From Leifsonia aquatica (GTDB taxonomy: Bacteria > Actinomycetota > Actinomycetes > Actinomycetales > Microbacteriaceae): DNA of 64,000 bases. The stretch is taken from assembly GCF_014190775.1 (NCBI RefSeq), contig NZ_JACHVP010000004.1, forward strand, positions 248,001 to 312,000, in the 5' to 3' direction. The position numbers and the translations under genes are program-made. Under the pieces are notes generated by a model. That model was not told where the DNA came from and made no database searches. It worked only from the letters and a program-made list of their open reading frames with translations. Positions 1 to 64,000 of the stretch are shown here, piece after piece (position 1 is the stretch's first letter; the number at the start of each line of letters is the position of its first letter).

Positions 1-1
1 G

Positions 2-634
2 GTGCTCGTCACCCTCCCCGCCCCCCACTCGCTGAACACCCTGTGGGACTACGAGTTCTACGGCCGCGTCATCGGCGCGATCAGCATCGTCGCCGGCGTC
101 TGCTTCGTGCTGGTGCCGCTGTGGGGCCTGCTCGGCTCGCGCGAGCAGCGTGCGGCCGGGCACGCCACGCCTGGCTACGCGGCGGCGGGCTACGCTCCCG
201 CCGGGTACCCGCAGGCCGGCTACGGGCAGCCGATCCCGGCTGCTCCCGCGTTCGCGGCGCAGGCTCCGGGAGGCTACGCGCAGGCTCCGGGAGGCTTCCC
301 GCCCGCTCCGCAGGCGGCTCCGGCCCCGGCGGCGCCCGCCGAGGCCGCCGCTCCCGCCGCACCGGCTGCACCCGCTCCCGCCGCTCCGTCGCCCGCTCCG
401 GTCGCCGAGGCCCCCGCGCAGGCGGCACCGCCGGCCCCGGCCCCCGCGACTCCGTCCGCCCCGCAGCGGCCGCTCGCCTGGCCCCACTTCACCGACGGCA
501 CGCCGCTGCCCGCCGGCCCGGACGGCCGCCCCGACTTCGCCGCGGTGCCCGCCGGCAAGCAGCTCGGCTGGCCCCTGCACGTCGACGGCACCCCCGTCCC
601 CGCCGCGCCGGACGGCACTCCGCTCTACCGCTGA
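2..634 (+). CDS. Pro/Ala-rich membrane protein with C-terminal repeats (probably 5' partial)
   Basis: The frame is open from the first bases of the window, so the true start may lie upstream; a GTG at position 2 is the first possible start seen. A single hydrophobic segment (about residues 22-44) is followed by a low-complexity region with PAGY/QAGY repeats and then long Pro-Ala runs (residues about 60-155). The C-terminus holds two copies of a short repeat with the pattern W-P-x(3)-D-G-T-P-x-P-A-x-P-D-G, beginning at W160 and W190. It looks like a membrane-anchored protein with a flexible tail ending in a small repeat module. I do not recognise a named family, and no enzymatic motif is visible. 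Confidence 0.6.
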   Translation: MLVTLPAPHSLNTLWDYEFYGRVIGAISIVAGVCFVLVPLWGLLGSREQRAAGHATPGYAAAGYAPAGYPQAGYGQPIPAAPAFAAQAPGGYAQAPGGFPPAPQAAPAPAAPAEAAAPAAPAAPAPAAPSPAPVAEAPAQAAPPAPAPATPSAPQRPLAWPHFTDGTPLPAGPDGRPDFAAVPAGKQLGWPLHVDGTPVPAAPDGTPLYR

Positions 635-644
635 CGCCCCCGAG

Positions 645-694
645 AGGTGAGTCGTTGCGGGTGCGCACCCCTGCGGACCCGCAACGACTCACCT
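645..694. repeat. Intergenic palindrome, family A copy 1
   Basis: A perfect 18-bp inverted repeat (arms 645-662 and 677-694, 14-nt loop) lies between two plus-strand genes. The arm core is GTGAGTCGTTGCGGGT. A related palindrome occurs at 19033-19095. No T-tract follows, so it is not a classical intrinsic terminator. It may be a REP-like dispersed element. Confidence 0.8.
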
Positions 695-771
695 TTCGCG
701 TGTCCGGGAAGAGGTGCGGGGTGTTGGCGTTGCGGTTCAGGCAACCACTTGGAACAACACGAGGAGAGCGG

Positions 772-1305
772 ATGAGCGCCACGGAGACGGCACCGACCAC
801 GACACCGGATGACGGACTCGTCATCCGCCTGGCCGACCCGGCGGAGTACGCGGCCATCGGCGAGCTCAGCTACGCGGCCTACCGCAACGACTACACGATC
901 AGCGACGGCTACCGCGCCCAACTGCTCGACACGGCCGGTCGCACCGACGAGTACGAGATCTGGGTCGCGGCGGATGCCGACGGCACCCTCGTCGGCACCG
1001 TCTCCATCCTGCGCGACGGCTACGACCTGGGCGGCGCGCTGCGCGACGGCGAACTCTACTTCCGGCTGCTCGCCGTGAGCCCCGACGCCCGGCGCCGCGG
1101 GATCGGCGCACGCCTCACCGCATTCACGCTCGACGAGGCCCGTCGCCGCGGCTACCGGGCCGTGGCCCTCAACAGCGGCGAGCACATGACCGGCGCCCAC
1201 GCCCTGTACACCAGCCTGGGCTTCGTCGCCGATCCCGAGCGTGACATCCACATCCACGACGATGGCCAGGCGATCACCGTCCACCTGTTCACGCGCTCGG
1301 TCTGA
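772..1305 (+). CDS. GNAT family N-acetyltransferase
   Basis: This 177-residue protein is a GCN5-related acetyltransferase expected to transfer an acetyl group from acetyl-CoA to an amine. The acetyl-CoA loop (motif A) is seen as LLAVSPDARRRGIGARL, carrying the R-x-x-G-x-G/A signature, and is followed by the usual helix and a C-terminal ALYTSLGF motif B. The ATG at 772 is preceded by GAGGAGAG, a good ribosome binding site. A strong stem-loop follows the stop directly, so it is likely a single transcription unit. The substrate cannot be told from the sequence; small-molecule and protein N-terminal acetylation are both possible. Confidence 0.88.
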   Translation: MSATETAPTTTPDDGLVIRLADPAEYAAIGELSYAAYRNDYTISDGYRAQLLDTAGRTDEYEIWVAADADGTLVGTVSILRDGYDLGGALRDGELYFRLLAVSPDARRRGIGARLTAFTLDEARRRGYRAVALNSGEHMTGAHALYTSLGFVADPERDIHIHDDGQAITVHLFTRSV

Positions 1306-1329
1306 GCCCGGGAGCCCGCGCTCCCGGGC
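1306..1329. terminator. Bidirectional terminator-like stem between convergent genes
   Basis: GCCCGGGAG (1306-1314) pairs perfectly with CTCCCGGGC (1321-1329) across a 6-nt loop. It begins directly after the stop codon of the acetyltransferase and lies just downstream of the stop of the minus-strand dehydrogenase. There is no U-tract, as is common in high-GC actinobacteria. Confidence 0.65.
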
Positions 1330-1344
1330 CCGCACGCTCGCGGT

Positions 1345-2610
1345 TTACGGGTACAGGCCCCGCAGCCGGTGCGCTTCGGCGACCCGCTCCACGGCGAGCG
1401 CCGTCGCGGCCGCGCGCAGCGTGAGGTCGCGCGAGCGGGCGGAGGCGAGCACGTCGCGCCAGGTGGCGAGCATGCGCTCCTCGAGCTTCGCCTCCACCTC
1501 GTCGACGCGCCACCAGTACGCCTGATTGGCCTGCACCCACTCGAAGTACGAGACGATCACACCGCCGGAGTTGGCGAGGATGTCGGGGACGACGAGCTGA
1601 CCGTTCGCGGCGAACACCGCGTCGGCGCCGGCCGTGGTCGGTCCGTTGGCGCCCTCGACGATGACGCGGGCGGTCACGCGGGGCGCGTTCTCCTCGGTGA
1701 GCACGCCTTCGACGGCGGCGGGGATGAGGAGGTCGACGTCGAGCTCGAGCACCTGGGCGCTGTCGGCCGCGTCGGCGCCGATGTAGCCGACGACGGAGCC
1801 GGTGGCGTCGACGTGGGCGGCGAGCCGCTCGGGGTCGATGCCCGCGGGGTTGTGCACCGCGCCGTACTGGTCCGCGATGCCGACGACGCGCACGCCCGCC
1901 TCGTGGAGGAAGAAGACCGCGTCGCGGCCGACCTTGCCGAAGCCCTGCACGACGGCCGAGGCGCCCGCCGGGGTGATCCCGCGGTGGCGCAGCGCCGCCA
2001 GGGCGATGTGCACGACGCCGCGGGAGGTGGCGCTCGCCCGGCCGAGCGAGCCGCCCAGGCTGAGCGGCTTGCCCGTGACGACGCCGGGGACGGTGTAGCC
2101 CGAGACCACCGAGTAGGTGTCCATGATCCAGGCCATGGTCTTCTCGGACGTGCCGATGTCGGGCGCCGGGATGTCGCGCTCCGGGCCGAGGATGGGCAGG
2201 ATCTCACTGGTGTAGCGACGGGTCACGCGCTCCAGCTCCGCCTCGGAGTGCAGGCGCGGGTCGATGCGCACCCCGCCCTTGGCGCCGCCGTACGGGATGT
2301 CGACGAGCGCGCACTTCCACGTCATCCACATCGCGAGGGCCCGAACCTCCTCGAGCGTGACGTGCGGGCTGTACCGCAGGCCGCCCTTGGCGGGACCGCG
2401 GGAGAAGTTGTGCTGCACGCGGTGGCCGGTGAAGACGGTGACCGTCCCGTCGTCCCCCCGCAGGGGCACGGCCACGGTCATCTCGCGACGCGGGGTGGCG
2501 AGCATGTCGCGTATCCCCGCGTCGTATCCGAGCGTCGCGATGGCGCCGTCCAATTGGGCGATCGCCTCATCCAGCGGGTTCGCTTCCGTCCGATCCAACG
2601 TCAGGGCCAC
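1345..2610 (-). CDS. gdhA: Glutamate dehydrogenase (Glu/Leu/Phe/Val dehydrogenase family)
   Basis: This 421-residue enzyme interconverts glutamate and 2-oxoglutarate plus ammonia using NAD(P)H. The N-terminal substrate domain has PAKGGLRYSP with K75, K99 in MTWKCA, and catalytic K111 in the GGAKGG signature. The Rossmann domain carries VQGFGKVG as dinucleotide-binding loop. Length matches the short hexameric class (about 410-450 residues), not the large 180-kDa GDHs. The start is a GTG at 2610 with AGGAGG four bases upstream. It faces the acetyltransferase gene convergently. Coenzyme preference cannot be fixed by eye, and a leucine or phenylalanine dehydrogenase is possible but less likely given length and motifs. 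Confidence 0.88.
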   Translation of the reverse strand: MALTLDRTEANPLDEAIAQLDGAIATLGYDAGIRDMLATPRREMTVAVPLRGDDGTVTVFTGHRVQHNFSRGPAKGGLRYSPHVTLEEVRALAMWMTWKCALVDIPYGGAKGGVRIDPRLHSEAELERVTRRYTSEILPILGPERDIPAPDIGTSEKTMAWIMDTYSVVSGYTVPGVVTGKPLSLGGSLGRASATSRGVVHIALAALRHRGITPAGASAVVQGFGKVGRDAVFFLHEAGVRVVGIADQYGAVHNPAGIDPERLAAHVDATGSVVGYIGADAADSAQVLELDVDLLIPAAVEGVLTEENAPRVTARVIVEGANGPTTAGADAVFAANGQLVVPDILANSGGVIVSYFEWVQANQAYWWRVDEVEAKLEERMLATWRDVLASARSRDLTLRAAATALAVERVAEAHRLRGLYP

Positions 2611-2727
2611 GGCTCCTCCTCAAGCACTTGTGTGAGGCCCACGGTACGTATCCCGCGTCGCCGATGCGTTCGACGCCCTGTCGATTCCGGGCAGCGCGGA
2701 TAGACGTCGTGGCGAACGTCGCCGTGG

Positions 2728-4206
2728 TCACTGGGAGGCGGCGCCGTGCTTTCGACGCCGCACAACGAGGATGCCGCCGGCGATCACGAGCATCCCTCCG
2801 CCGAAACCGGCGAGGAGCGGTGCCGTCCCGCTCGATCCGCTCTCGGCCAGGACGTGCGTGCGACCGTCGCGGTGGTCGCCGTGATCGCCGTCGCCGGGGG
2901 CATGGTCCGGTCGCGGCTCGAAGTTCAGGATCAGCGAGAGCAGCTCGATGCCGGGCTCGCTGTCGACGTCCTGCGGACGCCCCTGGTTCCACATCGTGGT
3001 GACGCCGACTCCGCGGCTCGGGGCGAGCGTGGTGTCGGTGCTGAACCCGGCCGTGCCGCCGTTCTTGAACGCCCAGTCCGCACCCATGCCGTTCGAGGTC
3101 GCGGGGTACAGCTGCCAGCCGAGTCCCATCTGGAAATCCGTGACCGGCTGACACGACGCGGGATCCGGCTCCGAGCACATGGTGGTGATGGTGCTGACGG
3201 GACGGAGGGTGTCCGCCATCGTCCGCACGCCGAGCGGCGCGCCCGCAGAACGATAGCCGAGGTGCGCCTCGACCCAGGTCGCCATGTCGTCAGCGTTGGA
3301 GACGAGCCCGCCTTCTCCGGCGAGGGCGTTGGTGTCGTCCCAGTAGAAGGTGGGGGTGTTGTCGGACGCGTACGGCGTCGCGATGGTCGGGCCGGTCCCC
3401 AGCAAGGTGGAGGACATCCCCAGGTCGTCGAGGAACGCGCCCTGCAGCGCGGGCAGGTACGCGGGCGGGTCGGTCTCCGGTGTCGGCGCGATCACGTTCG
3501 CGAGGATCGTGCCGAGCAGACCGAACCCGAAGTTCGAATAGAGCCAGTTGGTGCCGGGCTGCCACAGCAGGGGGTTGTCCGCCAGGCCCCGCCACAGCAT
3601 CCTCTGCGTGTAGTCCGGCTGGGGATTGATGCAGGCGGGGTCGTTGTGGCACGGCTCCCAGTAGTTCTCGGGCGAGTCGGGAAGGCCCGCCTGATGCGTC
3701 GCCAGATTGCGGAGGGTGATCTCTGTCGTGGCGCCGGACTGCGGGTCGGTCCACACCGGCACGGTGATCCCGGCCGGGGCGTACTTCTGCACCGGGTCGT
3801 CGAGCGACACCCGCCCGGCGGCGACGAGGGAGGTCAGGAGGTCGGTGGTGAAGATCTTCGTCTCGGACCCGATCTCGAACTGCGTCGACGAATCCACCGG
3901 CGTCGCGGACCCCAGCGTCGGAACCCCGACGGCGAATCGGGTGACCACCGGTTCGGCACCTCCGGCGGCCGGCGTCACGACGGCGACGGACATCCCGGCG
4001 ATGCCGTACTTCGCCTGGAAGGACGCGATCTTCTCCTGGATGCGGTCGTGCAGCTCGGGCGTCATCTCCACCGCCCGGTCGGCCGTGAGAGTCGCTGCCT
4101 GAGCGGGCGCGGTGCCGACGGCGACGACCGCGCCGATCGCGACCGCCGCCGCACCGATCATCGTCCGGAATCGGCGCCCACGCCGACGCGAGCTGCTCCT
4201 GATCAC
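2728..4206 (-). CDS. Secreted serine hydrolase (beta-lactamase/DD-peptidase fold) with C-terminal anchor
   Basis: A 492-residue exported protein of the class C beta-lactamase/D-Ala-D-Ala carboxypeptidase family. A signal peptide ends near A-Q-A-A (residues 35-38). The nucleophile motif S-x-x-K is SETK (S114, K117), the second motif is Y-S-N in LYSNFGFGLLG, and N-G-G-T-A-G supplies the third element. The C-terminus has LAESG followed by a hydrophobic stretch and RRRK, the layout of a sortase substrate, although the motif departs from LAXTG. The GTG at 4206 follows GGGGAGGGG. Likely roles are cell-wall peptide trimming or extracellular ester/amide hydrolysis; the substrate is unknown. Confidence 0.85.
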   Translation of the reverse strand: MIRSSSRRRGRRFRTMIGAAAVAIGAVVAVGTAPAQAATLTADRAVEMTPELHDRIQEKIASFQAKYGIAGMSVAVVTPAAGGAEPVVTRFAVGVPTLGSATPVDSSTQFEIGSETKIFTTDLLTSLVAAGRVSLDDPVQKYAPAGITVPVWTDPQSGATTEITLRNLATHQAGLPDSPENYWEPCHNDPACINPQPDYTQRMLWRGLADNPLLWQPGTNWLYSNFGFGLLGTILANVIAPTPETDPPAYLPALQGAFLDDLGMSSTLLGTGPTIATPYASDNTPTFYWDDTNALAGEGGLVSNADDMATWVEAHLGYRSAGAPLGVRTMADTLRPVSTITTMCSEPDPASCQPVTDFQMGLGWQLYPATSNGMGADWAFKNGGTAGFSTDTTLAPSRGVGVTTMWNQGRPQDVDSEPGIELLSLILNFEPRPDHAPGDGDHGDHRDGRTHVLAESGSSGTAPLLAGFGGGMLVIAGGILVVRRRKHGAASQ

Positions 4207-4286
4207 GTTCCGCCCCTCCCCCGGGTGACTTCAGCGATCTCATACTGCCCGATATGAGTCGTCGCCCGGAAGGGGATCGACGCAGA

Positions 4287-4316
4287 ACGGCCGCCCCGGA
4301 TGTCCGGGACGGCCGT
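4287..4316 (-). terminator. Stem-loop terminator downstream of the aldehyde dehydrogenase gene
   Basis: A 14-bp stem with one mismatch (arms 4287-4300 and 4303-4316) and a 2-nt centre lies 15 nt after the stop of the gene at 4331-5695. It is placed to end transcription of that gene before the serine hydrolase. Confidence 0.6.
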
Positions 4317-4330
4317 CGTGCGCAGCGGGA

Positions 4331-5695
4331 TCAGCCGATGCGGATGAGCTTCTTGTTGACGAACTCGTCGGCGCCGAAGCGGCCGAGCTCACGGCCGGAG
4401 CCGGAGCGCTTCACGCCACCGAAGGGCAGTTCGGCGCCGTCGGCGAGGACGAGGTTCACGAAGACCATGCCGGCCTCGATCTGGTCGGCGACGCGGTGCG
4501 CCTGCTCCTCGTCGGTCGTGAAAAGGTACGAGCCCAGCCCGAACGGGGTGTCGTTGGCGATGCGGACCGCGTCGGCCTCGTCCTTCGCGCGGAACACCTG
4601 CGCGACCGGCCCGAAGAACTCCTCCTGCGAGGCCGGGTTCTCCGGGGTGACGTCGGTCAGCACGGTGGTCTCGAAGAAGGCGCCGTTGCGGCCGCCTCCG
4701 CGCACCAGGATGGCGCCGTTCTCGACCGCACGGTTGACCTGGTCCTCGAGGTTCTCCGCCGCGCGCAGCGACGAGAGGGGGCCGAGGGCCGACTCCTCGC
4801 TGGTCGGGTCGGTGGCCTCCACCTCGGCGAGCTTGGCGGTGAACTTCTCGAGGAACGACTCGTACAGGTCGTCGGCGACGATGAAGCGCTTGGCCGCGTT
4901 GCAGGACTGGCCGCTGTTGTCGAGACGGGCGTCGACCGCGTTCTGCACGGTCCCGTCGAGGTCGTCGGTGGACAGCAGGATGAACGGGTCGGACCCACCG
5001 AGCTCCAGGACGACCTTCTTCAGGTTGCGGCCGGCGATCTCGGCGACCGCCGCGCCCGCGCGCTCCGAGCCCGTGAGGGAAACGCCCTGCACGCGGCGGT
5101 CGGCGATAACCTTCTCGATCTGGTCGTGGCCGGCGTAGATGTTCACGTACGCGCCGACGGGGAAGCCCGCGTCGAGGAAGATCTTCTCGATCGCCGCGGC
5201 CGACTCCGGGCACTGCTCCGCGTGCTTGAGCAGGATGGTGTTGCCGATCACCAGGTTCGGTCCGGCGAAGCGGGCCACCTGGTAGTACGGGAAGTTCCAC
5301 GGCATGATGCCGAGCAGCACGCCCAGCGCCGAGCGCCGCACGACCGCGGTGCCCTCGCCGTCGAGCAGCGTGATCGGCTCGTCCTCCAGGAACTCCGACG
5401 CGTGGTCGGCGTAGTACTCGTAGATCGCACCGGCGAAGTCCACCTCGCCGAGCGCCTGCTCGACCGGCTTGCCCATCTCGCGGACGATGATGTCGGCCAG
5501 CTCCTGGCGGCGCTCCACGTGCAGCTCTCCGACGCGGCGGATGAGGGCGGCGCGCTCCTCGACGGTGGACGACTTCGACCAGCCGCGGTAGGCGTCGCTG
5601 GCGGCGGTGATCGCGGCCTCGAGCTCGGCGTCGCCGATGGGCTCGAAAGTCTTCACGGTCTCGCCGGTGGCGGGATTGGTCACGGCGTAGCTCAT
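4331..5695 (-). CDS. gabD: NAD(P)-dependent succinate-semialdehyde dehydrogenase
   Basis: This 454-residue cytosolic aldehyde dehydrogenase matches the short GabD-type group that oxidises succinate semialdehyde to succinate in 4-aminobutyrate breakdown. Visible elements are MPWNFPYYQ with N134, the general base E231 in ELGGSDPF, and nucleophile C265 in SGQSCNAAKRF, with the C-terminal PFGGVKRSGSGRELG signature. Start: ATG at 5695 preceded by AGAAGAGGAG. No GABA aminotransferase or permease is adjacent, so the GABA link rests on family resemblance alone. It could act on other semialdehydes. A stem-loop terminator follows the stop. Confidence 0.85.
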   Translation of the reverse strand: MSYAVTNPATGETVKTFEPIGDAELEAAITAASDAYRGWSKSSTVEERAALIRRVGELHVERRQELADIIVREMGKPVEQALGEVDFAGAIYEYYADHASEFLEDEPITLLDGEGTAVVRRSALGVLLGIMPWNFPYYQVARFAGPNLVIGNTILLKHAEQCPESAAAIEKIFLDAGFPVGAYVNIYAGHDQIEKVIADRRVQGVSLTGSERAGAAVAEIAGRNLKKVVLELGGSDPFILLSTDDLDGTVQNAVDARLDNSGQSCNAAKRFIVADDLYESFLEKFTAKLAEVEATDPTSEESALGPLSSLRAAENLEDQVNRAVENGAILVRGGGRNGAFFETTVLTDVTPENPASQEEFFGPVAQVFRAKDEADAVRIANDTPFGLGSYLFTTDEEQAHRVADQIEAGMVFVNLVLADGAELPFGGVKRSGSGRELGRFGADEFVNKKLIRIG

Positions 5696-5824
5696 GGCAC
5701 TCCTCTTCTGCGATGAATGGCGTCAGGCCCTCTTGCGACCCTACGCGCCATCCGCGCGGATCGCCTCGACACGACGTCCGAGTTCTCAGACCGGGACCGA
5801 CACAGTGTACAGAGCGCGGGTGGC

Positions 5825-7990
5825 TCAGCGCTTGGTGGGCGCGGGGGTCTCCGGAGGCGTCGGCAGCGTCTCGCCCGTCGTCTCGCCCACGACCTCGGGC
5901 ACATCCGGGACGGAGTTGTCGGGCTGGCCGACGGCGAGCGGCGTGGAGTGGATGTGGATGCGCGCGTGCGGCTTCGACGCCGGCACCAGCGGCCGGCGGG
6001 CGATGGCGCGCACCGGCTCGCCGCGGCGGTCCTGGCCGGGCAGCGGGCGCGACCGGCGGCCGTAGATGAGCGACGAGGAGTCGAGCAGCCACGGGACGAG
6101 CGCGACCGTGACACCGTGGCAGAGCATCAGCTGCTTGGCGAGGCGCCGGGCGCGGTGGTTGTGGAGGATGCCCTCCCACCAGTGGCCGACGATGTACTGC
6201 GGCAGATAGACCGTCGTGACCTCGGAGCCGTGCTCCTCGCGCCGGTGCTTGAGGTACTTGATGAGCGGCACGCCGAATTCGCGGTAGGGCGACTCGATGA
6301 TCGTGAGCGGGACGTGGATGTTCTGCTCGATCCACTGCTTCTGCAGCTCCTCGGTCGCCTCCTCCTCGATGGAGACGTGGATGGCCTCGATCGAGTCGTG
6401 CCGCGCGGCGATCGCGTAGTCGAGGGCTTTGAGGGCCGGCTTCTGCATCTTGCCGACCAGCACGATGGCGTGGTCTCCGACCGAGCCGAAGGTCGTGATC
6501 GGGTCGACCTCGATCTCCTTCTCGACGTCGCGGTAGTACCGGTTCACACCGAGCATCAGGAACCACAGGATCGGCATGAAGATGAAGACGAGGTACGCGC
6601 CGTGGGTGAACTTCGTGATCGTCACGACGATGAGCACGATCGCGGTCAGGCAGGCGCCGAAGGCGTTGATGCAGAGGGAGCGCACGATGCTGCTGCGCTC
6701 GCGACCGGTCTGCCCGCCCTCTTTGAGCAGCGTGATCCAGTGCTTCACCATCCCGGACTGGCCGAGCGTGAACGACACGAAGACGCCGATGATGTAGAGC
6801 TGGATGAGCTGGGTGAGGTTCGCCTGGTAGACGAGCAGCAGGGCCGTCGCCGCGAGGGCGAGGACGATCATGCCGTTCGAGTAGACGAGGCGGTCGCCGC
6901 GGGTGTTGAGCGCCTTGGGGGCGTAGGAGTCGCGCGCGAGCACCGAGCCGAGCAGCGGGAACCCGTTGAAGGCGGTGTTCGCCGCAAGCAGCAGGACGAT
7001 CGCGGTCGCGGCCTGGATGAGGAAGAAGAAGAACGTGTTGTTGCCGAAGGTGGCGGCGGCGATCTGCGCGATGAGGCTGCGCTGCGGCGAGGTCGCGCAC
7101 TGGGCCCAGCCCTGGAGGTCGCAGGGGTTCTCGGCGTAGTGCACGCCGCTGATCAGCGCGGTGGCGGTCAGTCCGGCGAACAGGACGATCGCGATGCCGC
7201 CCATGAGACCGAGCGTGACGCGGGCGTTGCGGATCTTCGGGGTGCGGAACGCGGGGACGCCGTTGGCGACGGCCTCCACACCGGTCAGGGCAGAGCAGCC
7301 GCTGGAGAACGCGCGGAGCAGCAGCAGCACCATCGCGGCCTGCGTGAGGCTGCTGGCGTGGACCTGGTAGCCGGCCGACTCGGCGACGGGCGCATCGCCG
7401 AAGACGGTGCGGATCAGCGCCGTCACGATCATCAGGAAGACGCTGCCGATGAAGATGTAGGTCGGCAGGGCGAACGCCTTGCTCGACTCGCGCACACCGC
7501 GCAGGTTGACCGCGGCGATGAGGATGACGCAGAGCACCGCGAGTTCGACCCGCCACGGCGCGAGGAACGGGAGGGCCGAGATCACGTTGTCCACGCCGGA
7601 CGCGACCGACACGGCCACGGTGAGCACGTAGTCCACCAGCAGCGCAGAGGCGACGATGAGGCCGGCCTTCTCGCCGAGGTTCTTGTGGGCGACCTCGTAG
7701 TCACCGCCGCCGGAGGGGTACGCCTTGACCAGTTGGCGGTAGCTGAGGACGACCGTGACCAGCAGGACGACGACGGCCGCCGCGACCCACGGGGCGAAGC
7801 TCAGGAAGGCGAGCCCGCCGAGCAGCAGGATCATCAGCAGCTCCTGCGGGGCGTAGGCCACGCTCGACAGGGCGTCGGAGGCGAAGATGGGTAGGGCGAG
7901 GTGCTTCGGGAGCAGCTGTCCTTCGAGCTTTTCACTCGGAAGCGGGTCGCCGATCAACCAGCGCTTCGGGGATCTCCCCTCATTTGTCAC
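5825..7990 (-). CDS. APC-superfamily transporter resembling the K+ importer KimA (YdaO)
   Basis: A 721-residue membrane protein with about 12 hydrophobic segments over roughly the first 470 residues, followed by a large cytoplasmic domain. The N-terminal helix region (SSVAYAPQELL, YPSGGGDYE) and the C-terminal segment around LHNHRARRLAKQLM resemble KimA, a proton-coupled potassium symporter of the amino acid permease superfamily. I chose the GTG at 7990 because a TTGACA-N16-TAGTGT promoter ends 8 nt upstream, which predicts a leaderless mRNA; an in-frame ATG at 8110 lies upstream of that promoter. The C-terminal 60 residues are Pro-rich and variable. General amino acid permease function is the alternative. 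Confidence 0.82.
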   Translation of the reverse strand: MTNEGRSPKRWLIGDPLPSEKLEGQLLPKHLALPIFASDALSSVAYAPQELLMILLLGGLAFLSFAPWVAAAVVVLLVTVVLSYRQLVKAYPSGGGDYEVAHKNLGEKAGLIVASALLVDYVLTVAVSVASGVDNVISALPFLAPWRVELAVLCVILIAAVNLRGVRESSKAFALPTYIFIGSVFLMIVTALIRTVFGDAPVAESAGYQVHASSLTQAAMVLLLLRAFSSGCSALTGVEAVANGVPAFRTPKIRNARVTLGLMGGIAIVLFAGLTATALISGVHYAENPCDLQGWAQCATSPQRSLIAQIAAATFGNNTFFFFLIQAATAIVLLLAANTAFNGFPLLGSVLARDSYAPKALNTRGDRLVYSNGMIVLALAATALLLVYQANLTQLIQLYIIGVFVSFTLGQSGMVKHWITLLKEGGQTGRERSSIVRSLCINAFGACLTAIVLIVVTITKFTHGAYLVFIFMPILWFLMLGVNRYYRDVEKEIEVDPITTFGSVGDHAIVLVGKMQKPALKALDYAIAARHDSIEAIHVSIEEEATEELQKQWIEQNIHVPLTIIESPYREFGVPLIKYLKHRREEHGSEVTTVYLPQYIVGHWWEGILHNHRARRLAKQLMLCHGVTVALVPWLLDSSSLIYGRRSRPLPGQDRRGEPVRAIARRPLVPASKPHARIHIHSTPLAVGQPDNSVPDVPEVVGETTGETLPTPPETPAPTKR

Positions 7991-7998
7991 GAGGGACG

Positions 7999-8026
7999 AC
8001 ACTACTCGCTGCCAATACCCTGTCAA
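7999..8026 (-). promoter_or_regulatory. Sigma-70-type promoter for the KimA-like gene (leaderless)
   Basis: On the minus strand TTGACA (8021-8026) is followed after 16 nt by TAGTGT (7999-8004). The GTG start of the transporter is 8 nt further on, so the transcript would start at or within a base or two of the start codon. Confidence 0.7.
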
Positions 8027-8251
8027 GTCGGCGCGTCGAGGGGGTGGCCAGTTGCGTTTCTGCAAGGCTCGGCCTTCGCATCCACAACCCCTCCACATCC
8101 GCGGAATCACGCGGCGGAACGGGGGTCGGAGTCTCTCTCTGAAGACTCTCAGAACGTTCGCCGGGAGTTGCTGTGCATCCCGTCCGGGGCGCCGTCTCCG
8201 CGGGCGGCGCCGTACGCAGGTAGAACCGCAGCGACGACATGGCGCATCCCG

Positions 8252-8893
8252 TCAGCGTCGCCCGAGCGCCTCCAGGACGGAGCGGCGCACGCGCACCAGC
8301 TCGTCCTTCAGGAGCGTCACGACGTCCTCCGGCAGGGTTCCGCGCGACGCCTGCAGCCGCAGCTCCGTGCGGAGCTGCTGACGGAAGTCGTTGATCGCGA
8401 CATCGGCCTCGCGGATCGCCGACGAGGCCGCCGCCCGAGCGTCGCGAGACGCCTCCCGGGCCGCGTCGCGCGCCTCCCGCCGGGGGTCCAGGCGCGTGGC
8501 GTCCCGCCGGCTCTCGCGCGCGGCCGAGGCCAGCTCGGCCCGCAGCGTGCGCATGGCGTCGTCGACGCCGGCGCGCACCTCGTCGGCGAGCCGGCGCACC
8601 GAATCGGTCACCTCGTCCTCGATCGCGTCGAGCTCGTGCTGGCGCTCCGCGAGCTCACGGCGGCCGGCCTCGGTGATGGCGTAGACCGTCTTGCGGCCGT
8701 CCGCCTGCTTGGTGACGAGGCCCTCCTCCTCGAGCTTGGCGAGCCGCGGGTAGATCGTGCCCGCGCTGGGCGTGTACGTGCCCCCGAAGCGGTCGCTCAG
8801 TGCCTGGATCAGCTCGTAGCCGTGCTTGGGGGACTCGTCGAGCAGGCTGAGGAGGTACAGCCGGAGGCTGCCGTGGGCGAAGACGGGGGTCAC
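8252..8893 (-). CDS. PadR family transcriptional regulator
   Basis: This 213-residue protein has an N-terminal PadR winged helix (about residues 1-85) with the HGYELIQALSDRF helix, the TPSAGTIYPRLAKLEEEGLV recognition region and a wing ending in VYAITEAGRREL. A long, highly charged Ala/Arg/Asp-rich helix (about residues 90-175) likely forms the dimerising coiled coil. Its start overlaps the stop of the DUF4097 gene by 4 nt (ATGA), so the two are translationally coupled. Tandem palindromes upstream of that operon are the likely autoregulatory operators. The effector is unknown; PadR proteins often sense envelope or drug stress. Confidence 0.9.
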   Translation of the reverse strand: MTPVFAHGSLRLYLLSLLDESPKHGYELIQALSDRFGGTYTPSAGTIYPRLAKLEEEGLVTKQADGRKTVYAITEAGRRELAERQHELDAIEDEVTDSVRRLADEVRAGVDDAMRTLRAELASAARESRRDATRLDPRREARDAAREASRDARAAASSAIREADVAINDFRQQLRTELRLQASRGTLPEDVVTLLKDELVRVRRSVLEALGRR

Positions 8894-9741
8894 GCCGACG
8901 CCCCCTCGCCGCCCTGGCGAGCGCTCTCCTGCGAGGCGCTCGGGCCGCGCAGCACCGAGACGGCGCCCGAGACGGAGTTCACGTTGATGTCGACCCAGGA
9001 GCCGTCGAGCGAGCCGGCCGTGCCGGTGTACCCCTTTCCGACGGACCCGACGATCACCACGTTGTCGAGCTGCACGCGTCCCGAGACGGTGTTCGCCCGG
9101 TAGCGGGCGCCGATGGCCTCCGGGATGCGGATGGTCGAGTCGCCCGAGACCGTATTGATCGCGATCTCGTCCGGAGTGCCGGAGATGTCGGCCATCACGT
9201 CGCCCGAGACGCCGTCCACCGCGAGCTTGCGGATCGAACCGCTCACGGTCACATCACCTGAGACGGTGTGCGCATTGATGCGGCCGGAGTGGTCGCGCAC
9301 CGACAGCTCGCCGCTGACCGAGTTGAGCTCGATGTCCCCCACCAGCCCGTCGGCGACGACATCGCCGGAGACCGTGCTGAGGCGGGCATCCGTGTGCAGG
9401 CCCGAGATCAGCGCCGTCGCCGAGACGACCCCGAACTTGAGGGCGACGTCGCGCGGCACCAGCACGCTCACGTCCGCTTTGGCGTTGGACCGCATGGACT
9501 TGAAGACCTCGATGAAGTTGTCCCAGCGCAGCTGTGGGTGATCGATCTCCAGCCGGTCGCCGTCGATCGTGATCTTCAGATCCCGGCCCTGCACCGAGTG
9601 CACCTCGACACGCGCGCCGGGCTCGTCGTGCGCGATGACGTCGATCTGCCCGCCGATGAAACCGATCTTGAGGGTGCGGACCAGCTCCACGTCGATCGTG
9701 CGGCTCTCGCCGGGCTGGACCAGCCACTTCTCCTGTGCCAT
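8890..9741 (-). CDS. DUF4097 family beta-strand repeat protein
   Basis: A 283-residue protein made almost entirely of short repeated beta units, each containing TVSGD, SVSGE or GVSGD, consistent with a right-handed beta-helix of the DUF4097 (putative adhesin) family. No signal peptide or transmembrane segment is seen, so it is probably cytoplasmic or peripheral. The ATG at 9741 is preceded by GGAGAGG; a longer frame upstream lacks a binding site and would cross the operator. It forms an operon with the downstream PadR gene. DUF4097 genes are often linked to envelope-stress regulators, but a molecular function is not established. Confidence 0.82.
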   Translation of the reverse strand: MAQEKWLVQPGESRTIDVELVRTLKIGFIGGQIDVIAHDEPGARVEVHSVQGRDLKITIDGDRLEIDHPQLRWDNFIEVFKSMRSNAKADVSVLVPRDVALKFGVVSATALISGLHTDARLSTVSGDVVADGLVGDIELNSVSGELSVRDHSGRINAHTVSGDVTVSGSIRKLAVDGVSGDVMADISGTPDEIAINTVSGDSTIRIPEAIGARYRANTVSGRVQLDNVVIVGSVGKGYTGTAGSLDGSWVDINVNSVSGAVSVLRGPSASQESARQGGEGASA

Positions 9742-9794
9742 GTTCCTGACCTCTCCTGTACGCCGCTGCCACGCGACGATGATGTTTCGGTGAC

Positions 9795-9837
9795 TCGCGA
9801 TATATCGCGATGTTGACAGAGTCACGATATATCGCGA
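9795..9837. promoter_or_regulatory. Tandem palindromic operators, probably for the PadR regulator
   Basis: Site 1 is the perfect 16-bp palindrome TCGCGATATATCGCGA (9795-9810). Site 2 (9822-9837) matches it with a single change. Their centres are 27 bp apart, and they lie 54 and 81 nt upstream of the DUF4097 start. PadR proteins typically bind AT-centred dyads, so autoregulation is the simplest reading. Confidence 0.72.
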
Positions 9838-9940
9838 GTTGCGACCACCGCAACCCCTGCGCCGAGGAATCAGGGTGCACTCAGGGTCGGGTCGGGGTTC
9901 GAGTCGGGGAGGGCCGGGGTACCGGCCTTCCGTACACGCG

Positions 9941-9976
9941 GAAGGGGCGGTACGTGTGTCGACGTACCGCCCCTTC
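9941..9976 (-). terminator. Strong stem-loop terminator
   Basis: A perfect 15-bp stem, arms 9941-9955 and 9962-9976, 6-nt loop. It lies 118 nt downstream of the stop of the minus-strand membrane protein gene and upstream of the DUF4097-PadR regulatory region. Confidence 0.7.
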
Positions 9977-10094
9977 GGCCTATCGCGCCGCTCGGGCGGC
10001 GAGCCGCAGGCGAGTGGCTCTCTTGAGCTCCGTCCACCGCTCGCGCGTCACGCGGCGCCGTCTCCGGATCGACGCTGAACCGATCCCTCCCGTG

Positions 10095-10574
10095 CTACAC
10101 CGCCGACGCGGTCGCGGTGCTGCGGCGGCGCGGGGCGATGAGCCAGATGGCGCAGCCCAGCAGCGCGATGATCACGCCCGCCCCCATGGCGAAGGCCGCC
10201 ACGCCGAACGAGACCACCGACGTGAACAGCGAGGCCCGGAGGAAGGATGCGTTCATCACCATCGGACGCAGCGGGTCGTCCTGCTCGAGCTCGGCGTAGG
10301 TCTTGCCGCCCGACAGCTTCTCCGCGTGCGTGTTGATGGTGTCGGCCTGCGCGAGAGCAGTGAACGGCCCGGCGACGGTCTGCCCGCCGAACGCGGCCGC
10401 ATCCTCGCTCACGGTGATCTTCTGCGCCTGGAGCTGGCTGCTGACCACGCCCCAGACCACTCCGCCCGCGATCACCATGACCAGTCCGGCGATGACGGCG
10501 AGGATCCCCACCGGCCGCACGAGCCGGGTGGCCCAGGTCGAAGTTGCCGATCGCGTCTCTGTTGCCACGGTCAC
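10095..10574 (-). CDS. Small membrane protein with two transmembrane segments
   Basis: A 159-residue hypothetical protein. A short basic N-terminus precedes a first hydrophobic segment (about residues 17-42), then an extracytoplasmic loop of about 70 residues and a second hydrophobic segment near the C-terminus ending in APRRRST. The GTG at 10574 has AAGGA 7 nt upstream; the frame continues upstream but that part overlaps a palindromic operator and a TAGAAT -10 box. It resembles uncharacterised actinobacterial aromatic-ring-hydroxylating-dioxygenase-unrelated two-TM proteins; I cannot assign a function. It stands alone, ended by the strong terminator downstream. Confidence 0.65.
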   Translation of the reverse strand: MTVATETRSATSTWATRLVRPVGILAVIAGLVMVIAGGVVWGVVSSQLQAQKITVSEDAAAFGGQTVAGPFTALAQADTINTHAEKLSGGKTYAELEQDDPLRPMVMNASFLRASLFTSVVSFGVAAFAMGAGVIIALLGCAIWLIAPRRRSTATASAV

Positions 10575-10640
10575 GATGAATCCTTCCGGCAGCGGCCATC
10601 CCGCCGCGTCGTCGCGTGCGGTGGTTACCGCACGCTTGAA

Positions 10641-10657
10641 TTCTACAGACTGTAGAA
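10641..10657. promoter_or_regulatory. Perfect dyad operator upstream of the small membrane protein
   Basis: TTCTACAGACTGTAGAA is an 8-bp inverted repeat around one base. On the minus strand it overlaps a TAGAAT -10 box. The TACA-N3-TGTA core resembles BlaI/CopY-type operators, but no such regulator is in the window, so the binding protein is unknown. Confidence 0.65.
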
Positions 10658-10722
10658 GTTCGATATGCGACATGCTTTCGCCACGGTCCGCAAGGATCCG
10701 GACAACTCCCGGGAGGCGGCGA

Positions 10723-11304
10723 TCAGCGACGGAGCCAGGGCTGCAGCGTCCGGGTGACGAAGGGCAGCAGCAGGTATGTCATCGTCGGCGTGAGGCAGAG
10801 CGTGCTGATGAGCACGGTCGCCAGCGGCCACAGCGAGTGCCAGCCCGGCACGAACGTGACGGCCAGCCAGGTGAAGAGCAGGGACAGCGGGAAGAACCCC
10901 AGCCAGATGGTCACCGCCTGCTTCCAGCGTGGCGGCGCGGCCGGGACGCCCGGCTGCGGCGCGTCGAACCAGCCCTCGATGCCGGTGCGCCGCTCCACCC
11001 GCGAGACCTCGACCAGCTCGCGGCCGTCGTAGAGCCAGGTCGCGCGGTCGTCGGAGGCCTCCCAGGCCTCGAGCGTCCCCGCGTCGGCGAAGCGGTAGAG
11101 CATGTGCCACTCGTCGGAGTCGGCGTGAGCGCGCACCCAGCCCGAGCCGAGGAAGCCCTCGTAGGTGTTCGCGAGGTTGACGCCGGACTGGACCCAGCGG
11201 GTGACCTCGGGCAGGCGGCTGCCGTCGACGCGGCGCGTGATGGAAACGGTGATCGGGAGGCGGAGCGCTTGTGGCGCATTCTGCAACGACTCTTGTGGAG
11301 ACAT
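10723..11304 (-). CDS. Antibiotic biosynthesis monooxygenase (ABM)-like protein with C-terminal membrane helices
   Basis: A 193-residue protein. The N-terminal part (residues about 15-100) has the small ferredoxin-like ABM layout, including the FLGSGWVRA and WHMLYRFADAGTLEAWEAS strands/helix typical of this superfamily. The C-terminal third holds two hydrophobic segments (about 130-150 and 158-180). ABM domains act as small oxygenases or heme/quinol-binding units; the membrane-anchored form is common in bacteria but poorly characterised. The ATG at 11304 has GGAG close upstream. It is followed on the same strand by the small two-TM protein. Confidence 0.75.
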   Translation of the reverse strand: MSPQESLQNAPQALRLPITVSITRRVDGSRLPEVTRWVQSGVNLANTYEGFLGSGWVRAHADSDEWHMLYRFADAGTLEAWEASDDRATWLYDGRELVEVSRVERRTGIEGWFDAPQPGVPAAPPRWKQAVTIWLGFFPLSLLFTWLAVTFVPGWHSLWPLATVLISTLCLTPTMTYLLLPFVTRTLQPWLRR

Positions 11305-11340
11305 GACTCCATTGTCGCCGCCGTTCGTTACGCCGGTGTT

Positions 11341-11404
11341 TCAGCAGGGTGCTGCTTCAGCGGGGTGCTGCTTCAGCGCGGTGCTGTTTCAGCGCGGGGC
11401 GATG
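11341..11404. repeat. Four 16-bp tandem repeats across the end of the lacI-type gene
   Basis: Four consecutive 16-nt units starting TCAGC (11341, 11357, 11373, 11389) share 11-15 bases with their neighbours. Read on the minus strand, each unit ends in TGA; the first one met is the stop codon of the LacI-type regulator. The other units lie in the 37-nt non-coding space beyond it. The period of 16 is out of phase with the codons. Confidence 0.75.
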
Positions 11405-12441
11405 AGGGCGGGTCCCCCGCGCACGACCAGGCGCGGAGCGACGAGCCGGTGCCGCGGATCGGTCACGCCGTCGTCCGCACGGACGCGACCGCCGTGGGCT
11501 CCGGTGAGCAGTTCGAGCACGCCGGCGGCGACGGCATCGAGCGGCTGCTCCACGCTCGAGTAGCCGAGGGAGGCGGCCACCGGGGTGTTGTCGTAGCCGA
11601 TCACGGGGATGCGGCTCCCGACGACCGTCAGAGCGCCGAGGGCCAGCGAGTCGGAGGTGCACACGACCGCATCGATGCCGTCCGGCCCGGCCGCGGCCTG
11701 CAGCCGGCGCATGGCCTCGGCTCCGAAGGTGACGCCGTCCTCCGCGACCGCCTGCAGCCCCGGGAGGTCGGACTCGGGCACCTGGCCGGCCGCGCGCATG
11801 GCCTCGAGCCATCCCTCGCGGCGGTCGTCGCCGGTGCCCGATCCGCTGGGCCAGCCGAGGAAGGCGATCCGGCGGGCGCCGGCGTGGAGCAGATGGGCGG
11901 TCGCATCCCGCAGGCCCGAGCGCCCGTCGACATCCACCCAGAGGTGCTGCGGGTCGGTCATGTCGTCGATCCCCCACGGCCGGCCGAAGGTCACGAACGA
12001 CTGACCGTGCTCGATCAGCCACTCGGTGCGCGGATCGCCGTGGAAGGTGGAGGTGAGCACGAAGCCATCGACGTCGGCCGCGTCCGAGAGGCGGCGGAAC
12101 TGCGCGATCTCGTCGTCCGGGCCATCCGCCGTGAAGAGCAGCACGCGCAGGCCCTTGCGGTCGGCCTGCTCGGTGAACGAATGCAGGAAGCGGTCGAGGA
12201 TGCTGCCCGAGATGCCGTCCTGTGTGATGGGGTCGAGCCGGATGCCGATCGTCGAGCTCTTCTGCGTGCGCAGCCGGCGGGCCGACGCGTGGGGACGGTA
12301 GCCGAGGCGCCCGATCGCGTCCTGCACGCGCTCCCGCGTGGCCGGGCGGACCAGCTCGGGCGCGTTCAGCACATTGGAGACGGTCTGGCGGGAGACGCCG
12401 GCGGCGTCGGCGACATCGCTGACGGTGGGCTGTGCGCCCAT
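11389..12441 (-). CDS. LacI family transcriptional repressor
   Basis: A 350-residue regulator. The N-terminal LacI helix-turn-helix and hinge (residues about 5-60) shows VSDVADAAGVSRQTVSNVLN and the PHASARRLRT hinge helix. Residues from about 65 form the periplasmic-binding-protein-like sensor domain. It is divergently transcribed from the sugar ABC operon, and two TTGATCGTTCAA sites with the central CG typical of LacI operators lie between the two units, so it most likely represses that operon until a sugar or oligosaccharide binds. The ATG has AGGAGG upstream. The identity of the inducer is unknown. Confidence 0.92.
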   Translation of the reverse strand: MGAQPTVSDVADAAGVSRQTVSNVLNAPELVRPATRERVQDAIGRLGYRPHASARRLRTQKSSTIGIRLDPITQDGISGSILDRFLHSFTEQADRKGLRVLLFTADGPDDEIAQFRRLSDAADVDGFVLTSTFHGDPRTEWLIEHGQSFVTFGRPWGIDDMTDPQHLWVDVDGRSGLRDATAHLLHAGARRIAFLGWPSGSGTGDDRREGWLEAMRAAGQVPESDLPGLQAVAEDGVTFGAEAMRRLQAAAGPDGIDAVVCTSDSLALGALTVVGSRIPVIGYDNTPVAASLGYSSVEQPLDAVAAGVLELLTGAHGGRVRADDGVTDPRHRLVAPRLVVRGGPALIAPR

Positions 12442-12494
12442 GGCGGCCTCCTCCCGGCTCGATCGCGGCTGAACCGACCCTACCGTCCGGCCGC

Positions 12495-12524
12495 TTGACA
12501 GGCCGGGAAGCCCATGGTTATGGT
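12495..12524 (+). promoter_or_regulatory. Promoter of the sugar ABC operon
   Basis: TTGACA (12495-12500), 18-nt spacer, TATGGT (12519-12524). The predicted start site is near 12531, directly before the first LacI-type operator. Confidence 0.62.
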
Positions 12525-12538
12525 GACTGCAATCCGAT

Positions 12539-12585
12539 TTGATCGTTCAAAAGTGACGCTAGCACGTCGCGATTTGATCGTTCAA
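12539..12585. promoter_or_regulatory. Two LacI-type operators
   Basis: TTGATCGTTCAA occurs at 12539-12550 and again at 12574-12585, inside longer identical direct repeats beginning GATTTGATCG. The sites are 35 bp apart centre to centre and have the central CG step preferred by LacI-family proteins. They lie just downstream of the promoter, where a bound repressor would block elongation. Confidence 0.8.
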
Positions 12586-12847
12586 GATCACGGATCGATC
12601 CATGAACCGCAGCACGACGGACCAGAGGAGGTCGGATGCCCGCATCGAGGCGCAGCGTCCCTTCACCCCTCCGTCGTCGTCTCCCGGCGGCCTCCTCATC
12701 GGCCCGCTGGTCTACTGTCGTCGAGGCCGCCCGGGCGTGCACAGCTCGCTCCACAGCGTCCGCCCCGACCTGATCCCTCCACACTTTCCCGACCCCACCC
12801 TCTGCGTGCCCACCGTTCGGGCACGCTCACACCAAGGAGAGAAACAC

Positions 12848-14098
12848 ATGCGCAAGAACACCAACAGGTGGATCGCGAGCGGCGCCGTCGCCGTCGCGAC
12901 CGCCCTGGCGCTGACGGCCTGCGGCTCCGGCTTCAGCGGGAGCAGCAGCAGCGACTCGGGCAAGCTCACGTCGTCCGACAAGGCCCTCACGGTCATGATC
13001 GGCTCGTCGGGCGACTCCGAGACCAACGCGGTGAAGTCGGCCGTCTCCGACTGGTCGAAGAGCTCGGGCACCAAGGCCTCCGTCGTCGCCGCCACCGACC
13101 TCAACCAGCAGCTCTCGCAGGGCTTCGCGGCGAAGAAGCCGGCCGACGTGTTCTACCTGTCGACCGACGCCCTGGCCGGCTACGCGTCCAACGGCTCGCT
13201 CCTCGCCTACGGCGACCAGCTCAGCAACAAGGACGACTTCTACCCCAGCCTGGTCAAGTCGTTCACCTACGACGGCAAGTTCTACTGCGCCCCGAAGGAC
13301 TTCTCGACCCTGCAGCTCATCATCAACAACGACATGTGGAGCGCGGCCGGCCTGACCGACGCCGACATCCCGAAGACCTGGGACCAGCTCGAGTCCGTCA
13401 GCAAGAAGCTGACCACCGCCGACCACGTCGGCCTCGGCATCTCCGGTGAGTACGCCCGCATCGGCTCCTTCATGGTCCAGGCCGGCGGCAACCTGATGAA
13501 CGACGACTCCACCAAGGCGACCGCGAACAGCGACGCCAACGTGAAGGCGCTCGACTACGTGAAGACCCTCCTGAACGGCGGCGAGCTCAAGTACGCCAAG
13601 GACCTCGGCGCGGGCTGGGGCGGCGAGGCGTTCGGCAAGGGCCTCGCGGCCATGACCATCGAGGGCAACTGGATCACGGGTGGCCTGAAGGCCGACTACC
13701 CGGACGTCAAGTACACCGTCGCGGAGCTCCCGGCCGGCCCCGCCGGCCAGGGCACCCTGCAGTTCACCAACTGCTGGGGCATCGCCGCCGACAGCCCCAA
13801 CCAGGCCGCCGCGCTCAAGCTCGTCGAGAAGCTGACCAGCAAGGACGACCAGCTCGCCTTCTCCGAGGCCTTCGGCCCCATGCCGTCGATCAAGTCGGCC
13901 GCCGACGAGTGGAAGTCGGCCAACCCGGCGCTCGTCCCGTTCCTCTCCGCCGCCGACTACGCCAAGGGCGTGCCGACCGCGAAGGGCTCGGCCGACGTCG
14001 TCACCGACCTCAACAGCAAGCTGGAATCGCTGGCCACGGGTGACCCGAAGGCCATCCTGGACGCGACCCAGAAGAACCTCGAAGCACTGCTGAAGTAG
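12848..14098 (+). CDS. Sugar ABC transporter substrate-binding lipoprotein
   Basis: A 416-residue family 1 extracellular solute-binding protein. The signal peptide ends in the lipobox LTAC with C25 as the lipidated cysteine, followed by a Ser/Gly linker. The mature part is a two-lobed binding protein of the oligosaccharide group, with the WNDxxYCAPKD-like segment seen as DGKFYCAPKDFSTL and MTIEGNW near the C-terminal lobe. The ATG at 12848 is preceded by AAGGAGAG. It is the first gene of a five-gene operon with two permeases, a peptidase-like protein and a glycoside hydrolase. The ligand is probably an oligosaccharide; no ATPase gene is present, so a shared MsiK-type ATPase is likely. Confidence 0.92.
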   Translation: MRKNTNRWIASGAVAVATALALTACGSGFSGSSSSDSGKLTSSDKALTVMIGSSGDSETNAVKSAVSDWSKSSGTKASVVAATDLNQQLSQGFAAKKPADVFYLSTDALAGYASNGSLLAYGDQLSNKDDFYPSLVKSFTYDGKFYCAPKDFSTLQLIINNDMWSAAGLTDADIPKTWDQLESVSKKLTTADHVGLGISGEYARIGSFMVQAGGNLMNDDSTKATANSDANVKALDYVKTLLNGGELKYAKDLGAGWGGEAFGKGLAAMTIEGNWITGGLKADYPDVKYTVAELPAGPAGQGTLQFTNCWGIAADSPNQAAALKLVEKLTSKDDQLAFSEAFGPMPSIKSAADEWKSANPALVPFLSAADYAKGVPTAKGSADVVTDLNSKLESLATGDPKAILDATQKNLEALLK

Positions 14099-14112
14099 GA
14101 GCGAACCCTCCC

Positions 14113-15252
14113 ATGTCGCAAACCACGAGTCGGTCTCGCCGTTCCGGAATCCGGCGCGGCGAGGCCGCCTCGGGGTGGTTGTTCACCGCCCCGGTCATCA
14201 TCCTGCTCGGCGTGTTCCTCGTCGTCCCGGTGCTCATGGCACTGTGGGTGAGCTTCTCCGACTGGGGAGGCCGGGGCAGCCCCTTCTCCTCCGACGTCAA
14301 CTTCATCGGACTCAAGAACTACACGTCGATCCTCGCGGGCGGCGGCCTGGCCGAACAGGACTTCGGCATCTCGCTGAAGAACAACGCCTGGTACGTGGTC
14401 CTCGTCGTGCCGATCCAGACCGCCGTCGCCCTCGGCCTCGCGGTCCTCGTCAACCGGGCGGTGCTCCGCGGACGCGGGTTCTTCCGCACCGCCTTCTACT
14501 TCCCCTCCGTCACCAGCTCGGTGGCAATCACCGTGCTGTGGCTCTTCCTCTTCAGCACCACCGGTGCGGTCAACCAGATGCTCTCCTGGATCGGGATCAA
14601 CGGGCCCAACTGGTTCAACGACCCCGACGGCATCGTCCACAACTTCCTCGGCATCTTCGGCGTGACCCAGGGCCCGGGCGCCCTCACGCAGAACACCCTG
14701 CTCGGCGTCTCCTGGTGGGACTGGCTGGGCGGCCCGTCGGTCGCCATGACGGCGTACATCATCATGGCCGTCTTCACCACGAGCGGCACGTTCATGCTCC
14801 TCTTCATCGCGGCCCTCCAGAACCTGGGCGGCGACATCACCGAGGCCGCCATGATGGACGGCGCGAACGGCTGGCAGCGCTTCTGGCGCATCACCCTCCC
14901 GCAGCTGCGCCCGACCCTCTTCACCGTGCTGACCCTCGGTCTCATCGGCTGCTGGCAGGTCTTCGACCAGATCTACACCGGCACCAAGGGCGCTCCCGGC
15001 AAGACCACGCTGACCCCGGCCTACCAGTCGTACAAGACCTCGTTCGTCGATCAGAACTGGGGACAGGGCGCGGCGATCGCGTTCATCCTGTTCGTCATCA
15101 TCGTGCTGTTCACGATCTTCCAGCGCTGGGTGCTGCGCGAGCGCGCGGTCTCGAAGCGCCGGATGCGCCTCTACCAGCCCGCCATCACGGCGAGCACCGC
15201 CGTGCCCGCCGCAGCGACCGCCGCAGCAGCGGAGAAGGAGCCGAAGCGATGA
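14113..15252 (+). CDS. Sugar ABC transporter permease (MalF type)
   Basis: A 379-residue inner-membrane permease with about six to eight hydrophobic segments, beginning at about residue 22. The cytoplasmic EAA loop is seen as EAAMMDGANGWQRFWRITLP, where the ATPase docks. A roughly 60-residue insert between helices (WIGINGPNWFNDPDG and onward) makes it longer than the typical 300-residue MalF-like permease of actinobacteria. The last 30 residues are Ala-rich. It lies 14 nt after the binding protein and overlaps the next permease by 4 nt. Confidence 0.92.
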   Translation: MSQTTSRSRRSGIRRGEAASGWLFTAPVIILLGVFLVVPVLMALWVSFSDWGGRGSPFSSDVNFIGLKNYTSILAGGGLAEQDFGISLKNNAWYVVLVVPIQTAVALGLAVLVNRAVLRGRGFFRTAFYFPSVTSSVAITVLWLFLFSTTGAVNQMLSWIGINGPNWFNDPDGIVHNFLGIFGVTQGPGALTQNTLLGVSWWDWLGGPSVAMTAYIIMAVFTTSGTFMLLFIAALQNLGGDITEAAMMDGANGWQRFWRITLPQLRPTLFTVLTLGLIGCWQVFDQIYTGTKGAPGKTTLTPAYQSYKTSFVDQNWGQGAAIAFILFVIIVLFTIFQRWVLRERAVSKRRMRLYQPAITASTAVPAAATAAAAEKEPKR

Positions 15253-16160
15253 CCGCGACACTGTCCTCCGCGCCGTCCGGCGCCGAGAAGGCGACCGCCG
15301 CGCCCGCGGCGCGCCCGCCCCGTCGCCGGTCCAACGGCACGATCGCCGCGACGTCGGTCAGCTACGCGATCCTCGTCATCCTCGCGGTCGTGTACATCCT
15401 GCCGTTCCTCATCCAGCTCGCGACGTCGTTCAAGACCGACGCCGACGCCACGGCCCATCCCGTCTCCCTCATCCCGCAGGTGTGGACGACCGCGGCGTAC
15501 ACGAAGCTCTTCCTCAGCTCCGACTTCCCCACCTGGTTCACCAACTCGGCGATCGTGACGATCTTCGTGACCCTCGGGCGAGTGTTCTTCAACTCGCTGG
15601 CGGGGTACGCCCTCGCCCGGCTGCACTTCCGCGGACGCGGCGTCATCTTCGCGGCCCTGGTCGCGGTCATGTCGGTGCCGATGGTCGTCCTGCTGATCCC
15701 GAAGTTCCTCGTGATCAACCAGCTCGGCATCTACGACTCCTACGCCGGCATGATCCTGCCGCTGCTGACGGACGCGGCCGGTGTCTTCATCATGAAGAAC
15801 TTCTTCGAGTCCATCCCTGCCAGCGTGGAGGAGCAGGCCCGCATCGACGGCGCCAGCACCTTCCGGGTGTTCTGGTCGATCGTTCTGCCGATGGCGCGGC
15901 CCGCGCTCATCACGATCATCATCCTGTCGTTCCAGGGCTCGTGGAACGAGCTGGCGCACTTCATCGTCTCCACGCAGGATCCGGCGCTCACCACGCTGAC
16001 CAAGGGCGTCGCCGGCCTCGCCAGTGGCCAGCTCAGCCAGGGCAACCAGTTCCCACTCAAGCTCGCAGCCGCCGCACTCATGACCATCCCCGTGGCCATC
16101 ATGTTCTTCATCTTCCAGCGCCGCATCATGAACTCGAGCGAGGGGGCGGTGAAGGAGTGA
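15249..16160 (+). CDS. Sugar ABC transporter permease (MalG type)
   Basis: A 303-residue inner-membrane permease with six predicted transmembrane segments after a basic N-terminus. The EAA loop reads EEQARIDGASTFRVFWSIVL. The NELAHFIVSTQD segment before the last helices is typical of this family. The ATG overlaps the preceding stop (ATGA), showing translational coupling, and its own stop overlaps the GTG of the following gene. It pairs with the upstream permease to form the channel. Confidence 0.92.
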   Translation: MTATLSSAPSGAEKATAAPAARPPRRRSNGTIAATSVSYAILVILAVVYILPFLIQLATSFKTDADATAHPVSLIPQVWTTAAYTKLFLSSDFPTWFTNSAIVTIFVTLGRVFFNSLAGYALARLHFRGRGVIFAALVAVMSVPMVVLLIPKFLVINQLGIYDSYAGMILPLLTDAAGVFIMKNFFESIPASVEEQARIDGASTFRVFWSIVLPMARPALITIIILSFQGSWNELAHFIVSTQDPALTTLTKGVAGLASGQLSQGNQFPLKLAAAALMTIPVAIMFFIFQRRIMNSSEGAVKE

Positions 16161-16954
16161 CCGCCGCTGGACCCACGATCGTCGCGACCTGCGGCGGCCT
16201 CAACGGCGGCGACTGGACCGACTCCGTCTACGGTCCGCTCCTGCACCACGCCATCGAGCTCGCCCAGGTGAGCGGCCGCGCGCCGCGCGTCACTCACATC
16301 AACACCGCAGGCGGCGACCAGAGGCACATCGAGGGCGCCGAGCTCGAGGCTGCCCGCGTCGCGGGAGTCGAGGCGAGCCACGTGCGGTTCTTTCCGCACC
16401 CGAACACACCCGACCTCCGCGAGCACCTGCTCAGCCAGGACGTCGTGTGGGTCAGCGGGGGCAGCCTCGTCAATCTGCTCGCCGTCTGGCGCGCGCACGG
16501 CCTCGACCGCCTCCTCGCGGAGGCGTGGGAGGCGGGCGTGGTGCTCGCCGGAGGATCCGCCGGCGCCTTGTGCTGGCACGAGGGCGGCACCACCGCCTCG
16601 TACGGCCCGGACATCAGCGCGGTGCCCGACGGCCTGGCTCTGCTGCCCGGCTCGCTCGGCGTGCACTGGGACTCCGATCCGAAGCGCCGGCCCGCGCACC
16701 TCGCGGCCATCGCCGACGGCGCCCTCTCCGACGGCTACGCCCTCGAGGAGGGCGTCGGCCTCGTCTATCGCGGCCGAGAGCTCGTCGAGGTCGTCGCCGA
16801 GCGCGAAGACGCCGCAGCCTGGCGTCTGGTCCGCGACGGTGACTCCATCGCCGAGACGCGACTGACGCCGCGCATTCTGCCCCACCACCCCACCGACCAG
16901 ACCGACCGATCCACATTCACACCCCCTATCGAGGAGGCGCGACAGCCACGATGA
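16157..16954 (+). CDS. Peptidase S51 (dipeptidase E)-like protein
   Basis: A 265-residue protein of the class I glutamine amidotransferase-like fold in its S51 branch. The nucleophile elbow is AGGSAGALCW with S134; a downstream His in LGVHWDSD fits the catalytic His position. PepE enzymes hydrolyse Asp-X dipeptides, and cyanophycinase is a relative. The GTG start overlaps the permease stop (GTGA) and its own stop overlaps the next gene (ATGA), so it is firmly inside the sugar operon. Why a peptidase-like enzyme sits between permeases and a glycoside hydrolase is unclear; a glycopeptide or amino-sugar substrate is possible but unproven. Confidence 0.8.
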   Translation: MTAAGPTIVATCGGLNGGDWTDSVYGPLLHHAIELAQVSGRAPRVTHINTAGGDQRHIEGAELEAARVAGVEASHVRFFPHPNTPDLREHLLSQDVVWVSGGSLVNLLAVWRAHGLDRLLAEAWEAGVVLAGGSAGALCWHEGGTTASYGPDISAVPDGLALLPGSLGVHWDSDPKRRPAHLAAIADGALSDGYALEEGVGLVYRGRELVEVVAEREDAAAWRLVRDGDSIAETRLTPRILPHHPTDQTDRSTFTPPIEEARQPR

Positions 16955-18948
16955 CCCACCCGCTCCAACCCCTGCTGCATGACAGCGTCGTGGTCCTGAC
17001 CGCGCCCAGCCAGGCCTGGTCCACCGCCGACGGCGACGTGGACGGCGTCGGCATCCACGGGTTCTTCCACTCCGACCTGCGCGTCCTCGACCGCATCGGT
17101 CTCACGGTCGCCGGTTCGACGCTCGAGCACATCGCGACCGCCGGCCCCGACGCCGCGACGGCCGTCTTCACCTCCCTCGCTCGCGGTCTCGACGACGCGA
17201 CGGCCGACCCCCGTGTCCGCGTCGAGCGCACCCGCGAGGTGCGTGCCGGCGTGCTGCGCGAGACCATCGTGGTCCGCAACGCGCTCCGCGAGCCGATCTC
17301 CACCACCGTGTCCGTCGCCGTCCACGGCGACTTCAGCCCGATGCAGGTGGTCAAGGCCGGTCTCGCCGGCGCCGAGCACCCGGTCGAGACCTCCGTCGAC
17401 GGCTCCACGGTCACCTTCACGTCCGGCCCCGTCACGGCCGTCCTCCGCGCCGAGGGAGCCCGGGTCGAGTCCGACGCGGCCGCGGCGACGCTGTCGTGGG
17501 ATCTCGACATCGCCGGCAACGGCGCCGCGACCCTCACCTGGGAGATCGCCGTCGACGACCCGACCGCCGTGGTCGCGGGCGCCGGTCCCTCCGCCGAGTG
17601 GACGGCCTTCACCGCCTCCACCGGCGACTCGCGCCTGGCCTCCTGGCTGGAGCGCGCCCTCGCCGACCTGCAGTCGCTGCGGATGACGACCACCGCCCGT
17701 CCGGACGACGTGTTCCTCGCCGCCGGCGCCCCGTGGTTCTTCACCCTCTTCGGCCGCGACTCCCTCTGGGCCGCGCGGATGCTCCTCCCGCTCGGCACCG
17801 ATCTCGCTGCCTCGACGCTCCGCGTGCTCGCCGCCCTCCAGGGCACCGAGACTGTCGGTGCAACGGCCGAGCAGCCGGGCAAGATCATGCACGAGCTGCG
17901 TCCGTCGGCGCTGACCATCCCGGGCGAGGGCGTCGTGCTGCCCCCGCTCTACTACGGCACAGTCGACGCGACCGCGCTCTGGATCTCGCTGCTCCACGAC
18001 GCGTGGCGCTGGGGCATGCCTGCCGACGAGGTCGAGGCGCTCCTCCCCGCGCTCGAAGCCGCGCTGCTCTGGATGCGCGACCACGGAGACAGCGACGGCG
18101 ACGGGTTCCTCGAGTACGTCGACACCACCGGCCACGGCCTCGCGAACCAGGGCTGGAAGGACTCGGGCGACTCGATCCAGTGGAACGACGGCACCCTCGC
18201 CGACGGTCCGATCGCGCTCTGCGAGGTGCAGGGCTACGCCTACGAGGCCGCGGTTGGCGGCGCCGCCCTGCTGGAGGCGTTCGGTCGCGACGGCGCCGAG
18301 GAGTGGCGCGACTGGGCCGCCGCCCTCAAGGCACGCTTCGCCGCCTCCTTCTGGATCGACGACCCAGCCGGCGCCTACCCGGCGATCGCGCTCGACGCGT
18401 CGAAGCGGGCGGTCGACTCCGTGACCAGCAACATCGGCCACCTGCTCGGCACCGGCATCCTGGAGCCCGGCCAGGCCGAGCTGATCGCCCGCCGTCTGGC
18501 GTCGCCCGAGCTCTCCTCCGGCTACGGGCTCCGCACGATGTCCAGCGCGGCCGGCGGCTACTGGCCGCTGAGCTACCACGGCGGCAGCGTCTGGGCCCAC
18601 GACACCGCGATCGTCATCACCGGCCTCGCCCGCGAAGGCTTCGCCGCCGAGGCGGAGCAGCTCTCCGACGGCCTGCTCGCCGCCGCCGACGGGTTCGGCT
18701 ACCGCATGCCCGAGCTGCACTCCGGTGACAGCACGGAGCAGACGGCCGCGCCCATCCCGTACCCGGCCGCCTGCCGTCCGCAGGCGTGGTCCGCCGCCGC
18801 TGCCGTCGCCGTGCTCAGCGCCCGCCTCGGGCTGCGCGCGGACGCACCCGCCGGACGTTTCGACGTCGACCCGGCTCCCGCTGCGGCCAACACCCACGTG
18901 CGCGGCCTGCGCTTCGCCGGCGAGACGCGCGACGTCGACGTGCCCTGA
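16951..18948 (+). CDS. Glycogen debranching-like glycoside hydrolase (amylo-alpha-1,6-glucosidase family)
   Basis: A 665-residue protein. Residues about 5-200 form the N-terminal beta-sandwich seen in glycogen debranching enzymes (GDE N-terminal type), and residues about 215-640 an (alpha/alpha)6 barrel with the LFGRDSLWAARM, DGDGFLEYVDT and GWKDSGDSIQW signatures. Related proteins hydrolyse alpha-glucosidic linkages. No signal peptide is present, so it should act in the cytoplasm on the imported sugar. The ATG overlaps the previous stop. A strong stem-loop follows its stop, ending the operon. The exact linkage cannot be read from sequence. Confidence 0.88.
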   Translation: MTHPLQPLLHDSVVVLTAPSQAWSTADGDVDGVGIHGFFHSDLRVLDRIGLTVAGSTLEHIATAGPDAATAVFTSLARGLDDATADPRVRVERTREVRAGVLRETIVVRNALREPISTTVSVAVHGDFSPMQVVKAGLAGAEHPVETSVDGSTVTFTSGPVTAVLRAEGARVESDAAAATLSWDLDIAGNGAATLTWEIAVDDPTAVVAGAGPSAEWTAFTASTGDSRLASWLERALADLQSLRMTTTARPDDVFLAAGAPWFFTLFGRDSLWAARMLLPLGTDLAASTLRVLAALQGTETVGATAEQPGKIMHELRPSALTIPGEGVVLPPLYYGTVDATALWISLLHDAWRWGMPADEVEALLPALEAALLWMRDHGDSDGDGFLEYVDTTGHGLANQGWKDSGDSIQWNDGTLADGPIALCEVQGYAYEAAVGGAALLEAFGRDGAEEWRDWAAALKARFAASFWIDDPAGAYPAIALDASKRAVDSVTSNIGHLLGTGILEPGQAELIARRLASPELSSGYGLRTMSSAAGGYWPLSYHGGSVWAHDTAIVITGLAREGFAAEAEQLSDGLLAAADGFGYRMPELHSGDSTEQTAAPIPYPAACRPQAWSAAAAVAVLSARLGLRADAPAGRFDVDPAPAAANTHVRGLRFAGETRDVDVP

Positions 18949-18962
18949 CCGGACCTGACGCC

Positions 18963-18999
18963 AGAAGAGGCCGGACGCACCCCGCGTCCGGCCTCTTCT
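18963..18999 (+). terminator. Terminator of the sugar operon
   Basis: A perfect 16-bp stem (18963-18978 with 18984-18999) and a 5-nt loop, starting 14 nt after the stop of the hydrolase gene. Confidence 0.8.
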
Positions 19000-19032
19000 G
19001 CGTGCGCCGGCCGGCCTCCCGGGATGCGCACG

Positions 19033-19095
19033 TCGCGAGATGTGACTAGTTGCGGGTATCCACGCGAAACACCCGCAACAACTCACACCTCGCGA
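19033..19095. repeat. Intergenic palindrome, family A copy 2
   Basis: Arms 19033-19057 and 19071-19095 match at 22 of 25 positions around a 13-nt loop. The inner core TTGCGGGT and the flanking CGCGA are shared with the palindrome at 645-694. It lies between the sugar operon terminator and the convergent flavoprotein gene. Confidence 0.78.
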
Positions 19096-19115
19096 GCGCG
19101 GCACGCGCTCGGAGG

Positions 19116-20189
19116 CTAGAGCTGGGCCATGATCTGGCGGGCGATGACGCGGCCGGCGCGGTTGGCGCCGATGGTGCTCGCCTGGGGGCCGTAGCCGGCG
19201 AGGAAGATGCGGCTGTCCTGCCAGGATGCGCCCGAAGCGACGGTCAGGCCGCCCGCCTTCTCGCGCAGCTTGAGCGGCGCGAGGTGGCGCAGCTCGGGAC
19301 GGAACCCGGTCGCCCAGACGATGGCGTCCGCGTGGGTGAACGACCCGTCGCTCCAGCGAACGCCGTCCGGCTCGATGGCGGTGAACATCGGACGCTCGAC
19401 GAGGAGCCCCCGCTCGATGCCGGCGGCGATGCGGCGGGTGCGGGGCACACCGGTCCCGCTCACGATGCTCGGCAGCGCCGCACCGGCGCGGGCTGCGGCA
19501 TCCTGCTGCTGCACGGCGGCGACACCGCCCTCGATCGTGAGCTCGGATTCGTCACGGAAGTCGACCGGGCGCCGGGTCGCCCACGCCAGCTCACCGGCGA
19601 CGCCCTCCAGCTCGAGCAGGAAGCCGATCGCGCTCGTGCCGCCGCCGACGACGACGACCGACTGCCCGGCGAACTCCTCGGCCGACACGTAGTTCGAGGT
19701 GTGCACATGCCGTCCGGAGAATGTGTTCATGCCGGGGTACCAGGGGATGAAGGGTGCGCCCCAGGTCCCGGAGGCGTTGACGACGACGCGCGTGACGGTC
19801 TCGCCCTGCGAATGCCCCACCACGAGGTCCGCTCCCCGGTTGAAGACGCTGGAGACGGCGACCGGTCGCTCCACCCGGAGGCCGAAGTGCTCCTCGTAGC
19901 GGCGGTAGTAACCCGCAACGATGTCCTTGGCAGGAAGCGAGCGGTCGGCGGTCTCGAAGCTGAGCCCGACCTCCGCCATCCCGGGCAGATCGTTGACGTG
20001 ATGGGCGCTGCCGAGCTTCAGCGCATCCCAGCGGTGCTGCCACGCGCCGCCCGTGTACGGACCCCGGTCGAACAGGACGAAATCCTCGCCGGGGACGAGC
20101 TCGAACCGCCGCAGATAGTAGGCCACCGCGAGCCCCGCCTGGCCCGCACCGATCACGACGACCTGGGTCTCGGTCCTGCTCGTGGTCAC
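19116..20189 (-). CDS. FAD/NAD(P)-binding flavoprotein monooxygenase-like oxidoreductase
   Basis: A 357-residue cytosolic flavoprotein. FAD-binding Rossmann motif G14-A-G-Q-A-G at the N-terminus; a second dinucleotide motif VVGGGTSA mid-protein for NAD(P)H; ATGFRPEL near the C-terminus is the ATG motif of flavin-dependent monooxygenases and CzcO-like proteins. Its short length and the presence of two Rossmann motifs fit the CzcO/YpdA-like group. The GTG start at 20189 lacks a strong ribosome binding site. It is convergent with the sugar operon. The substrate is unknown; thioredoxin-reductase-like disulfide reduction is less likely because no CxxC is visible. Confidence 0.82.
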   Translation of the reverse strand: MTTSRTETQVVVIGAGQAGLAVAYYLRRFELVPGEDFVLFDRGPYTGGAWQHRWDALKLGSAHHVNDLPGMAEVGLSFETADRSLPAKDIVAGYYRRYEEHFGLRVERPVAVSSVFNRGADLVVGHSQGETVTRVVVNASGTWGAPFIPWYPGMNTFSGRHVHTSNYVSAEEFAGQSVVVVGGGTSAIGFLLELEGVAGELAWATRRPVDFRDESELTIEGGVAAVQQQDAAARAGAALPSIVSGTGVPRTRRIAAGIERGLLVERPMFTAIEPDGVRWSDGSFTHADAIVWATGFRPELRHLAPLKLREKAGGLTVASGASWQDSRIFLAGYGPQASTIGANRAGRVIARQIMAQL

Positions 20190-20294
20190 GCTGTCATCCC
20201 ATCATGTCCGGCTGTGCGCATACTCCGGGTCCATAGGGACCTGCATGCTAAACTCGATGCTAGTTTTTATTGTTTCTGTTCGGATCCCCGGGAG

Positions 20295-20312
20295 CCCAGC
20301 CCCCGGGCTGGG
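20295..20312 (+). other. Leader hairpin before the DUF3073 gene
   Basis: CCCAGCC (20295-20301) pairs with GGCTGGG (20306-20312). It lies in an otherwise AT-rich leader and 18 nt before the ATG, just ahead of AAAGGGGG, so folding could affect translation. It may be only an mRNA-stabilising stem. Confidence 0.45.
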
Positions 20313-20330
20313 ACCAAAAGGGGGTCACGC

Positions 20331-20543
20331 ATGGGGCGCGGCCGTCAAAAGGCAAAGCACACCAAGATCGCTCGTGAGTTGAAGTCGTTCAGTCCGACGG
20401 TCAACTACGACGCGCTCGAGCGCGAGCTGACCGGACATTCACACCACGAGGACGACCAATACGCCGCGTGGGCGGACTACGAGCCGGAGGAATCCGGCGA
20501 CGGCTACGAGGACGAAGAGACCGAGACGCCGAAGCGCGCCTGA
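20331..20543 (+). CDS. DUF3073 family small protein
   Basis: A 70-residue protein with a basic N-terminus (MGRGRQKAKHTKIARELK) followed by an acidic, Tyr-rich C-terminus ending in EDEETETPKRA. This layout is that of DUF3073, a small protein conserved across actinobacteria with no established function. The basic front suggests RNA or ribosome association, but this is inference. The ATG at 20331 follows AAAGGGGG, a strong binding site. It stops 12 nt before the convergent response regulator gene. Confidence 0.88.
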   Translation: MGRGRQKAKHTKIARELKSFSPTVNYDALERELTGHSHHEDDQYAAWADYEPEESGDGYEDEETETPKRA

Positions 20544-20555
20544 CGAGTCCCGTCC

Positions 20556-21164
20556 CTACAACCACCCCTGTCGGGTGGCGATCAGAACCGCGTCCGAGCG
20601 GTTGCGCGCCGCGGTCTTTCCGATCGCGCTCGACAGGTGATTGCGCACCGTCCCCTCGCTGAGGTGCAGTCGGCGCGCGATGTCGGAGATCGTGCCGCCG
20701 TCCCCCGCCAGGGCCAGCACCTCCGCCTCACGCGAGGTCAGCGGTGAGACACCGGACGCGAGCGATTCGGCTGCGAGCGTCGGATCGACGACACGCAGAC
20801 CCGAGGCGACCCGGCGCACGGCATCAGCGAGTTGCCCCGACGGCGTGTCCTTGACGATGAAGCCGGAGGCTCCCGCCTCCATCGCCCGGCGCAGATAGCC
20901 GGGACGCCCGAACGTCGTGACGATGAGAGACCGGCACGCGGGCACAGCGGTGCGCAGCGCGGAGGCCGCCTGGATGCCGTCGAGCCCGGGCATCTCCACG
21001 TCGAGCAGGGCGACGTCGGCGGCGGACTCCCGGGCCGCGTCGACGACCTCGTCCCCACGGCCGACCTGGGCCACCACCTCCAGATCCGGCTCGAGGTCGA
21101 GCAGGGCGGCGAGCGCCCCGCGCACGAGCGCCTGGTCGTCGGCGAGAAGCAGGCGGATGGTCAT
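20556..21164 (-). CDS. NarL/FixJ-type response regulator
   Basis: A 202-residue regulator. The receiver domain (residues 1-120) has the acidic pair D9-D10, phosphoacceptor D55 in LLDVEMPG, and the conserved Thr/Lys switch residues. The C-terminal LuxR-type helix-turn-helix reads LTSREAEVLAL and LHLSEGTVRNHLSSAI. It overlaps the upstream histidine kinase gene by 4 nt and is the last gene of an operon with an ABC exporter. This arrangement matches LiaRS/DesKR-like systems in which kinase and regulator control a neighbouring ABC transporter in response to membrane or antibiotic stress. Confidence 0.93.
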   Translation of the reverse strand: MTIRLLLADDQALVRGALAALLDLEPDLEVVAQVGRGDEVVDAARESAADVALLDVEMPGLDGIQAASALRTAVPACRSLIVTTFGRPGYLRRAMEAGASGFIVKDTPSGQLADAVRRVASGLRVVDPTLAAESLASGVSPLTSREAEVLALAGDGGTISDIARRLHLSEGTVRNHLSSAIGKTAARNRSDAVLIATRQGWL

Positions 21165-22306
21165 GCGGTCCTCCGGACGGTCAGCAGTGTTCCGCCGCGC
21201 GTCCCCGCCGCGATCTCGACCGTCGCCCCCGACGTGCGGGCGCGCTCGGCGAGCCCGGCCAGGCCGGAACCGCGCACCGCGGCGGCGGCGGGCACCGAAC
21301 CGACCGGCGCCGGACCGAGTCCGTCGTCCTCGATCGCGAGGGCGTCGCTCCCGACGGTCACCCAGCAGTTGCGGGAGCCGGAGTGGCGGATCACGTTGGT
21401 CACGCCCTCCCGCAGCACCCAGCCGAAGAGCTCCCGGAGGTCGGGCGCGACCTCCTCGCCGTTGCGCGGCAGGTGCGCGGTGATGTCGGCGGCAGCCAGG
21501 CTGGCCTGTGCGGCGGCGAGCTCGGTGGAGATGCTCATCTCGCGGTAGCCGGCCACGGCCGCCCGCAGATCGGCGAGCGCGGACCGGGTGAGGCGTTCGA
21601 TGTCCGCGAGTTCGGCCTCCGCCCGCGCCGGGTCGACGGGGACGAGCCGCCGGGCGAGCTCGGACTTCACCGTGACGACGGTGAGGGAGTGGCCCAGCAC
21701 GTCGTGCATGTCGCGCGAGAACCGCGACCGCTCCTCGATCACCGCAAGCCGGGCGATCTCGCCCTGCGCGCTGCGCAGCTTGCGGAGCGCATCGATCTGG
21801 CGGGCGAACGCGCTCATCATGATGCCGATCGAGACGGTGACGAGGGCGATGAACCAGTAGTCCTCGAAGCTGCCCGCCAGGAGGAACACCACCAGCTGGA
21901 CCGCGCCCAGCGCCACGATGAGAGCGGTCGAGAGCACGGGCCGCGCCACGACCATCCCGATCACGCAGGCGACGTAGACCCACGTCCAGCAGGTGATCTC
22001 GCCGAGCGAGGGGATGAGGAGGAGCGTCAGGGCGAAGTAGCCGGCGATCGCGAGCATCCGCGTGCGCTCGCCCTCCCACCAGAGCAGCGGAGGGAGGGCG
22101 AGGAAGCCCGCGTAGACGAGCACGAGGAGGAACGTCGTGATGATCTTCTCGGCGAGGGATCCGTCGGACGTCCAGAGGCCGGCCAGGACCGAGATCTGGT
22201 AGACCAGGCCGATCAGCGCGCCCGGATACCAGCGCCGTGCGGCCTGATGGGTCAGCCGGGCGCGGAACCCTGCCGGCCGGCGCTCCTCGACCTCGTTGCT
22301 GAACAC
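21161..22306 (-). CDS. Sensor histidine kinase (HisKA_3 family)
   Basis: A 381-residue membrane sensor. About five hydrophobic segments span residues 30-170. The dimerisation/phosphotransfer helix carries SRFSRDMHDVLGHSL with H201, and the C-terminal ATPase domain shows the N-box region REGVTNVIRHS and the G-box EDDGLGP. No large extracellular loop is present, so it probably senses a signal in the membrane. It sits between the ABC permease and its response regulator, overlapping the latter by 4 nt. The ligand is unknown. Confidence 0.92.
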   Translation of the reverse strand: MFSNEVEERRPAGFRARLTHQAARRWYPGALIGLVYQISVLAGLWTSDGSLAEKIITTFLLVLVYAGFLALPPLLWWEGERTRMLAIAGYFALTLLLIPSLGEITCWTWVYVACVIGMVVARPVLSTALIVALGAVQLVVFLLAGSFEDYWFIALVTVSIGIMMSAFARQIDALRKLRSAQGEIARLAVIEERSRFSRDMHDVLGHSLTVVTVKSELARRLVPVDPARAEAELADIERLTRSALADLRAAVAGYREMSISTELAAAQASLAAADITAHLPRNGEEVAPDLRELFGWVLREGVTNVIRHSGSRNCWVTVGSDALAIEDDGLGPAPVGSVPAAAAVRGSGLAGLAERARTSGATVEIAAGTRGGTLLTVRRTA

Positions 22307-22330
22307 GTCCCTACCCTAATCAGCGGCCGG

Positions 22331-23074
22331 TCAGCCGCGCGCGGCGTCGCGGCGGTAGCGCCAGACGATCAGGGCGCCGAGGGCGACGGTCCAGGCGGCG
22401 AGCACCAGCGCCGGGGTCAGGGCGTCCCCGCTCTGCAGGGCACCGAGCTGACCGACGCGGTTGAGCCAGTACGACGGGACCGCCTTCGCCACGTTCGCGA
22501 CCCACACCGGGAAGATCTGGAGGGGGATCCAGAGCCCGCCGAGCACGGCCATCCCCATGAACACCGCCATGAAGAGCGGCTGCGCGAACTCGGGCTTGGC
22601 GAACTGGCCGATCAGGATGCCGAGCAGCGCGAACGGGATGACGCCGCACCAGATGCCGAGGGCGGCGAGCACCCAGCTCCCGGCCGACAGCTCCGGGTGG
22701 TACAGCGCGAGCGACACCCCGATGATGACGACGATGCTCACCAGCGCGAGGGCGAGCGCCGCGACCAGCTTCGAGACGAGGTAGCCGGTGCCCGAGAGCG
22801 GGGTGACCCGCAGCTGGCGGTTCCAGCCGATCGAGCGCTCGGTGACGATCCCGAACGCCTGCGAGAGGGCCGCCATCATGCCGCCGTACGCGGCGACCTG
22901 GATGGTGGTGACGACGATCCACGGCAGGTGCGTCACCGCATCCACCTGGCCGCGTCCGCCGAAGGTGCCGCCGAACGCGATCAGCATCACGAGCGGGACC
23001 GCGAGGGTGAACACCATCGAGCGCATGTTCTTCAGCTGACGGAGCGACTCGCGCCCCAGATAGGCGATGCTCAT
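22331..23074 (-). CDS. ABC-2 type exporter permease
   Basis: A 247-residue permease with six hydrophobic segments, of the ABC-2/DrrB-like group. A motif region RQLRVTPLSGTGYLVSKL follows the second segment as in drug and lantibiotic exporters. It overlaps the ATPase gene by 4 nt and precedes the kinase gene. It would form the membrane half of a transporter moving a lipid, drug or peptide across the membrane; the substrate is not known. Confidence 0.9.
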   Translation of the reverse strand: MSIAYLGRESLRQLKNMRSMVFTLAVPLVMLIAFGGTFGGRGQVDAVTHLPWIVVTTIQVAAYGGMMAALSQAFGIVTERSIGWNRQLRVTPLSGTGYLVSKLVAALALALVSIVVIIGVSLALYHPELSAGSWVLAALGIWCGVIPFALLGILIGQFAKPEFAQPLFMAVFMGMAVLGGLWIPLQIFPVWVANVAKAVPSYWLNRVGQLGALQSGDALTPALVLAAWTVALGALIVWRYRRDAARG

Positions 23075-23994
23075 CGCGTCGCTCCTTCGGTCTCGTGCGC
23101 CTCGGTGAGGGCGAGGAAGGCCTCGTCCATCGTGTGCGCGGTCACTTCGATGTCATGGATGTCGTCGTGCGCGGCGAGGAGCGCCCGCAGCGTCGCGTCG
23201 GAGTCGTCGCTGACGAGGGCGAGCTGGCCGGCCCGGTGCTCGACGCTCCGCACGCCGGGCAGGGCGGCGAGCGCGGCCTCCATCGCCGGGCTCCAGGCGA
23301 AGTCGGCGGAGGCCCGGATGCGGCGGCCCGAGACGACCGCCTTGACCTCGGCGGGCGTGCCGTCGGCGACGACGCGGCCACGGGCGAGCATCACGATCCG
23401 GTCGGCGTAGGTGTCGGCCTCGTCGAGGTAGTGCGTGGCGAAGACGACCGTGCGGCCCTCCTCCGTGAACTCGCGCATCGACTGCCAGAAGGTGCGCCTG
23501 GCCTCCACGTCCATCGCGGCGGTGGGCTCGTCGAGGAAAAGCAGGTCGGGGTCGGAGACGACGGCGACCGCGAACCGGGCGCGCTGCATCTGGCCGCCGG
23601 AGAGCTTGGCGACGCGCTGCTTGGCGATCTCGGTGCAGCGCGCCCGCTCGAGCGCCTCGGCGACGCTGAGCGGGTGCCGGTGCGCGGCGGCGACGAGCGC
23701 GACGCACTCGGCGACGGTGAGGGTGGGGAGCAGGGCGCCGCCCTGCAGCATGGCGCCGACCCGGCCCTCCCGGATGGCGCGGATCGGCTCGGCGCCGAAC
23801 AGCTCGGCGCTGCCCGCGGAGGGCCGCGCGAGGCCGAGGGCGAGGTCGATGGTCGTCGACTTGCCTGCCCCGTTCGGGCCGAGCAGGGCGACCACCTCGC
23901 CGGGGCGGATGGTGAGGTCGACGCCGTCGACGGCGGTGAGCGAGCCGAAGGACTTGCGCAGGCCGGCGAGGCGGATGGCGGGTGTCTGATTCAC
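23071..23994 (-). CDS. ABC transporter ATP-binding protein
   Basis: A 307-residue ATPase. Walker A is GPNGAGKST, the signature is LSGGQMQRARF, and Walker B is LLFLDEPTAAMD with the H-loop in FATHYLDEAD. The roughly 85-residue C-terminal extension (from RRIRASADFAW) is typical of DrrA/CcmA-like drug-exporter ATPases. It is the first gene of the ABC-kinase-regulator operon. A palindrome shared with the second two-component locus lies about 60-75 nt upstream of its GTG start. Confidence 0.93.
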   Translation of the reverse strand: MNQTPAIRLAGLRKSFGSLTAVDGVDLTIRPGEVVALLGPNGAGKSTTIDLALGLARPSAGSAELFGAEPIRAIREGRVGAMLQGGALLPTLTVAECVALVAAAHRHPLSVAEALERARCTEIAKQRVAKLSGGQMQRARFAVAVVSDPDLLFLDEPTAAMDVEARRTFWQSMREFTEEGRTVVFATHYLDEADTYADRIVMLARGRVVADGTPAEVKAVVSGRRIRASADFAWSPAMEAALAALPGVRSVEHRAGQLALVSDDSDATLRALLAAHDDIHDIEVTAHTMDEAFLALTEAHETEGATR

Positions 23995-24052
23995 GCTCTC
24001 AGCCTCCCGCCGCGGCCGGCCCGGCGCGCAGGGCGGGTGTCAGGAGGTGGGG

Positions 24053-24067
24053 GTGATGAATGTCATG
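24053..24067. promoter_or_regulatory. Candidate response-regulator site, copy 1
   Basis: GTGATGAATGTCATG is a dyad around GAAT and matches the palindrome at 28172-28186 at 13 of 15 positions. Both lie just upstream of an operon encoding a NarL-type two-component system. Confidence 0.55.
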
Positions 24068-24088
24068 GGTGAGGCACCATTCGCAGCA

Positions 24089-24113
24089 TTCAGAAGTAGT
24101 TCTGAACTATGAT
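24089..24113 (+). promoter_or_regulatory. Promoter and dyad operator of the Phd-like/toxin-like pair
   Basis: TTCAGAA-GTAG-TTCTGAA (24089-24106) is a perfect 7-bp inverted repeat directly before a TATGAT -10 box (24108-24113). The ATG of the first gene is 6 nt beyond, predicting a leaderless transcript and an operator that would block polymerase, as in autoregulated toxin-antitoxin operons. Confidence 0.68.
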
Positions 24114-24119
24114 CGAGGG

Positions 24120-24575
24120 ATGCTAACCGCTGCCCGCCCACAACAGGTCTTCCAGTCCTCCGAACTCAGCCGCAACTCGACCCGGGTCTTCGCCGCTGCC
24201 GAGGATCAGCCGGTCGAGGTCACGCGCCGCGACGGAGAAGATCTCGTCCTCATGTCCAAGAGCGAGGCGGACGCACGCGAAGGACTGCTTCAGCTCGCCG
24301 CGACTCTCATCGGCGTGGCCACCGACACCCGAGGAACGCTGGCGGAGCGCATGTCCGAGGCGCTGCCGTGGATGCTCGCCCTCAGCCCCGAGGACCGCGA
24401 GACCTGCGCGAGCGATCTCATCCGGGCGGCTCGTGCTTCATTCTCCACCGGACAGGCGCACCTCGCGGTGGCCGAGCTGAACTCCTGGCTCGAGACCGCT
24501 ACCGCGATCGCTGCAGGGCTCTCCACGGCATCGGTCGACTGGCTCGACGCCGACCTCCCCGTCGAGCGGCCGTAG
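24120..24575 (+). CDS. Phd/prevent-host-death-like antitoxin candidate
   Basis: A 151-residue protein. The first 45 residues (VFQSSELSRNSTRVFAAAED, PVEVTRRDGEDLVLMSKSEAD) resemble the Phd/YefM fold that binds operator DNA and begins the toxin-neutralising region. The rest is a longer helical C-terminus than the usual 80-90-residue Phd antitoxin. I chose the ATG at 24120 because a TATGAT box and a dyad end just upstream; the frame extends to an ATG at 24060 on the other side of the operator. The next gene starts on the base after its stop, a typical antitoxin-first order. Confidence 0.7.
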   Translation: MLTAARPQQVFQSSELSRNSTRVFAAAEDQPVEVTRRDGEDLVLMSKSEADAREGLLQLAATLIGVATDTRGTLAERMSEALPWMLALSPEDRETCASDLIRAARASFSTGQAHLAVAELNSWLETATAIAAGLSTASVDWLDADLPVERP

Positions 24576-24917
24576 GTGGCGCGAGAGAAGAAGGTCGCCC
24601 GGCCGACCAAACGCAGCGAGTACGGAATCGAGTTCGCCAGCAGGCAGGCACAGGTCGGCTGGACCGACCTGTGCGCCACGATCCGCGGACCGCTGGCCGA
24701 CGCGTGGGACTTTCTGACCCGCACCCCGCTGGCGGAGACGCCGACGAACTACCCGCTCAAGGGTGCGCTGGGGACCATCACGCGCGACGGCGCCGTCCAC
24801 CAACGCTGGCAGCACAAGCCGACCCTCAAAGGCGACGCACGCATCTGGTTCTACGTGGACGGTCAGGTCGTGCACCTGGAGCAGGTTCACACTCACCACC
24901 CGAACGCGACGAAGTAG
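24576..24917 (+). CDS. Toxin candidate partner of the Phd-like protein
   Basis: A 113-residue basic protein starting with GTG immediately after the antitoxin stop. The C-terminal part (KPTLKGDARIWFYVD and VHLEQVHTHHPNATK) has the final beta strands and His-rich end expected of a RelE/ParE-like compact toxin; the central YPLKGALGTITRDG also fits a strand-turn-strand. I recognise the gene pairing more than the sequence family. If active it would cleave mRNA at the ribosome or act on gyrase, but no catalytic residue can be named with confidence. Confidence 0.6.
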   Translation: MAREKKVARPTKRSEYGIEFASRQAQVGWTDLCATIRGPLADAWDFLTRTPLAETPTNYPLKGALGTITRDGAVHQRWQHKPTLKGDARIWFYVDGQVVHLEQVHTHHPNATK

Positions 24918-24958
24918 AGGCGGTGGGAGCCCCTTCCTCGACCGGATGCGGAGATCGA

Positions 24959-25567
24959 TCAGACGGCGGCCCCGTACCCGCGCAGGAACGCATCCACCGT
25001 CGCCGCGATGTGCGCCTCTAGGTCGGCATCCGTGAACGTGTGGCCGGGGTCGAGGAGCAGGCGGTCCTGCAGCGGGCCGACCAGCGCGTAGGCGAACTGC
25101 GTGGCGGCGCGGACGGGGTCCGATGCGGCGAGCACGCCCTCGTCCGCCAGCGACCGGATCCGCTCGGCGAGGAGCTCGATCGTCGCGGCCGGGCCGGCCC
25201 GCCAGTATCCGGCAGCCGCCTCCGGGAACCGGACGGCCTGCGAGATCGCCAGGCGCCGCAGGCTGACGACCTCCGACCGGAGCACTCCCCGCACGAGGAC
25301 CCCGGCGACGGCCAGGAAGCGTTCGCGGAGGGGTTCGTCCCCCTCCAGGCCCGCCGTCGCCGACCGCAGGATGCCGCCGGCCTCGGCGGTGACGACCTCG
25401 AGCAACTCGACGAAGAGGGCGTCCTTGTCGGCGAAGTTGCTGTAGACCGTCGCCTTGGAGACTCCGGCGGAGGCCGCGATCGCCTCGATCGTCGTGCCCG
25501 CGAAGCCGTCACGCAGGAACAGCTCGCGCGCGGCCGTCAGGATCTCCGCCGTCTTCCGCTCGCGCAC
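24959..25567 (-). CDS. TetR family transcriptional regulator
   Basis: A 202-residue regulator. N-terminal helix-turn-helix (residues about 7-47) shows ILTAARELFLRDGFAGTTIEAIA and AGVSKATVYSNFADKDALF. The ligand-binding C-terminal part is helical and unassigned. It is divergent from the DUF998 membrane protein gene, and a 17-bp dyad overlapping that gene's promoter is the likely operator. The GTG start at 25567 has GGGAGGAG upstream. Confidence 0.92.
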   Translation of the reverse strand: MRERKTAEILTAARELFLRDGFAGTTIEAIAASAGVSKATVYSNFADKDALFVELLEVVTAEAGGILRSATAGLEGDEPLRERFLAVAGVLVRGVLRSEVVSLRRLAISQAVRFPEAAAGYWRAGPAATIELLAERIRSLADEGVLAASDPVRAATQFAYALVGPLQDRLLLDPGHTFTDADLEAHIAATVDAFLRGYGAAV

Positions 25568-25581
25568 GGTGCGCTCCTCCC

Positions 25582-25633
25582 TTGACCCGGTCGTCGACGC
25601 CAGCCTATCCTGATCAAACTAAACGGTTCAGTT
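25582..25633 (+). promoter_or_regulatory. Promoter of the DUF998 gene with TetR-type operator
   Basis: TTGACC (25582-25587), 18-nt spacer, TATCCT (25606-25611). The predicted start site (about 25618) falls inside the imperfect dyad AACTAAACGGTTCAGTT (25617-25633). Binding of the divergent TetR protein here would repress both genes. Confidence 0.68.
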
Positions 25634-25641
25634 CAGATTGG

Positions 25642-26331
25642 ATGACCATGTCGCGCACCGTGCCGGGCGAATCGTCCACCTCCCGCATCGACTGCACACC
25701 CGAAGCCCGGGTCACCAAATCCCTGCTCGGCTACGGCGTCATCGCCGGGCCCTTCTACGTCGTCTGCTCGGTCGTGCAGGGCCTGCTGACGCCCGGCTTC
25801 TCGTTCGCGACGGACAGCTGGAGCCTGCTCTCCCTCGGCGGCGCGGGCTGGGTGCACATCACCGTCTTCGTCCTCACCGGGCTGATGACCGCGGCGGCCG
25901 CGATCGGTTACCGCCGCCACCTCCCGAGCGGGCCGGGGCGCACCGCCTGGGTCTTCCTCCTGGTCTACGGGATCCTGCTCATCGCGGCGGGGGCAGCCCT
26001 CCCCGATGCGACGGGGGCGGGCTTCTCGGTGCACGGGATGCTGCACCTGCTGGCCGGAGGGCTCGGGTTCGTGGCCTTCGCCGTCTGGTCGTTCGCCCTG
26101 GCGCGGCGCCTGCGCAGGACGTCGGTGCCGGCCTCCGCGACGAGCATCATCGTGGGCGCGCTGCTCCTCGTCGGCTTCGTGGCGATCGCGGTGTCGGGAG
26201 GCTCGGCCGTCGCCACGATCGCACTGACGGTCGTCGTCATCCTCGCCTGGGCCTGGCTGGCCGTGGTCTCCGTCTGGATGTACCGCGAGGCCGCCGAGGC
26301 GGGGCGCATCGTCGTACCGGCCGCCGGCTGA
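25642..26331 (+). CDS. DUF998 family membrane protein
   Basis: A 229-residue integral membrane protein with six hydrophobic segments, resembling DUF998 (SVVQGLLTPGFSFATDSWSL in the first loop and the WVHITVF helix start are characteristic). Function is unknown; the family often sits beside TetR regulators, as here. Start: ATG at 25642, with a second ATG two codons on. The stop lies 9 nt before the convergent response regulator. Confidence 0.8.
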   Translation: MTMSRTVPGESSTSRIDCTPEARVTKSLLGYGVIAGPFYVVCSVVQGLLTPGFSFATDSWSLLSLGGAGWVHITVFVLTGLMTAAAAIGYRRHLPSGPGRTAWVFLLVYGILLIAAGAALPDATGAGFSVHGMLHLLAGGLGFVAFAVWSFALARRLRRTSVPASATSIIVGALLLVGFVAIAVSGGSAVATIALTVVVILAWAWLAVVSVWMYREAAEAGRIVVPAAG

Positions 26332-26340
26332 CCAGGGCCG

Positions 26341-26943
26341 TCAGATCCAGCCGCGCTCCTCGGCGATGAGGACGGCCTGCTGTCGGGTGCTGACCGACAG
26401 CTTGCCGATCACGGCGGAGACATGGTTGCGTACCGTGCCCGGCGCCAGTGAGAGCGCACGGGCGATCTGACCGGTCGTCTCGCCGCGCCGGCCCGCGCGC
26501 AGGACGTCCAGTTCCCGGTCGGTGAGCGGGGAGCGCTCGTCGCTCAGGGCGTCGGCCGCGACCTCCGGATCCACATACCGCCGGCCCGACGCGACCGTGC
26601 GGATGACCGCCGCGACCTCCGCCGCATCACGCGACTTGGGCACGAAGCCCGAGACACCCGCCGCCAGCGCGCGCCGGAGCACCCCCGGGCGGGCGTGGCG
26701 CGTGATGACGATGCACCGGGTCGGGAGGGCGCGCGTCAGCCGAGCGGCGACCTCCACCCCGTCGAGACCCGGCATCTCGAGGTCGAGCAGGCAGACATCG
26801 GGCGCGACGCGCAGCGCTTCGGCGACGGCCTGCTCGCCGTCGGAGCACTCCGCGACGACCTCGATGTCGGCCTCCAGCCGGAGCAGCGCCGCGAGCGCGG
26901 AGCGGATCATCCCCTCGTCGTCGGCGATCAGGACGCGGATCAT
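26341..26943 (-). CDS. NarL/FixJ-type response regulator
   Basis: A 200-residue regulator with receiver acidic pair D8-D9, phosphoacceptor D54 in LLDLEMPG, and a LuxR-type helix-turn-helix (LTDRELDVLRA, LSLAPGTVRNHVSAVI). It overlaps the kinase gene by 4 nt and ends the operon. It is a close relative of the response regulator at 20556-21164, which together with the shared upstream palindrome raises the possibility of cross-talk. No obvious target gene is in the same operon. Confidence 0.93.
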   Translation of the reverse strand: MIRVLIADDEGMIRSALAALLRLEADIEVVAECSDGEQAVAEALRVAPDVCLLDLEMPGLDGVEVAARLTRALPTRCIVITRHARPGVLRRALAAGVSGFVPKSRDAAEVAAVIRTVASGRRYVDPEVAADALSDERSPLTDRELDVLRAGRRGETTGQIARALSLAPGTVRNHVSAVIGKLSVSTRQQAVLIAEERGWI

Positions 26944-28154
26944 GCCCGGCCCTCCTCGGCCGGGACGGTCACGACCAGCCGGAACGACTGCGCTCGGTGC
27001 TCGACCACCAGCGCGCCGCCTGCGTCGGAGACACGGCGGGCGATCCCCGGCAGTCCCGACCCTCCGCCGTCGCCGGAGGACTCCCGATCCGTGGCGTCGT
27101 TCTCGATCACGAGTCGCCACGCATCCACGTCGCGGGTCAGCGAGAGGAGCGCCCACCGTCCGCCGCCGTGACGCAGCGCGTTGGTGGTCGCCTCGCGGAT
27201 GACCGGTCCGAGGACGGCGGCCGGCGCGAGATCGGCGTCGCGGTCGACCGTCGCCTCGGCGGCGACACCCGCCGCCCGCAGCAGGTCGACGGCGTTCGCG
27301 AGCTCGTCACGCAGGGGGACGGAGCGGAAGCGCAGCGCGAGGTCCCTCGTCCCCTGCCGCGCCTCGTCGACGCTCGACCTCGCCGCACGCACCTGAGCGA
27401 GCGACGCCTCCGGGTCGCTCGTCATCAGCCGCTCCGCGAGCTCCAGCTGGAGGGCGATGACCTGCAGATGGTGCCCCTGGAGATCGTGGACGTCGGTCGC
27501 GACCCGCAACCGCTCCTGGGTGGCGGCCAAGCGCGCCTCCGCGGCCCGAGCGCGATCGAGGGTGAGGACCACGTCCCACCACCACAGCGACAGGATGGTG
27601 ACCGCCGGCAGGGAGGCCGCGTAGAAGCCGAGCAGGAACCAGGTCGAACCGCCGTCGGCCGGGATGCCGAACCGCGCGTCGATCGCCCAGAGCGCGGCGA
27701 GCAGGACCGTCACCACCAGCACGACCCGCAGGCGGATGCCCGGCCCCCAGTTCAGCAGGACGATCGCCTCGACGAGCGGGACAGCAGCGATGACCCAGAT
27801 CCCCGTGGCGTATCCCAGCACGAGCGAGCACGCGAGCGCGACGAGGAGCGGAACGAACGCGCGCCGCCGGCGCACCGGCACCGCGTCCTCGTCCCTGCGC
27901 CGGTAGTCGAGCAGCATCGGGACGGTGGCGGCGATCCACACCACCCCCGCGAGACCCGCGGCGAGCACGGACCCCGCGTCGAAACCCGCGCCGACGAGGG
28001 CGGCCTCCCAGAACAGCACGAGCATGACGACGAAGAAGACGACCGTGCCGAAGGTGTACCACCAGGTCGCGGACACCCCTCGGCTGAGCCGCGGTGCGAT
28101 CCGTGCCGTGGCGGCAGCACCGGCGGCCTCCGCTGCCTCTGCCCCGTATCCCAC
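26940..28154 (-). CDS. Sensor histidine kinase (HisKA_3 family)
   Basis: A 404-residue membrane sensor with about six hydrophobic segments between residues 30 and 195. The phosphoacceptor helix is TDVHDLQGHHLQVIAL with H223, and the ATPase domain shows EATTNALRHGGG and the GGGSGLPGIARRV glycine loop. The GTG start at 28154 lies 6 nt after a TACGAT -10 box, predicting a leaderless transcript. Its stop overlaps the response regulator start. Signal unknown. Confidence 0.92.
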   Translation of the reverse strand: MGYGAEAAEAAGAAATARIAPRLSRGVSATWWYTFGTVVFFVVMLVLFWEAALVGAGFDAGSVLAAGLAGVVWIAATVPMLLDYRRRDEDAVPVRRRRAFVPLLVALACSLVLGYATGIWVIAAVPLVEAIVLLNWGPGIRLRVVLVVTVLLAALWAIDARFGIPADGGSTWFLLGFYAASLPAVTILSLWWWDVVLTLDRARAAEARLAATQERLRVATDVHDLQGHHLQVIALQLELAERLMTSDPEASLAQVRAARSSVDEARQGTRDLALRFRSVPLRDELANAVDLLRAAGVAAEATVDRDADLAPAAVLGPVIREATTNALRHGGGRWALLSLTRDVDAWRLVIENDATDRESSGDGGGSGLPGIARRVSDAGGALVVEHRAQSFRLVVTVPAEEGRA

Positions 28155-28160
28155 CCGTTC

Positions 28161-28186
28161 ATCGTAGGTGCGTGACGAATGTCACG
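28161..28186 (-). promoter_or_regulatory. Leaderless promoter and palindrome upstream of the second kinase gene
   Basis: On the minus strand TACGAT (28161-28166) is 6 nt before the GTG start. GTGACGAATGTCACG (28172-28186) is a near-perfect dyad in the position of the -35 region and matches the site at 24053-24067 at 13 of 15 positions. Confidence 0.6.
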
Positions 28187-28273
28187 GATCGCCCGAGCGG
28201 AACGCCCGGGAAGCGGTGACGGTCGCACACTACCGGCCCGCACCCGCGACCGGTGGACTCGGAAGGAGCACGC

Positions 28274-28303
28274 ATGACCGACCGATCGGAGCAACCACCA
28301 TGA
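28274..28303 (+). CDS. Nine-codon upstream ORF coupled to the next gene
   Basis: ATG ... CCA TGA encodes M-T-D-R-S-E-Q-P-P and is preceded by GGAAGGAG, a stronger ribosome binding site than the main gene has. Its stop overlaps the ATG of the membrane protein gene at 28300 (ATGA). It may act as a translational coupling leader; the peptide itself need not have a role. Confidence 0.5.
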   Translation: MTDRSEQPP

Positions 28304-28851
28304 ACCTCGTCGACGCCCTCCAAGACCTCGTCGGGCACGTGCCCGACCTCGTCCAGCCGCTGATCGTCGCCGCGGCCGGCGCCATCCCCTTCGTCGAGGG
28401 CGAGGGAGCCGCGACGATCGGGATCATCGGCGGCATAACTCCCGCGATCGCGATCATCGCCGCGATCGTCGGCAACTTCGCCTGCGTCGCCGTGCTCGTG
28501 CTCCTCGGCTCGGGAGCGCGCCGCGCCGTCGTGACGCGCAGCCGTGCGCGGAAGCAGGCCGCCGCGGTCGCCGCCGGCCACGGCGTCGGCGCCGAGCCGG
28601 ACCTCGAGACCGACCCCGCGCCGGCCAGCTCACCGCGGAAGGCGAAGTTCCAGCGCGCATTCGAGCGCTACGGCGTTCCCGGTGTGAGCCTGCTCGGGCC
28701 GCTCCTGCTGCCCACGCAGTTCACCGCGACGATGCTCGCCGCGGCCGGCGTCGGCCGGGCGCGCATCCTGATCTGGCAGGGCGTCGCGATCGTCGGCTGG
28801 ACGGTCGCCGTCTCGCTGGTGATCGGCGGCGTGGTGACCACGCTGAGCTGA
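28300..28851 (+). CDS. Small multidrug-export-like membrane protein
   Basis: A 183-residue protein with hydrophobic segments at both ends: PLIVAAAGAIPFVEGEGAATIG near residue 20, a second at about 45-70, and two more after residue 130. The centre is a charged, Pro-rich cytoplasmic loop. The FVEGEGA motif and overall layout resemble the putative small multi-drug export protein family (DUF2420-like/PF06695 group). Substrate unknown. The ATG at 28300 is coupled to the tiny upstream reading frame. Confidence 0.65.
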   Translation: MNLVDALQDLVGHVPDLVQPLIVAAAGAIPFVEGEGAATIGIIGGITPAIAIIAAIVGNFACVAVLVLLGSGARRAVVTRSRARKQAAAVAAGHGVGAEPDLETDPAPASSPRKAKFQRAFERYGVPGVSLLGPLLLPTQFTATMLAAAGVGRARILIWQGVAIVGWTVAVSLVIGGVVTTLS

Positions 28852-28873
28852 CTCCGACGCGCCGTCAGGGCCG

Positions 28874-30145
28874 TCAGGCGTCGGCGTTCTTGAGGGTGAC
28901 GCCGCGCAGGACGCTCACCACTCCCGCGATCCCGCCGACGGAGAGGATGGCGCCGACGATCAGGAGCAGCAGGTCCTGTCCGGTCGTGCCGCTGGGCCGG
29001 GCGGTCGGGTCGGCGACGGGGAGTGCCGATGCGGGTCCGTCCGCGTCGTGCGACCCCGCGACGGCGAGGGAGGCGGTCGAGGAGTCGTCCGGTCCGGCCG
29101 CCACGGCAGCGGCCGTCGTCGCCACGGCCGGAAGCAGGACCGTCGCCGAGGCGGCCCCGACCGACGTGGACGCCCGCTGCAGGAGCACGAAGAACGTCGC
29201 GGACGGCGAGCCGACCGCCCGCGCTGCCAGAGGGATGCGGACCTTCGCCTCGCGCACCCCGTCGGCGAGCACGACGGTCCCGGAGGTCGCGGTGTAATCG
29301 GCGCCGGCGCGTGCGGTCCCGTCGGCGGTCGTGTAGTCGACGGTCGCCTCGCCGTTCGCCGTGGCGCGCGTCACCACGATGACGGCGGAGGTGCTGCCCG
29401 CGACGACGCTGTTGGCCGCGACCGAGAGCGGCCCGCTCGCGACGGCGGTCGTCAGGACGGTGGAGGCCGTCGCCGGCTTCAGCCCGGAGCCGTCGGCGGG
29501 GAGGTAACGGGCGACCAGGGTGTGGGTGCCGGCGGCGGGAGCCGTGAGCTCGGCGCGCGCGGAGCCTCCCGCAACCGGGACGACCGTCTCGGCGCCGCCA
29601 TCGATCGAGAAGCCCACCGATCCGCCGTCGGCGGCGCCCAGCAGGAGCCGGGAGACGGCAGCGGTCGTGACGAAGGGCCGGCCGGCCTCGGGGCTCGCCG
29701 GAGCGTTCAGCGTCACGACGGTCGCGTCCGTGCAGGCCGGTGCGGAGGCGTCGATGGCGGCGACAGCACCCTGCACCCGCCAGCCGAGGGCCGGCTCCGC
29801 CTGCGCATCGAGGGTCACCAGGGCGACGCCGTGGTGCTCGCCGGGGAGGAACGTGCTCGGTTGGCCGCGGTCCGCGGCGCCGGAGGTCAGCTCGTTGTCC
29901 CCGCCGCCCGCGGGCACCGACACCGGCTCGGCGGCGGTCGAGCGGTAGCCCAGCACGACCGTGCGCGCCGTGACGGCGCCGAGCGGAGCATCCTGGACGC
30001 AGTCGATGAGCGGGGTGACGGTGCCGGCCGCGGGAGAACCCGGATCGGGCTGGGCGAGCGCCGCCGGTGCCACGCCGAGCAGTGCGGCCACCGCTGCGAT
30101 GCCCGCCGCGCTCGCCACGCGAAGGTGGGCAGACAGGCGGGTCAC
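28874..30145 (-). CDS. Exported surface protein with Ig-like and Calx-beta domains
   Basis: A 423-residue exported protein. Signal peptide ends near ALA (residues about 28-31). Residues about 140-240 look like a bacterial Ig-like (Big_3_5-type) domain, with VARYLPADGSG near its end. Residues about 245-325 form a Calx-beta domain, recognised by VDYTTADGTARAGADYTATSG and the following VREAKVRIPL. The C-terminus has one hydrophobic segment (DLLLLIVGAILSVGG) with no LAXTG motif, so it is probably membrane-anchored. Function likely adhesion or surface structure. The neighbours give no further clue. Confidence 0.75.
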   Translation of the reverse strand: MTRLSAHLRVASAAGIAAVAALLGVAPAALAQPDPGSPAAGTVTPLIDCVQDAPLGAVTARTVVLGYRSTAAEPVSVPAGGGDNELTSGAADRGQPSTFLPGEHHGVALVTLDAQAEPALGWRVQGAVAAIDASAPACTDATVVTLNAPASPEAGRPFVTTAAVSRLLLGAADGGSVGFSIDGGAETVVPVAGGSARAELTAPAAGTHTLVARYLPADGSGLKPATASTVLTTAVASGPLSVAANSVVAGSTSAVIVVTRATANGEATVDYTTADGTARAGADYTATSGTVVLADGVREAKVRIPLAARAVGSPSATFFVLLQRASTSVGAASATVLLPAVATTAAAVAAGPDDSSTASLAVAGSHDADGPASALPVADPTARPSGTTGQDLLLLIVGAILSVGGIAGVVSVLRGVTLKNADA

Positions 30146-30210
30146 CCCGTCACTCTATCCAGAGACGCCCGCGCCCCGCTCCGACCAGAACAGGGCACGT
30201 CGGCCGAAGA

Positions 30211-30792
30211 CTACGAGACCTGAGACTCCGGCCCCTGCTCGGTGAGGTCGTCGCTCACGAAGGCTCGCGTGCTCCCGATGCCGAAGATCTCGGGGAGGCG
30301 CCACGCGCTCGGGCGGCCCGCGATCAGCAGTCGAGCGCGCGCCATCAGGTCGGCCGCGGCAATCGTCCTCGAGTACTCCTCGACGTCGCGGGGAAATCCG
30401 ACATTGTCGCCGAGCCATGTCGAGACCGCCGCCCACGAGTAGAGCGACCAGCCCTCGCCTGAGAGCGGGGCAGGGAAGCCGCCGGGGCCGCGCTTGCCGG
30501 CGGCGAGGAGCCGCAGGCTCTCGTAGCTGCGACCACACCGCTCGGCGATCGTCTTCAACGGGACGAGGTCGTCCTGCTTCAGGCCCGTCACTTCGAAGCC
30601 GGCACGTTCCACATCGCGGACGACACTGAGGATCGCATCATCGAGAGTCGCCGCCTCGCGGTCGACATGCAGCAGCCCGGTGCCGTTGCCGACCTCCACG
30701 GCCGAGTCATCCAGGCCGGCCTCGAAGAGCGCGTCCTGCTCGTCATCCGTCGGCGGCCGATTCAGAATCGCGGTGAAGGTGTGAGTGCTCAT
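30211..30792 (-). CDS. HTH-like partner protein of a small-gene pair (antitoxin candidate)
   Basis: A 193-residue hypothetical protein. The N-terminal part has an alternating acidic pattern (NRPPTDDEQDALFEAGLDDS); residues about 72-120 (VPLKTIAERCGRSYESLRLLA, GKRGPGGFPAP, SLYSWAAVSTWLGD) look like a DNA-binding helix-turn-helix similar to excisionase/AlpA-like folds. The ATG at 30792 follows GGAGGGAG and overlaps the stop of the preceding small gene by 4 nt. The pair is transcribed from a promoter with a dyad over its -10 box. I infer an antitoxin/regulator role from this context only. Confidence 0.6.
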   Translation of the reverse strand: MSTHTFTAILNRPPTDDEQDALFEAGLDDSAVEVGNGTGLLHVDREAATLDDAILSVVRDVERAGFEVTGLKQDDLVPLKTIAERCGRSYESLRLLAAGKRGPGGFPAPLSGEGWSLYSWAAVSTWLGDNVGFPRDVEEYSRTIAAADLMARARLLIAGRPSAWRLPEIFGIGSTRAFVSDDLTEQGPESQVS

Positions 30793-31022
30793 GCTTCTCC
30801 CTCCATGTGCTCGTGCTTCGCTGCGAAGCGCTCGATCTGCTTCGCGTGGTTGTCGGCGTTCTTCGGGGTGCTCCACACACTGAACGAGGCCGTGCATTCC
30901 CGACAGACGACCGAAGCCCACCGGTGGCCGTTGCGAACGGGGTCGATGTCGAATCGCCCAGAGGGAAGGGCGTCGAGTGCCTTCGCCACCGCGCTCTTCG
31001 AGTGTCGTCCTTTGCTAACCAT
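30789..31022 (-). CDS. Small Cys/His protein, possible toxin of a type II-like pair
   Basis: A 77-residue basic protein. C40-x2-C43 together with H59 and later histidines (H70, H72) could bind zinc. The GHRWASVVC and VWSTPKNADNHAKQIERF segments resemble small HicA-like proteins found next to helix-turn-helix partners in actinobacteria, but I cannot name the family firmly. It precedes and overlaps its partner gene, the toxin-first order seen in HicAB. Start: ATG at 31022, after AGGATGGG. Confidence 0.58.
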   Translation of the reverse strand: MVSKGRHSKSAVAKALDALPSGRFDIDPVRNGHRWASVVCRECTASFSVWSTPKNADNHAKQIERFAAKHEHMEGEA

Positions 31023-31039
31023 CCCATCCTATCCGAATT

Positions 31040-31055
31040 GTTGTGAGTATACAAC
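31040..31055 (-). promoter_or_regulatory. Promoter/operator of the small-gene pair
   Basis: GTTGT-GAGTAT-ACAAC is a 5-bp dyad that encloses a minus-strand TATACT -10 box (31046-31051). The surrounding 100 nt are distinctly AT-richer than the neighbours, as often found at autoregulated toxin-antitoxin promoters. Confidence 0.5.
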
Positions 31056-31146
31056 GCCCATGGAATCGCGGACGCTCTCACGCTTCGGAACGCCAATTAC
31101 AACATGTTAGATTATGCATGCTGTCAGCGAAGATGGGAGACTGCGT

Positions 31147-32115
31147 ATGAACGGCCTGCGCCGAGCCTTGGCGGTCGTCACCCTGTGGCTACCCGCCGCG
31201 ACGATCCTCTGGACGTGGATGCTGTGGGAGGGCCGCTTGCCCGACCTGCCCACGCACTGGGGCGTCGGCGGCCCCGCGGACGGGGTGACGAGCGCTCCGG
31301 TCTTCCTCGGGTGGCTGCTCGGAGTGAGCGCCGCAGCCGCTCTGATCGGGTCGATCGTGGTGCTCGCCGGGAGGTCGGGCGCACGGGGGCCGCGGGCGGC
31401 CGGCGGGTTCACCGGCGGCGCCGCTGCGCTCGTTCTGGGCATGTGGCTCGGGAGCACCGTCCCGTCCCTGGATGTGACCGACCCGTTCACGGTCCACATC
31501 GGAGCGTGGGTCCTGGTGACGCTCGTGGCCCCGTGCTACGGCCTCCTCCAGCTCGCACTCCTGCCCCGCGGGGCGACCCCGCCGGTCGAGGTGGAGGCCG
31601 ATGCCGGCCACCGGCCCGCGGCCGCCTCCCTTCCCGCCCGCGCGTGGAGCCGCACGGTGTCCTCCCGGATGTTCATCGGGGCGACGCTTCTGCTCCTGGT
31701 CCTCGGGATCGTGCTGTTCGCGCCGCCCCTCGCGCGCGACGGCGTGGCCTCGCTGGAGTGGACGGCGGTCGTCTATCTCGCCGTGCTGCTCCTCGTCGCC
31801 GTCTTCTGCGTGTTCCGGGTGACCGTCGACGAGCGGGGCCTCCGCATCACGTCCGGCCTGCTGGGCATCCCGCTGAAACGCATCGCTCCCGCGAAGATCG
31901 CATCGATCGAGGTCACGACGCTCGAACCGATGCAGTGGGGCGGGTGGGGGTACCGGATCATGCCGAGCCGGTCGGCGATCATCCTCCGGCGGGGCCCGGG
32001 CCTCGTGATCACCCAGCACGACGACCGCCAGTTCGCGATCACGCTCGACGAACCGGAAGAGCCGGCGAGCACCCTCCTCGCGATTGCGACCGCCGAGGAC
32101 GCCTCCGCGGCATGA
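31147..32115 (+). CDS. DUF1648-like membrane protein with C-terminal PH-like domain
   Basis: A 322-residue membrane protein. The first hydrophobic segment is followed by LPTHWGVGGPADGVTS, the DUF1648 signature. Further hydrophobic segments lie near residues 50-70, 85-105, 120-140 and two between about 175 and 235, and the C-terminal 85 residues (FRVTVDERGLRITSGLLGIPLKRI) resemble the small PH-like domain found in YdbT-like proteins. The ATG at 31147 is preceded by GGGAGA; an in-frame ATG at 31114 lies within the probable promoter. Function unknown. Confidence 0.72.
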   Translation: MNGLRRALAVVTLWLPAATILWTWMLWEGRLPDLPTHWGVGGPADGVTSAPVFLGWLLGVSAAAALIGSIVVLAGRSGARGPRAAGGFTGGAAALVLGMWLGSTVPSLDVTDPFTVHIGAWVLVTLVAPCYGLLQLALLPRGATPPVEVEADAGHRPAAASLPARAWSRTVSSRMFIGATLLLLVLGIVLFAPPLARDGVASLEWTAVVYLAVLLLVAVFCVFRVTVDERGLRITSGLLGIPLKRIAPAKIASIEVTTLEPMQWGGWGYRIMPSRSAIILRRGPGLVITQHDDRQFAITLDEPEEPASTLLAIATAEDASAA

Positions 32116-32133
32116 GACCGCGCGGCGGGACGC

Positions 32134-33255
32134 CTATCCGGCGTACGCGCCGGTCAGGCGCACCGCGCCGCCGTCGACGCCCTTCGCACCCTGCTCGAAC
32201 CCGGCGAGGTCGCGGGCCGAGGTCGAGACGGTGCCCACCGGCCAGGTCGGGATGCCGTCGGCCGTGATCGCCGCGGCGACCGCGTCGGCGGCCTCCGGTG
32301 CAACGATGGCGAACATCCCGACGCCGAGGTTCCAGGTGCCCTCGGACGACTCGAGCGTGCTGCCCGCGAGGTCGCTCAGGATGCGGAAGACCGGGCTCGG
32401 CGACCACGTCGAGCGCTCCACCTCGACCCACGAGCCGACCGGGAGCACGCGGGCGAGGTTCGCCGCGATACCGCCGCCGGTCACGTGGCTGAGCGAGTGC
32501 ACGGCACCGCGCAGCGACGGCTCCTGCAGCACGCGCAGCAGTGGGGAGGTGTAGAGGCGGGTCGGCTCCAGGAGGGCCTCGCCCACCTGGCCGTCGAAGT
32601 CGTCGGAGTGGTCCGTGAAGCCGATGCCGCGCTGGGCCAGGATGTGGCGCACGAGCGAGTAGCCGTTGGAGTGCAGGCCGGAGGAGGCCATCGCGAGCAC
32701 GACATCCCCGTCGCGCACGCGCTCGGCGCCGAGCAGGTCGTCGGCCTCGACCGCACCCACGGCGGCACCTGCGACGTCGTAGTCGTCCGGGCCGAGCAGA
32801 CCGGGGTGCTCGGCGGTCTCGCCGCCGACCAGGGCCGTGCCGGTCGCCTCGCAGGCACCCGCGATGCCGGCGACGATCGCCGCGATGCGCTCGGGCACGA
32901 CCTTGCCGCAGGCGATGTAGTCGGTCATGAACAGCGGGCGCGCGCCCACCACGATGATGTCGTCGACCACCATGCCGACCAGGTCCTGGCCGATGGTGTC
33001 GTGCTTGTCGATCGCCTGGGCGATGGCGACCTTGGTGCCGACGCCGTCGGTGGAGGTCGCCAGCAGCGGCCGGCGGAAGTCCTTCAGGAACGAGACGTCG
33101 AAGAGCCCGGCGAAGCCGCCCACTCCCCCGAAGACCTCGGGGCCCTGGGTGCGGGCGACGGCGGCCTTCATGAGCTCGACCGCGCGGTCCCCGGCGGCCG
33201 TGTCGACGCCGGCGGCGGCGTAGGAGGAGGACGAGGATGCGCTGGGTTCGGTCAC
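32134..33255 (-). CDS. purM: Phosphoribosylformylglycinamidine cyclo-ligase (AIR synthetase)
   Basis: A 373-residue cytosolic enzyme that closes the imidazole ring: formylglycinamidine ribonucleotide plus ATP gives aminoimidazole ribonucleotide, step 5 of purine synthesis. Family signatures are SSSYAAAGVDTAAGD at the N-terminus, the ATP-binding DGVGTKV, DDIIVVGARPLFMTDYI, GGETAEHPG, and HVTGGGIAANL. The GTG start is 6 nt after a minus-strand TACGAT -10 box, so purM probably has its own leaderless transcript besides read-through from purF, 42 nt upstream. Length is normal. Confidence 0.97.
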   Translation of the reverse strand: MTEPSASSSSSYAAAGVDTAAGDRAVELMKAAVARTQGPEVFGGVGGFAGLFDVSFLKDFRRPLLATSTDGVGTKVAIAQAIDKHDTIGQDLVGMVVDDIIVVGARPLFMTDYIACGKVVPERIAAIVAGIAGACEATGTALVGGETAEHPGLLGPDDYDVAGAAVGAVEADDLLGAERVRDGDVVLAMASSGLHSNGYSLVRHILAQRGIGFTDHSDDFDGQVGEALLEPTRLYTSPLLRVLQEPSLRGAVHSLSHVTGGGIAANLARVLPVGSWVEVERSTWSPSPVFRILSDLAGSTLESSEGTWNLGVGMFAIVAPEAADAVAAAITADGIPTWPVGTVSTSARDLAGFEQGAKGVDGGAVRLTGAYAG

Positions 33256-33261
33256 CCGCCA

Positions 33262-33267
33262 ATCGTA
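33262..33267 (-). promoter_or_regulatory. -10 box of purM (leaderless)
   Basis: Minus-strand TACGAT, 6 nt before the GTG start of purM. No good -35 is visible. Confidence 0.55.
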
Positions 33268-33297
33268 CCGGGCGACGGGGCCGCCCCTCCCCCTGGC

Positions 33298-34875
33298 CTA
33301 CTCCTGGCGGCCCGGGTCCCCGAAGGAGAGCAGGCGCTCGTACTCGGAGTCCGGTCCCGGCTCGCAGCCGTCGGACGCGGCATCCGCACCGGTGTCGGTG
33401 TCGGCGACGGTCTCCTGCGGGCGCTCCAGCAGGTTCTTGCCCAGGTGGTGCGCATCCGGCAGCTCGATCGGGTACTTGCCCGTGAAACAGGCCGTGCAGA
33501 GCAGCTCGCGCGGCTGCTCGGTGGCGCCGATCATGCCGTCCTCCGACAGGTAGCCGAGGCTGTCCGCGCCGATGGACTGGCGCACCTCCTCGACCCCGAG
33601 GCCGGTCGCGATGAGCTCGGCCCGCGAGGCGAAGTCGATGCCGTAGAAGCACGGCCAGGTGATGGGCGGGCTGGAGATGCGCACGTGCACCTCGGCCGCT
33701 CCGGCCTCCCGCAGCATCGAGACGAGCGCGCGCTGCGTGTTGCCGCGCACGATCGAGTCGTCGACCACCACGAGGCGCTTACCCTTGATGACCTCCTTGA
33801 GCGGGTTCAGCTTGAGCTTGATGCCGCGCTGGCGGATGGTCTGCGAGGGCTGGATGAAGGTGCGGCCCACGTAGGAGTTCTTGACCAGGCCCTGGCCGAA
33901 CGGGATGCCGGACGCCTGCGCGTAGCCGATGGCCGCGGGGGTGCCGGACTCCGGCGTCGGGATGACCAGGTCGGCTTCGACGGCGTGCTCGCGGGCCAGC
34001 TGGCGACCCATCTCGACGCGGGCCTCGTGAACACCGCGACCGGAGATGGTCGTGTCGGGACGCGCGAGGTAGACGTACTCGAAGACGCAGCCGGCACGCT
34101 TCTCGGGGGCGAAGCGGGTGGTGCGCAGGCCGTTCTCGTCGACGGCGATCAGCTCGCCCGGCTCGACCTCGCGCACGAAGCTCGCACCGACGATGTCGAG
34201 CGCCGCGGTCTCGGACGCGACGACCCAGCCGCGCTCGAGCCGGCCGAGGACCAGCGGGCGAACGCCCTGCGGGTCGCGGGCGGCGTAGAGAGTGTGCTCG
34301 TCCATGAAGACGAGGCAGAAAGCGCCGCGCAGACGCGGGAGCACCTCCAGGGCCGTCGCCTCGAGCGTGTGGTCGAGGTCGCCGGTGAGGAGCGCGGTGA
34401 CGACCGCGGTGTCGGTCGTGTTGCCGCGGGTCAGCTCGCCGTCGAGCTCGGGGTACCGCTCGTGCACGAGCTGCATGAGCTGCGCGGTGTTGGTCAGGTT
34501 GCCGTTGTGGCCGAGCGCGACGGTCCCGCTCGCGGTGCGGCCGAGGGTCGGCTGCGCGTTCTGCCAGCTGGAGGCGCCGGTCGTCGAGTAGCGCGTGTGG
34601 CCGACGGCGATGTGGCCGGTCAGCGAGTTGAGCGCGTTCTCGTTGAAGACCTGCGAGACGAGACCCATGTCTTTGTAGATGAGGATCTTGTCGCCGTCGC
34701 TGGTCGCGATGCCGGCCGACTCCTGCCCGCGGTGCTGCAGGGCGTAGAGGCCGAAGTAGCTGAGTTTCGCGACCTCTTCACCGGGAGCCCAGACGCCGAA
34801 GACGCCGCACGCGTCCTGGGGTCCTTTCTCACCGGGCAGCAGATCGTGGGTGAGAAGACCGTCGCCTCCGGCCAC
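33298..34875 (-). CDS. purF: Amidophosphoribosyltransferase
   Basis: A 525-residue enzyme that commits PRPP to purine synthesis by replacing pyrophosphate with the amide of glutamine. It begins with a 22-residue propeptide; removal exposes nucleophile C23 of CGVFGVW, the N-terminal glutaminase cysteine. ALQHRGQESAG and GHTRYSTTG are further glutaminase signatures, and VVVDDSIVRGNT is the PRPP-binding loop. Three Cys in the C-terminal half (CVFEY, WPCFYG, ELLCTACF) fit the Fe-S form of the enzyme found in Gram-positives. I chose the GTG at 34875 with AAAGGGG six bases upstream over a TTG at 34893. Confidence 0.96.
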   Translation of the reverse strand: MAGGDGLLTHDLLPGEKGPQDACGVFGVWAPGEEVAKLSYFGLYALQHRGQESAGIATSDGDKILIYKDMGLVSQVFNENALNSLTGHIAVGHTRYSTTGASSWQNAQPTLGRTASGTVALGHNGNLTNTAQLMQLVHERYPELDGELTRGNTTDTAVVTALLTGDLDHTLEATALEVLPRLRGAFCLVFMDEHTLYAARDPQGVRPLVLGRLERGWVVASETAALDIVGASFVREVEPGELIAVDENGLRTTRFAPEKRAGCVFEYVYLARPDTTISGRGVHEARVEMGRQLAREHAVEADLVIPTPESGTPAAIGYAQASGIPFGQGLVKNSYVGRTFIQPSQTIRQRGIKLKLNPLKEVIKGKRLVVVDDSIVRGNTQRALVSMLREAGAAEVHVRISSPPITWPCFYGIDFASRAELIATGLGVEEVRQSIGADSLGYLSEDGMIGATEQPRELLCTACFTGKYPIELPDAHHLGKNLLERPQETVADTDTGADAASDGCEPGPDSEYERLLSFGDPGRQE

Positions 34876-34908
34876 AGCGGACCCCTTTCTCAAGGTGTGT
34901 CGTGATGT

Positions 34909-35283
34909 TCAGCTCTCGGGGGTCGCGGGCCGGTCGCTCTGCGGCTCGTCGCTCTGCAGCTCGTCGCCGGGCTCCTCCGCGGGGATGTGCACGTCGATTC
35001 TATCGGCCTGAACGCTGCGCGCGCGCCGGGAGGTCGCACGGTCGATCAGCAGCGCGACGAGGGCTCCGAGGGCGACGCCCACGACGACGCAGATCGCGAG
35101 CAGGAAGCCGAAGACCGTGCCGCGGTCGTACGTCGGGTTCTCCGGGAAGGCGAAGGTCAGCACCAGGGCGACGATCGCGAACAGGATGGCGCCGGTGAGC
35201 ATGAACCGGAAGTAGCGCGGCGAACGGTGCACCCGCACCTCCGCCTCGGTGACGGACGCCTGCTCCTCCGGATTATCGGTCAT
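34909..35283 (-). CDS. Two-TM hypothetical protein in the purF cluster
   Basis: A 124-residue small membrane protein. Acidic N-terminus, then two hydrophobic segments (about residues 27-47 and 56-80), then a basic stretch SRRAR and an acidic C-terminus. The start ATG at 35283 has GGGAGA upstream. Its place between the sterol-carrier-like gene and purF is conserved in several actinobacteria as far as I recall, but it has no assigned role. Confidence 0.65.
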   Translation of the reverse strand: MTDNPEEQASVTEAEVRVHRSPRYFRFMLTGAILFAIVALVLTFAFPENPTYDRGTVFGFLLAICVVVGVALGALVALLIDRATSRRARSVQADRIDVHIPAEEPGDELQSDEPQSDRPATPES

Positions 35284-35342
35284 GCGTCCATTCTCCCTTA
35301 CGCCGCCTGGGTGGACGCCCACCCCGGTGCGGTCCTCCCCCG

Positions 35343-35699
35343 TCAGTAGCGGAGGGGCAGCAGGCCGTCGAGGGAGGCGCGCTGGCCGGAGGCGTGCACG
35401 GAGCCGGAGGCGAGGCCGTCGCCCCAGGAGAGAGCGCCGGAGGCGAGCGCGAGCCAGGTCTTCGGGTCGGTCTCGATGACGTTGGGCGGGGTGCCGCGGG
35501 TGTGGCGGGGGCCCGGGATGCACTGGGTCGCGCCGAACGGCGGGACGCGCACCTCGACGGTGTTGCCCGGCGCGCGCTCCGCCAGCAGCTGCAGGAGGTA
35601 GCGCACGGCGGTCGCGGTCGTGTTGCGGTCCGCGCCGTCGGCGAGCGCCGCGCGCACCGCGGGGCCGCCCTCGGAGTCGGGGATCTTCGCTCGGGCCAT
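35343..35699 (-). CDS. Sterol-carrier-like (SCP2-type) small protein
   Basis: A 118-residue protein. The segment GNTVEVRVPPFGATQCIPG and the C-terminal TWLALASGALSWGDGLASG, with a final LDGLLPL, match the actinobacterial sterol carrier family protein that is usually found beside purD/purF. SCP2-like folds bind lipids or CoA thioesters, but a function in purine metabolism is not known. Start: ATG at 35699, with AGGA upstream. It is divergent from purD with a 57-nt gap. Confidence 0.75.
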   Translation of the reverse strand: MARAKIPDSEGGPAVRAALADGADRNTTATAVRYLLQLLAERAPGNTVEVRVPPFGATQCIPGPRHTRGTPPNVIETDPKTWLALASGALSWGDGLASGSVHASGQRASLDGLLPLRY

Positions 35700-35744
35700 G
35701 CGTCCATCCTCCCACCGGGGCGGCGGGCACTCACCGCGGACCTC

Positions 35745-35750
35745 TAGCAT
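35745..35750 (+). promoter_or_regulatory. -10 box of purD (leaderless)
   Basis: TAGCAT, 6 nt before the GTG start of purD at 35757. Confidence 0.6.
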
Positions 35751-35756
35751 GGTCGC

Positions 35757-37010
35757 GTGAAGATTCTCGTCCTCGGTTCCGGTGCCCGCGAGCACGCCAT
35801 CATCACCGCGCTCCTCGCGGAGGAGGCGGGTCACGAGATCGTCGCCGCCCCCGGCAACGCGGGGATCGCGGCCGACGTCGCGGTCGACACCGCGCTCGAC
35901 CCGCTCGACGGCGCCGCCGTCGCCGAGTACGCGATCGAGAACGGCATCGAGCTCGTCGTCATCGGTCCCGAGGCCCCGCTGGTGGCGGGGGTCGCCGATC
36001 CCCTGCGCACCCGTGGCATCCCCGTCTTCGGTCCGGGCAAGGCCGCGGCGCAGCTGGAGGGCTCCAAGACCTTCGCGAAGCGCGTCATGGAGGCCGCGGG
36101 CGTGCCCACCGGCCGAGCCGTGCGCGCCGGGACCCTCGCCGAGGTCGAGAAGGCCCTGGACGACCTCGGCGCCCCCTACGTCATCAAGGCCGACGGGCTG
36201 GCCGCGGGCAAGGGAGTGCTCGTCACCGAGGACCGCGCCGCCGCACTCGCCCACGCCGAGCACTACCTCACCCAGGGCGGGGTGCTGATCGAGGAGTTCC
36301 TCGACGGCCAGGAGGTCTCCCTCTTCCTCGTCAGCGACGGCCACACCGTCCTCCCCCTCAGCCCGGCCCAGGACTACAAGCGCCTCCTCGACGGCGACGC
36401 CGGCCCCAACACCGGCGGCATGGGCGCGTACTCGCCGCTGCCGTGGCTGCCGGAGACGTTCGTCGACGAGGTCATCGACACCGTCGCGCTGCCGACCGTG
36501 CGCCAGCTCGCCGCCGAGCAGACACCGTTCATCGGCCTCCTCTACTGCGGCCTCATCATGACCGAGCGCGGCATCCGCGTCATCGAGTTCAACGCCCGCT
36601 TCGGCGACCCGGAGACCCAGGTCGTGCTCCCGCGGCTCGTCACCCCGCTGTCGTCGCTGCTGTTCGCGGCCGCGACCGGCGCGCTCGCCGGGATGCCGCG
36701 CCCCGAGTTCGCCCTCGACACGGCCGTGACCGTCGTGGTCGCGAGCGAGGGCTACCCGGAGGCACCGCTGACCGGCCGCCCGATCACGGGGCTGGAGGAG
36801 GCCGCGGGGGTTCCCGAGGTCACCATCGCCCACGCCGCGACGGCCCGCGACGAGTCGGGGGCCCTCGTGGCGACCGGCGGCCGGGTGCTCTCCGTCGTCG
36901 CCCGCGGCACGACCTTCGCCGAGGCGCGCGAGCGCGCCTACGAGGCCGTCGGCCGCATCCACCTCGAGGGCTCGCAGTACCGCACCGACATCGCGGCTCG
37001 CGTCTCCTGA
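35757..37010 (+). CDS. purD: Phosphoribosylamine-glycine ligase (GAR synthetase)
   Basis: A 417-residue ATP-grasp enzyme joining glycine to phosphoribosylamine, step 2 of purine synthesis. N-terminal [14 protein letters not shown] and GPEAPLVAG are signatures; [23 protein letters not shown] and the metal-binding [12 protein letters not shown] define the ATP-grasp core. Starts with GTG, 6 nt after TAGCAT, predicting a leaderless mRNA. It is followed by a palindromic element and a convergent oxidase gene. The partner genes purF and purM run on the opposite strand next door. Confidence 0.97.
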
Positions 37011-37030
37011 GCGCCCCCACCTGCCCAGCC

Positions 37031-37092
37031 GCCGAGTACGCAGAAAGTAGGGCGAAAAGGGTCGAGTACGCGGATAATCTGCGTACTCGAGA
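37031..37092. repeat. Intergenic palindrome, family B copy 1
   Basis: CGAGTACGCAGA occurs at 37033-37044 and in inverted form at 37078-37089. A third copy with one change (CGAGTACGCGGA, 37063-37074) pairs with the inverted copy over a 3-nt loop. The left arm continues AAGTAGGGCG. A closely related, more perfect copy is at 58802-58860. Confidence 0.78.
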
Positions 37093-37097
37093 GGGGC

Positions 37098-38342
37098 TCA
37101 GCCGAGCAGGCGGGTGAGGAAGGGGTTGCGGAAGCGGCCTGCGGGGTCGAAGCGCTCGGTCAGGGCGCGGAAGTCGTCGAGACGCGGGTAGAGCGTCGGG
37201 ACGACGCCGGCCTGGTCGAGGGAGAGCTTGCCCCAGTGCGGGCGGGCGCCGAGGGGCAGCAGCGCGTCCTCCAGCGCCGGCAGCACCGCCTCCACGCCCT
37301 CCTGGTCGCGGAACCAGGTGAAGTGGAGGCCGACCACGTCGGTTCCGTAGGCGCTCGACAGCCAGAGGTCGTCCGCCGCCGCGGTCCGGATCTCGCTGAT
37401 CTGCAGCAGCGGCGCGATCAGCGGGGCGAGCGAGCGGACCGCGTTGATCGCCGTCACCGCGTTGGCGCGCGGCACGAGGTACTCGGACTGGATCTCCTCG
37501 CCGTTCGACGGCGTGAACTCGAACCGGAAGTGCGCGAGCCGCTCGCTCCACGGTCCGGGCACGCCGAGCTGCTCGGTCGTGTTGCGCACGTCCATCGTCG
37601 CGATCATGTGCCGCGCCTCGGTGAGCGCGGGGGCGCCGAAGAAGTCGTCGCCGACCGGGGTCGGGGTGTCGGCGAGCTCCTTGATCCACCCGAGGCTCAC
37701 GGCATCCTCGTCCCAGGTGGTGAAGAGCGAGACGCTGTAGGCCGCCGACGTGACCTCGTCGAACCGGCTCGTGACCGCCTCCCACGGCACACCGCCGAAG
37801 AGCCGCTGCCGCACGGTGAACGTCGGCCGGATGTCGAGGGTGACCTCGAGCACGACGCCGAGCGCGCCGAGGGACACGACCGCTCCGGCGAAGTCGTCGT
37901 CGCCGCGACGCAGCTCGACGACCTCGCCGTCGGCCCGCAGGATGCGGAGCCCGGCCACCGCCGTCGCGAGCGTCCCGTTGCGGTCGCCGGAGCCGTGGGT
38001 GGAGGTCGCGATCGCGCCGGCCACCGAGATGTGCGGGAGCGAGGCGAGGTTGTGCAGAGCCCACCCCGCGGCCTCCAGCTCACGGGCGAGGTCGCCGTAG
38101 CGCACGCCGCCGCCGACGGTCGCCGTGCGCGCCTCCGCGTCGATCCGGACACCGCCGGGCAGGCCGGCTGTGCTGACGAGGAGGTCGTCGGTGTCGGCGA
38201 GGTCGTTGAACGAGTGGCGGCTGCCGAGCGCGCGCACCGAGCGGGCGCCCGCGATCAGCTGGCGCAGCTCATCCACGCTGCGCGGCGTCACGATGCGGCT
38301 CGCGGCGTAGCGGTGGTTGCCGGCCCAGTTCCATTCGTCCAC
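37098..38342 (-). CDS. Alditol/xylitol oxidase-like flavoprotein
   Basis: A 414-residue VAO-family oxidase. The N-terminal FAD domain has ALGSRHSFN, where H43 is in the position of the histidine that carries covalent FAD in alditol oxidase, and TSTHGSGDRNG, the FAD-binding loop. The C-terminal substrate domain ends in RPHWGKL, where His and Trp/Lys contact the substrate in this family. Related enzymes oxidise polyols (xylitol, sorbitol) with O2, giving H2O2. A D-arabinono-1,4-lactone oxidase is a less likely alternative. GTG start at 38342 with AGGAGG upstream; it runs convergently against purD. Confidence 0.82.
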   Translation of the reverse strand: MDEWNWAGNHRYAASRIVTPRSVDELRQLIAGARSVRALGSRHSFNDLADTDDLLVSTAGLPGGVRIDAEARTATVGGGVRYGDLARELEAAGWALHNLASLPHISVAGAIATSTHGSGDRNGTLATAVAGLRILRADGEVVELRRGDDDFAGAVVSLGALGVVLEVTLDIRPTFTVRQRLFGGVPWEAVTSRFDEVTSAAYSVSLFTTWDEDAVSLGWIKELADTPTPVGDDFFGAPALTEARHMIATMDVRNTTEQLGVPGPWSERLAHFRFEFTPSNGEEIQSEYLVPRANAVTAINAVRSLAPLIAPLLQISEIRTAAADDLWLSSAYGTDVVGLHFTWFRDQEGVEAVLPALEDALLPLGARPHWGKLSLDQAGVVPTLYPRLDDFRALTERFDPAGRFRNPFLTRLLG

Positions 38343-38522
38343 GTGGTCCTCCTTCGCACCGGGATGCGGCTCCCGCGTCCCTCGACCGCCCTCAGTCTAG
38401 GGATGTGAACGTGCGCATCGCCGACGGGACCTTACCTCGTCCACGTCGGTCATTGCCTCGCCGCACCGGGCACGGGTAGCGTCGGCCCCAGGAGCGGCGT
38501 CCGCCGCAGGAGGAGGACCACG

Positions 38523-38975
38523 GTGGCCGAATTCGAGTACGGACCCGCGGAGTTCATCGTCGCCCAGTTCGACACCGACCTGCCCTCACCCGGCGTCGTC
38601 CAGGCCATCCTGGACCTCGTGGCGAGCGGCACGGTGCGGCTGCTCGACCTGCTGATCATCCGGCGGAGCGTCGACGGGAGCGTCGAGCTCCTGGAGCTGG
38701 AGGAGATCGGCGACCAGATCGGGATGACCGATGTGCAGCTCGAGGCGAGCGGCCTCGCGGGCGACGACGACGTGAGCGACATCGCCGACCTCATCGAGCC
38801 GGGCCGCGCCGGCGCCGTGCTCGTGATCGAGCACCGCTGGGCGACCGAACTGGCCAGCCGCTTCTTCGCGGCCGGGGGCACCGTCGTGCACACCGAGCGC
38901 ATCCCCGCGCCGGTGGTCAATGCGATCGTCGCGGGAGATTTCGACGAGAGCGCGCCCGCGGGCGCGGAAGGCTGA
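38523..38975 (+). CDS. DUF6325-like hypothetical protein
   Basis: A 150-residue acidic protein. A repeated pattern FEYGPAEFIVAQFD at the front and ADLIEPGRAGAVLVIEHRWA later fits the DUF6325 (DUF1269-like) group found beside SHOCT-domain proteins. Function unknown. GTG start at 38523 preceded by AGGAGGAGG. It is followed after 10 nt by the SHOCT protein and both probably form an operon. Confidence 0.75.
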   Translation: MAEFEYGPAEFIVAQFDTDLPSPGVVQAILDLVASGTVRLLDLLIIRRSVDGSVELLELEEIGDQIGMTDVQLEASGLAGDDDVSDIADLIEPGRAGAVLVIEHRWATELASRFFAAGGTVVHTERIPAPVVNAIVAGDFDESAPAGAEG

Positions 38976-38985
38976 GGAGGACACC

Positions 38986-39336
38986 ATGCCGTTCATCGGA
39001 CGAATGGGACGCCCGGGACTACTCGGGCTCGCGGCGCGCACCGCCGTCGTCGCCGGGACCGCGACCGCGGTCTCCGGAGGCATGGCCCGCCGCCAGCAGC
39101 AGAAGGCGCAGGACAGCTACGAGCAGCAGCAGTACGAGGCCCAGCAGCAGCAGGCGCAGATGCAGGCGGCGGCTCAGCAGGCCGTCGCCCAGCAGCAGCC
39201 GCAACAAGCCGTGGCGGCTCCCGCCTCCGCCGCCGACGACCTCATGGCGCAGCTGCAGCAGCTGGCGACGATGCACACGCAGGGGCTGCTCGACGACTCC
39301 GAGTTCGCCGCGGCGAAGGCGAAGCTGCTGGGCTGA
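38986..39336 (+). CDS. SHOCT-domain protein with Gln-rich linker
   Basis: A 116-residue protein. An N-terminal Gly/Ala-rich segment of about 25 residues is probably membrane-associated; residues 36-80 are a Gln/Ala-rich linker rich in QQQ runs; the last 35 residues form a SHOCT domain ending in TQGLLDDSEFAAAKAKLLG. SHOCT domains are short oligomerisation modules at protein ends. ATG at 38986 after GAGGAGG. It pairs with the preceding DUF6325-like gene. Confidence 0.82.
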   Translation: MPFIGRMGRPGLLGLAARTAVVAGTATAVSGGMARRQQQKAQDSYEQQQYEAQQQQAQMQAAAQQAVAQQQPQQAVAAPASAADDLMAQLQQLATMHTQGLLDDSEFAAAKAKLLG

Positions 39337-39351
39337 GCGCGCGGTCGGGCG

Positions 39352-39819
39352 TCAGCCCCGGTAGCCGGGGTGGCCGTCGGGCGTGAGGCCCGTTCCGGCG
39401 GACAGCTTCTGGAGCAGCGCAGCGAGAGCGACGCGCTCCTCCGGTTCGAGCGCTGCGAGCACCTCGGCCTGGTGCTCCTCGGCCACGGCGCGCAGGCGGC
39501 CCAGCATCGCGCGCCCCTCGGCGGTCAGGGACAACGCGTTGTTGCGGCGGTCGGCCTCGTTGCGTTCGCGGTCGACCAGCCCGCCCGACGAGAGCTCGTC
39601 GAGCAGGGCGACGATCCGGCTCGGCGGCGCACCGAGGGCGTGGGCGACCTCCCGCTGGCTGATCCCCGGCCGCTGGCCGATGATCCGGATCGCTCCGGCC
39701 TCGCGTGCACTGAGTCCGAGCTCGGCGACGCGGGCCTGGAAGCGGTCGGCGGCGGACGCGCCGACCTGCGCCAGCAGAAAGGCGGTGCGTGGCGGCACGG
39801 CGTCGGAGGAAGGGCTCAC
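39352..39819 (-). CDS. MarR family transcriptional regulator
   Basis: A 155-residue regulator with the MarR winged helix (REAGAIRIIGQRPGISQREVAHALGAPPSRIVALLDELSSGGLVDRER) and a C-terminal dimerisation helix. It is divergent from a membrane protein and SDR operon, and two 11-bp direct repeats lie between the starts, so it probably represses both. The GTG start lies 6 nt after a minus-strand TATTCT box, predicting a leaderless mRNA. Confidence 0.9.
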   Translation of the reverse strand: MSPSSDAVPPRTAFLLAQVGASAADRFQARVAELGLSAREAGAIRIIGQRPGISQREVAHALGAPPSRIVALLDELSSGGLVDRERNEADRRNNALSLTAEGRAMLGRLRAVAEEHQAEVLAALEPEERVALAALLQKLSAGTGLTPDGHPGYRG

Positions 39820-39825
39820 CCGACC

Positions 39826-39868
39826 AGAATAGCTGTTGCGCGTAACGATTACACTGTGTAACGATTAC
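39826..39868. promoter_or_regulatory. MarR promoter and direct-repeat operator
   Basis: The MarR -10 box TATTCT (minus strand, 39826-39831) is followed by two perfect direct repeats GTAACGATTAC at 39842-39852 and 39858-39868, 16 bp apart, ending 4 nt before the ATG of the divergent membrane protein. Confidence 0.65.
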
Positions 39869-39872
39869 GAAC

Positions 39873-40577
39873 ATGAACGATTCATCCACGACGAGGCGTC
39901 CCGGAGGTCCGCCGCTGGGCGGGCTCGCCGTCGTGCACGCCGCGCTCGTCCTCCTCGCCCTCGTCGTCGGGTTCGCCGCCGCAGGGCCGGACGCGTTCGC
40001 CTCTCCCTACGCGGGAGCCGCGGCCGTCGCCGCTCACGCTCAGCAGGATCCCGTGGCCATCCGGGTCGTCGCGCTCCTCCAGTTCGGCTCGGCCGTCCCG
40101 CTCGGCATCCTCGCGGCCACCGCCTTCGCGCGCCTCCACCGGCTCGGCGTCCGGGTGCCGGGGCCGTCGATCGGGTTCGCGGGCGGGCTGACGGCGTCCA
40201 TCCTCCTCATGGTCTCGGCCTTCTGCACCTTCCTGCTCTCCCGCCCCGAGCTGACGACCGACCCGCGGCTCGCGCTCGCGTTCTCGTTCGCGGCGTTCGT
40301 CACAGGCGGTGTCGGCTATGCGACCGGCCTCGGTCTCCTCATCGCCGGGATGGCCGTCCCCGCGCTCATCCTCCGGCTGGTGCCGCGCTGGCTGGCGTGG
40401 GCGGGACTCGTGATCGCGGCGCTGGCGGAGCTGACCTTCCTCTCGCTCGCGATCGAGCCGCTGCAGTTCCTGCTGCCGATCGCCCGCTTCGGCGGGATCG
40501 CGTGGCTCATCGTCGCCGGCTTCCTCTTCCCGACGGACCGCCGGGATGTGCGCGAGCGGAACGGGGCGGCAGCGTGA
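39873..40577 (+). CDS. DUF4386-like membrane protein
   Basis: A 234-residue integral membrane protein with about six hydrophobic segments, the first at residues about 16-36. RFGGIAWLIVAGFLFP near the C-terminus is typical of DUF4386-type proteins. Its stop overlaps the GTG of the SDR gene (GTGA), and the operon is divergent from the MarR gene. Function unknown. Confidence 0.7.
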   Translation: MNDSSTTRRPGGPPLGGLAVVHAALVLLALVVGFAAAGPDAFASPYAGAAAVAAHAQQDPVAIRVVALLQFGSAVPLGILAATAFARLHRLGVRVPGPSIGFAGGLTASILLMVSAFCTFLLSRPELTTDPRLALAFSFAAFVTGGVGYATGLGLLIAGMAVPALILRLVPRWLAWAGLVIAALAELTFLSLAIEPLQFLLPIARFGGIAWLIVAGFLFPTDRRDVRERNGAAA

Positions 40578-41308
40578 GCGCCGCGCTCGTCGTCGGCGCG
40601 AATGGCCTCATCGGCCGGGAGATCTGTCGCGCGCTAGCGGCCGACGGCCACACGATCCTGCCCGTCGCCCGGGACGCGACCGCACTCGACGAGCTGGTCG
40701 TCGCGCTGCGCGCCGAGGGGATCGACTGCGGGACGCCGATCGCAGTGGATGCCACGGACGACGCAGCCCTCACCGACGCGATCGAGCGGCTGGCCCGCGA
40801 GCGAGCGTTCACCGTCTGCGTCAACAACGTCGGACGCGGGCACCGGCCCATCCCGCTCGCCGACCAGGATCCGGCCGAGTTCGACGCGATCGTCGCCGTC
40901 ACCTTCCGCAGCGTGGCCGTGGCGATGCGCGCCGAACTGCGGGCGCTTCGGGCCATCGACGGGCCGCGCGGGATCGTCAATGTCGCCTCGAGCGCCGGCA
41001 CGGCAGCGGCTCCCGGGATGTCGGCGTACGTCGCCGCCAAGCACGCGGTGGTCGGGCTGACCCGCACGGCCGCCCTCGACGAGGCCCGGGCCGGCATCCG
41101 GGTGAACGCCGTGGCGCCTGGCCCCATCGAATCGGGTCCGATCCTCGCGCAGAGCGCGGAGACGCGCGCCCACGTCGGCGCGCAGATGCCCGTCGGGCGG
41201 ATGGGTCGCGCCGAAGAGGTCGCCGCCGCTGTCGCATGGCTCGCCTCCCCCGCCGCCTCGTATGTGACGGGCGTCGTCCTGCCCGTGGACGGCGGCAAGT
41301 CGGCCTGA
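40574..41308 (+). CDS. Short-chain dehydrogenase/reductase
   Basis: A 244-residue classical SDR. Cofactor loop G8-A-N-G-L-I-G in place of the usual TGxxxGxG, NNVG at about 84-87 in place of NNAG, catalytic S139/S140 region and Y152-x3-K156. Ends with the VTGVVLPVDGG segment typical of 3-oxoacyl-reductase-like SDRs. Coupled to the preceding membrane gene. The substrate is not known. Confidence 0.88.
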   Translation: MSAALVVGANGLIGREICRALAADGHTILPVARDATALDELVVALRAEGIDCGTPIAVDATDDAALTDAIERLARERAFTVCVNNVGRGHRPIPLADQDPAEFDAIVAVTFRSVAVAMRAELRALRAIDGPRGIVNVASSAGTAAAPGMSAYVAAKHAVVGLTRTAALDEARAGIRVNAVAPGPIESGPILAQSAETRAHVGAQMPVGRMGRAEEVAAAVAWLASPAASYVTGVVLPVDGGKSA

Positions 41309-41318
41309 CGCCAGCCTC

Positions 41319-41324
41319 TACGAT
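41319..41324 (+). promoter_or_regulatory. -10 box of purC (leaderless)
   Basis: TACGAT, 6 nt before the GTG start of purC at 41331. The same sequence and spacing occur in front of purM on the other strand. Confidence 0.6.
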
Positions 41325-41330
41325 GGACGG

Positions 41331-42245
41331 GTGAGCGAACTGGCGGGATGGGTCCACAGCTATTCGGGCAAGGTCCGAGACCTCTACGTGCCCGAGGGCG
41401 CGACCGGTCTCGACGACGCGGACGCCGTGCTGGTCGTCGCCAGCGACCGCGTGAGCGCGTTCGACCATGTGCTCTCCCCCGGCATCCCGGGCAAGGGCGA
41501 GCTGCTGACCGCGCTCAGCCTGTGGTGGTTCGACCAGCTCGCCGGCGTGCCCAACCACCTGGTCCCTGACCACGAGCTGCGCCGCGAGGGCACCGACGAC
41601 CGGGTCGTCGAGCGCATCCCGGCGGAGGTCTCCGGGCGCGCGATGCTGGTGAAGCCGCTCGACATGTTCCCGATCGAGTGCGTGGTGCGCGGCTACCTCA
41701 CCGGCAGCGGCTGGGCGGAGTACCAGGCGAGCCGCAGCGTGTGCGGCATCCCGCTGCCCGACGGCCTGAGCAACGGAGACCGCCTGCCCGAGCCGCTCTA
41801 CACCCCCGCGTGGAAGGCGCCGCTCGGCGAGCACGACGAGAACATCAGCTTCGAGCGCACCGTCGAGCTCGTCGGTCCCGAGATCGCGGAGGAGCTGCGC
41901 CGCCTCTCGCTGCAGGTCTACTCGCGCGCGTCGGCCATCGCCGAGCAGCGCGGAGTGATCATCGCGGACACCAAGTTCGAGTTCGGCGCCGACCGCGCGA
42001 CCGGCGAGATCACACTGGCCGACGAGGTGCTCACGAGCGACTCCAGCCGGTACTGGGATGCGCAGGTCTACGCGACCGCGGCGACCGCCGAGGAGCGCAT
42101 GGCGAGCTTCGACAAGCAGATCGTGCGCGACTGGCTCGCAGCGAACTGGGACAAGACCGGCACCCCTCCCGAGCTGCCCGCCGAGATCGTCGAGCGCACC
42201 ACGGCCCGCTACCGCGAACTGCTGGAGCGACTGACCGGCGCCTGA
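41331..42245 (+). CDS. purC: Phosphoribosylaminoimidazole-succinocarboxamide synthase (SAICAR synthetase)
   Basis: A 304-residue enzyme coupling aspartate to CAIR with ATP, step 8 of purine synthesis. Signatures include SGKVRDLYVPEG, VASDRVSAFDHVL, CVVRGYLTGSGWAEY and IIADTKFEFG. It belongs to the long (about 300-residue) form. GTG start, leaderless by the position of TACGAT. A strong bidirectional terminator follows. Confidence 0.97.
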   Translation: MSELAGWVHSYSGKVRDLYVPEGATGLDDADAVLVVASDRVSAFDHVLSPGIPGKGELLTALSLWWFDQLAGVPNHLVPDHELRREGTDDRVVERIPAEVSGRAMLVKPLDMFPIECVVRGYLTGSGWAEYQASRSVCGIPLPDGLSNGDRLPEPLYTPAWKAPLGEHDENISFERTVELVGPEIAEELRRLSLQVYSRASAIAEQRGVIIADTKFEFGADRATGEITLADEVLTSDSSRYWDAQVYATAATAEERMASFDKQIVRDWLAANWDKTGTPPELPAEIVERTTARYRELLERLTGA

Positions 42246-42277
42246 CGCGTCGCCGCCGCGACAGCTCCCCGAGCACG

Positions 42278-42313
42278 ACGAAGCCCTCCCGCCGATCGGC
42301 GGGAGGGCTTCGT
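42278..42313. terminator. Bidirectional terminator between purC and the MFS gene
   Basis: A perfect 16-bp stem (42278-42293 with 42298-42313) around GATC. It serves convergent genes on both strands. Confidence 0.85.
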
Positions 42314-42333
42314 GCTGTCGGAACGTCCGGGCG

Positions 42334-44022
42334 TCAGTCCGTGACGGGCGCGGCGTGGAGGCCGTGCGGCGGCTCCTCGCCCTCGGACAGGTCCGTCGCG
42401 GGCGGGACGTCGGCGGCGTGCGAGCCGTGGACCACGGCGTCGACCGGGACAGGCGCGGCGTGCGCACCGTGGCCTCCCGCAGCCCCTGCGGAGGCACCGG
42501 CGGCATCCGCGGCGGCCGCGTCGCGGGCGGCGTCCGCGCGGGGACCCCACGCCGGCGGCTTGGGCTTCGCCCACCAGATCACGATCAGCGCGCCGAGGAA
42601 GGCGACCGCGGCGGGCAGCAGCAGGGCCTCCGACATCGCCTGGGTGAATCCGGCGTGGAGGAACTGCGGCAGCTCCGTTCCCGCCGTGGCCTCGCTGACG
42701 TTCCCACCGCCGGGGACCTTCGGCAGGTCGACGGCGAGTCGGCTCGAGATCAGGGCGGCGATGGACGCGCTGCCGAGCACCGCACCGATCTGACGCGTGG
42801 TGTTGAAGACGCCCGAGCCGGCCCCCGCCTGGTTCATCGGGAGGTTGCGGGTGGCGGTCGCCGAGATCGGCCCCCAGACGCCCGACATCGCGATGCCCAT
42901 GAGGGCGCTCGGGATGAGCAGCCACCAGATGGTCACATCCGGGGTCAGCATCCGCGAGTAGAGGAACAGCGCCATCGCGAAGAGCAGGAGGCCCGGCGCG
43001 GCGATGTACTTCGGGTTGATCTTGTCGATCAGGCGACCCATCAGCGGCGCGAGCACGCCGGAGAACACGGCGGTCGGCGCGAGCATCAGGGCCGACTCGG
43101 TCGGCGTGAGACCGCGGACGGTCTGGAAGTAGAACACGAGCGGCAGCGCCATGCAGGTGACCGCGAAGCCGACGGTCGTGATCGCGCCGTTCGAGAGCGA
43201 GAAGTTGCGGTCGCGGAACAGGGGGAGCGGCAGCAGCGGCTCCTTCTTGTTCATCGCCTGCCAGATCACGAACGCGATCAGCACGACGATGCCCGAGATG
43301 ATGAGCCCCCAGACGCTGATCGGGCCCCAGATGACGCCCCAGTCGTAGGTGCCGCCCTCCTGGATGCCGAAGACGAGGAGGAACATGCCGACGGCCGACA
43401 GGATGACGCCCAGGATGTCGAAGCTGTGCGAGTGCGTCGGGAGCTTCGGCACGAGACGCATCGCGAGGATGAACGCGACGACGCCGACGGGCACGTTGAT
43501 GAAGAAGATCCACTCCCAGCCGAGAGTGTCGACCAGGATGCCGCCGAGCAGCGGGCCGATCAGGGTCGCGACGCCGGCCACGGCGCCCCACAGGCCCATG
43601 GCCGCACCGCGGCGGTCGGGCGGGAAGATGCGGGTGATGACCGCCATCGTCTGCGGGGTCATCAGCGCGGCGCCGAGGCCCTGCACGACGCGGGCGGTGA
43701 TCAGCATCCCGATGCCGCCGCCGGGCATGTCGCCGGCGAACCCGCACCAGGCGGAGGCCAGCGTGAAGATCACGAGGCCGATCAGGTAGATGTTCTTCGG
43801 TCCGAACCGGTCGCCGAGGCGGCCGGTGATGAGCAGCGGCACCGCGTAGGCGAGCAGGTACGCGCTGGTCACCCAGATGACCGCGTTGTAGTCGGTGCCG
43901 AGGTCGAGCCCCTTCATGATGGAGGGGTTGGCCACCGACACGATGGTGGTGTCGATGAGGATCATGAAGAACCCGACGACCAGGGCCCAGAGGGCCGGCC
44001 AGGGCTTCAGTTCTCGTTCCAT
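42334..44022 (-). CDS. MFS drug exporter, DHA2 (EmrB/QacA) family
   Basis: A 562-residue transporter with 14 hydrophobic segments. The GRLGDRFGPKNIYLIGL loop 2-3 motif and GAALMTPQTMAVITRIFPPDRRGAAMG motif C are diagnostic for proton-driven 14-TM drug exporters. The C-terminal about 85 residues are a His/Ala/Asp-rich cytoplasmic tail with repeated HGAHAAPVPVD and HGSHAADV, a metal-binding-like composition. The PadR gene 13 nt upstream is the likely repressor. Substrate unknown. Confidence 0.92.
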   Translation of the reverse strand: MERELKPWPALWALVVGFFMILIDTTIVSVANPSIMKGLDLGTDYNAVIWVTSAYLLAYAVPLLITGRLGDRFGPKNIYLIGLVIFTLASAWCGFAGDMPGGGIGMLITARVVQGLGAALMTPQTMAVITRIFPPDRRGAAMGLWGAVAGVATLIGPLLGGILVDTLGWEWIFFINVPVGVVAFILAMRLVPKLPTHSHSFDILGVILSAVGMFLLVFGIQEGGTYDWGVIWGPISVWGLIISGIVVLIAFVIWQAMNKKEPLLPLPLFRDRNFSLSNGAITTVGFAVTCMALPLVFYFQTVRGLTPTESALMLAPTAVFSGVLAPLMGRLIDKINPKYIAAPGLLLFAMALFLYSRMLTPDVTIWWLLIPSALMGIAMSGVWGPISATATRNLPMNQAGAGSGVFNTTRQIGAVLGSASIAALISSRLAVDLPKVPGGGNVSEATAGTELPQFLHAGFTQAMSEALLLPAAVAFLGALIVIWWAKPKPPAWGPRADAARDAAAADAAGASAGAAGGHGAHAAPVPVDAVVHGSHAADVPPATDLSEGEEPPHGLHAAPVTD

Positions 44023-44035
44023 GGGTGTCTTTCTC

Positions 44036-44614
44036 TCAGTGCTGCTTCTGGTCGTCCCAGGGGATCTCTCCCGAGACGAGGTCGTCGATGAGGGCCTCGA
44101 GCGTGGCCACGTCGGCCTCCGCCATCGCGCGCAGGTAACGCACGTCCATCCAGTACCGGGCGGGGAGGCCTTTGTCCATGAGCTTGCGGATCGCCTCGTC
44201 GAGTGTCCCGATGTCCTCGCGGATGTGGGAGACGCGCTGGCGCAGCAGGGCGACGACGGTCTCGGCGGAGAGGTTGTTGGATTCCCCCAGCCCGACCGGG
44301 AACTCCGGATACTCGTTGACGGGTGTGCCGATGATGTCGGCGATCCGCTCGCGAAGGGCCTGCGTGCCCTCGGCGGTGATCTCGTAGGTGGTGCGCTCGG
44401 GACGGTTGCCCTCGCGCTCGGTGCCGGTCGCCCGGACGAGGCCGTTGCCGGCCATCCGATCGACCGTGTGGTAGAGCGAGCCGGGGCGCACCTTGACGAG
44501 CCGGTCCTCCGAGCGCTGCACGAGGGTCTGGTACATCTCGTACGGATGCGTCGGCCCCTCGGCGAGCAGCGCGAGCGCCGCCACGGCGAGCGGGGTGAGG
44601 GGGGTTGGTGTCAT
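44036..44614 (-). CDS. PadR family transcriptional regulator
   Basis: A 192-residue regulator: PadR winged helix (THPYEMYQTLVQRS, RPGSLYHTVDRMAGNGLV) followed by the C-terminal four-helix (Vir_act_alpha_C-like) dimerisation domain. It precedes an MFS drug exporter, the typical pairing of PadR repressors with efflux genes, and a perfect 16-bp palindrome lies 35 nt upstream of its ATG. Confidence 0.92.
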   Translation of the reverse strand: MTPTPLTPLAVAALALLAEGPTHPYEMYQTLVQRSEDRLVKVRPGSLYHTVDRMAGNGLVRATGTEREGNRPERTTYEITAEGTQALRERIADIIGTPVNEYPEFPVGLGESNNLSAETVVALLRQRVSHIREDIGTLDEAIRKLMDKGLPARYWMDVRYLRAMAEADVATLEALIDDLVSGEIPWDDQKQH

Positions 44615-44648
44615 GGGTGTTGTTCCGGATCGATTGTTCCGCGGTGAT

Positions 44649-44664
44649 TATTCCACGTGGAATA
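44649..44664. promoter_or_regulatory. Palindromic operator of the PadR-MFS operon
   Basis: TATTCCACGTGGAATA is a perfect 16-bp palindrome between the PadR start (44614) and the end of the upstream gene (44695). It is the best candidate for PadR autorepression, and drug binding would release it. Confidence 0.75.
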
Positions 44665-44694
44665 GTACGTCGTGAAGGATTCGTAAGTCAACCC

Positions 44695-45315
44695 TCAGCC
44701 GCGCATGCCCGCATTCACGGCCAGCAGCTGCTCGGTGAACTGTCGCGCGCCGCCCTGGGCGGGGTGCCGGATGGCGGGCGCGTCGACGCCGGCGACCGCG
44801 AGGGCCCCTTGGGCTTTGCGTCCCACGGCGACCACCGTCTCCACGCCGAGCGCGCGGATCAGCTCCAGCGCGACCGGGGCGCCGGCGCGCACCTCGGCAG
44901 GGCGCGGGGTGCGATTCGTGCGCGGGTCGCCCGGCACGAACGGGTGGTGCGGGTAGATCGGCCAGGAGAGCGGGAGCGGCCCCTCCCACGATCGGAAGGC
45001 CGCCCACACGTCGCGGCTGGACGCCTCCCACGGGGCCTGCGGCTCGGGAGGCAGTTCCAGCGCGGCGAGCTCGGGCGTGACCGCGGCCTCCACCTCGCGC
45101 ACCGACGTGAACGGGACGCCGGTGATCGTCATCCCCCGCCATCCCGGAGCCTCGCCGAGCAGCAGCACCGGGGCGTGCGGCATCGCGAGGTAGCGGCGCA
45201 GGTTGCGCTCCCGGCGACGACCCTCGGGGTCCCTCCCGTACAGCGCCTCGGCGTCGGGCGGCACCGGCACCTCGGCGAGGAGGCGGAAGAAGGTCGCGAA
45301 GGGGTCGTCGCTCAT
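44695..45315 (-). CDS. Uracil-DNA glycosylase superfamily protein
   Basis: A 206-residue protein of the UDG superfamily. The water-activating motif is LLLGEAPGWRGM (GEAPG as in families 4-6), followed by the phenylalanine-containing GVPFTS loop, and the C-terminal motif is RHPAQGG. It lacks the four Cys of the Fe-S family 4 enzymes, so it is probably a distinct branch acting on uracil or another deaminated base in DNA. ATG at 45315. It lies alone between the PadR-MFS operon and a YqhA-like gene. Confidence 0.75.
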   Translation of the reverse strand: MSDDPFATFFRLLAEVPVPPDAEALYGRDPEGRRRERNLRRYLAMPHAPVLLLGEAPGWRGMTITGVPFTSVREVEAAVTPELAALELPPEPQAPWEASSRDVWAAFRSWEGPLPLSWPIYPHHPFVPGDPRTNRTPRPAEVRAGAPVALELIRALGVETVVAVGRKAQGALAVAGVDAPAIRHPAQGGARQFTEQLLAVNAGMRG

Positions 45316-45346
45316 GCCTCCACGATGCCACCCGGCACCGACGGCG

Positions 45347-46012
45347 TCAGTGGCCGGCGTCGGACTTCTTCGACATCCTGTCGATCGCGGCGAGCGCCAC
45401 GGCGGAGAGGATGAAGACGCAGTGGATGAGGACCTGCCAGAACACGCCCTGGGACGTGTACGTGTCGCCGGTCACGTTCTCGGCGCCCGGAGCCCCGAGG
45501 TCGCCGACCTCGATGAACGTCTTGAGCAGGTGGATGGACGAGATGCCGATGATCGCCATCGCCAGCTTCACCTTGAGCACGTTCGCGTTGACGTGCGACA
45601 GCCATTCAGGCTGGTCGGGGTGCCCGTCGGTGTTGACGCGCGAGACGAAGGTCTCGTAGCCGCCGATGATCACCATGATCAGGAGGTTGGCGATCATCAC
45701 GACATCGATCAGGCCGAGCACGGCGAGCATCACCGCGGCCTCGTCGATGTGGCCGCTGACGATCACGTCTTCGGCGAGATGCCACAGCTCGACGATGAAC
45801 ACCCAGACGTAGATCGCCTGCGCGACGATCAGCCCCAGGTAGAGGGGGGCCTGCAGCCAGCGGCTGAAGAAGATCAGCGAGCCGATGGCGCGGCTCGCCG
45901 GTCCGGGCTGCCGGTGCTGCAGCGACGGGGCGGGCGGGCTCGGGGGCACGGGCGGCTGCGCCTCGGAATCGGTGGTGCGGGGACGGGTGGTCGGGTCGAC
46001 GGTCTCGATCAC
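45347..46012 (-). CDS. YqhA/UPF0114 family membrane protein
   Basis: A 221-residue integral membrane protein with a Pro-rich N-terminus of about 40 residues and four hydrophobic segments. [20 protein letters not shown] and [15 protein letters not shown] are hallmarks of the YqhA (TIGR00645) family. Function unknown. GTG start at 46012 after TGAGGA. Confidence 0.85.
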
Positions 46013-46080
46013 GGGGGTTCCTCACGGGGTTCGGGAGCTCGATCCTAGAGAACCGAACATGTGAGAACGCTCAGGAAAGG

Positions 46081-47244
46081 CTACGGGCGCACGCCCACCC
46101 GCGGGTGCCCGGTCGCGGCGAGCGCCGCATCCACCTCCTCCAGCGGGAAGACGACGCCCACCTGCTCGGCGAAGGGATAGCGGCGGCCCCCGTCGGCGAG
46201 GAAGCGGACCGCCTGCTCCAGGTGCCGCGGGGCGTAGTTGTGCACGCCGCGGATGGTGAGGAGGCGGCGAACGAGCTGCTCCGGCGAGACGGCGAGGTCG
46301 GGACCGGGGAAGACCGAGCCGACGAGCACCAGCACGCCACCGACGTCGACCGTGGCGAGGAGCGAGCGGACGGCGGCGGCGGTGCCGGAGAGCTCCAGGG
46401 CGACCGTCGGCGCTGCGGCACGGCCGCCGGCCTTGCCCAGCGCCGTCGCGAGCCCCGTGGCCGAGTCCGCGGGGGCGCGTGGATCGACGATGGCGGCTGC
46501 GCCGAACGCGAGGGCCGCCTGGCGTCGCTCGGGGACGGGGTCGCTGACGACGACGCGAGCGCCGGCCTCCGTCGCCATGGCGGCCGCGGTGAGGCCGAGC
46601 ATCCCGGCCCCGGCGATGAGGACGAGGGCGCCGTCCAGCGGCACGATCTCGGAGGCCGCCTCGAGCGCGGCGGCGACCGTCGCGGTCGAGCACGACGCGG
46701 GGGCGAGCACGGCGGCGGGGAGGTCGTCCGGAACCGGGACGATCGGGGTGCCGTCGAGGATGTGGGTGTGCGTGGCGAACCCGCCCGAGAGCTCCCAGCC
46801 GCGGCGCATCCGCTCGTGGCCGTACTTCTGCAGGTTCAGGCACCGCTGCGGGAGGCCGCGACGGCAGCGCGCGCACCGTCCGCAGGGCACGGCGACGGAC
46901 CAGACGACCCGCTCGCCGAGCGACACCCGGTGACCGTCGGTCGTCTTGGCGCCGCCGCGGCCGAGCGCGACGACGCGGCCGACCTGCTCGTGGCCGAGCA
47001 CCAGCGGGGTGGGCGCCGAACGGTGCCCGAGCACGGTGTGCACGTCGGAGCCGCACACGGTGGCGAGCTCCACCTCCACCAGCACATCACCCGGCGCGAG
47101 ACGCACGCCCGGCACGGCGACCGCCTCGTGGCGGTGACCCTCGCCCGGCCACACCATCGCGGTCGCGGACGGGTACACGCTGACCCCCATCCCCAGGCTC
47201 GCCGGCGGCGCGACGACGCGAGGGGTCACGGCTTTGATCGTCAC
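46081..47244 (-). CDS. Zinc-binding alcohol dehydrogenase, phosphonate-catabolism-associated type
   Basis: A 387-residue medium-chain dehydrogenase. Catalytic zinc ligands C64, H85, E86; structural zinc cysteines C121, C124, C127, C135 within VPCGRCARCRRG; Rossmann motif AGAGMLGLTAA. It starts with GTG overlapping the stop of the phosphonatase-like gene. Homologues are called phosphonate-catabolism-associated alcohol dehydrogenases (TIGR03366-like), and the neighbours support that: it could handle the acetaldehyde or another aldehyde product. Confidence 0.85.
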   Translation of the reverse strand: MTIKAVTPRVVAPPASLGMGVSVYPSATAMVWPGEGHRHEAVAVPGVRLAPGDVLVEVELATVCGSDVHTVLGHRSAPTPLVLGHEQVGRVVALGRGGAKTTDGHRVSLGERVVWSVAVPCGRCARCRRGLPQRCLNLQKYGHERMRRGWELSGGFATHTHILDGTPIVPVPDDLPAAVLAPASCSTATVAAALEAASEIVPLDGALVLIAGAGMLGLTAAAMATEAGARVVVSDPVPERRQAALAFGAAAIVDPRAPADSATGLATALGKAGGRAAAPTVALELSGTAAAVRSLLATVDVGGVLVLVGSVFPGPDLAVSPEQLVRRLLTIRGVHNYAPRHLEQAVRFLADGGRRYPFAEQVGVVFPLEEVDAALAATGHPRVGVRP

Positions 47245-48137
47245 CGGCCGGCCGGCCCGTCCGCGCGGGCGAGCGCTGCGTCGTCGTCGAGCTCGACGTC
47301 GTCGTCGAGGGCGTCCTCGTCGTCGAGCGCGTCCTCGTCATCGACGTCGGCGAGGTCGTCCTCCTCGTCGTCGTACTCGGCGTCCTCGTCCGCGAAGCCC
47401 AGCAGCTCGGCGAGGTCGGCGACGCTGTCCACGACGGCGTCGGCTCCCGCATCGAGCAGGGTGCGCTCGTCGTGCGACCCGCTCAGCACACCGACGACGA
47501 GCCCGGCGCCCGCGGCGATGCCGGATGCGATGTCGCTCGCGGTGTCGCCCACGACCACCATGCCGTCGACCGCGGTCGTCCCCGTGCGCAGCACGGCCGT
47601 GAGCGGGAGGTCGGGGTACGGTCGGCCGCGCCCCGCCTCGTCGGCGCTCAGCGTCACGTCGGCCAGGTCGGCCCAGCCGAGGGCGGCGAGCACGACATCG
47701 AGGGTCGCGCGGGAGAACCCGGTGGTGAGCACCACGGCGACCCCCGACTCCCGCAGCAGGCCGATGAGCTCCTCCGCACCCGGGACGGCGCGCACGCCCG
47801 CCGCGGCGACGAGCTCCGCGTACGTGGACTCGAAGACGGCGTTGGCGTGCTCGGCCTGGTCGTCGTCGCCGGTGAGGGCGCGGAAGACGGCCGCCTTCGA
47901 CTGCCCCATGGTGCGGTGCACGTACGCGAGCGCGGCGGTGCGCTCCTCCTCAGTGGAGGTCAGGCCCGCGGCATCGGCCGCGCGCGCGAACGCACGCTCC
48001 ACGAGACCGTCGTCGACGACGGTCGTGCCGGCCAGATCGAGCACGACGAGCTCCAGATCGGCGAGCTCCTCGTCCTCCTCGGGCTCGATGATGGCGGTGT
48101 CGTCGAACTCGCTGGTGATGCGGCCGTCAGGGGTCAC
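47241..48137 (-). CDS. Phosphonatase-like HAD hydrolase with acidic C-terminal tail
   Basis: A 298-residue HAD hydrolase of the phosphonatase-like group (TIGR03351-like). The nucleophile motif is D34-L-A-G-T, with D34 the phosphoryl acceptor and Ala at the +2 position as in phosphonoacetaldehyde hydrolases; motif III region is GRGRPYPD and motif IV VVVGDTASDI. It probably cleaves a C-P bond. The last about 50 residues are almost entirely Asp/Glu/Ala (from about residue 250), unusual for this family. The DNA is correspondingly rich in GTC/CTC repeats on the plus strand at about 47270-47400. Confidence 0.82.
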   Translation of the reverse strand: MTPDGRITSEFDDTAIIEPEEDEELADLELVVLDLAGTTVVDDGLVERAFARAADAAGLTSTEEERTAALAYVHRTMGQSKAAVFRALTGDDDQAEHANAVFESTYAELVAAAGVRAVPGAEELIGLLRESGVAVVLTTGFSRATLDVVLAALGWADLADVTLSADEAGRGRPYPDLPLTAVLRTGTTAVDGMVVVGDTASDIASGIAAGAGLVVGVLSGSHDERTLLDAGADAVVDSVADLAELLGFADEDAEYDDEEDDLADVDDEDALDDEDALDDDVELDDDAALARADGPAGR

Positions 48138-48170
48138 GGTGGTGCCTTTCTCGTGTCTCGTGCAGACGTG

Positions 48171-49325
48171 TCAGTGGGCGCGTGCGCCGGCGGTCGCCAG
48201 CACGCCGGGGGCGGAGGCGAACAGCTCGTCGACGACGCGGTCGGCGAGCCCCAGCCCGGTGGTCATCCCGATGCCGGTCATCACCGACACGACGCGCACG
48301 TCGGGCTGCGGCGCGGCGACGAGGAACTCGTCGGGGGCGGACGCGTACACGCCCTGCCAGCGCTCGCGCACGCGGAGGCGGTCGGTGCCGAAGAGGGCGC
48401 GGGCGCGCTCCAGCAGCAGTTCGAAGGCCTCCTCCGATTGGAAGGGCGGGACGTCCGAGCCGAGTCGGTGGGTGTCGCCGACGAGGAGCGAGCCGTCGGG
48501 CCGCTGCGTGTACATCTGATTCACGTCGAGAGCCGCGAGCGCGGGATGCTCCGCGGCCAGCCGCTCGCGCAGGGCGTCGGCGCTCGGCGTGCGGGCGAAG
48601 CCGGGGTAGCGCACCAGCGACCAGCCGGTGAGGAGCGGGGCGGCGAGCGGGTGGTCCAGCTCGGCCTCCACGAGCATCATGTCGAGGCTGCAGCGCACCA
48701 TCCCGTGCGCTTCCGCGACCCCCGGGAAGAGCTGCTCGACGTCGTGATTGACCGCGACGACGACCGCGTCGGCGGCGAGGCGTCCGCGGGAGGTGTGGAC
48801 CGTGCCGGTCTGCACCCCGCCGACGGCGGTCTGCCAGTAGAAGTCGACGCCGTGCGCCTCGAGCCAGCGGACGATCGCGGGCGCCGCCTCGCGCGGGTCG
48901 ACCTGCAGATCGGCGGGCAGGAAGGCGCCGCCCATCGCGACGCCGTCGGCGACGGGGATGCGCTCGCGCACCTCCGCCGGCGTGAGCATGCGCACCTGCC
49001 GGCCGCCGCGCTGTTCGCGGAACTCCTCGAGCACCGCCAGCTCGTCTGGCGCCTGCGCGACGACGACGGTGCCCGACTCCCGCAGCCAGAACCCGGCCTC
49101 CGGAGCAAGCGTCAGCCACAGCTCGCGGGCCAGTTCTGCGTAGGCCCTGGCCTCCCCGTCCTGCCCCGTCACGCACAGGTGGCCGAAGTTGCGCACGGAC
49201 GCGCCGTAGGGTCCGGAGGCGCGGTCGAGGACGGCGACGGTCAGCCCACGGCGCAGCGCCGCCACCGCGTGACCGAGGCCGACGATGCCGCTGCCGACGA
49301 TCGCCAGATCGTAGTGCCTGCCCAT
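48171..49325 (-). CDS. FAD-dependent oxidoreductase of phosphonate catabolism (TIGR03364-like)
   Basis: A 384-residue DAO-family flavoprotein. N-terminal FAD motif VGSGIVGLGHAVAALRRGL; ASVRNFGHLCVTGQ; C-terminal SVMTGIGMTTGLGLADRVV closes the flavin site. The family recurs next to phosphonatases and is thought to oxidise the amine of aminoethylphosphonate or N-methyl forms to phosphonoacetaldehyde. I chose the ATG at 49325, with AGGAGG 6 nt upstream, over an ATG at 49346. It is the first gene of the three-gene operon. Confidence 0.85.
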   Translation of the reverse strand: MGRHYDLAIVGSGIVGLGHAVAALRRGLTVAVLDRASGPYGASVRNFGHLCVTGQDGEARAYAELARELWLTLAPEAGFWLRESGTVVVAQAPDELAVLEEFREQRGGRQVRMLTPAEVRERIPVADGVAMGGAFLPADLQVDPREAAPAIVRWLEAHGVDFYWQTAVGGVQTGTVHTSRGRLAADAVVVAVNHDVEQLFPGVAEAHGMVRCSLDMMLVEAELDHPLAAPLLTGWSLVRYPGFARTPSADALRERLAAEHPALAALDVNQMYTQRPDGSLLVGDTHRLGSDVPPFQSEEAFELLLERARALFGTDRLRVRERWQGVYASAPDEFLVAAPQPDVRVVSVMTGIGMTTGLGLADRVVDELFASAPGVLATAGARAH

Positions 49326-49434
49326 AGCGCCCCTCCTGTAGGGCACACGCTAGGCGCCGGGGACGACGGCGGCGCGACGGCCGGGTAACCGGGAGGTGAA
49401 CGGCGAGCGGCGTCGGCGACGGAGGAGCCGGGGC

Positions 49435-51642
49435 TCAGGGTCGGCTGACGTGGACGCTCTGGTCGACCAGCACCCCGTGCCGGTCGCCGGACACGACGAC
49501 GATCCCGATCCGGTAGTCGCCGGGCTCCATCCCGAACAGGGAGTAGGCGTTGCCGTTGTCGTCGAGCGGGAGGACCCGGCCGGAGGGCTGGCCGTCGATC
49601 CACACCTCTGCCGTCGCGCCCGGTGCACCGTGAACCGCGAGGATCACGGAGAGCGGCGCTCCGATGGCGAGCACGCCGGGAACGCTCGACGTGCCCGTAA
49701 CCGGAACCGACGGCTCGGAGACGTTGGCCGCCACGTCGGTCTGACGCGCGGTCAGGGAGGAGTTCGGTGAGGCGAGGATCAGCTCGCCCGTGCTCCAGCC
49801 TCCCGTCGCGTCGGCGGTCACCGTCGCGAGGGGGCGGTCGCCGTCGGAGACGACCACGGTCGCGCCGGGCTCGGCCGTCCCGGAGACGATCGGCGCCATC
49901 CAGCCGGCCAGGTCGCCGGAACCGGTGTCGACGCCCGTGATCACGGGCGGGAGCGCCGTGCGGTCGACGAGGAGGTCGAGCGTGGTGGGCGCCGAGGAGG
50001 CTCCAGCCGCCGTCTGGACGATGACAAGGGTCCACGCACCGTCGGTCAGCGCAGAGAGGTCTGCCGTGAGAGTCCAGGCCCCGGAGGGGTCGACGGTCGC
50101 GGAGGCAAGCGGGGCCGCAGCGGACGCCAGCCGTACGGGTCCTGTGCCTGCACGCTCGGCGACCACCGAGACGACAGCGCCCGGGAGGCCGGTTCCCGCG
50201 AGGTCGGCGGAGGTGGCGGAGGTCGGCCGTGCCGCATCCCACGGCGAGGTGACGACGGGAGCGAGCGGCGGCTGGGGGAGGGTGGGGTTCGTCGGCGCCG
50301 TGGGGTCGGTCGGGGTGGTGGGGTCGGTCGGGGTCCTGGGGCCGGTCGGGGTGGTCGGGGCCGCGGGTACCGCCGGGGCCCCGGGGCGCGCCGGAGCGGT
50401 CGGTACCTCGGGAGCCGGGTCGGCGGGTGCGTCCTGCGTGGGCGGAGCCGCTGGCGGTGCGGCCACGGGCACCTCGGGGAGGGCCTTCGCCGCACCTCCC
50501 GGTGCCCCCTCGGCGGACGGCGGGGCGGCCGCGACGACCGGCGTCGAGGGTCCGTGGTCGCCACCGGGGAACAACTGCGGTCCGAGCACGAGGGTCCCGG
50601 CGACGGCCGCCGCGGCGAGGAGCGCGCCTCCTGTCGTCCAGCCGGCGATCGCCATCCCGCTCGCCGCACCGCCCGCGCCGCCCGCGCCGGCACCACCGGT
50701 CGATCCCGCCGACGAGACCGCGTGCGACACCGACGGCGGCATCGGAGTCGCGGAGCCCGCCGTGGCGGCGACGGCGTTGTGACCGGCCTGGATCCAGGCC
50801 GCATACGCGGCGGCGGCACCGACCCCCACGGTCAGCGGGAGCACGATCAGCGCGAAGCGGGAGCCGACCTCCTCGGCCTCGCCGAGCACGATGGTGCAGC
50901 GGGCGCAGGAGAAGAGGTGCTTCTCGAAGCGGACGGTGTCACGGGTCGCGAGTTTGCCACGCGTGTACGCACCCATCCGGTCTGTCACCCAACGACACTC
51001 CGAGTCCTCGTCGAGGGACTGGAGGTGCGCCTGGATCCACGCCTGGCGGAGCCCCTCCCGCGCCCGGTAGGCGAGAGCGGAGACGCTGTTGGGCGTCAGC
51101 CCGAGCAGCGGGGCGACCGTGGCCGGGCTCAGCTGCTCGACATCGCAGTACCAGAGCACCTCCTGCCAGCGGTCGGGCAGCGATCGGAAGGCCTGCGCAG
51201 TGAGGGAGCGGTCGAGCGCCTTCATGGTCGTCGACTCGGTGGTCTCCGGATCGGGGATGCTCTCGGCGTCCTCGAGCGGGTTCTCCTTGCGGTCGCGGCC
51301 CCACGACGCGGCGAGGTTGCGGATCGTGGTGAAGAGGTACGGGCGGAAACCGACCTGCGGCCCCTTGCCGCGCTGGACCGCCTGGAAGATCTTCGTGAAC
51401 GCCTCGGCGACCAGGTCCTCCGGGTCGATGCTCGAACTCGCCGACCGCGCGACGGCCAGGCCCGCACGGGAGTGCCGGCGCCACAGCTCTGCGTAGGCGA
51501 GCTCGTCGCCGGCTCGGGACCGCTCCACCAGCTCGTCGTCGGAGAGCTCGTCGACGGGTTCGGGCCGGGGCGCGCGACGGAGCAGCGTCAGCCGCTTGCG
51601 CTCGGCGCGCTGCTGGTCGCGAGGGGTCATCGGGGAGCTCAT
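49435..51642 (-). CDS. ECF sigma factor fused to anti-sigma zinc finger, membrane helices and Ig-like domains
   Basis: With the ATG at 51642 the protein has 735 residues; upstream ATG/GTG/TTG starts up to 51768 are possible and none has a clear binding site. Sigma region 2 is at about 33-115 (DLVAEAFTKIFQAVQRG), region 4 at about 150-208 (LGLTPNSVSALAYRAREGL). It is followed by a zinc anti-sigma motif, C216 ... H242-x3-C246-x2-C249, two hydrophobic segments (about 262-283 and 329-355), a Pro/Thr-rich linker and two or three bacterial Ig-like domains (about 440-735). This resembles the fused ECF sigma factors with C-terminal extensions (ECF52/53-like). The divergent neighbour may be its target. 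Confidence 0.85.
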   Translation of the reverse strand: MSSPMTPRDQQRAERKRLTLLRRAPRPEPVDELSDDELVERSRAGDELAYAELWRRHSRAGLAVARSASSSIDPEDLVAEAFTKIFQAVQRGKGPQVGFRPYLFTTIRNLAASWGRDRKENPLEDAESIPDPETTESTTMKALDRSLTAQAFRSLPDRWQEVLWYCDVEQLSPATVAPLLGLTPNSVSALAYRAREGLRQAWIQAHLQSLDEDSECRWVTDRMGAYTRGKLATRDTVRFEKHLFSCARCTIVLGEAEEVGSRFALIVLPLTVGVGAAAAYAAWIQAGHNAVAATAGSATPMPPSVSHAVSSAGSTGGAGAGGAGGAASGMAIAGWTTGGALLAAAAVAGTLVLGPQLFPGGDHGPSTPVVAAAPPSAEGAPGGAAKALPEVPVAAPPAAPPTQDAPADPAPEVPTAPARPGAPAVPAAPTTPTGPRTPTDPTTPTDPTAPTNPTLPQPPLAPVVTSPWDAARPTSATSADLAGTGLPGAVVSVVAERAGTGPVRLASAAAPLASATVDPSGAWTLTADLSALTDGAWTLVIVQTAAGASSAPTTLDLLVDRTALPPVITGVDTGSGDLAGWMAPIVSGTAEPGATVVVSDGDRPLATVTADATGGWSTGELILASPNSSLTARQTDVAANVSEPSVPVTGTSSVPGVLAIGAPLSVILAVHGAPGATAEVWIDGQPSGRVLPLDDNGNAYSLFGMEPGDYRIGIVVVSGDRHGVLVDQSVHVSRP

Positions 51643-51844
51643 TCGGGTGGGGATCGCGGACGGGGCGGGCAGTGCCGCATCCAAGAGACGCTGGAGGGGG
51701 TGGATCATGACGCGACTCGGCGGATCTCGATGAATCCGCGCGAACCGCGTCACGATCGGCGCCCTCAACCGTCCCTTCTCCGAGCGCGCACCCGAGCGCG
51801 CTCCGAGCGGTCCGCCACCCGAAGGCGCGACCCGGGGAGACCCG

Positions 51845-51869
51845 AAACCCCGTCCGCCCGATCAGCGTC
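51845..51869 (+). promoter_or_regulatory. Candidate ECF promoter of the surface protein gene
   Basis: AAACC (51845-51849), 16-nt spacer, CGTC (51866-51869), as in many ECF-dependent promoters, 65 nt upstream of the ATG at 51935. In GC-rich DNA such motifs arise by chance, so this is tentative. Confidence 0.3.
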
Positions 51870-51934
51870 CGCCGGCCACCGGCAGGCGCCGTCCGGCGTG
51901 CGCAGGACCGTCCGAACCCGAACGAAGGACCGTC

Positions 51935-53593
51935 ATGCATCGCACCGTCGCGCGCGACCCGAACGCGCGCACCCGTTCCACCTCCCGTCCCGCCCGCCTC
52001 GTCGCCGCGCTCGTCGCCGGCCTCCTCGCGGTCAGCGGCCTGCTCGTCGCGACGGCTCCGGCCGGCGCGGCCGAGATCCCCGGCGCCATCTCGAACGTCA
52101 CGACGGACAAGTCGTCGTACGGCTACAGCGAGAAGCTCGTCCTGAGCTTCGACTGGGCGGTTCCGGACGGCAGCGCGCCCGGCGACACGTTCTCGCTGAC
52201 CCTGCCGCCCGAGCTCGCCGCCGCGAGCCTCGCCCGGTTCACCCTCGACGCCCCGGACGGCACGCCGATCGCGACCGCTGCCTGGAACGGCCGCACCGCC
52301 GTCTTCACCCTCACCGACTACGCGGCGACCCACGACGACGTCGCCGGCACCGGGCACTTCACGGCGCAGTGGGACCACACCACCGTGACGGAGACCGGCG
52401 GCCCGGTCGAGCTGACCTTCGGCTCGACGCTGACGACCGTCACGATCGCGCCGAAGCCGACGCCCACGCCCTGCACCACGAACTGCGGGCCGCCGACCGT
52501 GCCGACCTCGCGCGGAGCGTGGAAGGGGTCGGGCTGGACGGACGGCTCGTACGAGGGCACGCGGGACCCGTCGAGCAACATCTCGTGGATCGTTCAGCTG
52601 CCGGGCGACCAGACCGGATACTCCGGACCGGTCGACGTCGTCGACACGATCGGCGCCGGGAGCGCGATCGACTGCCCGTCGCTCTCCGTCACCGCCCGCG
52701 CCAGCCTGGCGGGAGGGACGCCCAGCTCCCCGGTCGACCCGTCGCGCTACACGGTCTCGTGCACGGCCTCCGGCCTCCATGTCGTGCTCGATGCGGTGCA
52801 CGCGAGCGAGTTCATCGACCTCCGCTACACGGGCACCATCACCGACCAGCGTCTCGGCACGTACTCGAACGCGGTCACGATCAGCTACCCCGGCACGACC
52901 GTGACGAAGAACTCCACGATCAAGCGGACCTCGGCCGGCGGATCGGGTGACGGCGACCAGAGCGTCTCCGTCGGCGACCTCGTCTGGCTCGACACGAACC
53001 GCGACGGCCTGCAGAGCGCCGGCGAGCAGGGGATCCCCGGCGTCGTGCTCGTGCTCACCGGCCCGGACGGCGGACCCGTGACGAACGTGGGAGGTGCGCC
53101 GGTCGGCCCCGCGACGACCGACGCCGACGGCCGCTACCTCTTCCCGGGGCTGCCCGTGCTCCCGGCGGGGCAGCACTACACGGTCACGCTCGACCGTGCG
53201 GCATCGGCCGCCGCCCTGGCGGGACTCACGCCCACCACCGCGGGCGCGGGCGCCGACCGCGCCATCGACAGCTCGACCTGGCTGGCCGAGTCGGGCGATC
53301 TCACCACGAACCGCGCAGCGGACCTGACGCTGGACTTCGGCTTCGTGCGCCCGGTCGTGACGCCGACGGAACCGGCCGAGCCGAACGCCGGTGGCACGAC
53401 CCCGGGCACTCCCGCGACCCCGGCCCCGGGTTCGCGAGGCGCCACTCCGGTCGCCGCCGCTCCGGTCGCGTCGCTGGCGCACACCGGCTCCGACGTGGTG
53501 ACCCCCCTCGCGGCCGCGGCGGCCCTCATCGCGCTGGGACTGGCGCTCGCCGCCACCGTCTCATGGCGACGCCGCCGGGCCGAGCGGAGCTGA
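51935..53593 (+). CDS. LAHTG-anchored surface protein with SdrD B-like domain
   Basis: A 552-residue exported protein. Signal peptide ends near AGAAEIPG (residues about 43-49). Residues 50-320 resemble the Ig-like N2/N3 modules of Sdr/adhesin proteins; residues about 340-470 contain an SdrD B-type domain beginning SVSVGDLVWLDTNRDGLQSAG and ending near LDFGFVRP. A Pro/Thr/Gly-rich wall-spanning stretch leads to the sorting signal LAHTG, a hydrophobic segment and RRRR. LAXTG is the motif of class E sortases in high-GC actinobacteria. It is divergent from the fused sigma factor and ended by a strong stem-loop. Confidence 0.88.
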   Translation: MHRTVARDPNARTRSTSRPARLVAALVAGLLAVSGLLVATAPAGAAEIPGAISNVTTDKSSYGYSEKLVLSFDWAVPDGSAPGDTFSLTLPPELAAASLARFTLDAPDGTPIATAAWNGRTAVFTLTDYAATHDDVAGTGHFTAQWDHTTVTETGGPVELTFGSTLTTVTIAPKPTPTPCTTNCGPPTVPTSRGAWKGSGWTDGSYEGTRDPSSNISWIVQLPGDQTGYSGPVDVVDTIGAGSAIDCPSLSVTARASLAGGTPSSPVDPSRYTVSCTASGLHVVLDAVHASEFIDLRYTGTITDQRLGTYSNAVTISYPGTTVTKNSTIKRTSAGGSGDGDQSVSVGDLVWLDTNRDGLQSAGEQGIPGVVLVLTGPDGGPVTNVGGAPVGPATTDADGRYLFPGLPVLPAGQHYTVTLDRAASAAALAGLTPTTAGAGADRAIDSSTWLAESGDLTTNRAADLTLDFGFVRPVVTPTEPAEPNAGGTTPGTPATPAPGSRGATPVAAAPVASLAHTGSDVVTPLAAAAALIALGLALAATVSWRRRRAERS

Positions 53594-53602
53594 TCACCGT
53601 CA

Positions 53603-53634
53603 CCGGGGGACGGCGCACCGACGCCGTTCCCCGG
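53603..53634 (+). terminator. Terminator of the surface protein gene
   Basis: A 13-bp stem with one mismatch (53603-53615 with 53622-53634) and a 6-nt loop, 10 nt after the stop. Confidence 0.75.
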
Positions 53635-53662
53635 CGACGCTCGCGCCCGCCTGACTTAGCTG

Positions 53663-53691
53663 TTGCGCATTCGTGACGATCGGCGCAAACT
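53663..53691 (+). promoter_or_regulatory. Promoter and dyad of the kynurenine operon
   Basis: TTGCGC (53663-53668) and CAAACT (53686-53691) are 17 nt apart and the ATG of kynA follows after 6 nt, suggesting a leaderless mRNA. TTGCGC is also the left arm of a dyad with GCGCAA at 53683-53688, so an operator may overlap the promoter. The PaaX-like gene at the operon end is a candidate binder. Confidence 0.5.
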
Positions 53692-53697
53692 TGCAGC

Positions 53698-54558
53698 ATG
53701 AGCGTGGATGGGAACACCCGGGACATCGAACCCGACATCGTCACCGACTTCCGCGAGCGGATGTCGTACGGCTCCTACCTGGACCTCGACACGCTCCTGG
53801 GCGCGCAGCACCCGGTGAGCCGGCCGGAGCACCACGACGAGCTGCTGTTCATCGTGCAGCACCAGACGACCGAGCTCTGGCTGAAGCTGGTGCTGCACGA
53901 GCTCGAGTCCGCCCGCGACCTGCTGCGTGCCGACGAGCTGGCGCCGGCGCTCAAGCGCATCGCGCGCGTCAAGCACATCCAGAAGACCCTCACGGAGCAG
54001 TGGTCCGTGCTCGCGACGCTGACGCCGACCGAGTACGCGCAGTTCCGCGGATTCCTCGGCAACTCGTCCGGATTTCAGTCGTACCAGTACCGCGCCGTCG
54101 AGTTCGTCCTCGGCAACAAGAACGCCCGCATGCTGAGCGTGTTCGCGAGCGACCCCGCCGCGCACGCCCTGCTCGCGGAGTTGCTGGAGCAGCCGAGCGT
54201 CTACGACGAGTTCCTCCGCTACCTCGCCCGCGCCGGTCATCCCGTACCGCAGGCCGTGCTGGAACGCGACGTCACCCAGGCCCACGTCTTCACTCCGGAG
54301 CTCGTACCCGTCTTCCGGGACATCTACGAGAACGCGGATGCGCACTGGGCGGAGTACGAGGCGTGCGAGGAGTTCGTCGACCTGGAGGACAACTTCCAGC
54401 TCTGGCGGTTCCGGCATCTCAAGACGGTGCAGCGCACCATCGGCATGAAGATCGGCACCGGCGGCTCCTCGGGCGTGAACTTCTTGCAGAAGGCGCTCGA
54501 GCTGACCTTCTTCCCCGAGCTGTACGCCGTCCGCACCGAGATCGGCACACCCCGGTGA
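53698..54558 (+). CDS. kynA: Tryptophan 2,3-dioxygenase
   Basis: A 286-residue heme enzyme that opens the indole ring of L-tryptophan to N-formylkynurenine. Signatures: [47 protein letters not shown] and [22 protein letters not shown], the last carrying the heme-ligating His. Length and motifs match bacterial TDOs. First gene of a four-gene operon (kynA, amidohydrolase, kynU, PaaX-like), all overlapping; its stop overlaps the GTG of the amidohydrolase. Confidence 0.95.
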
Positions 54559-55679
54559 GCCCGGACGCGCCCACGTTCAACGCGGCCTCGTTCGACGCGG
54601 TCTGGACCGGCGACGGCTTCCGCGGTCCGACCACCTTCCGCATTCGCGACGGCCACCTCCTTCCGAGCGACCCCGCCCCGCGCGACGCCGGCCACGGCAC
54701 CGCCACCGCGACCCACCACCTGGGCGGCACCCTCTTCCCCCGCCTGACCGACCACCACGTGCACCTCGGGCTCGTCGATCCCGTCGCCCTGTTCTCGGGC
54801 GGGATCACGCACGTCGTCGACCTCGGCTGGGACCCGGCGATCGCGACCACCTGGCTGCGCGACGACCCGCGCGGCCCCAGCGTGGCGATCGCCGGCGCCC
54901 TCCTCACCGCTCCCGGCGGCTATCCCGTGCGGTCCGGCTGGGCTCCCCCCGCCGCGGCGCGCGAAGTGGGCGGCCCGCGGGAGGCTCGGCGAGCGGTGCG
55001 TGAACAGGTCATGGCAGGAGCCTCCCGCATCAAGGTCGCCCTCAACAGCGAGGCGGGCGAAACGGTGGATGACGCCACTCTCGACGCGATTGTGGAGGAA
55101 GCTGTGACCTCCGGGCTGCCGGTCGTCGCCCACGCCCAGGGCACCGGGCAGACCGCCCGCGCCGTCCGCGCCGGCGTCACCCAGCTCGCCCACACCCCGT
55201 TCAGCGAACGCGTCCCCGCCACCGTCATCGACGACGCCGTCGCAGGCGGCGTGAGCTGGATCTCCACCCTCGACATCCACGGCTGGGGCGCCCAGACCCG
55301 GGATCACGACACCGCCGTCGACAACCTGCGCCGCTTCCACGCCGCCGGCGGACGCGTGCTCTACGGGACCGATCTCGGCAACGGCCCCCTCCCCCTCGGT
55401 GTGAACGCCCGCGAGCTGACGGCGCTCCTCTCCGCGGGCCTCGATGCGACGACCGTGCTCCGCTCGATCGCCGGCGACCCCGGAGACGACCACCTCGCCG
55501 ACGAGGCCGCGATCGGCTCCCGCCTCGCCTGGATCCCCGCCGCGCCTCCTCGCGACACGGCCCAGCTGCCCGCGTGGCTCGCGACCGCTCGCGGGCTCCA
55601 TGCCGTCGACCTCACCGCAACCGACCTCCCCACCCCCTCCTCCACTCCCATCACGAGCACCGAAGGACCGCTCCCATGA
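54555..55679 (+). CDS. Amidohydrolase, candidate N-formylkynurenine formamidase
   Basis: A 374-residue amidohydrolase-superfamily protein (imidazolonepropionase/prolidase-like branch) with a complete binuclear metal set visible: H68-V-H70 in DHHVHLG, K160 in SRIKVALN as possible carboxylated Lys, H193 in VVAHAQG, H213 in QLAHT and D273 in YGTDLGN. It lies exactly between the dioxygenase and kynureninase, overlapping both by 4 nt, where the formamidase step is needed. No KynB (cyclase family) or alpha/beta-hydrolase formamidase gene is in the window. I infer that it deformylates N-formylkynurenine; this is not established for the family. Confidence 0.75.
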
Positions 55680-56944
55680 CCGACGACACCGCCACCACCG
55701 ACCTCCTCGCGCCCGACCCGCTCACGGTCGCCCGCGCTCTCGACGGCGCAGACCAGCTGGCCACCTACCGCGAGCGCTTCGTCGGGGTGCCCGACGGCAC
55801 GGGGGTCACCGCCTACTTCGACGGCAACTCGCTCGGCCGGCCCACCCTCGCGAGCGTCGAGCGCGTACAGCGCTTCCTGGTCGACGGCTGGGGCGGCCGC
55901 CTCATCCGGGGCTGGGACGAGGAGTGGATGGAGCTGCCGTTCACGATCGGCGACGCGCTCGGCGACGCCGCACTCGGCGCCGGGGCCGGTCAGACCTTCA
56001 TCGGCGACTCGACCACCGTCGTCCTCTACAAGCTGGCGCGCGCCGCCGTCGACGCCCGGCCGGGGCGCACGCAGATCGTCCTCGACACCGACAACTTCCC
56101 GACCGACCGCTACCTGCTCGACGGCATCGCGCGCGAGCGCAGCCTCGACCTGGTCTGGATCGAGGCCGACACGGAGGCGGGCGTCACTCCCGAGCAGGTC
56201 GCGGCGGTCGTCGGCCCGCAGACGGCGCTCGTCGTGCTGAGCCAGGTCGCATACCGGTCCGGGTTCCTCGCCGATGTGCCGGCGATCACGCGGATCGCCC
56301 ACGACGCGGGCGCGCTCGTGCTGTGGGACCTCTGCCACTCGGCCGGCTCCGTCCCGGTGGAGCTGGACGCGTGGGGCGTCGACCTCGCCGCGGGCTGCAC
56401 CTACAAGTACCTCAACGGCGGACCGGGATCCCCCGCGTTCGGCTACGTCGCCGCGAGCCTCCAGAGCGAACTCACGCAGCCGATCCAGGGGTGGATGGGC
56501 GCCCGCGACGTGTTCACGATGGGTCCGGAGTACCGGCCCGCCGACGGCATCCGCCGGTTCATCAGCGGCACCCCTCCGGTCGTGGGGATGCTCGCCATGC
56601 AGGACACGATCGCGATGATCGCGGAGGCCGGGATCGACGCGGTGCGCGCCAAGTCCGTCGCGCTCACCGAGTATGCGGTCGCGCTCGCCGACGAATGGCT
56701 CGCCCCGCTCGGCGCGACGCTCGCCAGCCCGCGGGAAACGGAGCGGCGCGGCGGACACGTCACGGTCAACCACCCGGCGATGCGCGAGGTGACCGCCGCC
56801 CTCTGGGAGCAGGACGTCATCCCCGACTACCGCGACCCGAACGGGCTGCGCATCGGGCTGTCGCCGCTGAGCACGAGCTTCGAGGAGGTGTGGCGGGGGA
56901 TGTCCGCCGTGCGCGACGTGCTCGGCGAGCTGACGCATGACTGA
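55676..56944 (+). CDS. kynU: Kynureninase
   Basis: A 422-residue PLP enzyme that cleaves kynurenine to anthranilate and alanine. PLP lysine is K244 in GCTYKYLNGGPG; YFDGNSLGRP, DSTTVVLYKL, DTDNFPTDRY and LWDLCHSAGS are family signatures. ATG at 55676 overlaps the amidohydrolase stop and follows GAAGGA. Its end overlaps the PaaX-like regulator start by 8 nt. Together with kynA it makes tryptophan a carbon/nitrogen source or supplies anthranilate. Confidence 0.95.
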   Translation: MTDDTATTDLLAPDPLTVARALDGADQLATYRERFVGVPDGTGVTAYFDGNSLGRPTLASVERVQRFLVDGWGGRLIRGWDEEWMELPFTIGDALGDAALGAGAGQTFIGDSTTVVLYKLARAAVDARPGRTQIVLDTDNFPTDRYLLDGIARERSLDLVWIEADTEAGVTPEQVAAVVGPQTALVVLSQVAYRSGFLADVPAITRIAHDAGALVLWDLCHSAGSVPVELDAWGVDLAAGCTYKYLNGGPGSPAFGYVAASLQSELTQPIQGWMGARDVFTMGPEYRPADGIRRFISGTPPVVGMLAMQDTIAMIAEAGIDAVRAKSVALTEYAVALADEWLAPLGATLASPRETERRGGHVTVNHPAMREVTAALWEQDVIPDYRDPNGLRIGLSPLSTSFEEVWRGMSAVRDVLGELTHD

Positions 56945-57776
56945 ACCCGCACTCCGCGAGGATCTCGAGGCCACCTCCGGCAGCGCGACGGCCCTGCTGC
57001 GGACGCTCGTCGGGAGCATGTTGCGCCCGCTCGGCGGGTGGATGTCGGCCGCTGGCACGGTGCGCCTGCTCGGTTCGCTGGGCATCCCGCCCGCCACGGC
57101 ACGGTCGAGCATCGCGCGGCTCGTCGCCCGCGGTGTGCTGCGACGAGCGCCCGGCGACGGCGGAGCGCCCGGCTACTCCCTCGACCCGGCCGCGGTCCCG
57201 ATGCTGGAGCGCGGCGACGCCCGCATCTTCGGCGAGCGCCGCCCCGCGACGGCGTGGTGCCTCGTGTCGTTCTCCTTCCCGGAGCGGCAGAGATCGCTGC
57301 GGCACCAGCTGCGCCGGCGGCTCGCCGCCATCGGCTGCGGCACGGTCGCGGACGGCCTGTGGATCGGCCCTGCCGCGCTCGAGCGGGAGCTGGCGGAGGT
57401 CGTGGCCGAGTTCGACGCCGTCCTGTTCGTGGACGCGGCTGTCCGCAGCGACCTCTCCGCGGGACTCGCGTCCTGGTACGACCTCCCCGCCATCCGGCGC
57501 GTGCACGAGACCTTCGTCGACCGGTTCGGCGCGGTCGACGTCTCACCGGCGATCGGTGACGAGGAGGCATTCGCGCTCTGGGTGCGCGCGCTCGACGAGT
57601 GGCGCGTGGTCCCGTACCGCGACCCCGGCCTCCCTCCCGCCGCGCTGCCGGCCGACTGGCCCGGCGACGTCTCCGACTCTCTGTTCAGGAGCCTGCGCGA
57701 CGCGCTCGAGCAGCGGGCCATCGGCCACGCCTCCCGCATCGCCGGCCCGGACCGCGTGCCCGCCGTCGCACGGTAG
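56937..57776 (+). CDS. PaaX family transcriptional regulator
   Basis: A 279-residue regulator. N-terminal winged helix ([44 protein letters not shown]), a central PaaX cap domain ([24 protein letters not shown]) and a C-terminal dimer domain, as in PaaX, the repressor of phenylacetate catabolism. Here it is the last gene of the kynurenine operon, so it probably senses a tryptophan-degradation intermediate. Overlaps kynU by 8 nt. Confidence 0.85.
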
Positions 57777-57779
57777 AAT
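57774..57779 (+). promoter_or_regulatory. -10 box of purS-purQ
   Basis: TAGAAT, overlapping the stop codon of the PaaX-like gene. No clear -35. Predicted start about 35 nt before the purS TTG. Confidence 0.5.
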
Positions 57780-57821
57780 TGCTGGCGAACCCCCCGACCG
57801 CGAGCGAGCAGGAGCGCACCT

Positions 57822-58082
57822 TTGTCGACGATCGTTGTGGAAGTCATGCCCAAGGCCGAACTGCTCGACCCGCAGGGCAAGGCCGTCGCCGGCGCCCTCT
57901 CGCGCATCGGCAAGGGTCAGTTCAGCGGCGTCCGCGTGGGCAAGCGCTTCGAGCTGACCGTCGACGGCCCGATCGACGACGCCACGCGCGCCGCGGTCCG
58001 CGAGATCGCCGACGAGATCCTCTCCAACTCCGTGATCGAGGACGTCGTGGGCATCCACTACCCGGACGAGGCCGGCGCCTGA
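57822..58082 (+). CDS. purS: Phosphoribosylformylglycinamidine synthase subunit PurS
   Basis: An 86-residue small subunit that bridges PurL and PurQ and helps pass ammonia. [18 protein letters not shown] and [13 protein letters not shown] are its signatures. It starts with the rare TTG at 57822; AGGAG lies 7 nt upstream. Its stop TGA overlaps the purQ ATG by one base. Confidence 0.95.
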
Positions 58083-58780
58083 TGCGCATCGGCGTCATCA
58101 CCTTCCCCGGCTCGCTCGACGATCGCGACGCCCTCCGCGCCGTGCGCCTCGCCGGCGCCGAACCGGTCGCGCTCTGGCACGGCGAGCACGACCTCCAGGG
58201 CGTCGACGCGCTGGTCCTCCCGGGCGGCTTCAGCTACGGCGACTACCTGCGCTGCGGCGCGATCGCCAGCCTCTCGCCGATCATGACCGAGGTCGTGGAC
58301 GCGGCCGCCAAGGGCGTGCCCGTGCTCGGCATCTGCAACGGCTTCCAGATGCTCGCCGAGGCGCACCTCGTGTCGGGCGGCCTGATCCGCAACGACCACG
58401 GCAACTTCATCCGCCGCGACCAGTCGCTGACCGTGGAGAACACGGACACCCCGTGGACGAACGGCTTCGAGCAGGGCCAGGAGATCGTCATCCCGCTCAA
58501 GAACGGCGAGGGCGGCTTCATCGCCTCGGCCGAGGAGCTCAAGCGCCTCGAGGGCGAGGGCCTGGTGGCGTTCCGCTACCAGGGCGTCAACCCGAACGGC
58601 TCGCTCAACGACATCGCGGGCGTGCGCAACGAGCGCGGCAACGTGGTCGGCCTCATGCCCCACCCGGAGCACGCGGTCGAGCCCGGCTTCGGTCCCGACA
58701 CCTCCGACGCCATGCGCTCGGGCGTCGACGGCCTCACCTTCTTCACCTCCGTCATCCGCTCGGCGCTCGTCGAGGCGTAA
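58082..58780 (+). CDS. purQ: Phosphoribosylformylglycinamidine synthase subunit PurQ
   Basis: A 232-residue glutaminase subunit providing ammonia for FGAM formation (step 4). Class I amidotransferase triad: C85 in GICNGFQM, His and Glu in [10 protein letters not shown]-terminal [11 protein letters not shown] is typical of PurQ. Overlaps purS by one base. Followed by a strong palindrome of family B. purL is 5.1 kb downstream instead of adjacent. Confidence 0.96.
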
Positions 58781-58801
58781 CCCCGACTCCGGAGGCAACA
58801 G

Positions 58802-58860
58802 CCGAGTACGCAGAAAGTGCGCCGAATCCACTCGATCCGGCGCACTTTCTGCGTACTCGG
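58802..58860. repeat. Intergenic palindrome, family B copy 2
   Basis: Arms 58802-58824 and 58838-58860 form a perfect 23-bp inverted repeat around a 13-nt loop, starting CCGAGTACGCAGAAAGTG. It lies between purQ and a convergent regulator, and shares its first 17 bases with the element at 37031-37092. Confidence 0.85.
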
Positions 58861-58863
58861 GAG

Positions 58864-59658
58864 TTACCCCAGCGGCGTGTAGACGACCAGCCGGAGCTCC
58901 GGGTGGTCCGTCGGCGTCAGCTGGTGGTGCTCGAAGCGCGCGGTGACGCCGCCCGGGAGGCGGAAGAGCCGCTCGCGGGAGGCGAACCCGCTGATGTCGT
59001 AGTGCTCCCAGGCCGCACGGAACTCCGGGCTCGCCGCGCGCAACCGCTCCACGAGCGCGCGCACACCCGGGTCGCCCGCTCGCGCGCCGGTCTCGGCGCG
59101 GAATTCGGCGAGGAACCGCGCGCTGGTCACATCCCAGTCCGGGAGCAGCTCCCGCACGGCATGGTCGGTGTAGACGAGCCAGAGCAGGTTGCGGTCCTCG
59201 GGAGGCACGTCCCCGACCCGCGGGTACAGCCGGGTGTACGCCTCGTTCCAGCCCGCGATGCCCCAGTCGGGTGCGAGGGCGAACGCCGGGTTGGGGTCGA
59301 TCGCGTCGAGCAGCCGCTGGAGCTGGGGAGGCGCATCCTCGACTGCCCGGGCGGCGACCGTCGGCGCGAGGCCGAACCCGGCGAGGGAGAGCACGTACTC
59401 CTGCTCCGGCAGCGGGAGACGCAGGGTGCGGGCGACGGCGTCGAGCACCGAGCGCGACGGATTGATCGGGCGCCCCTGCTCCAGCCACGTGTACCAGGTG
59501 ACGCTGACGCCGGAGAGGTAGGCGACCTCCTCGCGGCGCAGGCCGAGATCCCGGGTGCGGCCGACCGGCGGGAGTCCGTAGTCGGCGCGCGGAGCCTGCT
59601 CGCGGCGGGAGCGCAGGAAGCGCCCGAGCTCGCGGCGGCGGTCCTCGGTGTCTGGCAC
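58864..59658 (-). CDS. XRE-type helix-turn-helix regulator with MmyB-like ligand domain
   Basis: A 264-residue regulator. N-terminal XRE helix-turn-helix (LGLRREEVAYLSGVSVTWYTWLEQGR) and a C-terminal MmyB-like PAS-related domain with LARTLRLPLPEQEYV-like hinge and WNEAYTRLYP. Such proteins in actinobacteria often control a neighbouring oxidoreductase; here the divergent neighbour is ilvD. GTG start lies 7 nt after TAGTAT, predicting a leaderless transcript. Confidence 0.88.
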   Translation of the reverse strand: MPDTEDRRRELGRFLRSRREQAPRADYGLPPVGRTRDLGLRREEVAYLSGVSVTWYTWLEQGRPINPSRSVLDAVARTLRLPLPEQEYVLSLAGFGLAPTVAARAVEDAPPQLQRLLDAIDPNPAFALAPDWGIAGWNEAYTRLYPRVGDVPPEDRNLLWLVYTDHAVRELLPDWDVTSARFLAEFRAETGARAGDPGVRALVERLRAASPEFRAAWEHYDISGFASRERLFRLPGGVTARFEHHQLTPTDHPELRLVVYTPLG

Positions 59659-59664
59659 GACGTC

Positions 59665-59691
59665 GATACTAGTGCTCTCACTACTAGTATC
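59665..59691. promoter_or_regulatory. Divergent overlapping promoter with dyad
   Basis: GATACTAGT (59665-59673) and ACTAGTATC (59683-59691) are a perfect 9-bp dyad. Each arm holds a TAGTAT -10 box, one on each strand, so the ilvD and XRE-regulator promoters share this short region and cannot both be fully occupied. The XRE protein is the likely ligand of the dyad. Confidence 0.7.
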
Positions 59692-59735
59692 AACGCTGAC
59701 TTCCGCTCCCGCGCGCGCGACCGAAGGATGGAATC

Positions 59736-61601
59736 ATGCCTCCACTCCGTTCACGCACCGTCACGCACGGCCGCAACATGGCCGGCGCCCGCGCACTGCT
59801 GCGCGCCGCCGGCGTCGCCCGCGAAGACTTCGGCAAGCCGATCATCGCGGTCGCGAACAGCTTCACCGAGTTCGTCCCCGGCCACACGCACCTGCAGCCG
59901 GTCGGCCGCATCGTCTCGCAGGCCATCCACGATGCCGGCGGCATCGCCCGCGAGTTCAACACGATCGCGGTCGACGACGGCATCGCCATGGGCCACGGCG
60001 GGATGCTCTACTCGCTGCCCTCCCGCGAGCTGATCGCCGATTCCGTCGAGTACATGGTCAACGCGCACTGCGCCGACGCGATCGTCTGCGTCTCCAACTG
60101 CGACAAGATCACGCCCGGGATGCTGCTCGCGGCGCTGCGCCTCAACATCCCCGTCGTCTTCGTCTCGGGCGGCCCGATGGAGGGCGGCCGCACCACGCTC
60201 GTCGACGGCACCGTGCGCAAGCTCGACCTCATCTCGGCGATCGCCGACTCGGCGAACGACAGCGTGAGCGACACGGACCTGTTCCGCATCGAGGAGAACG
60301 CCTGCCCGACGTGTGGCTCCTGCTCCGGGATGTTCACCGCCAACTCGATGAACTTTCTCACCGAGGCGCTCGGGCTGGCCCTGCCGGGCAACGGCTCGAC
60401 CCTGGCGACGCACACCGCCCGCCGCGCCCTCTACGAGAAGGCCGGCGCGACCGCCGTCGAGCTGGCGCACCGCTACTACGACCAGGACGACGAGTCCGTG
60501 CTGCCCCGTTCGATCGCGACCAGCGCGGCCTTCGGGAACGCGATGGCGCTCGACATCGCGATGGGCGGGTCGACCAACACCATCCTGCATCTGCTCGCCG
60601 CGGCGCGTGAGGGCGGGATCGACTACGACCTGACCGATATCGACGCCCTGTCGCGCCGCGTGCCGTGCCTCTCGAAGGTCGCGCCCAACGGCGCCGCGCT
60701 CGTCGAGGACGTGCACCGCGCCGGCGGTGTGCCCGCGCTGCTGGGCGAGCTCGACCGCGCGGGCCTGCTCGACCGCGGCGTCCACACCGTGCACGCCGCG
60801 ACGCTGGACGCGTGGCTCTCGGACTGGGACATCCGCGGCGGCTCGGCGACGCCCGAGGCGATCGAGCTCTTCCACGCGGCGCCCGGCGGGGTGCGCTCGT
60901 CGTCGGCGTTCTCGCAGTCGGAGCGCTGGCACGACCTCGACCTCGACGCCGAGACCGGCGTGATCCGGGATGTCGCCCACGCGTACTCGAAGGACGGCGG
61001 CCTCGCGATCCTCCGCGGCAACCTCGCCCCCGACGGCGCCGTGGTGAAGACCGCGGGCGTCGACGAGAGCATCCTCACCTTCAGCGGGCCGGCCGTCGTC
61101 GTCGACTCGCAGGAGGCCGCGGTCGAAGCGATCCTCGGCAAGCGCGTGAACGAGGGCGACGTCGTCGTCATCCGCTACGAGGGACCGCGCGGCGGGCCCG
61201 GGATGCAGGAGATGCTGTACCCGACGTCGTTCCTGAAGGGCCGCGGGCTCGGCGCGAAGTGCGCGCTCATCACCGACGGCCGCTTCTCCGGCGGCACCTC
61301 CGGCCTCTCGATCGGGCACGTCTCGCCCGAGGCGGCGGCCGGCGGCCTGATCGCGCTCGTCGAGGACGGCGACATCATCAGCATCGACGTGCACACCCGC
61401 GCGCTGCGCCTGGACGTCCCGGACGCCGTGCTCGACGCCCGCCGCGAGGCGCTGGAGTCCGGGCGCGGATACCGCCCGCTCGACCGCGACCGCCCGGTGT
61501 CGGCCGCGCTGCGCGCCTACGCCGCGATGGCGCTGTCCGCGGACAAGGGTGCGGCCCGCGACGTCGACCAGCTCGAGGAGCGCGTTCGTACTTTCGGGTG
61601 A
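59736..61601 (+). CDS. ilvD: Dihydroxy-acid dehydratase
   Basis: A 621-residue Fe-S enzyme that dehydrates 2,3-dihydroxy acids in valine, leucine and isoleucine synthesis. Fe-S cysteines are C122 in [10 protein letters not shown] and C196 in [11 protein letters not shown]; the front loop [10 protein letters not shown] has no Cys, so the cluster is of the E. coli-type [4Fe-4S]. Length matches the E. coli type (616). ATG at 59736 after AAGGA. Divergent from the XRE regulator. Confidence 0.95.
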
Positions 61602-61635
61602 TTCGCCGGCGGCGGCGATCCGACAGGCTGGAGGC

Positions 61636-62094
61636 ATGACCCCCCGCCTGCTCTACCGCATCCTCGCCGTCGCCGAGGCGATCACCTGGACCCTCCTCAT
61701 CGCGGGGATGGTGCTCAAGTACGCCGTCGGGGTGGGCGACTGGCCCGTGGCGGTGGCGGGCCCGATCCACGGCTTCGTGTTCATCGCGTACGCGATCACG
61801 GCCGCCCTGATCGGGGTCAACCAGCGCTGGCGCCTGCCGCTCATCGTGCTCGCGGTCGCGACGGCCGTCGTCCCGTACGCGACGGTCCCGTTCGACCTCT
61901 GGGCCGACCGCACGGGACGCCTCGACGGCCGCTGGCGCACGACCGCGACGGACGACCCCCGCGACCACACCGGTTTCGGGCGGCTGTTCCGCTGGATGCT
62001 GACCCACGTCGCGGTGCTCGCCACCTCCCTGGCCGTCCTCGCGGTCGCGATCATGGCGGCGCTGCTGGTGCTGGGGCCGCCGAAGCTCTCGTGA
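61636..62094 (+). CDS. DUF3817 family membrane protein
   Basis: A 152-residue protein with four hydrophobic segments. RILAVAEAITWTLLIAGM at the front and GPIHGFVFIAYAI are diagnostic for DUF3817. Found widely in actinobacteria, function unknown. ATG at 61636 with GGAGG upstream, 34 nt after ilvD; it may be co-transcribed. Confidence 0.85.
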   Translation: MTPRLLYRILAVAEAITWTLLIAGMVLKYAVGVGDWPVAVAGPIHGFVFIAYAITAALIGVNQRWRLPLIVLAVATAVVPYATVPFDLWADRTGRLDGRWRTTATDDPRDHTGFGRLFRWMLTHVAVLATSLAVLAVAIMAALLVLGPPKLS

Positions 62095-62170
62095 GACGGG
62101 ACTCCCCGTCGCCGCCTGCGCCCACTACTGTGTCGCGTGTTCGCACCACGTCACGAGTACGGAGGGCACC

Positions 62171-62353
62171 ATGGCAGGGAAGTTCGAGCTCTACAAGGAC
62201 ACGTCGGGCGAGTACCGCTTCCGGCTGAAGGCCGCCAATGGCGAGACCATCGCGACGTCGGAGGGCTACGCCAGCAAGTCCGGCGCGAAGAGCGGCATCG
62301 AGTCGGTGCAGAAGAACGCCCCGACCGCCGAGGTCGTCGAACTCGACACCTGA
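62171..62353 (+). CDS. DUF1508 (YegP-like) small protein
   Basis: A 60-residue protein that consists of one DUF1508 unit (GKFELYKDTSGEYRFRLKAANGE, then SEGYASKSGAKSGIESVQKNA). These small beta-rich proteins occur singly or as tandem repeats and have no known role. ATG at 62171 after GGAGGG. Confidence 0.9.
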   Translation: MAGKFELYKDTSGEYRFRLKAANGETIATSEGYASKSGAKSGIESVQKNAPTAEVVELDT

Positions 62354-62423
62354 GCCGCGCGCCGCGCTCTCCTTCGCCCCTCCAGCCGGGAACCGCACCT
62401 CGAGCTGCGGACACTATAGAGAT

Positions 62424-63023
62424 GTGAGGGGATTCCTGCTCGACGAGCCCGCTGTGCTCGATCGCATCCATGACGGCGACGCCGACGCGTTCGGCGCGCT
62501 CTTCGATCTGCACCACGACCGCGTCTTCCGGCAGGCACTGCGGCTGACGTCGTCGGTGCACGACGCCGAGGACGTCACCGCGGTCGTCTTCCTGGAGGCG
62601 TGGCGGCGACGTGACGCGATGCGCGTGGTGAACGGGTCGGTGATCGGCTGGCTGCTTTTGACCGCGAACAACGTGCACCGCAACCATCTGCGCTCGTCGC
62701 GGCGCTACCGGGAGGCGCTCGGCAACCTCCCCGCTCCCGAGTACGCTCCCGACCATTCCGGGGTCGTTGACGACCGGCTCGACACCGACGCACGCCGCAC
62801 CGCCGTGCGCGCCGCGCTCGCCCGGCTCCCGAAGCGCGACCAGGACATCATCACCCTGTGCGTATTCGAGGAGCTGAGCACGGCGGACGCCGCCGAAGCC
62901 CTCGGAGTCGCACCGGGGACCGTGAAGTCGCGCCTCTCGCGTGCCAAGGCCCGTCTCGCCGAGCTGCTCGGCGAGGACGGCGCCGCCGATACCAACGACC
63001 GGAAGAACGGAGGAGAGCGATGA
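62424..63023 (+). CDS. ECF-type RNA polymerase sigma factor
   Basis: A 199-residue sigma-70 family protein: region 2 (DADAFGALFDLHHDRVFRQALRLTSSVHDAEDVTAVVFLEAWRRR) and region 4 (LPKRDQDIITLCVFEELSTADAAEALGVAPGTVKSRLSRAK). The GTG at 62424 is chosen; the frame extends further upstream through non-coding sequence. Its stop overlaps the ATG of a membrane protein that may act as its regulator. Target genes cannot be told. Confidence 0.88.
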   Translation: MRGFLLDEPAVLDRIHDGDADAFGALFDLHHDRVFRQALRLTSSVHDAEDVTAVVFLEAWRRRDAMRVVNGSVIGWLLLTANNVHRNHLRSSRRYREALGNLPAPEYAPDHSGVVDDRLDTDARRTAVRAALARLPKRDQDIITLCVFEELSTADAAEALGVAPGTVKSRLSRAKARLAELLGEDGAADTNDRKNGGER

Positions 63024-63823
63024 CCGAGCCCACCTTCGACCCGCGCCGTAAGGCGGCGATCCGCGACCTGGTGGTGCAGAACGCCGCCAGCCGCGGCCGC
63101 GTGCTCGGCCGCAAGCGCACGGCGTTCGTGGTGACCCTCGTACTGCTGGCCGTGGGTATCTCCGGCGGCGGCGTGGCCTACGCCCTCGGCACCGGACTGA
63201 TCGACCCGGCACCCGTGGCGAGCCCCACCCCGACGCCGACACCCACGCCGACACCCACCGAGACGCCGACCCCCACCCCGACGCCGACTCCCACCCCCAC
63301 GTCGACTGTGGACCCGGCCGACCCCGCCACCTGGACGATCGGCTTCGACGGTGTCGGGCCGGTGACGCTCGGCTCGACGCTGCCCGAGCAGAGCGGCGCA
63401 CTCCCCGCCTTCGCGGACGAGACCGCCTCGATCTGCGTCGGGGGACTCTCCGTCTTGACCTCGCCCGGCGGGATGCGATTCACCTTCGCCGCCGCCGCCG
63501 ACGGGTCGGGACGCACCGCGGCGATCCAGTTCGGCAACTTCGGCGGGGGATCGGACGACCATGCGATCACTCCGCGCACGGCCGAGGGGATCGGGATCAG
63601 CTCCACCCTCGACGAACTCCTCGCGGCCTATCCGGGCATCCCGCAGACGTACACCTACAACGACATCACCACCGGGTACGGGCTGACCGACGGATCGGAC
63701 GGATGGATCGTGTTCGCGGTGATGAACGGCGTGGTCTCCGACATCCAGATCGCGAACGCGTCGGTCCTCCCGATCGGCCAGGGCCGAGCGGACGCCATCC
63801 CCTCGGAGCGCTGTCCCGCCTGA
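63020..63823 (+). CDS. Membrane protein with PT-repeat linker, putative sigma-factor partner
   Basis: A 267-residue protein: a basic cytoplasmic N-terminus of about 32 residues, one hydrophobic segment (about 33-56), a Pro-Thr repeat linker of about 30 residues (PTPTPTPT...), and an extracellular C-terminal domain of about 170 residues with two Cys (C139 region and the C-terminal one) that may form a disulfide. It overlaps the sigma factor gene by 4 nt. It lacks a zinc anti-sigma motif, so if it is an anti-sigma factor it is of an unfamiliar type. AGGAGAG precedes the ATG. Confidence 0.75.
   Translation: MTEPTFDPRRKAAIRDLVVQNAASRGRVLGRKRTAFVVTLVLLAVGISGGGVAYALGTGLIDPAPVASPTPTPTPTPTPTETPTPTPTPTPTPTSTVDPADPATWTIGFDGVGPVTLGSTLPEQSGALPAFADETASICVGGLSVLTSPGGMRFTFAAAADGSGRTAAIQFGNFGGGSDDHAITPRTAEGIGISSTLDELLAAYPGIPQTYTYNDITTGYGLTDGSDGWIVFAVMNGVVSDIQIANASVLPIGQGRADAIPSERCPA
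63224..63300 (+). repeat. Low-complexity Pro-Thr coding repeat
   Basis: Alternating Pro and Thr codons (ACSCCG/ACCCCS-type units) encode the PT linker of the membrane protein. Such runs are prone to slippage and length variation. Confidence 0.7.
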
Positions 63824-63830
63824 GCCCCGG

Positions 63831-63836
63831 TAGACT
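63831..63836 (+). promoter_or_regulatory. -10 box upstream of purL
   Basis: TAGACT, 43 nt before the GTG start; no clear -35 seen. Confidence 0.35.
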
Positions 63837-63879
63837 GGGGTCGATCCCCCCGCTTCCGCCTGCAGCCTGGAGTGCCCGC

Positions 63880-64000
63880 GTGACCGACACCACCGCCCAG
63901 CACGTCGTCGACACCGTCGCGAACGCGATCGAGACTCCCGAGAAGGAGCAGCCGTTCGCGGCGCTCGGCCTCAAGGAGGACGAGTACGCGCAGATCCGCG
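63880..64000 (+). CDS. purL: Phosphoribosylformylglycinamidine synthase subunit PurL (3' partial)
   Basis: The first 40 codons of purL, running off the window end. GTG start at 63880; the N-terminus ends with PFAALGLKEDEYAQIR, matching the start of actinobacterial PurL, the large FGAM synthase subunit that works with PurS and PurQ. GGAG lies 7 nt upstream. Confidence 0.85.
   Translation, partial: MTDTTAQHVVDTVANAIETPEKEQPFAALGLKEDEYAQIR

Follow-up and report, generated by a model that had tools for sequence, protein, structure and literature searches.

The kyn operon of Leifsonia aquatica

The window, that is, the whole stretch of 64 000 nucleotides of Leifsonia aquatica DNA analysed here, contains four consecutive and overlapping genes on the forward strand. 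The first, kynA (53698–54558), encodes a tryptophan 2,3-dioxygenase of 286 amino acids (PF03301; TIGR03036, 405.6 bits against a cut-off of 390.7). It is followed by an open reading frame with a GTG start (54555–55679), referred to below as amh, encoding a polypeptide of 374 amino acids that belongs to the amidohydrolase superfamily and that we propose to be an N-formylkynurenine formamidase on the basis of its superfamily membership, its position between kynA and kynU and the comparative evidence presented below. The third gene, kynU (55676–56944), encodes a kynureninase of 422 amino acids, matching KYNU_C (PF22580) with 94.7 bits and TIGR01814 with 234.4 bits, slightly under the cut-off of 246.4, and the fourth (56937–57776) a PaaX-like transcriptional regulator of 279 amino acids (PF07848, PF20803 and PF08223 above cut-off, TIGR02277 below). 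Consecutive genes overlap by 4 (GTGA), 4 (ATGA) and 8 bases, and these junctions, together with the profile matches, agree with the operon of kynA, an amidohydrolase gene, kynU and a paaX gene described in the initial annotation. The absence of a KynB-type or alpha/beta-hydrolase formamidase from the operon, also claimed there, was confirmed, as none of the four proteins matched KynB or alpha/beta-hydrolase profiles.

The same genes were found in five Leifsonia loci, four of which keep the order kynA-amh-kynU-paaX, followed by a gene that we take to be purS-like; the fifth ends with its contig after amh. Just upstream of kynA lies an inverted repeat, TTGCGC-N14-GCGCAA (53663–53688), a candidate promoter or operator element. 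The block of window sequence around it is largely kept in six Leifsonia loci, and the repeat is a possible candidate site for the PaaX-like regulator. No sigma-70-like site was found by the promoter scan, and the terminator scan returned one terminator-like site, which corresponds to chance level. The gene further upstream (51935–53593) presumably encodes a surface-protein-like polypeptide of 552 amino acids with SdrD-like repeats and an LAHTG-type sorting signal near the C-terminus.

Sequence features and relatives of the Amh protein

A profile search assigned Amh to Amidohydro_1 (PF01979; 28.1 bits, cut-off 25), and its predicted fold is the amidohydrolase barrel, in line with its fold matches. 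All six residues of the amidohydrolase metal set that had been read as complete from the sequence were found in place. These expected ligands are H68 and H70 in the motif DHHVHLGL (codons at 54756–54764, forward strand, as are the following), K160 (55032–55034), the predicted bridging, carboxylated lysine, which aligns with a lysine of Cc2672 (PDB 3mtw), H193 (55131–55133), H213 (55191–55193) and D273 (55371–55373), the last of which is also the expected catalytic base. At E values up to 1, the matches of Amh included neither imidazolonepropionase (TIGR01224) nor KynB (PF04199/TIGR03035) nor alpha/beta-hydrolase Pfam families such as PF07859 and PF20434.

The nearest solved relatives of Amh are Cc2672 (3mtw, an Xaa-Arg/Lys carboxypeptidase), the Zn-dependent arginine carboxypeptidase 3be7, the prolidase-like protein 2qs8 and ochratoxinases (4c5y, 8ihq), all with approximately 16–25% identity and with functions that differ from the one proposed here. 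Phenylurea hydrolase B (4whb) and molinate hydrolase (4wgx), enzymes that break down man-made compounds, are both longer than Amh and share 17–18% identity with it. The KynB and AFMID structures were not among the fold matches listed, from which nothing follows. Given this fold, and with Xaa-Pro dipeptidase (NF051886, 59 bits) as the top NCBIfam match, Amh might be thought to be a peptidase or carboxypeptidase resembling Xaa-Arg carboxypeptidase or prolidase, freeing tryptophan or kynurenine from peptides for the operon. Such a role is highly improbable, as the dipeptidase match is far under its cut-off of 500, the operon would still be left without a formamidase, and the exchange of amh for an arylformamidase-like hydrolase described below would go unexplained.

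The phylogenetic and conservation analyses of Amh were carried out with 107 rows (more than 230 residues) out of 113 amh loci. The kyn-linked Amh proteins formed a single clade of 87 rows (SH-aLRT 100); a long branch separates it from the outgroup of 20 deep relatives from actinobacteria. Members of this clade adjoin kynA and/or kynU in 80 of 87 cases; six of the remaining seven come from one genus and one from a genome with 87% completeness. All six ligands are invariant throughout the clade (87 rows) as well as among the 20 deep relatives, and nearly every member of either group has Y123, W129, N276 and E287. Position 242 (codon 55278–55280, in STLDIHG), just after the modelled strand 234–237, is histidine in 97% of the kyn-clade rows and is not conserved among the deep relatives; because it is kept in the clade and not outside it, H242 is a candidate substrate-binding residue that may govern substrate choice. 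When fragments were included (93 loci), departures at the ligand positions came down to a single Q, in a fragment, and to gaps where a row is truncated or split. Truncated or split amh matches occur in L152 (genome G141), L159 (G237) and L174 (G139); the open frame in G141 is 186 amino acids long and the match in G139 has an in-frame TAG, which suggests decay of amh in some species.

In a sample of deep actinobacterial lineages, amh was present in 35 of 198 genomes (the window's own genome counted), the deep relatives having approximately 47% identity. No kynA was found near these relatives in the 20 neighbourhoods read; 10 of the 20 (10 of the 12 loci L270–L281) have a divergent kynU-like gene nearby in the opposite orientation, so that the function of the wider family may be a different one. 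The one locus tested has uvrB next to the deep relative.

Distribution of amh, kynA and formamidase genes

The family, judged to be Microbacteriaceae from its named relatives, the best of which are Leifsonia, was sampled with 299 genomes, including that of the window. A kynA gene was found in 102 of these, comprising 80 with a full-type kynA (above 270 bits, plus G106, in which the match is split) and 22 small genomes in which kynA is divergent. In the search with the amh profile, in which up to 7–10 candidates were scored per genome, amh was found directly downstream of kynA on the same strand in 70 of the 80 full-type genomes (truncated in one, G141). The other ten had no amh at 1e-20, a result rechecked beside kynA by tblastn of the loci, and amh was likewise absent from the 22 small genomes. 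Counting amh above 200 bits against full-type kynA, 69 genomes had both, 11 kynA only, 19 amh only and 200 neither (odds ratio 66; p 5e-38 by Fisher's test, with no correction for relatedness), and owing to this co-occurrence across the family the kynA-amh arrangement is not a matter of chance. Loci were read for 69 of the 70 genomes (G170, with kynA on two contigs, was left out). Clusters carrying amh instead of kynB, a survey of which had been suggested in the initial annotation, made up most of them: kynA, amh and kynU followed one another in this order on one strand in 63, and KynB above the TIGR03035 cut-off was found in none of the 102 kynA genomes. Six loci were without kynU, including L090, whose contig stops shortly after amh. 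A PaaX-like gene was present in 25 of the 69 loci, and an AFMID-like hydrolase in none within the stretch read. At the level of the order, amh was also the neighbour of kynA in two further families, with two genomes in each, and no KynB above cut-off was detected in the order sample of 248 genomes (some of the same family), 81 of which had kynA.

Divergent members of the KynB family were more widespread. A sub-threshold KynB-family protein was present in 46 of the 70 amh genomes, and in G146 its gene is on the strand opposite to kynA, at a distance of 3 kb; at an E value of 0.001, a KynB-family match was absent in the remaining 24. The window's genome encodes one PF04199 protein (310 amino acids; TIGR03035 49.9 bits, cut-off 223) at G000:C1:253348-253983 (L001:1321-2253), away from the kyn genes and next to a gene that is presumably adenosylhomocysteinase-like. 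Where KynB has its metal motif HxxxHxDxxxH (PMC5341072), this protein has NTGTYLDSPYH, and no AFMID-like match was obtained in the genome at 1e-10 (30 of 97 candidates scored). A separate kynB or AFMID gene elsewhere in the genome, required for growth on tryptophan, had been named initially as evidence that would speak against Amh; neither a canonical KynB nor, among the candidates scored, an AFMID-like protein at this threshold was found, and what stands is the one divergent PF04199 protein. It might be argued that this protein, or an unspecific hydrolase, is the formamidase, with Amh carrying out an unrelated, co-regulated amide hydrolysis; esterase activity stimulated by metal and weak hydrolysis of isatin have been reported for a PF04199 protein whose metal motif is also altered (PMC5341072), and the sub-threshold relatives of the 46 genomes, that of G146 among them, would fit such a role. 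Considering the altered motif and distant position of the gene in the window's genome, the 24 amh genomes without a KynB-family match, and the replacement of amh by an AFMID-like hydrolase, which would be left unexplained, we regard this as quite improbable.

This replacement was seen in the full-type kynA genomes without amh. In six of the ten, the kyn cluster holds an alpha/beta-hydrolase gene with the motif HGG[FY]WR, located after kynU in G026, G093, G155 (behind a flavin reductase gene) and G205, after kynA in G116 and before kynA in G066. The hydrolase is weakly similar to the Drosophila kynurenine formamidase 4e11 (E 2e-4), and its top PDB match is 9x6a, a 'carboxylesterase'. A profile built from seven proteins, six of them from these clusters, was searched in the 80 full-type and the 22 small kynA genomes, with up to 30 candidates scored per genome. 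Eight of the ten amh-less genomes gave matches above 86 bits: the six just named, together with G138 and G009, where the gene lies away from kynA (in G009 as two pieces). None of the 70 amh genomes reached this level, the best score there being 73.6 bits (Fisher p 1.6e-9 for all genomes, 0.002 minus the six model members). The last two amh-less genomes, G084 and G262, had neither amh nor a hydrolase above 86 bits, and their kynU is approximately 200 kb off or on another contig. On the KynA tree (79 proteins; quick method, with SH-aLRT as its only measure of support), three changes are needed to account for the AFMID-like state. This number stays the same if weakly supported branches are disregarded; it does not separate gain from loss. 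G138 is surrounded on the tree by congeners that carry amh. In L084, L244 and L245 the kyn cluster also includes a flavin-reductase-like gene, perhaps serving anthranilate hydroxylation.

Some genomes have kynA and no gene of either kind. The hydrolase model, which did match among the 80 full-type genomes, matched in none of the 22 small genomes at 1e-10 (a search with no positive control there), and a KynB-family match was found in 5 of them and in none of the other 17. A recognisable formamidase therefore does not seem obligatory beside KynA. The divergent kynA adjoins kynU in all 12 small-genome loci read (L107–L118, from 12 of the 22 genomes, which fall into genera g11, g14, g31, g67 and g81); in L115 and L118, the two loci with classified neighbours, ABC transporter genes stand beside the kynU-kynA pair. 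From other families of the order, 20 loci selected for the presence of kynA or amh were read. Five had amh and five an AFMID-like gene nearby (35–44% identity); in the remaining ten, the stretch read contained kynA and no gene of either kind, and in two of them kynU as well. Since the flanking enzymes thus occur without a recognised formamidase, the argument that Amh fills a gap in the pathway is weakened if taken alone.

Conversely, strong amh matches without kynA were found in 19 genomes of the family: in 12 amh lies beside kynU, in six away from it, and one was incomplete. The six genomes of genus g35 have amh without kynA and kynU elsewhere in the genome. A methyltransferase gene was present within the stretch read in 11 of the 12 amh-kynU loci lacking kynA; the 11 genomes with this amh-kynU-methyltransferase-like arrangement belong to genera g5 and g36 (L094–L100, L105, L184–L186). 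Two genomes of a further family, G360 and G465, likewise carry amh without any kynA match; in G360 it adjoins kynU. The substrate of Amh need not, therefore, come from the same operon. A search for indoleamine 2,3-dioxygenase (IDO) as a substitute for the absent KynA gave no match in 23 kynA-less amh genomes, and control genomes were equally without match. The single genome of the 299 with KynB above the TIGR03035 cut-off, G019, also lacks kynA; its cluster (L199) comprises genes for an amino-acid permease, KynU, canonical KynB and alanine dehydrogenase, and looks like one for the use of external (formyl)kynurenine.

The kynA-less amh-kynU loci are compatible with a formamidase that feeds kynureninase from imported N-formylkynurenine, a source suggested by the kynB-kynU cluster of G019, or with activity on another kynurenine derivative. 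The latter leads to a reading in which Amh deformylates N-formylanthranilate, if kynureninase cuts N-formylkynurenine directly, or acts on acylated or otherwise masked imported kynurenine. Gene order does not tell pathway order, and the 12 of 19 kynA-less loci beside kynU, 11 of them with a methyltransferase, would suit an imported or modified kynurenine. We nevertheless consider this reading unlikely: kynA-amh-kynU is the commonest order (63 of 69), the genes found in place of amh have a weak resemblance to arylformamidases, and the G019 cluster indicates that a locus without kynA also fits an N-formylkynurenine formamidase.

Proposed role of Amh as N-formylkynurenine formamidase

Taken together, genome comparison lends support to the earlier proposal of a non-orthologous enzyme, and Amh is probably an N-formylkynurenine formamidase (EC 3.5.1.9) that depends on metal and has no kinship with either KynB or AFMID. 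KynA would open tryptophan to N-formylkynurenine, which would next be bound by Amh. Based on homology to the amidohydrolase superfamily, H68, H70, carboxylated K160, H193, H213 and D273 would hold one or two divalent metals that activate a water molecule, which D273 would orient and deprotonate. The resulting hydroxide would attack the formyl carbonyl of N-formylkynurenine, and D273 would hand the proton to the aryl-amine leaving group, yielding formate and kynurenine; KynU would then cut kynurenine to anthranilate and alanine. Phenylurea hydrolase B, which is structurally related, also releases an arylamine.

The proposed reaction, the place in the kyn pathway and metal-dependent hydrolysis are shared with KynB (PF04199/TIGR03035; PDB 4co9, 4cob and 4cog), but the two proteins belong to different sequence families, Amh matching neither profile. 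Arylformamidases of the AFMID/BNA7 type (4e11) catalyse the same reaction as that proposed for Amh, but they are serine hydrolases of the alpha/beta-hydrolase fold with a Ser-His-Asp triad, whereas Amh appears to be a metal hydrolase without a match to any alpha/beta-hydrolase profile; it is relatives of this type, of weak kinship to 4e11, that stand in the kyn clusters of the six amh-less genomes. Both the reaction and the superfamily are known, and it is the pairing of the two that would be new.

The nearest precedent is found in mycemycin biosynthesis, where the 'amidohydrolase' MymD/MyeD was placed by the authors between tryptophan 2,3-dioxygenase and kynureninase as the enzyme cleaving N-formylkynurenine, and where deletion of myeD abolished mycemycins A and B (PMC5867642, 2018). 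In the passages concerned, an in vitro assay is reported for the dioxygenase and none for MymD. At 513 amino acids MymD/MyeD is larger than Amh (374), and the likeness drawn here is one of described pathway role. According to the KynB structure paper, KynB matches no known amidase or amidohydrolase (PMC4243253). Among the matches listed from the open-access literature, which excludes subscription papers, there was no report of the Amh family as a formamidase.

More broadly, it is likely that a third, structurally unrelated kynurenine formamidase, derived from the amidohydrolase superfamily, is the main such enzyme in those Microbacteriaceae that degrade tryptophan and extends to two other families of actinobacteria, that it has been swapped with AFMID-like serine hydrolases approximately three times, and that it also feeds kynureninase in gene clusters without tryptophan dioxygenase, perhaps with imported or photo-oxidised N-formylkynurenine. 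If so, the missing step of tryptophan catabolism would be filled in a family in which none of the 102 kynA genomes sampled has a KynB above cut-off, and a function would be available for proteins now labelled 'amidohydrolase family', 'imidazolonepropionase-like' or 'hypothetical' (labels among the 120 matches listed, out of 2243). An unrelated fold would thereby be added for one small reaction, with non-orthologous replacement visible inside one genus.
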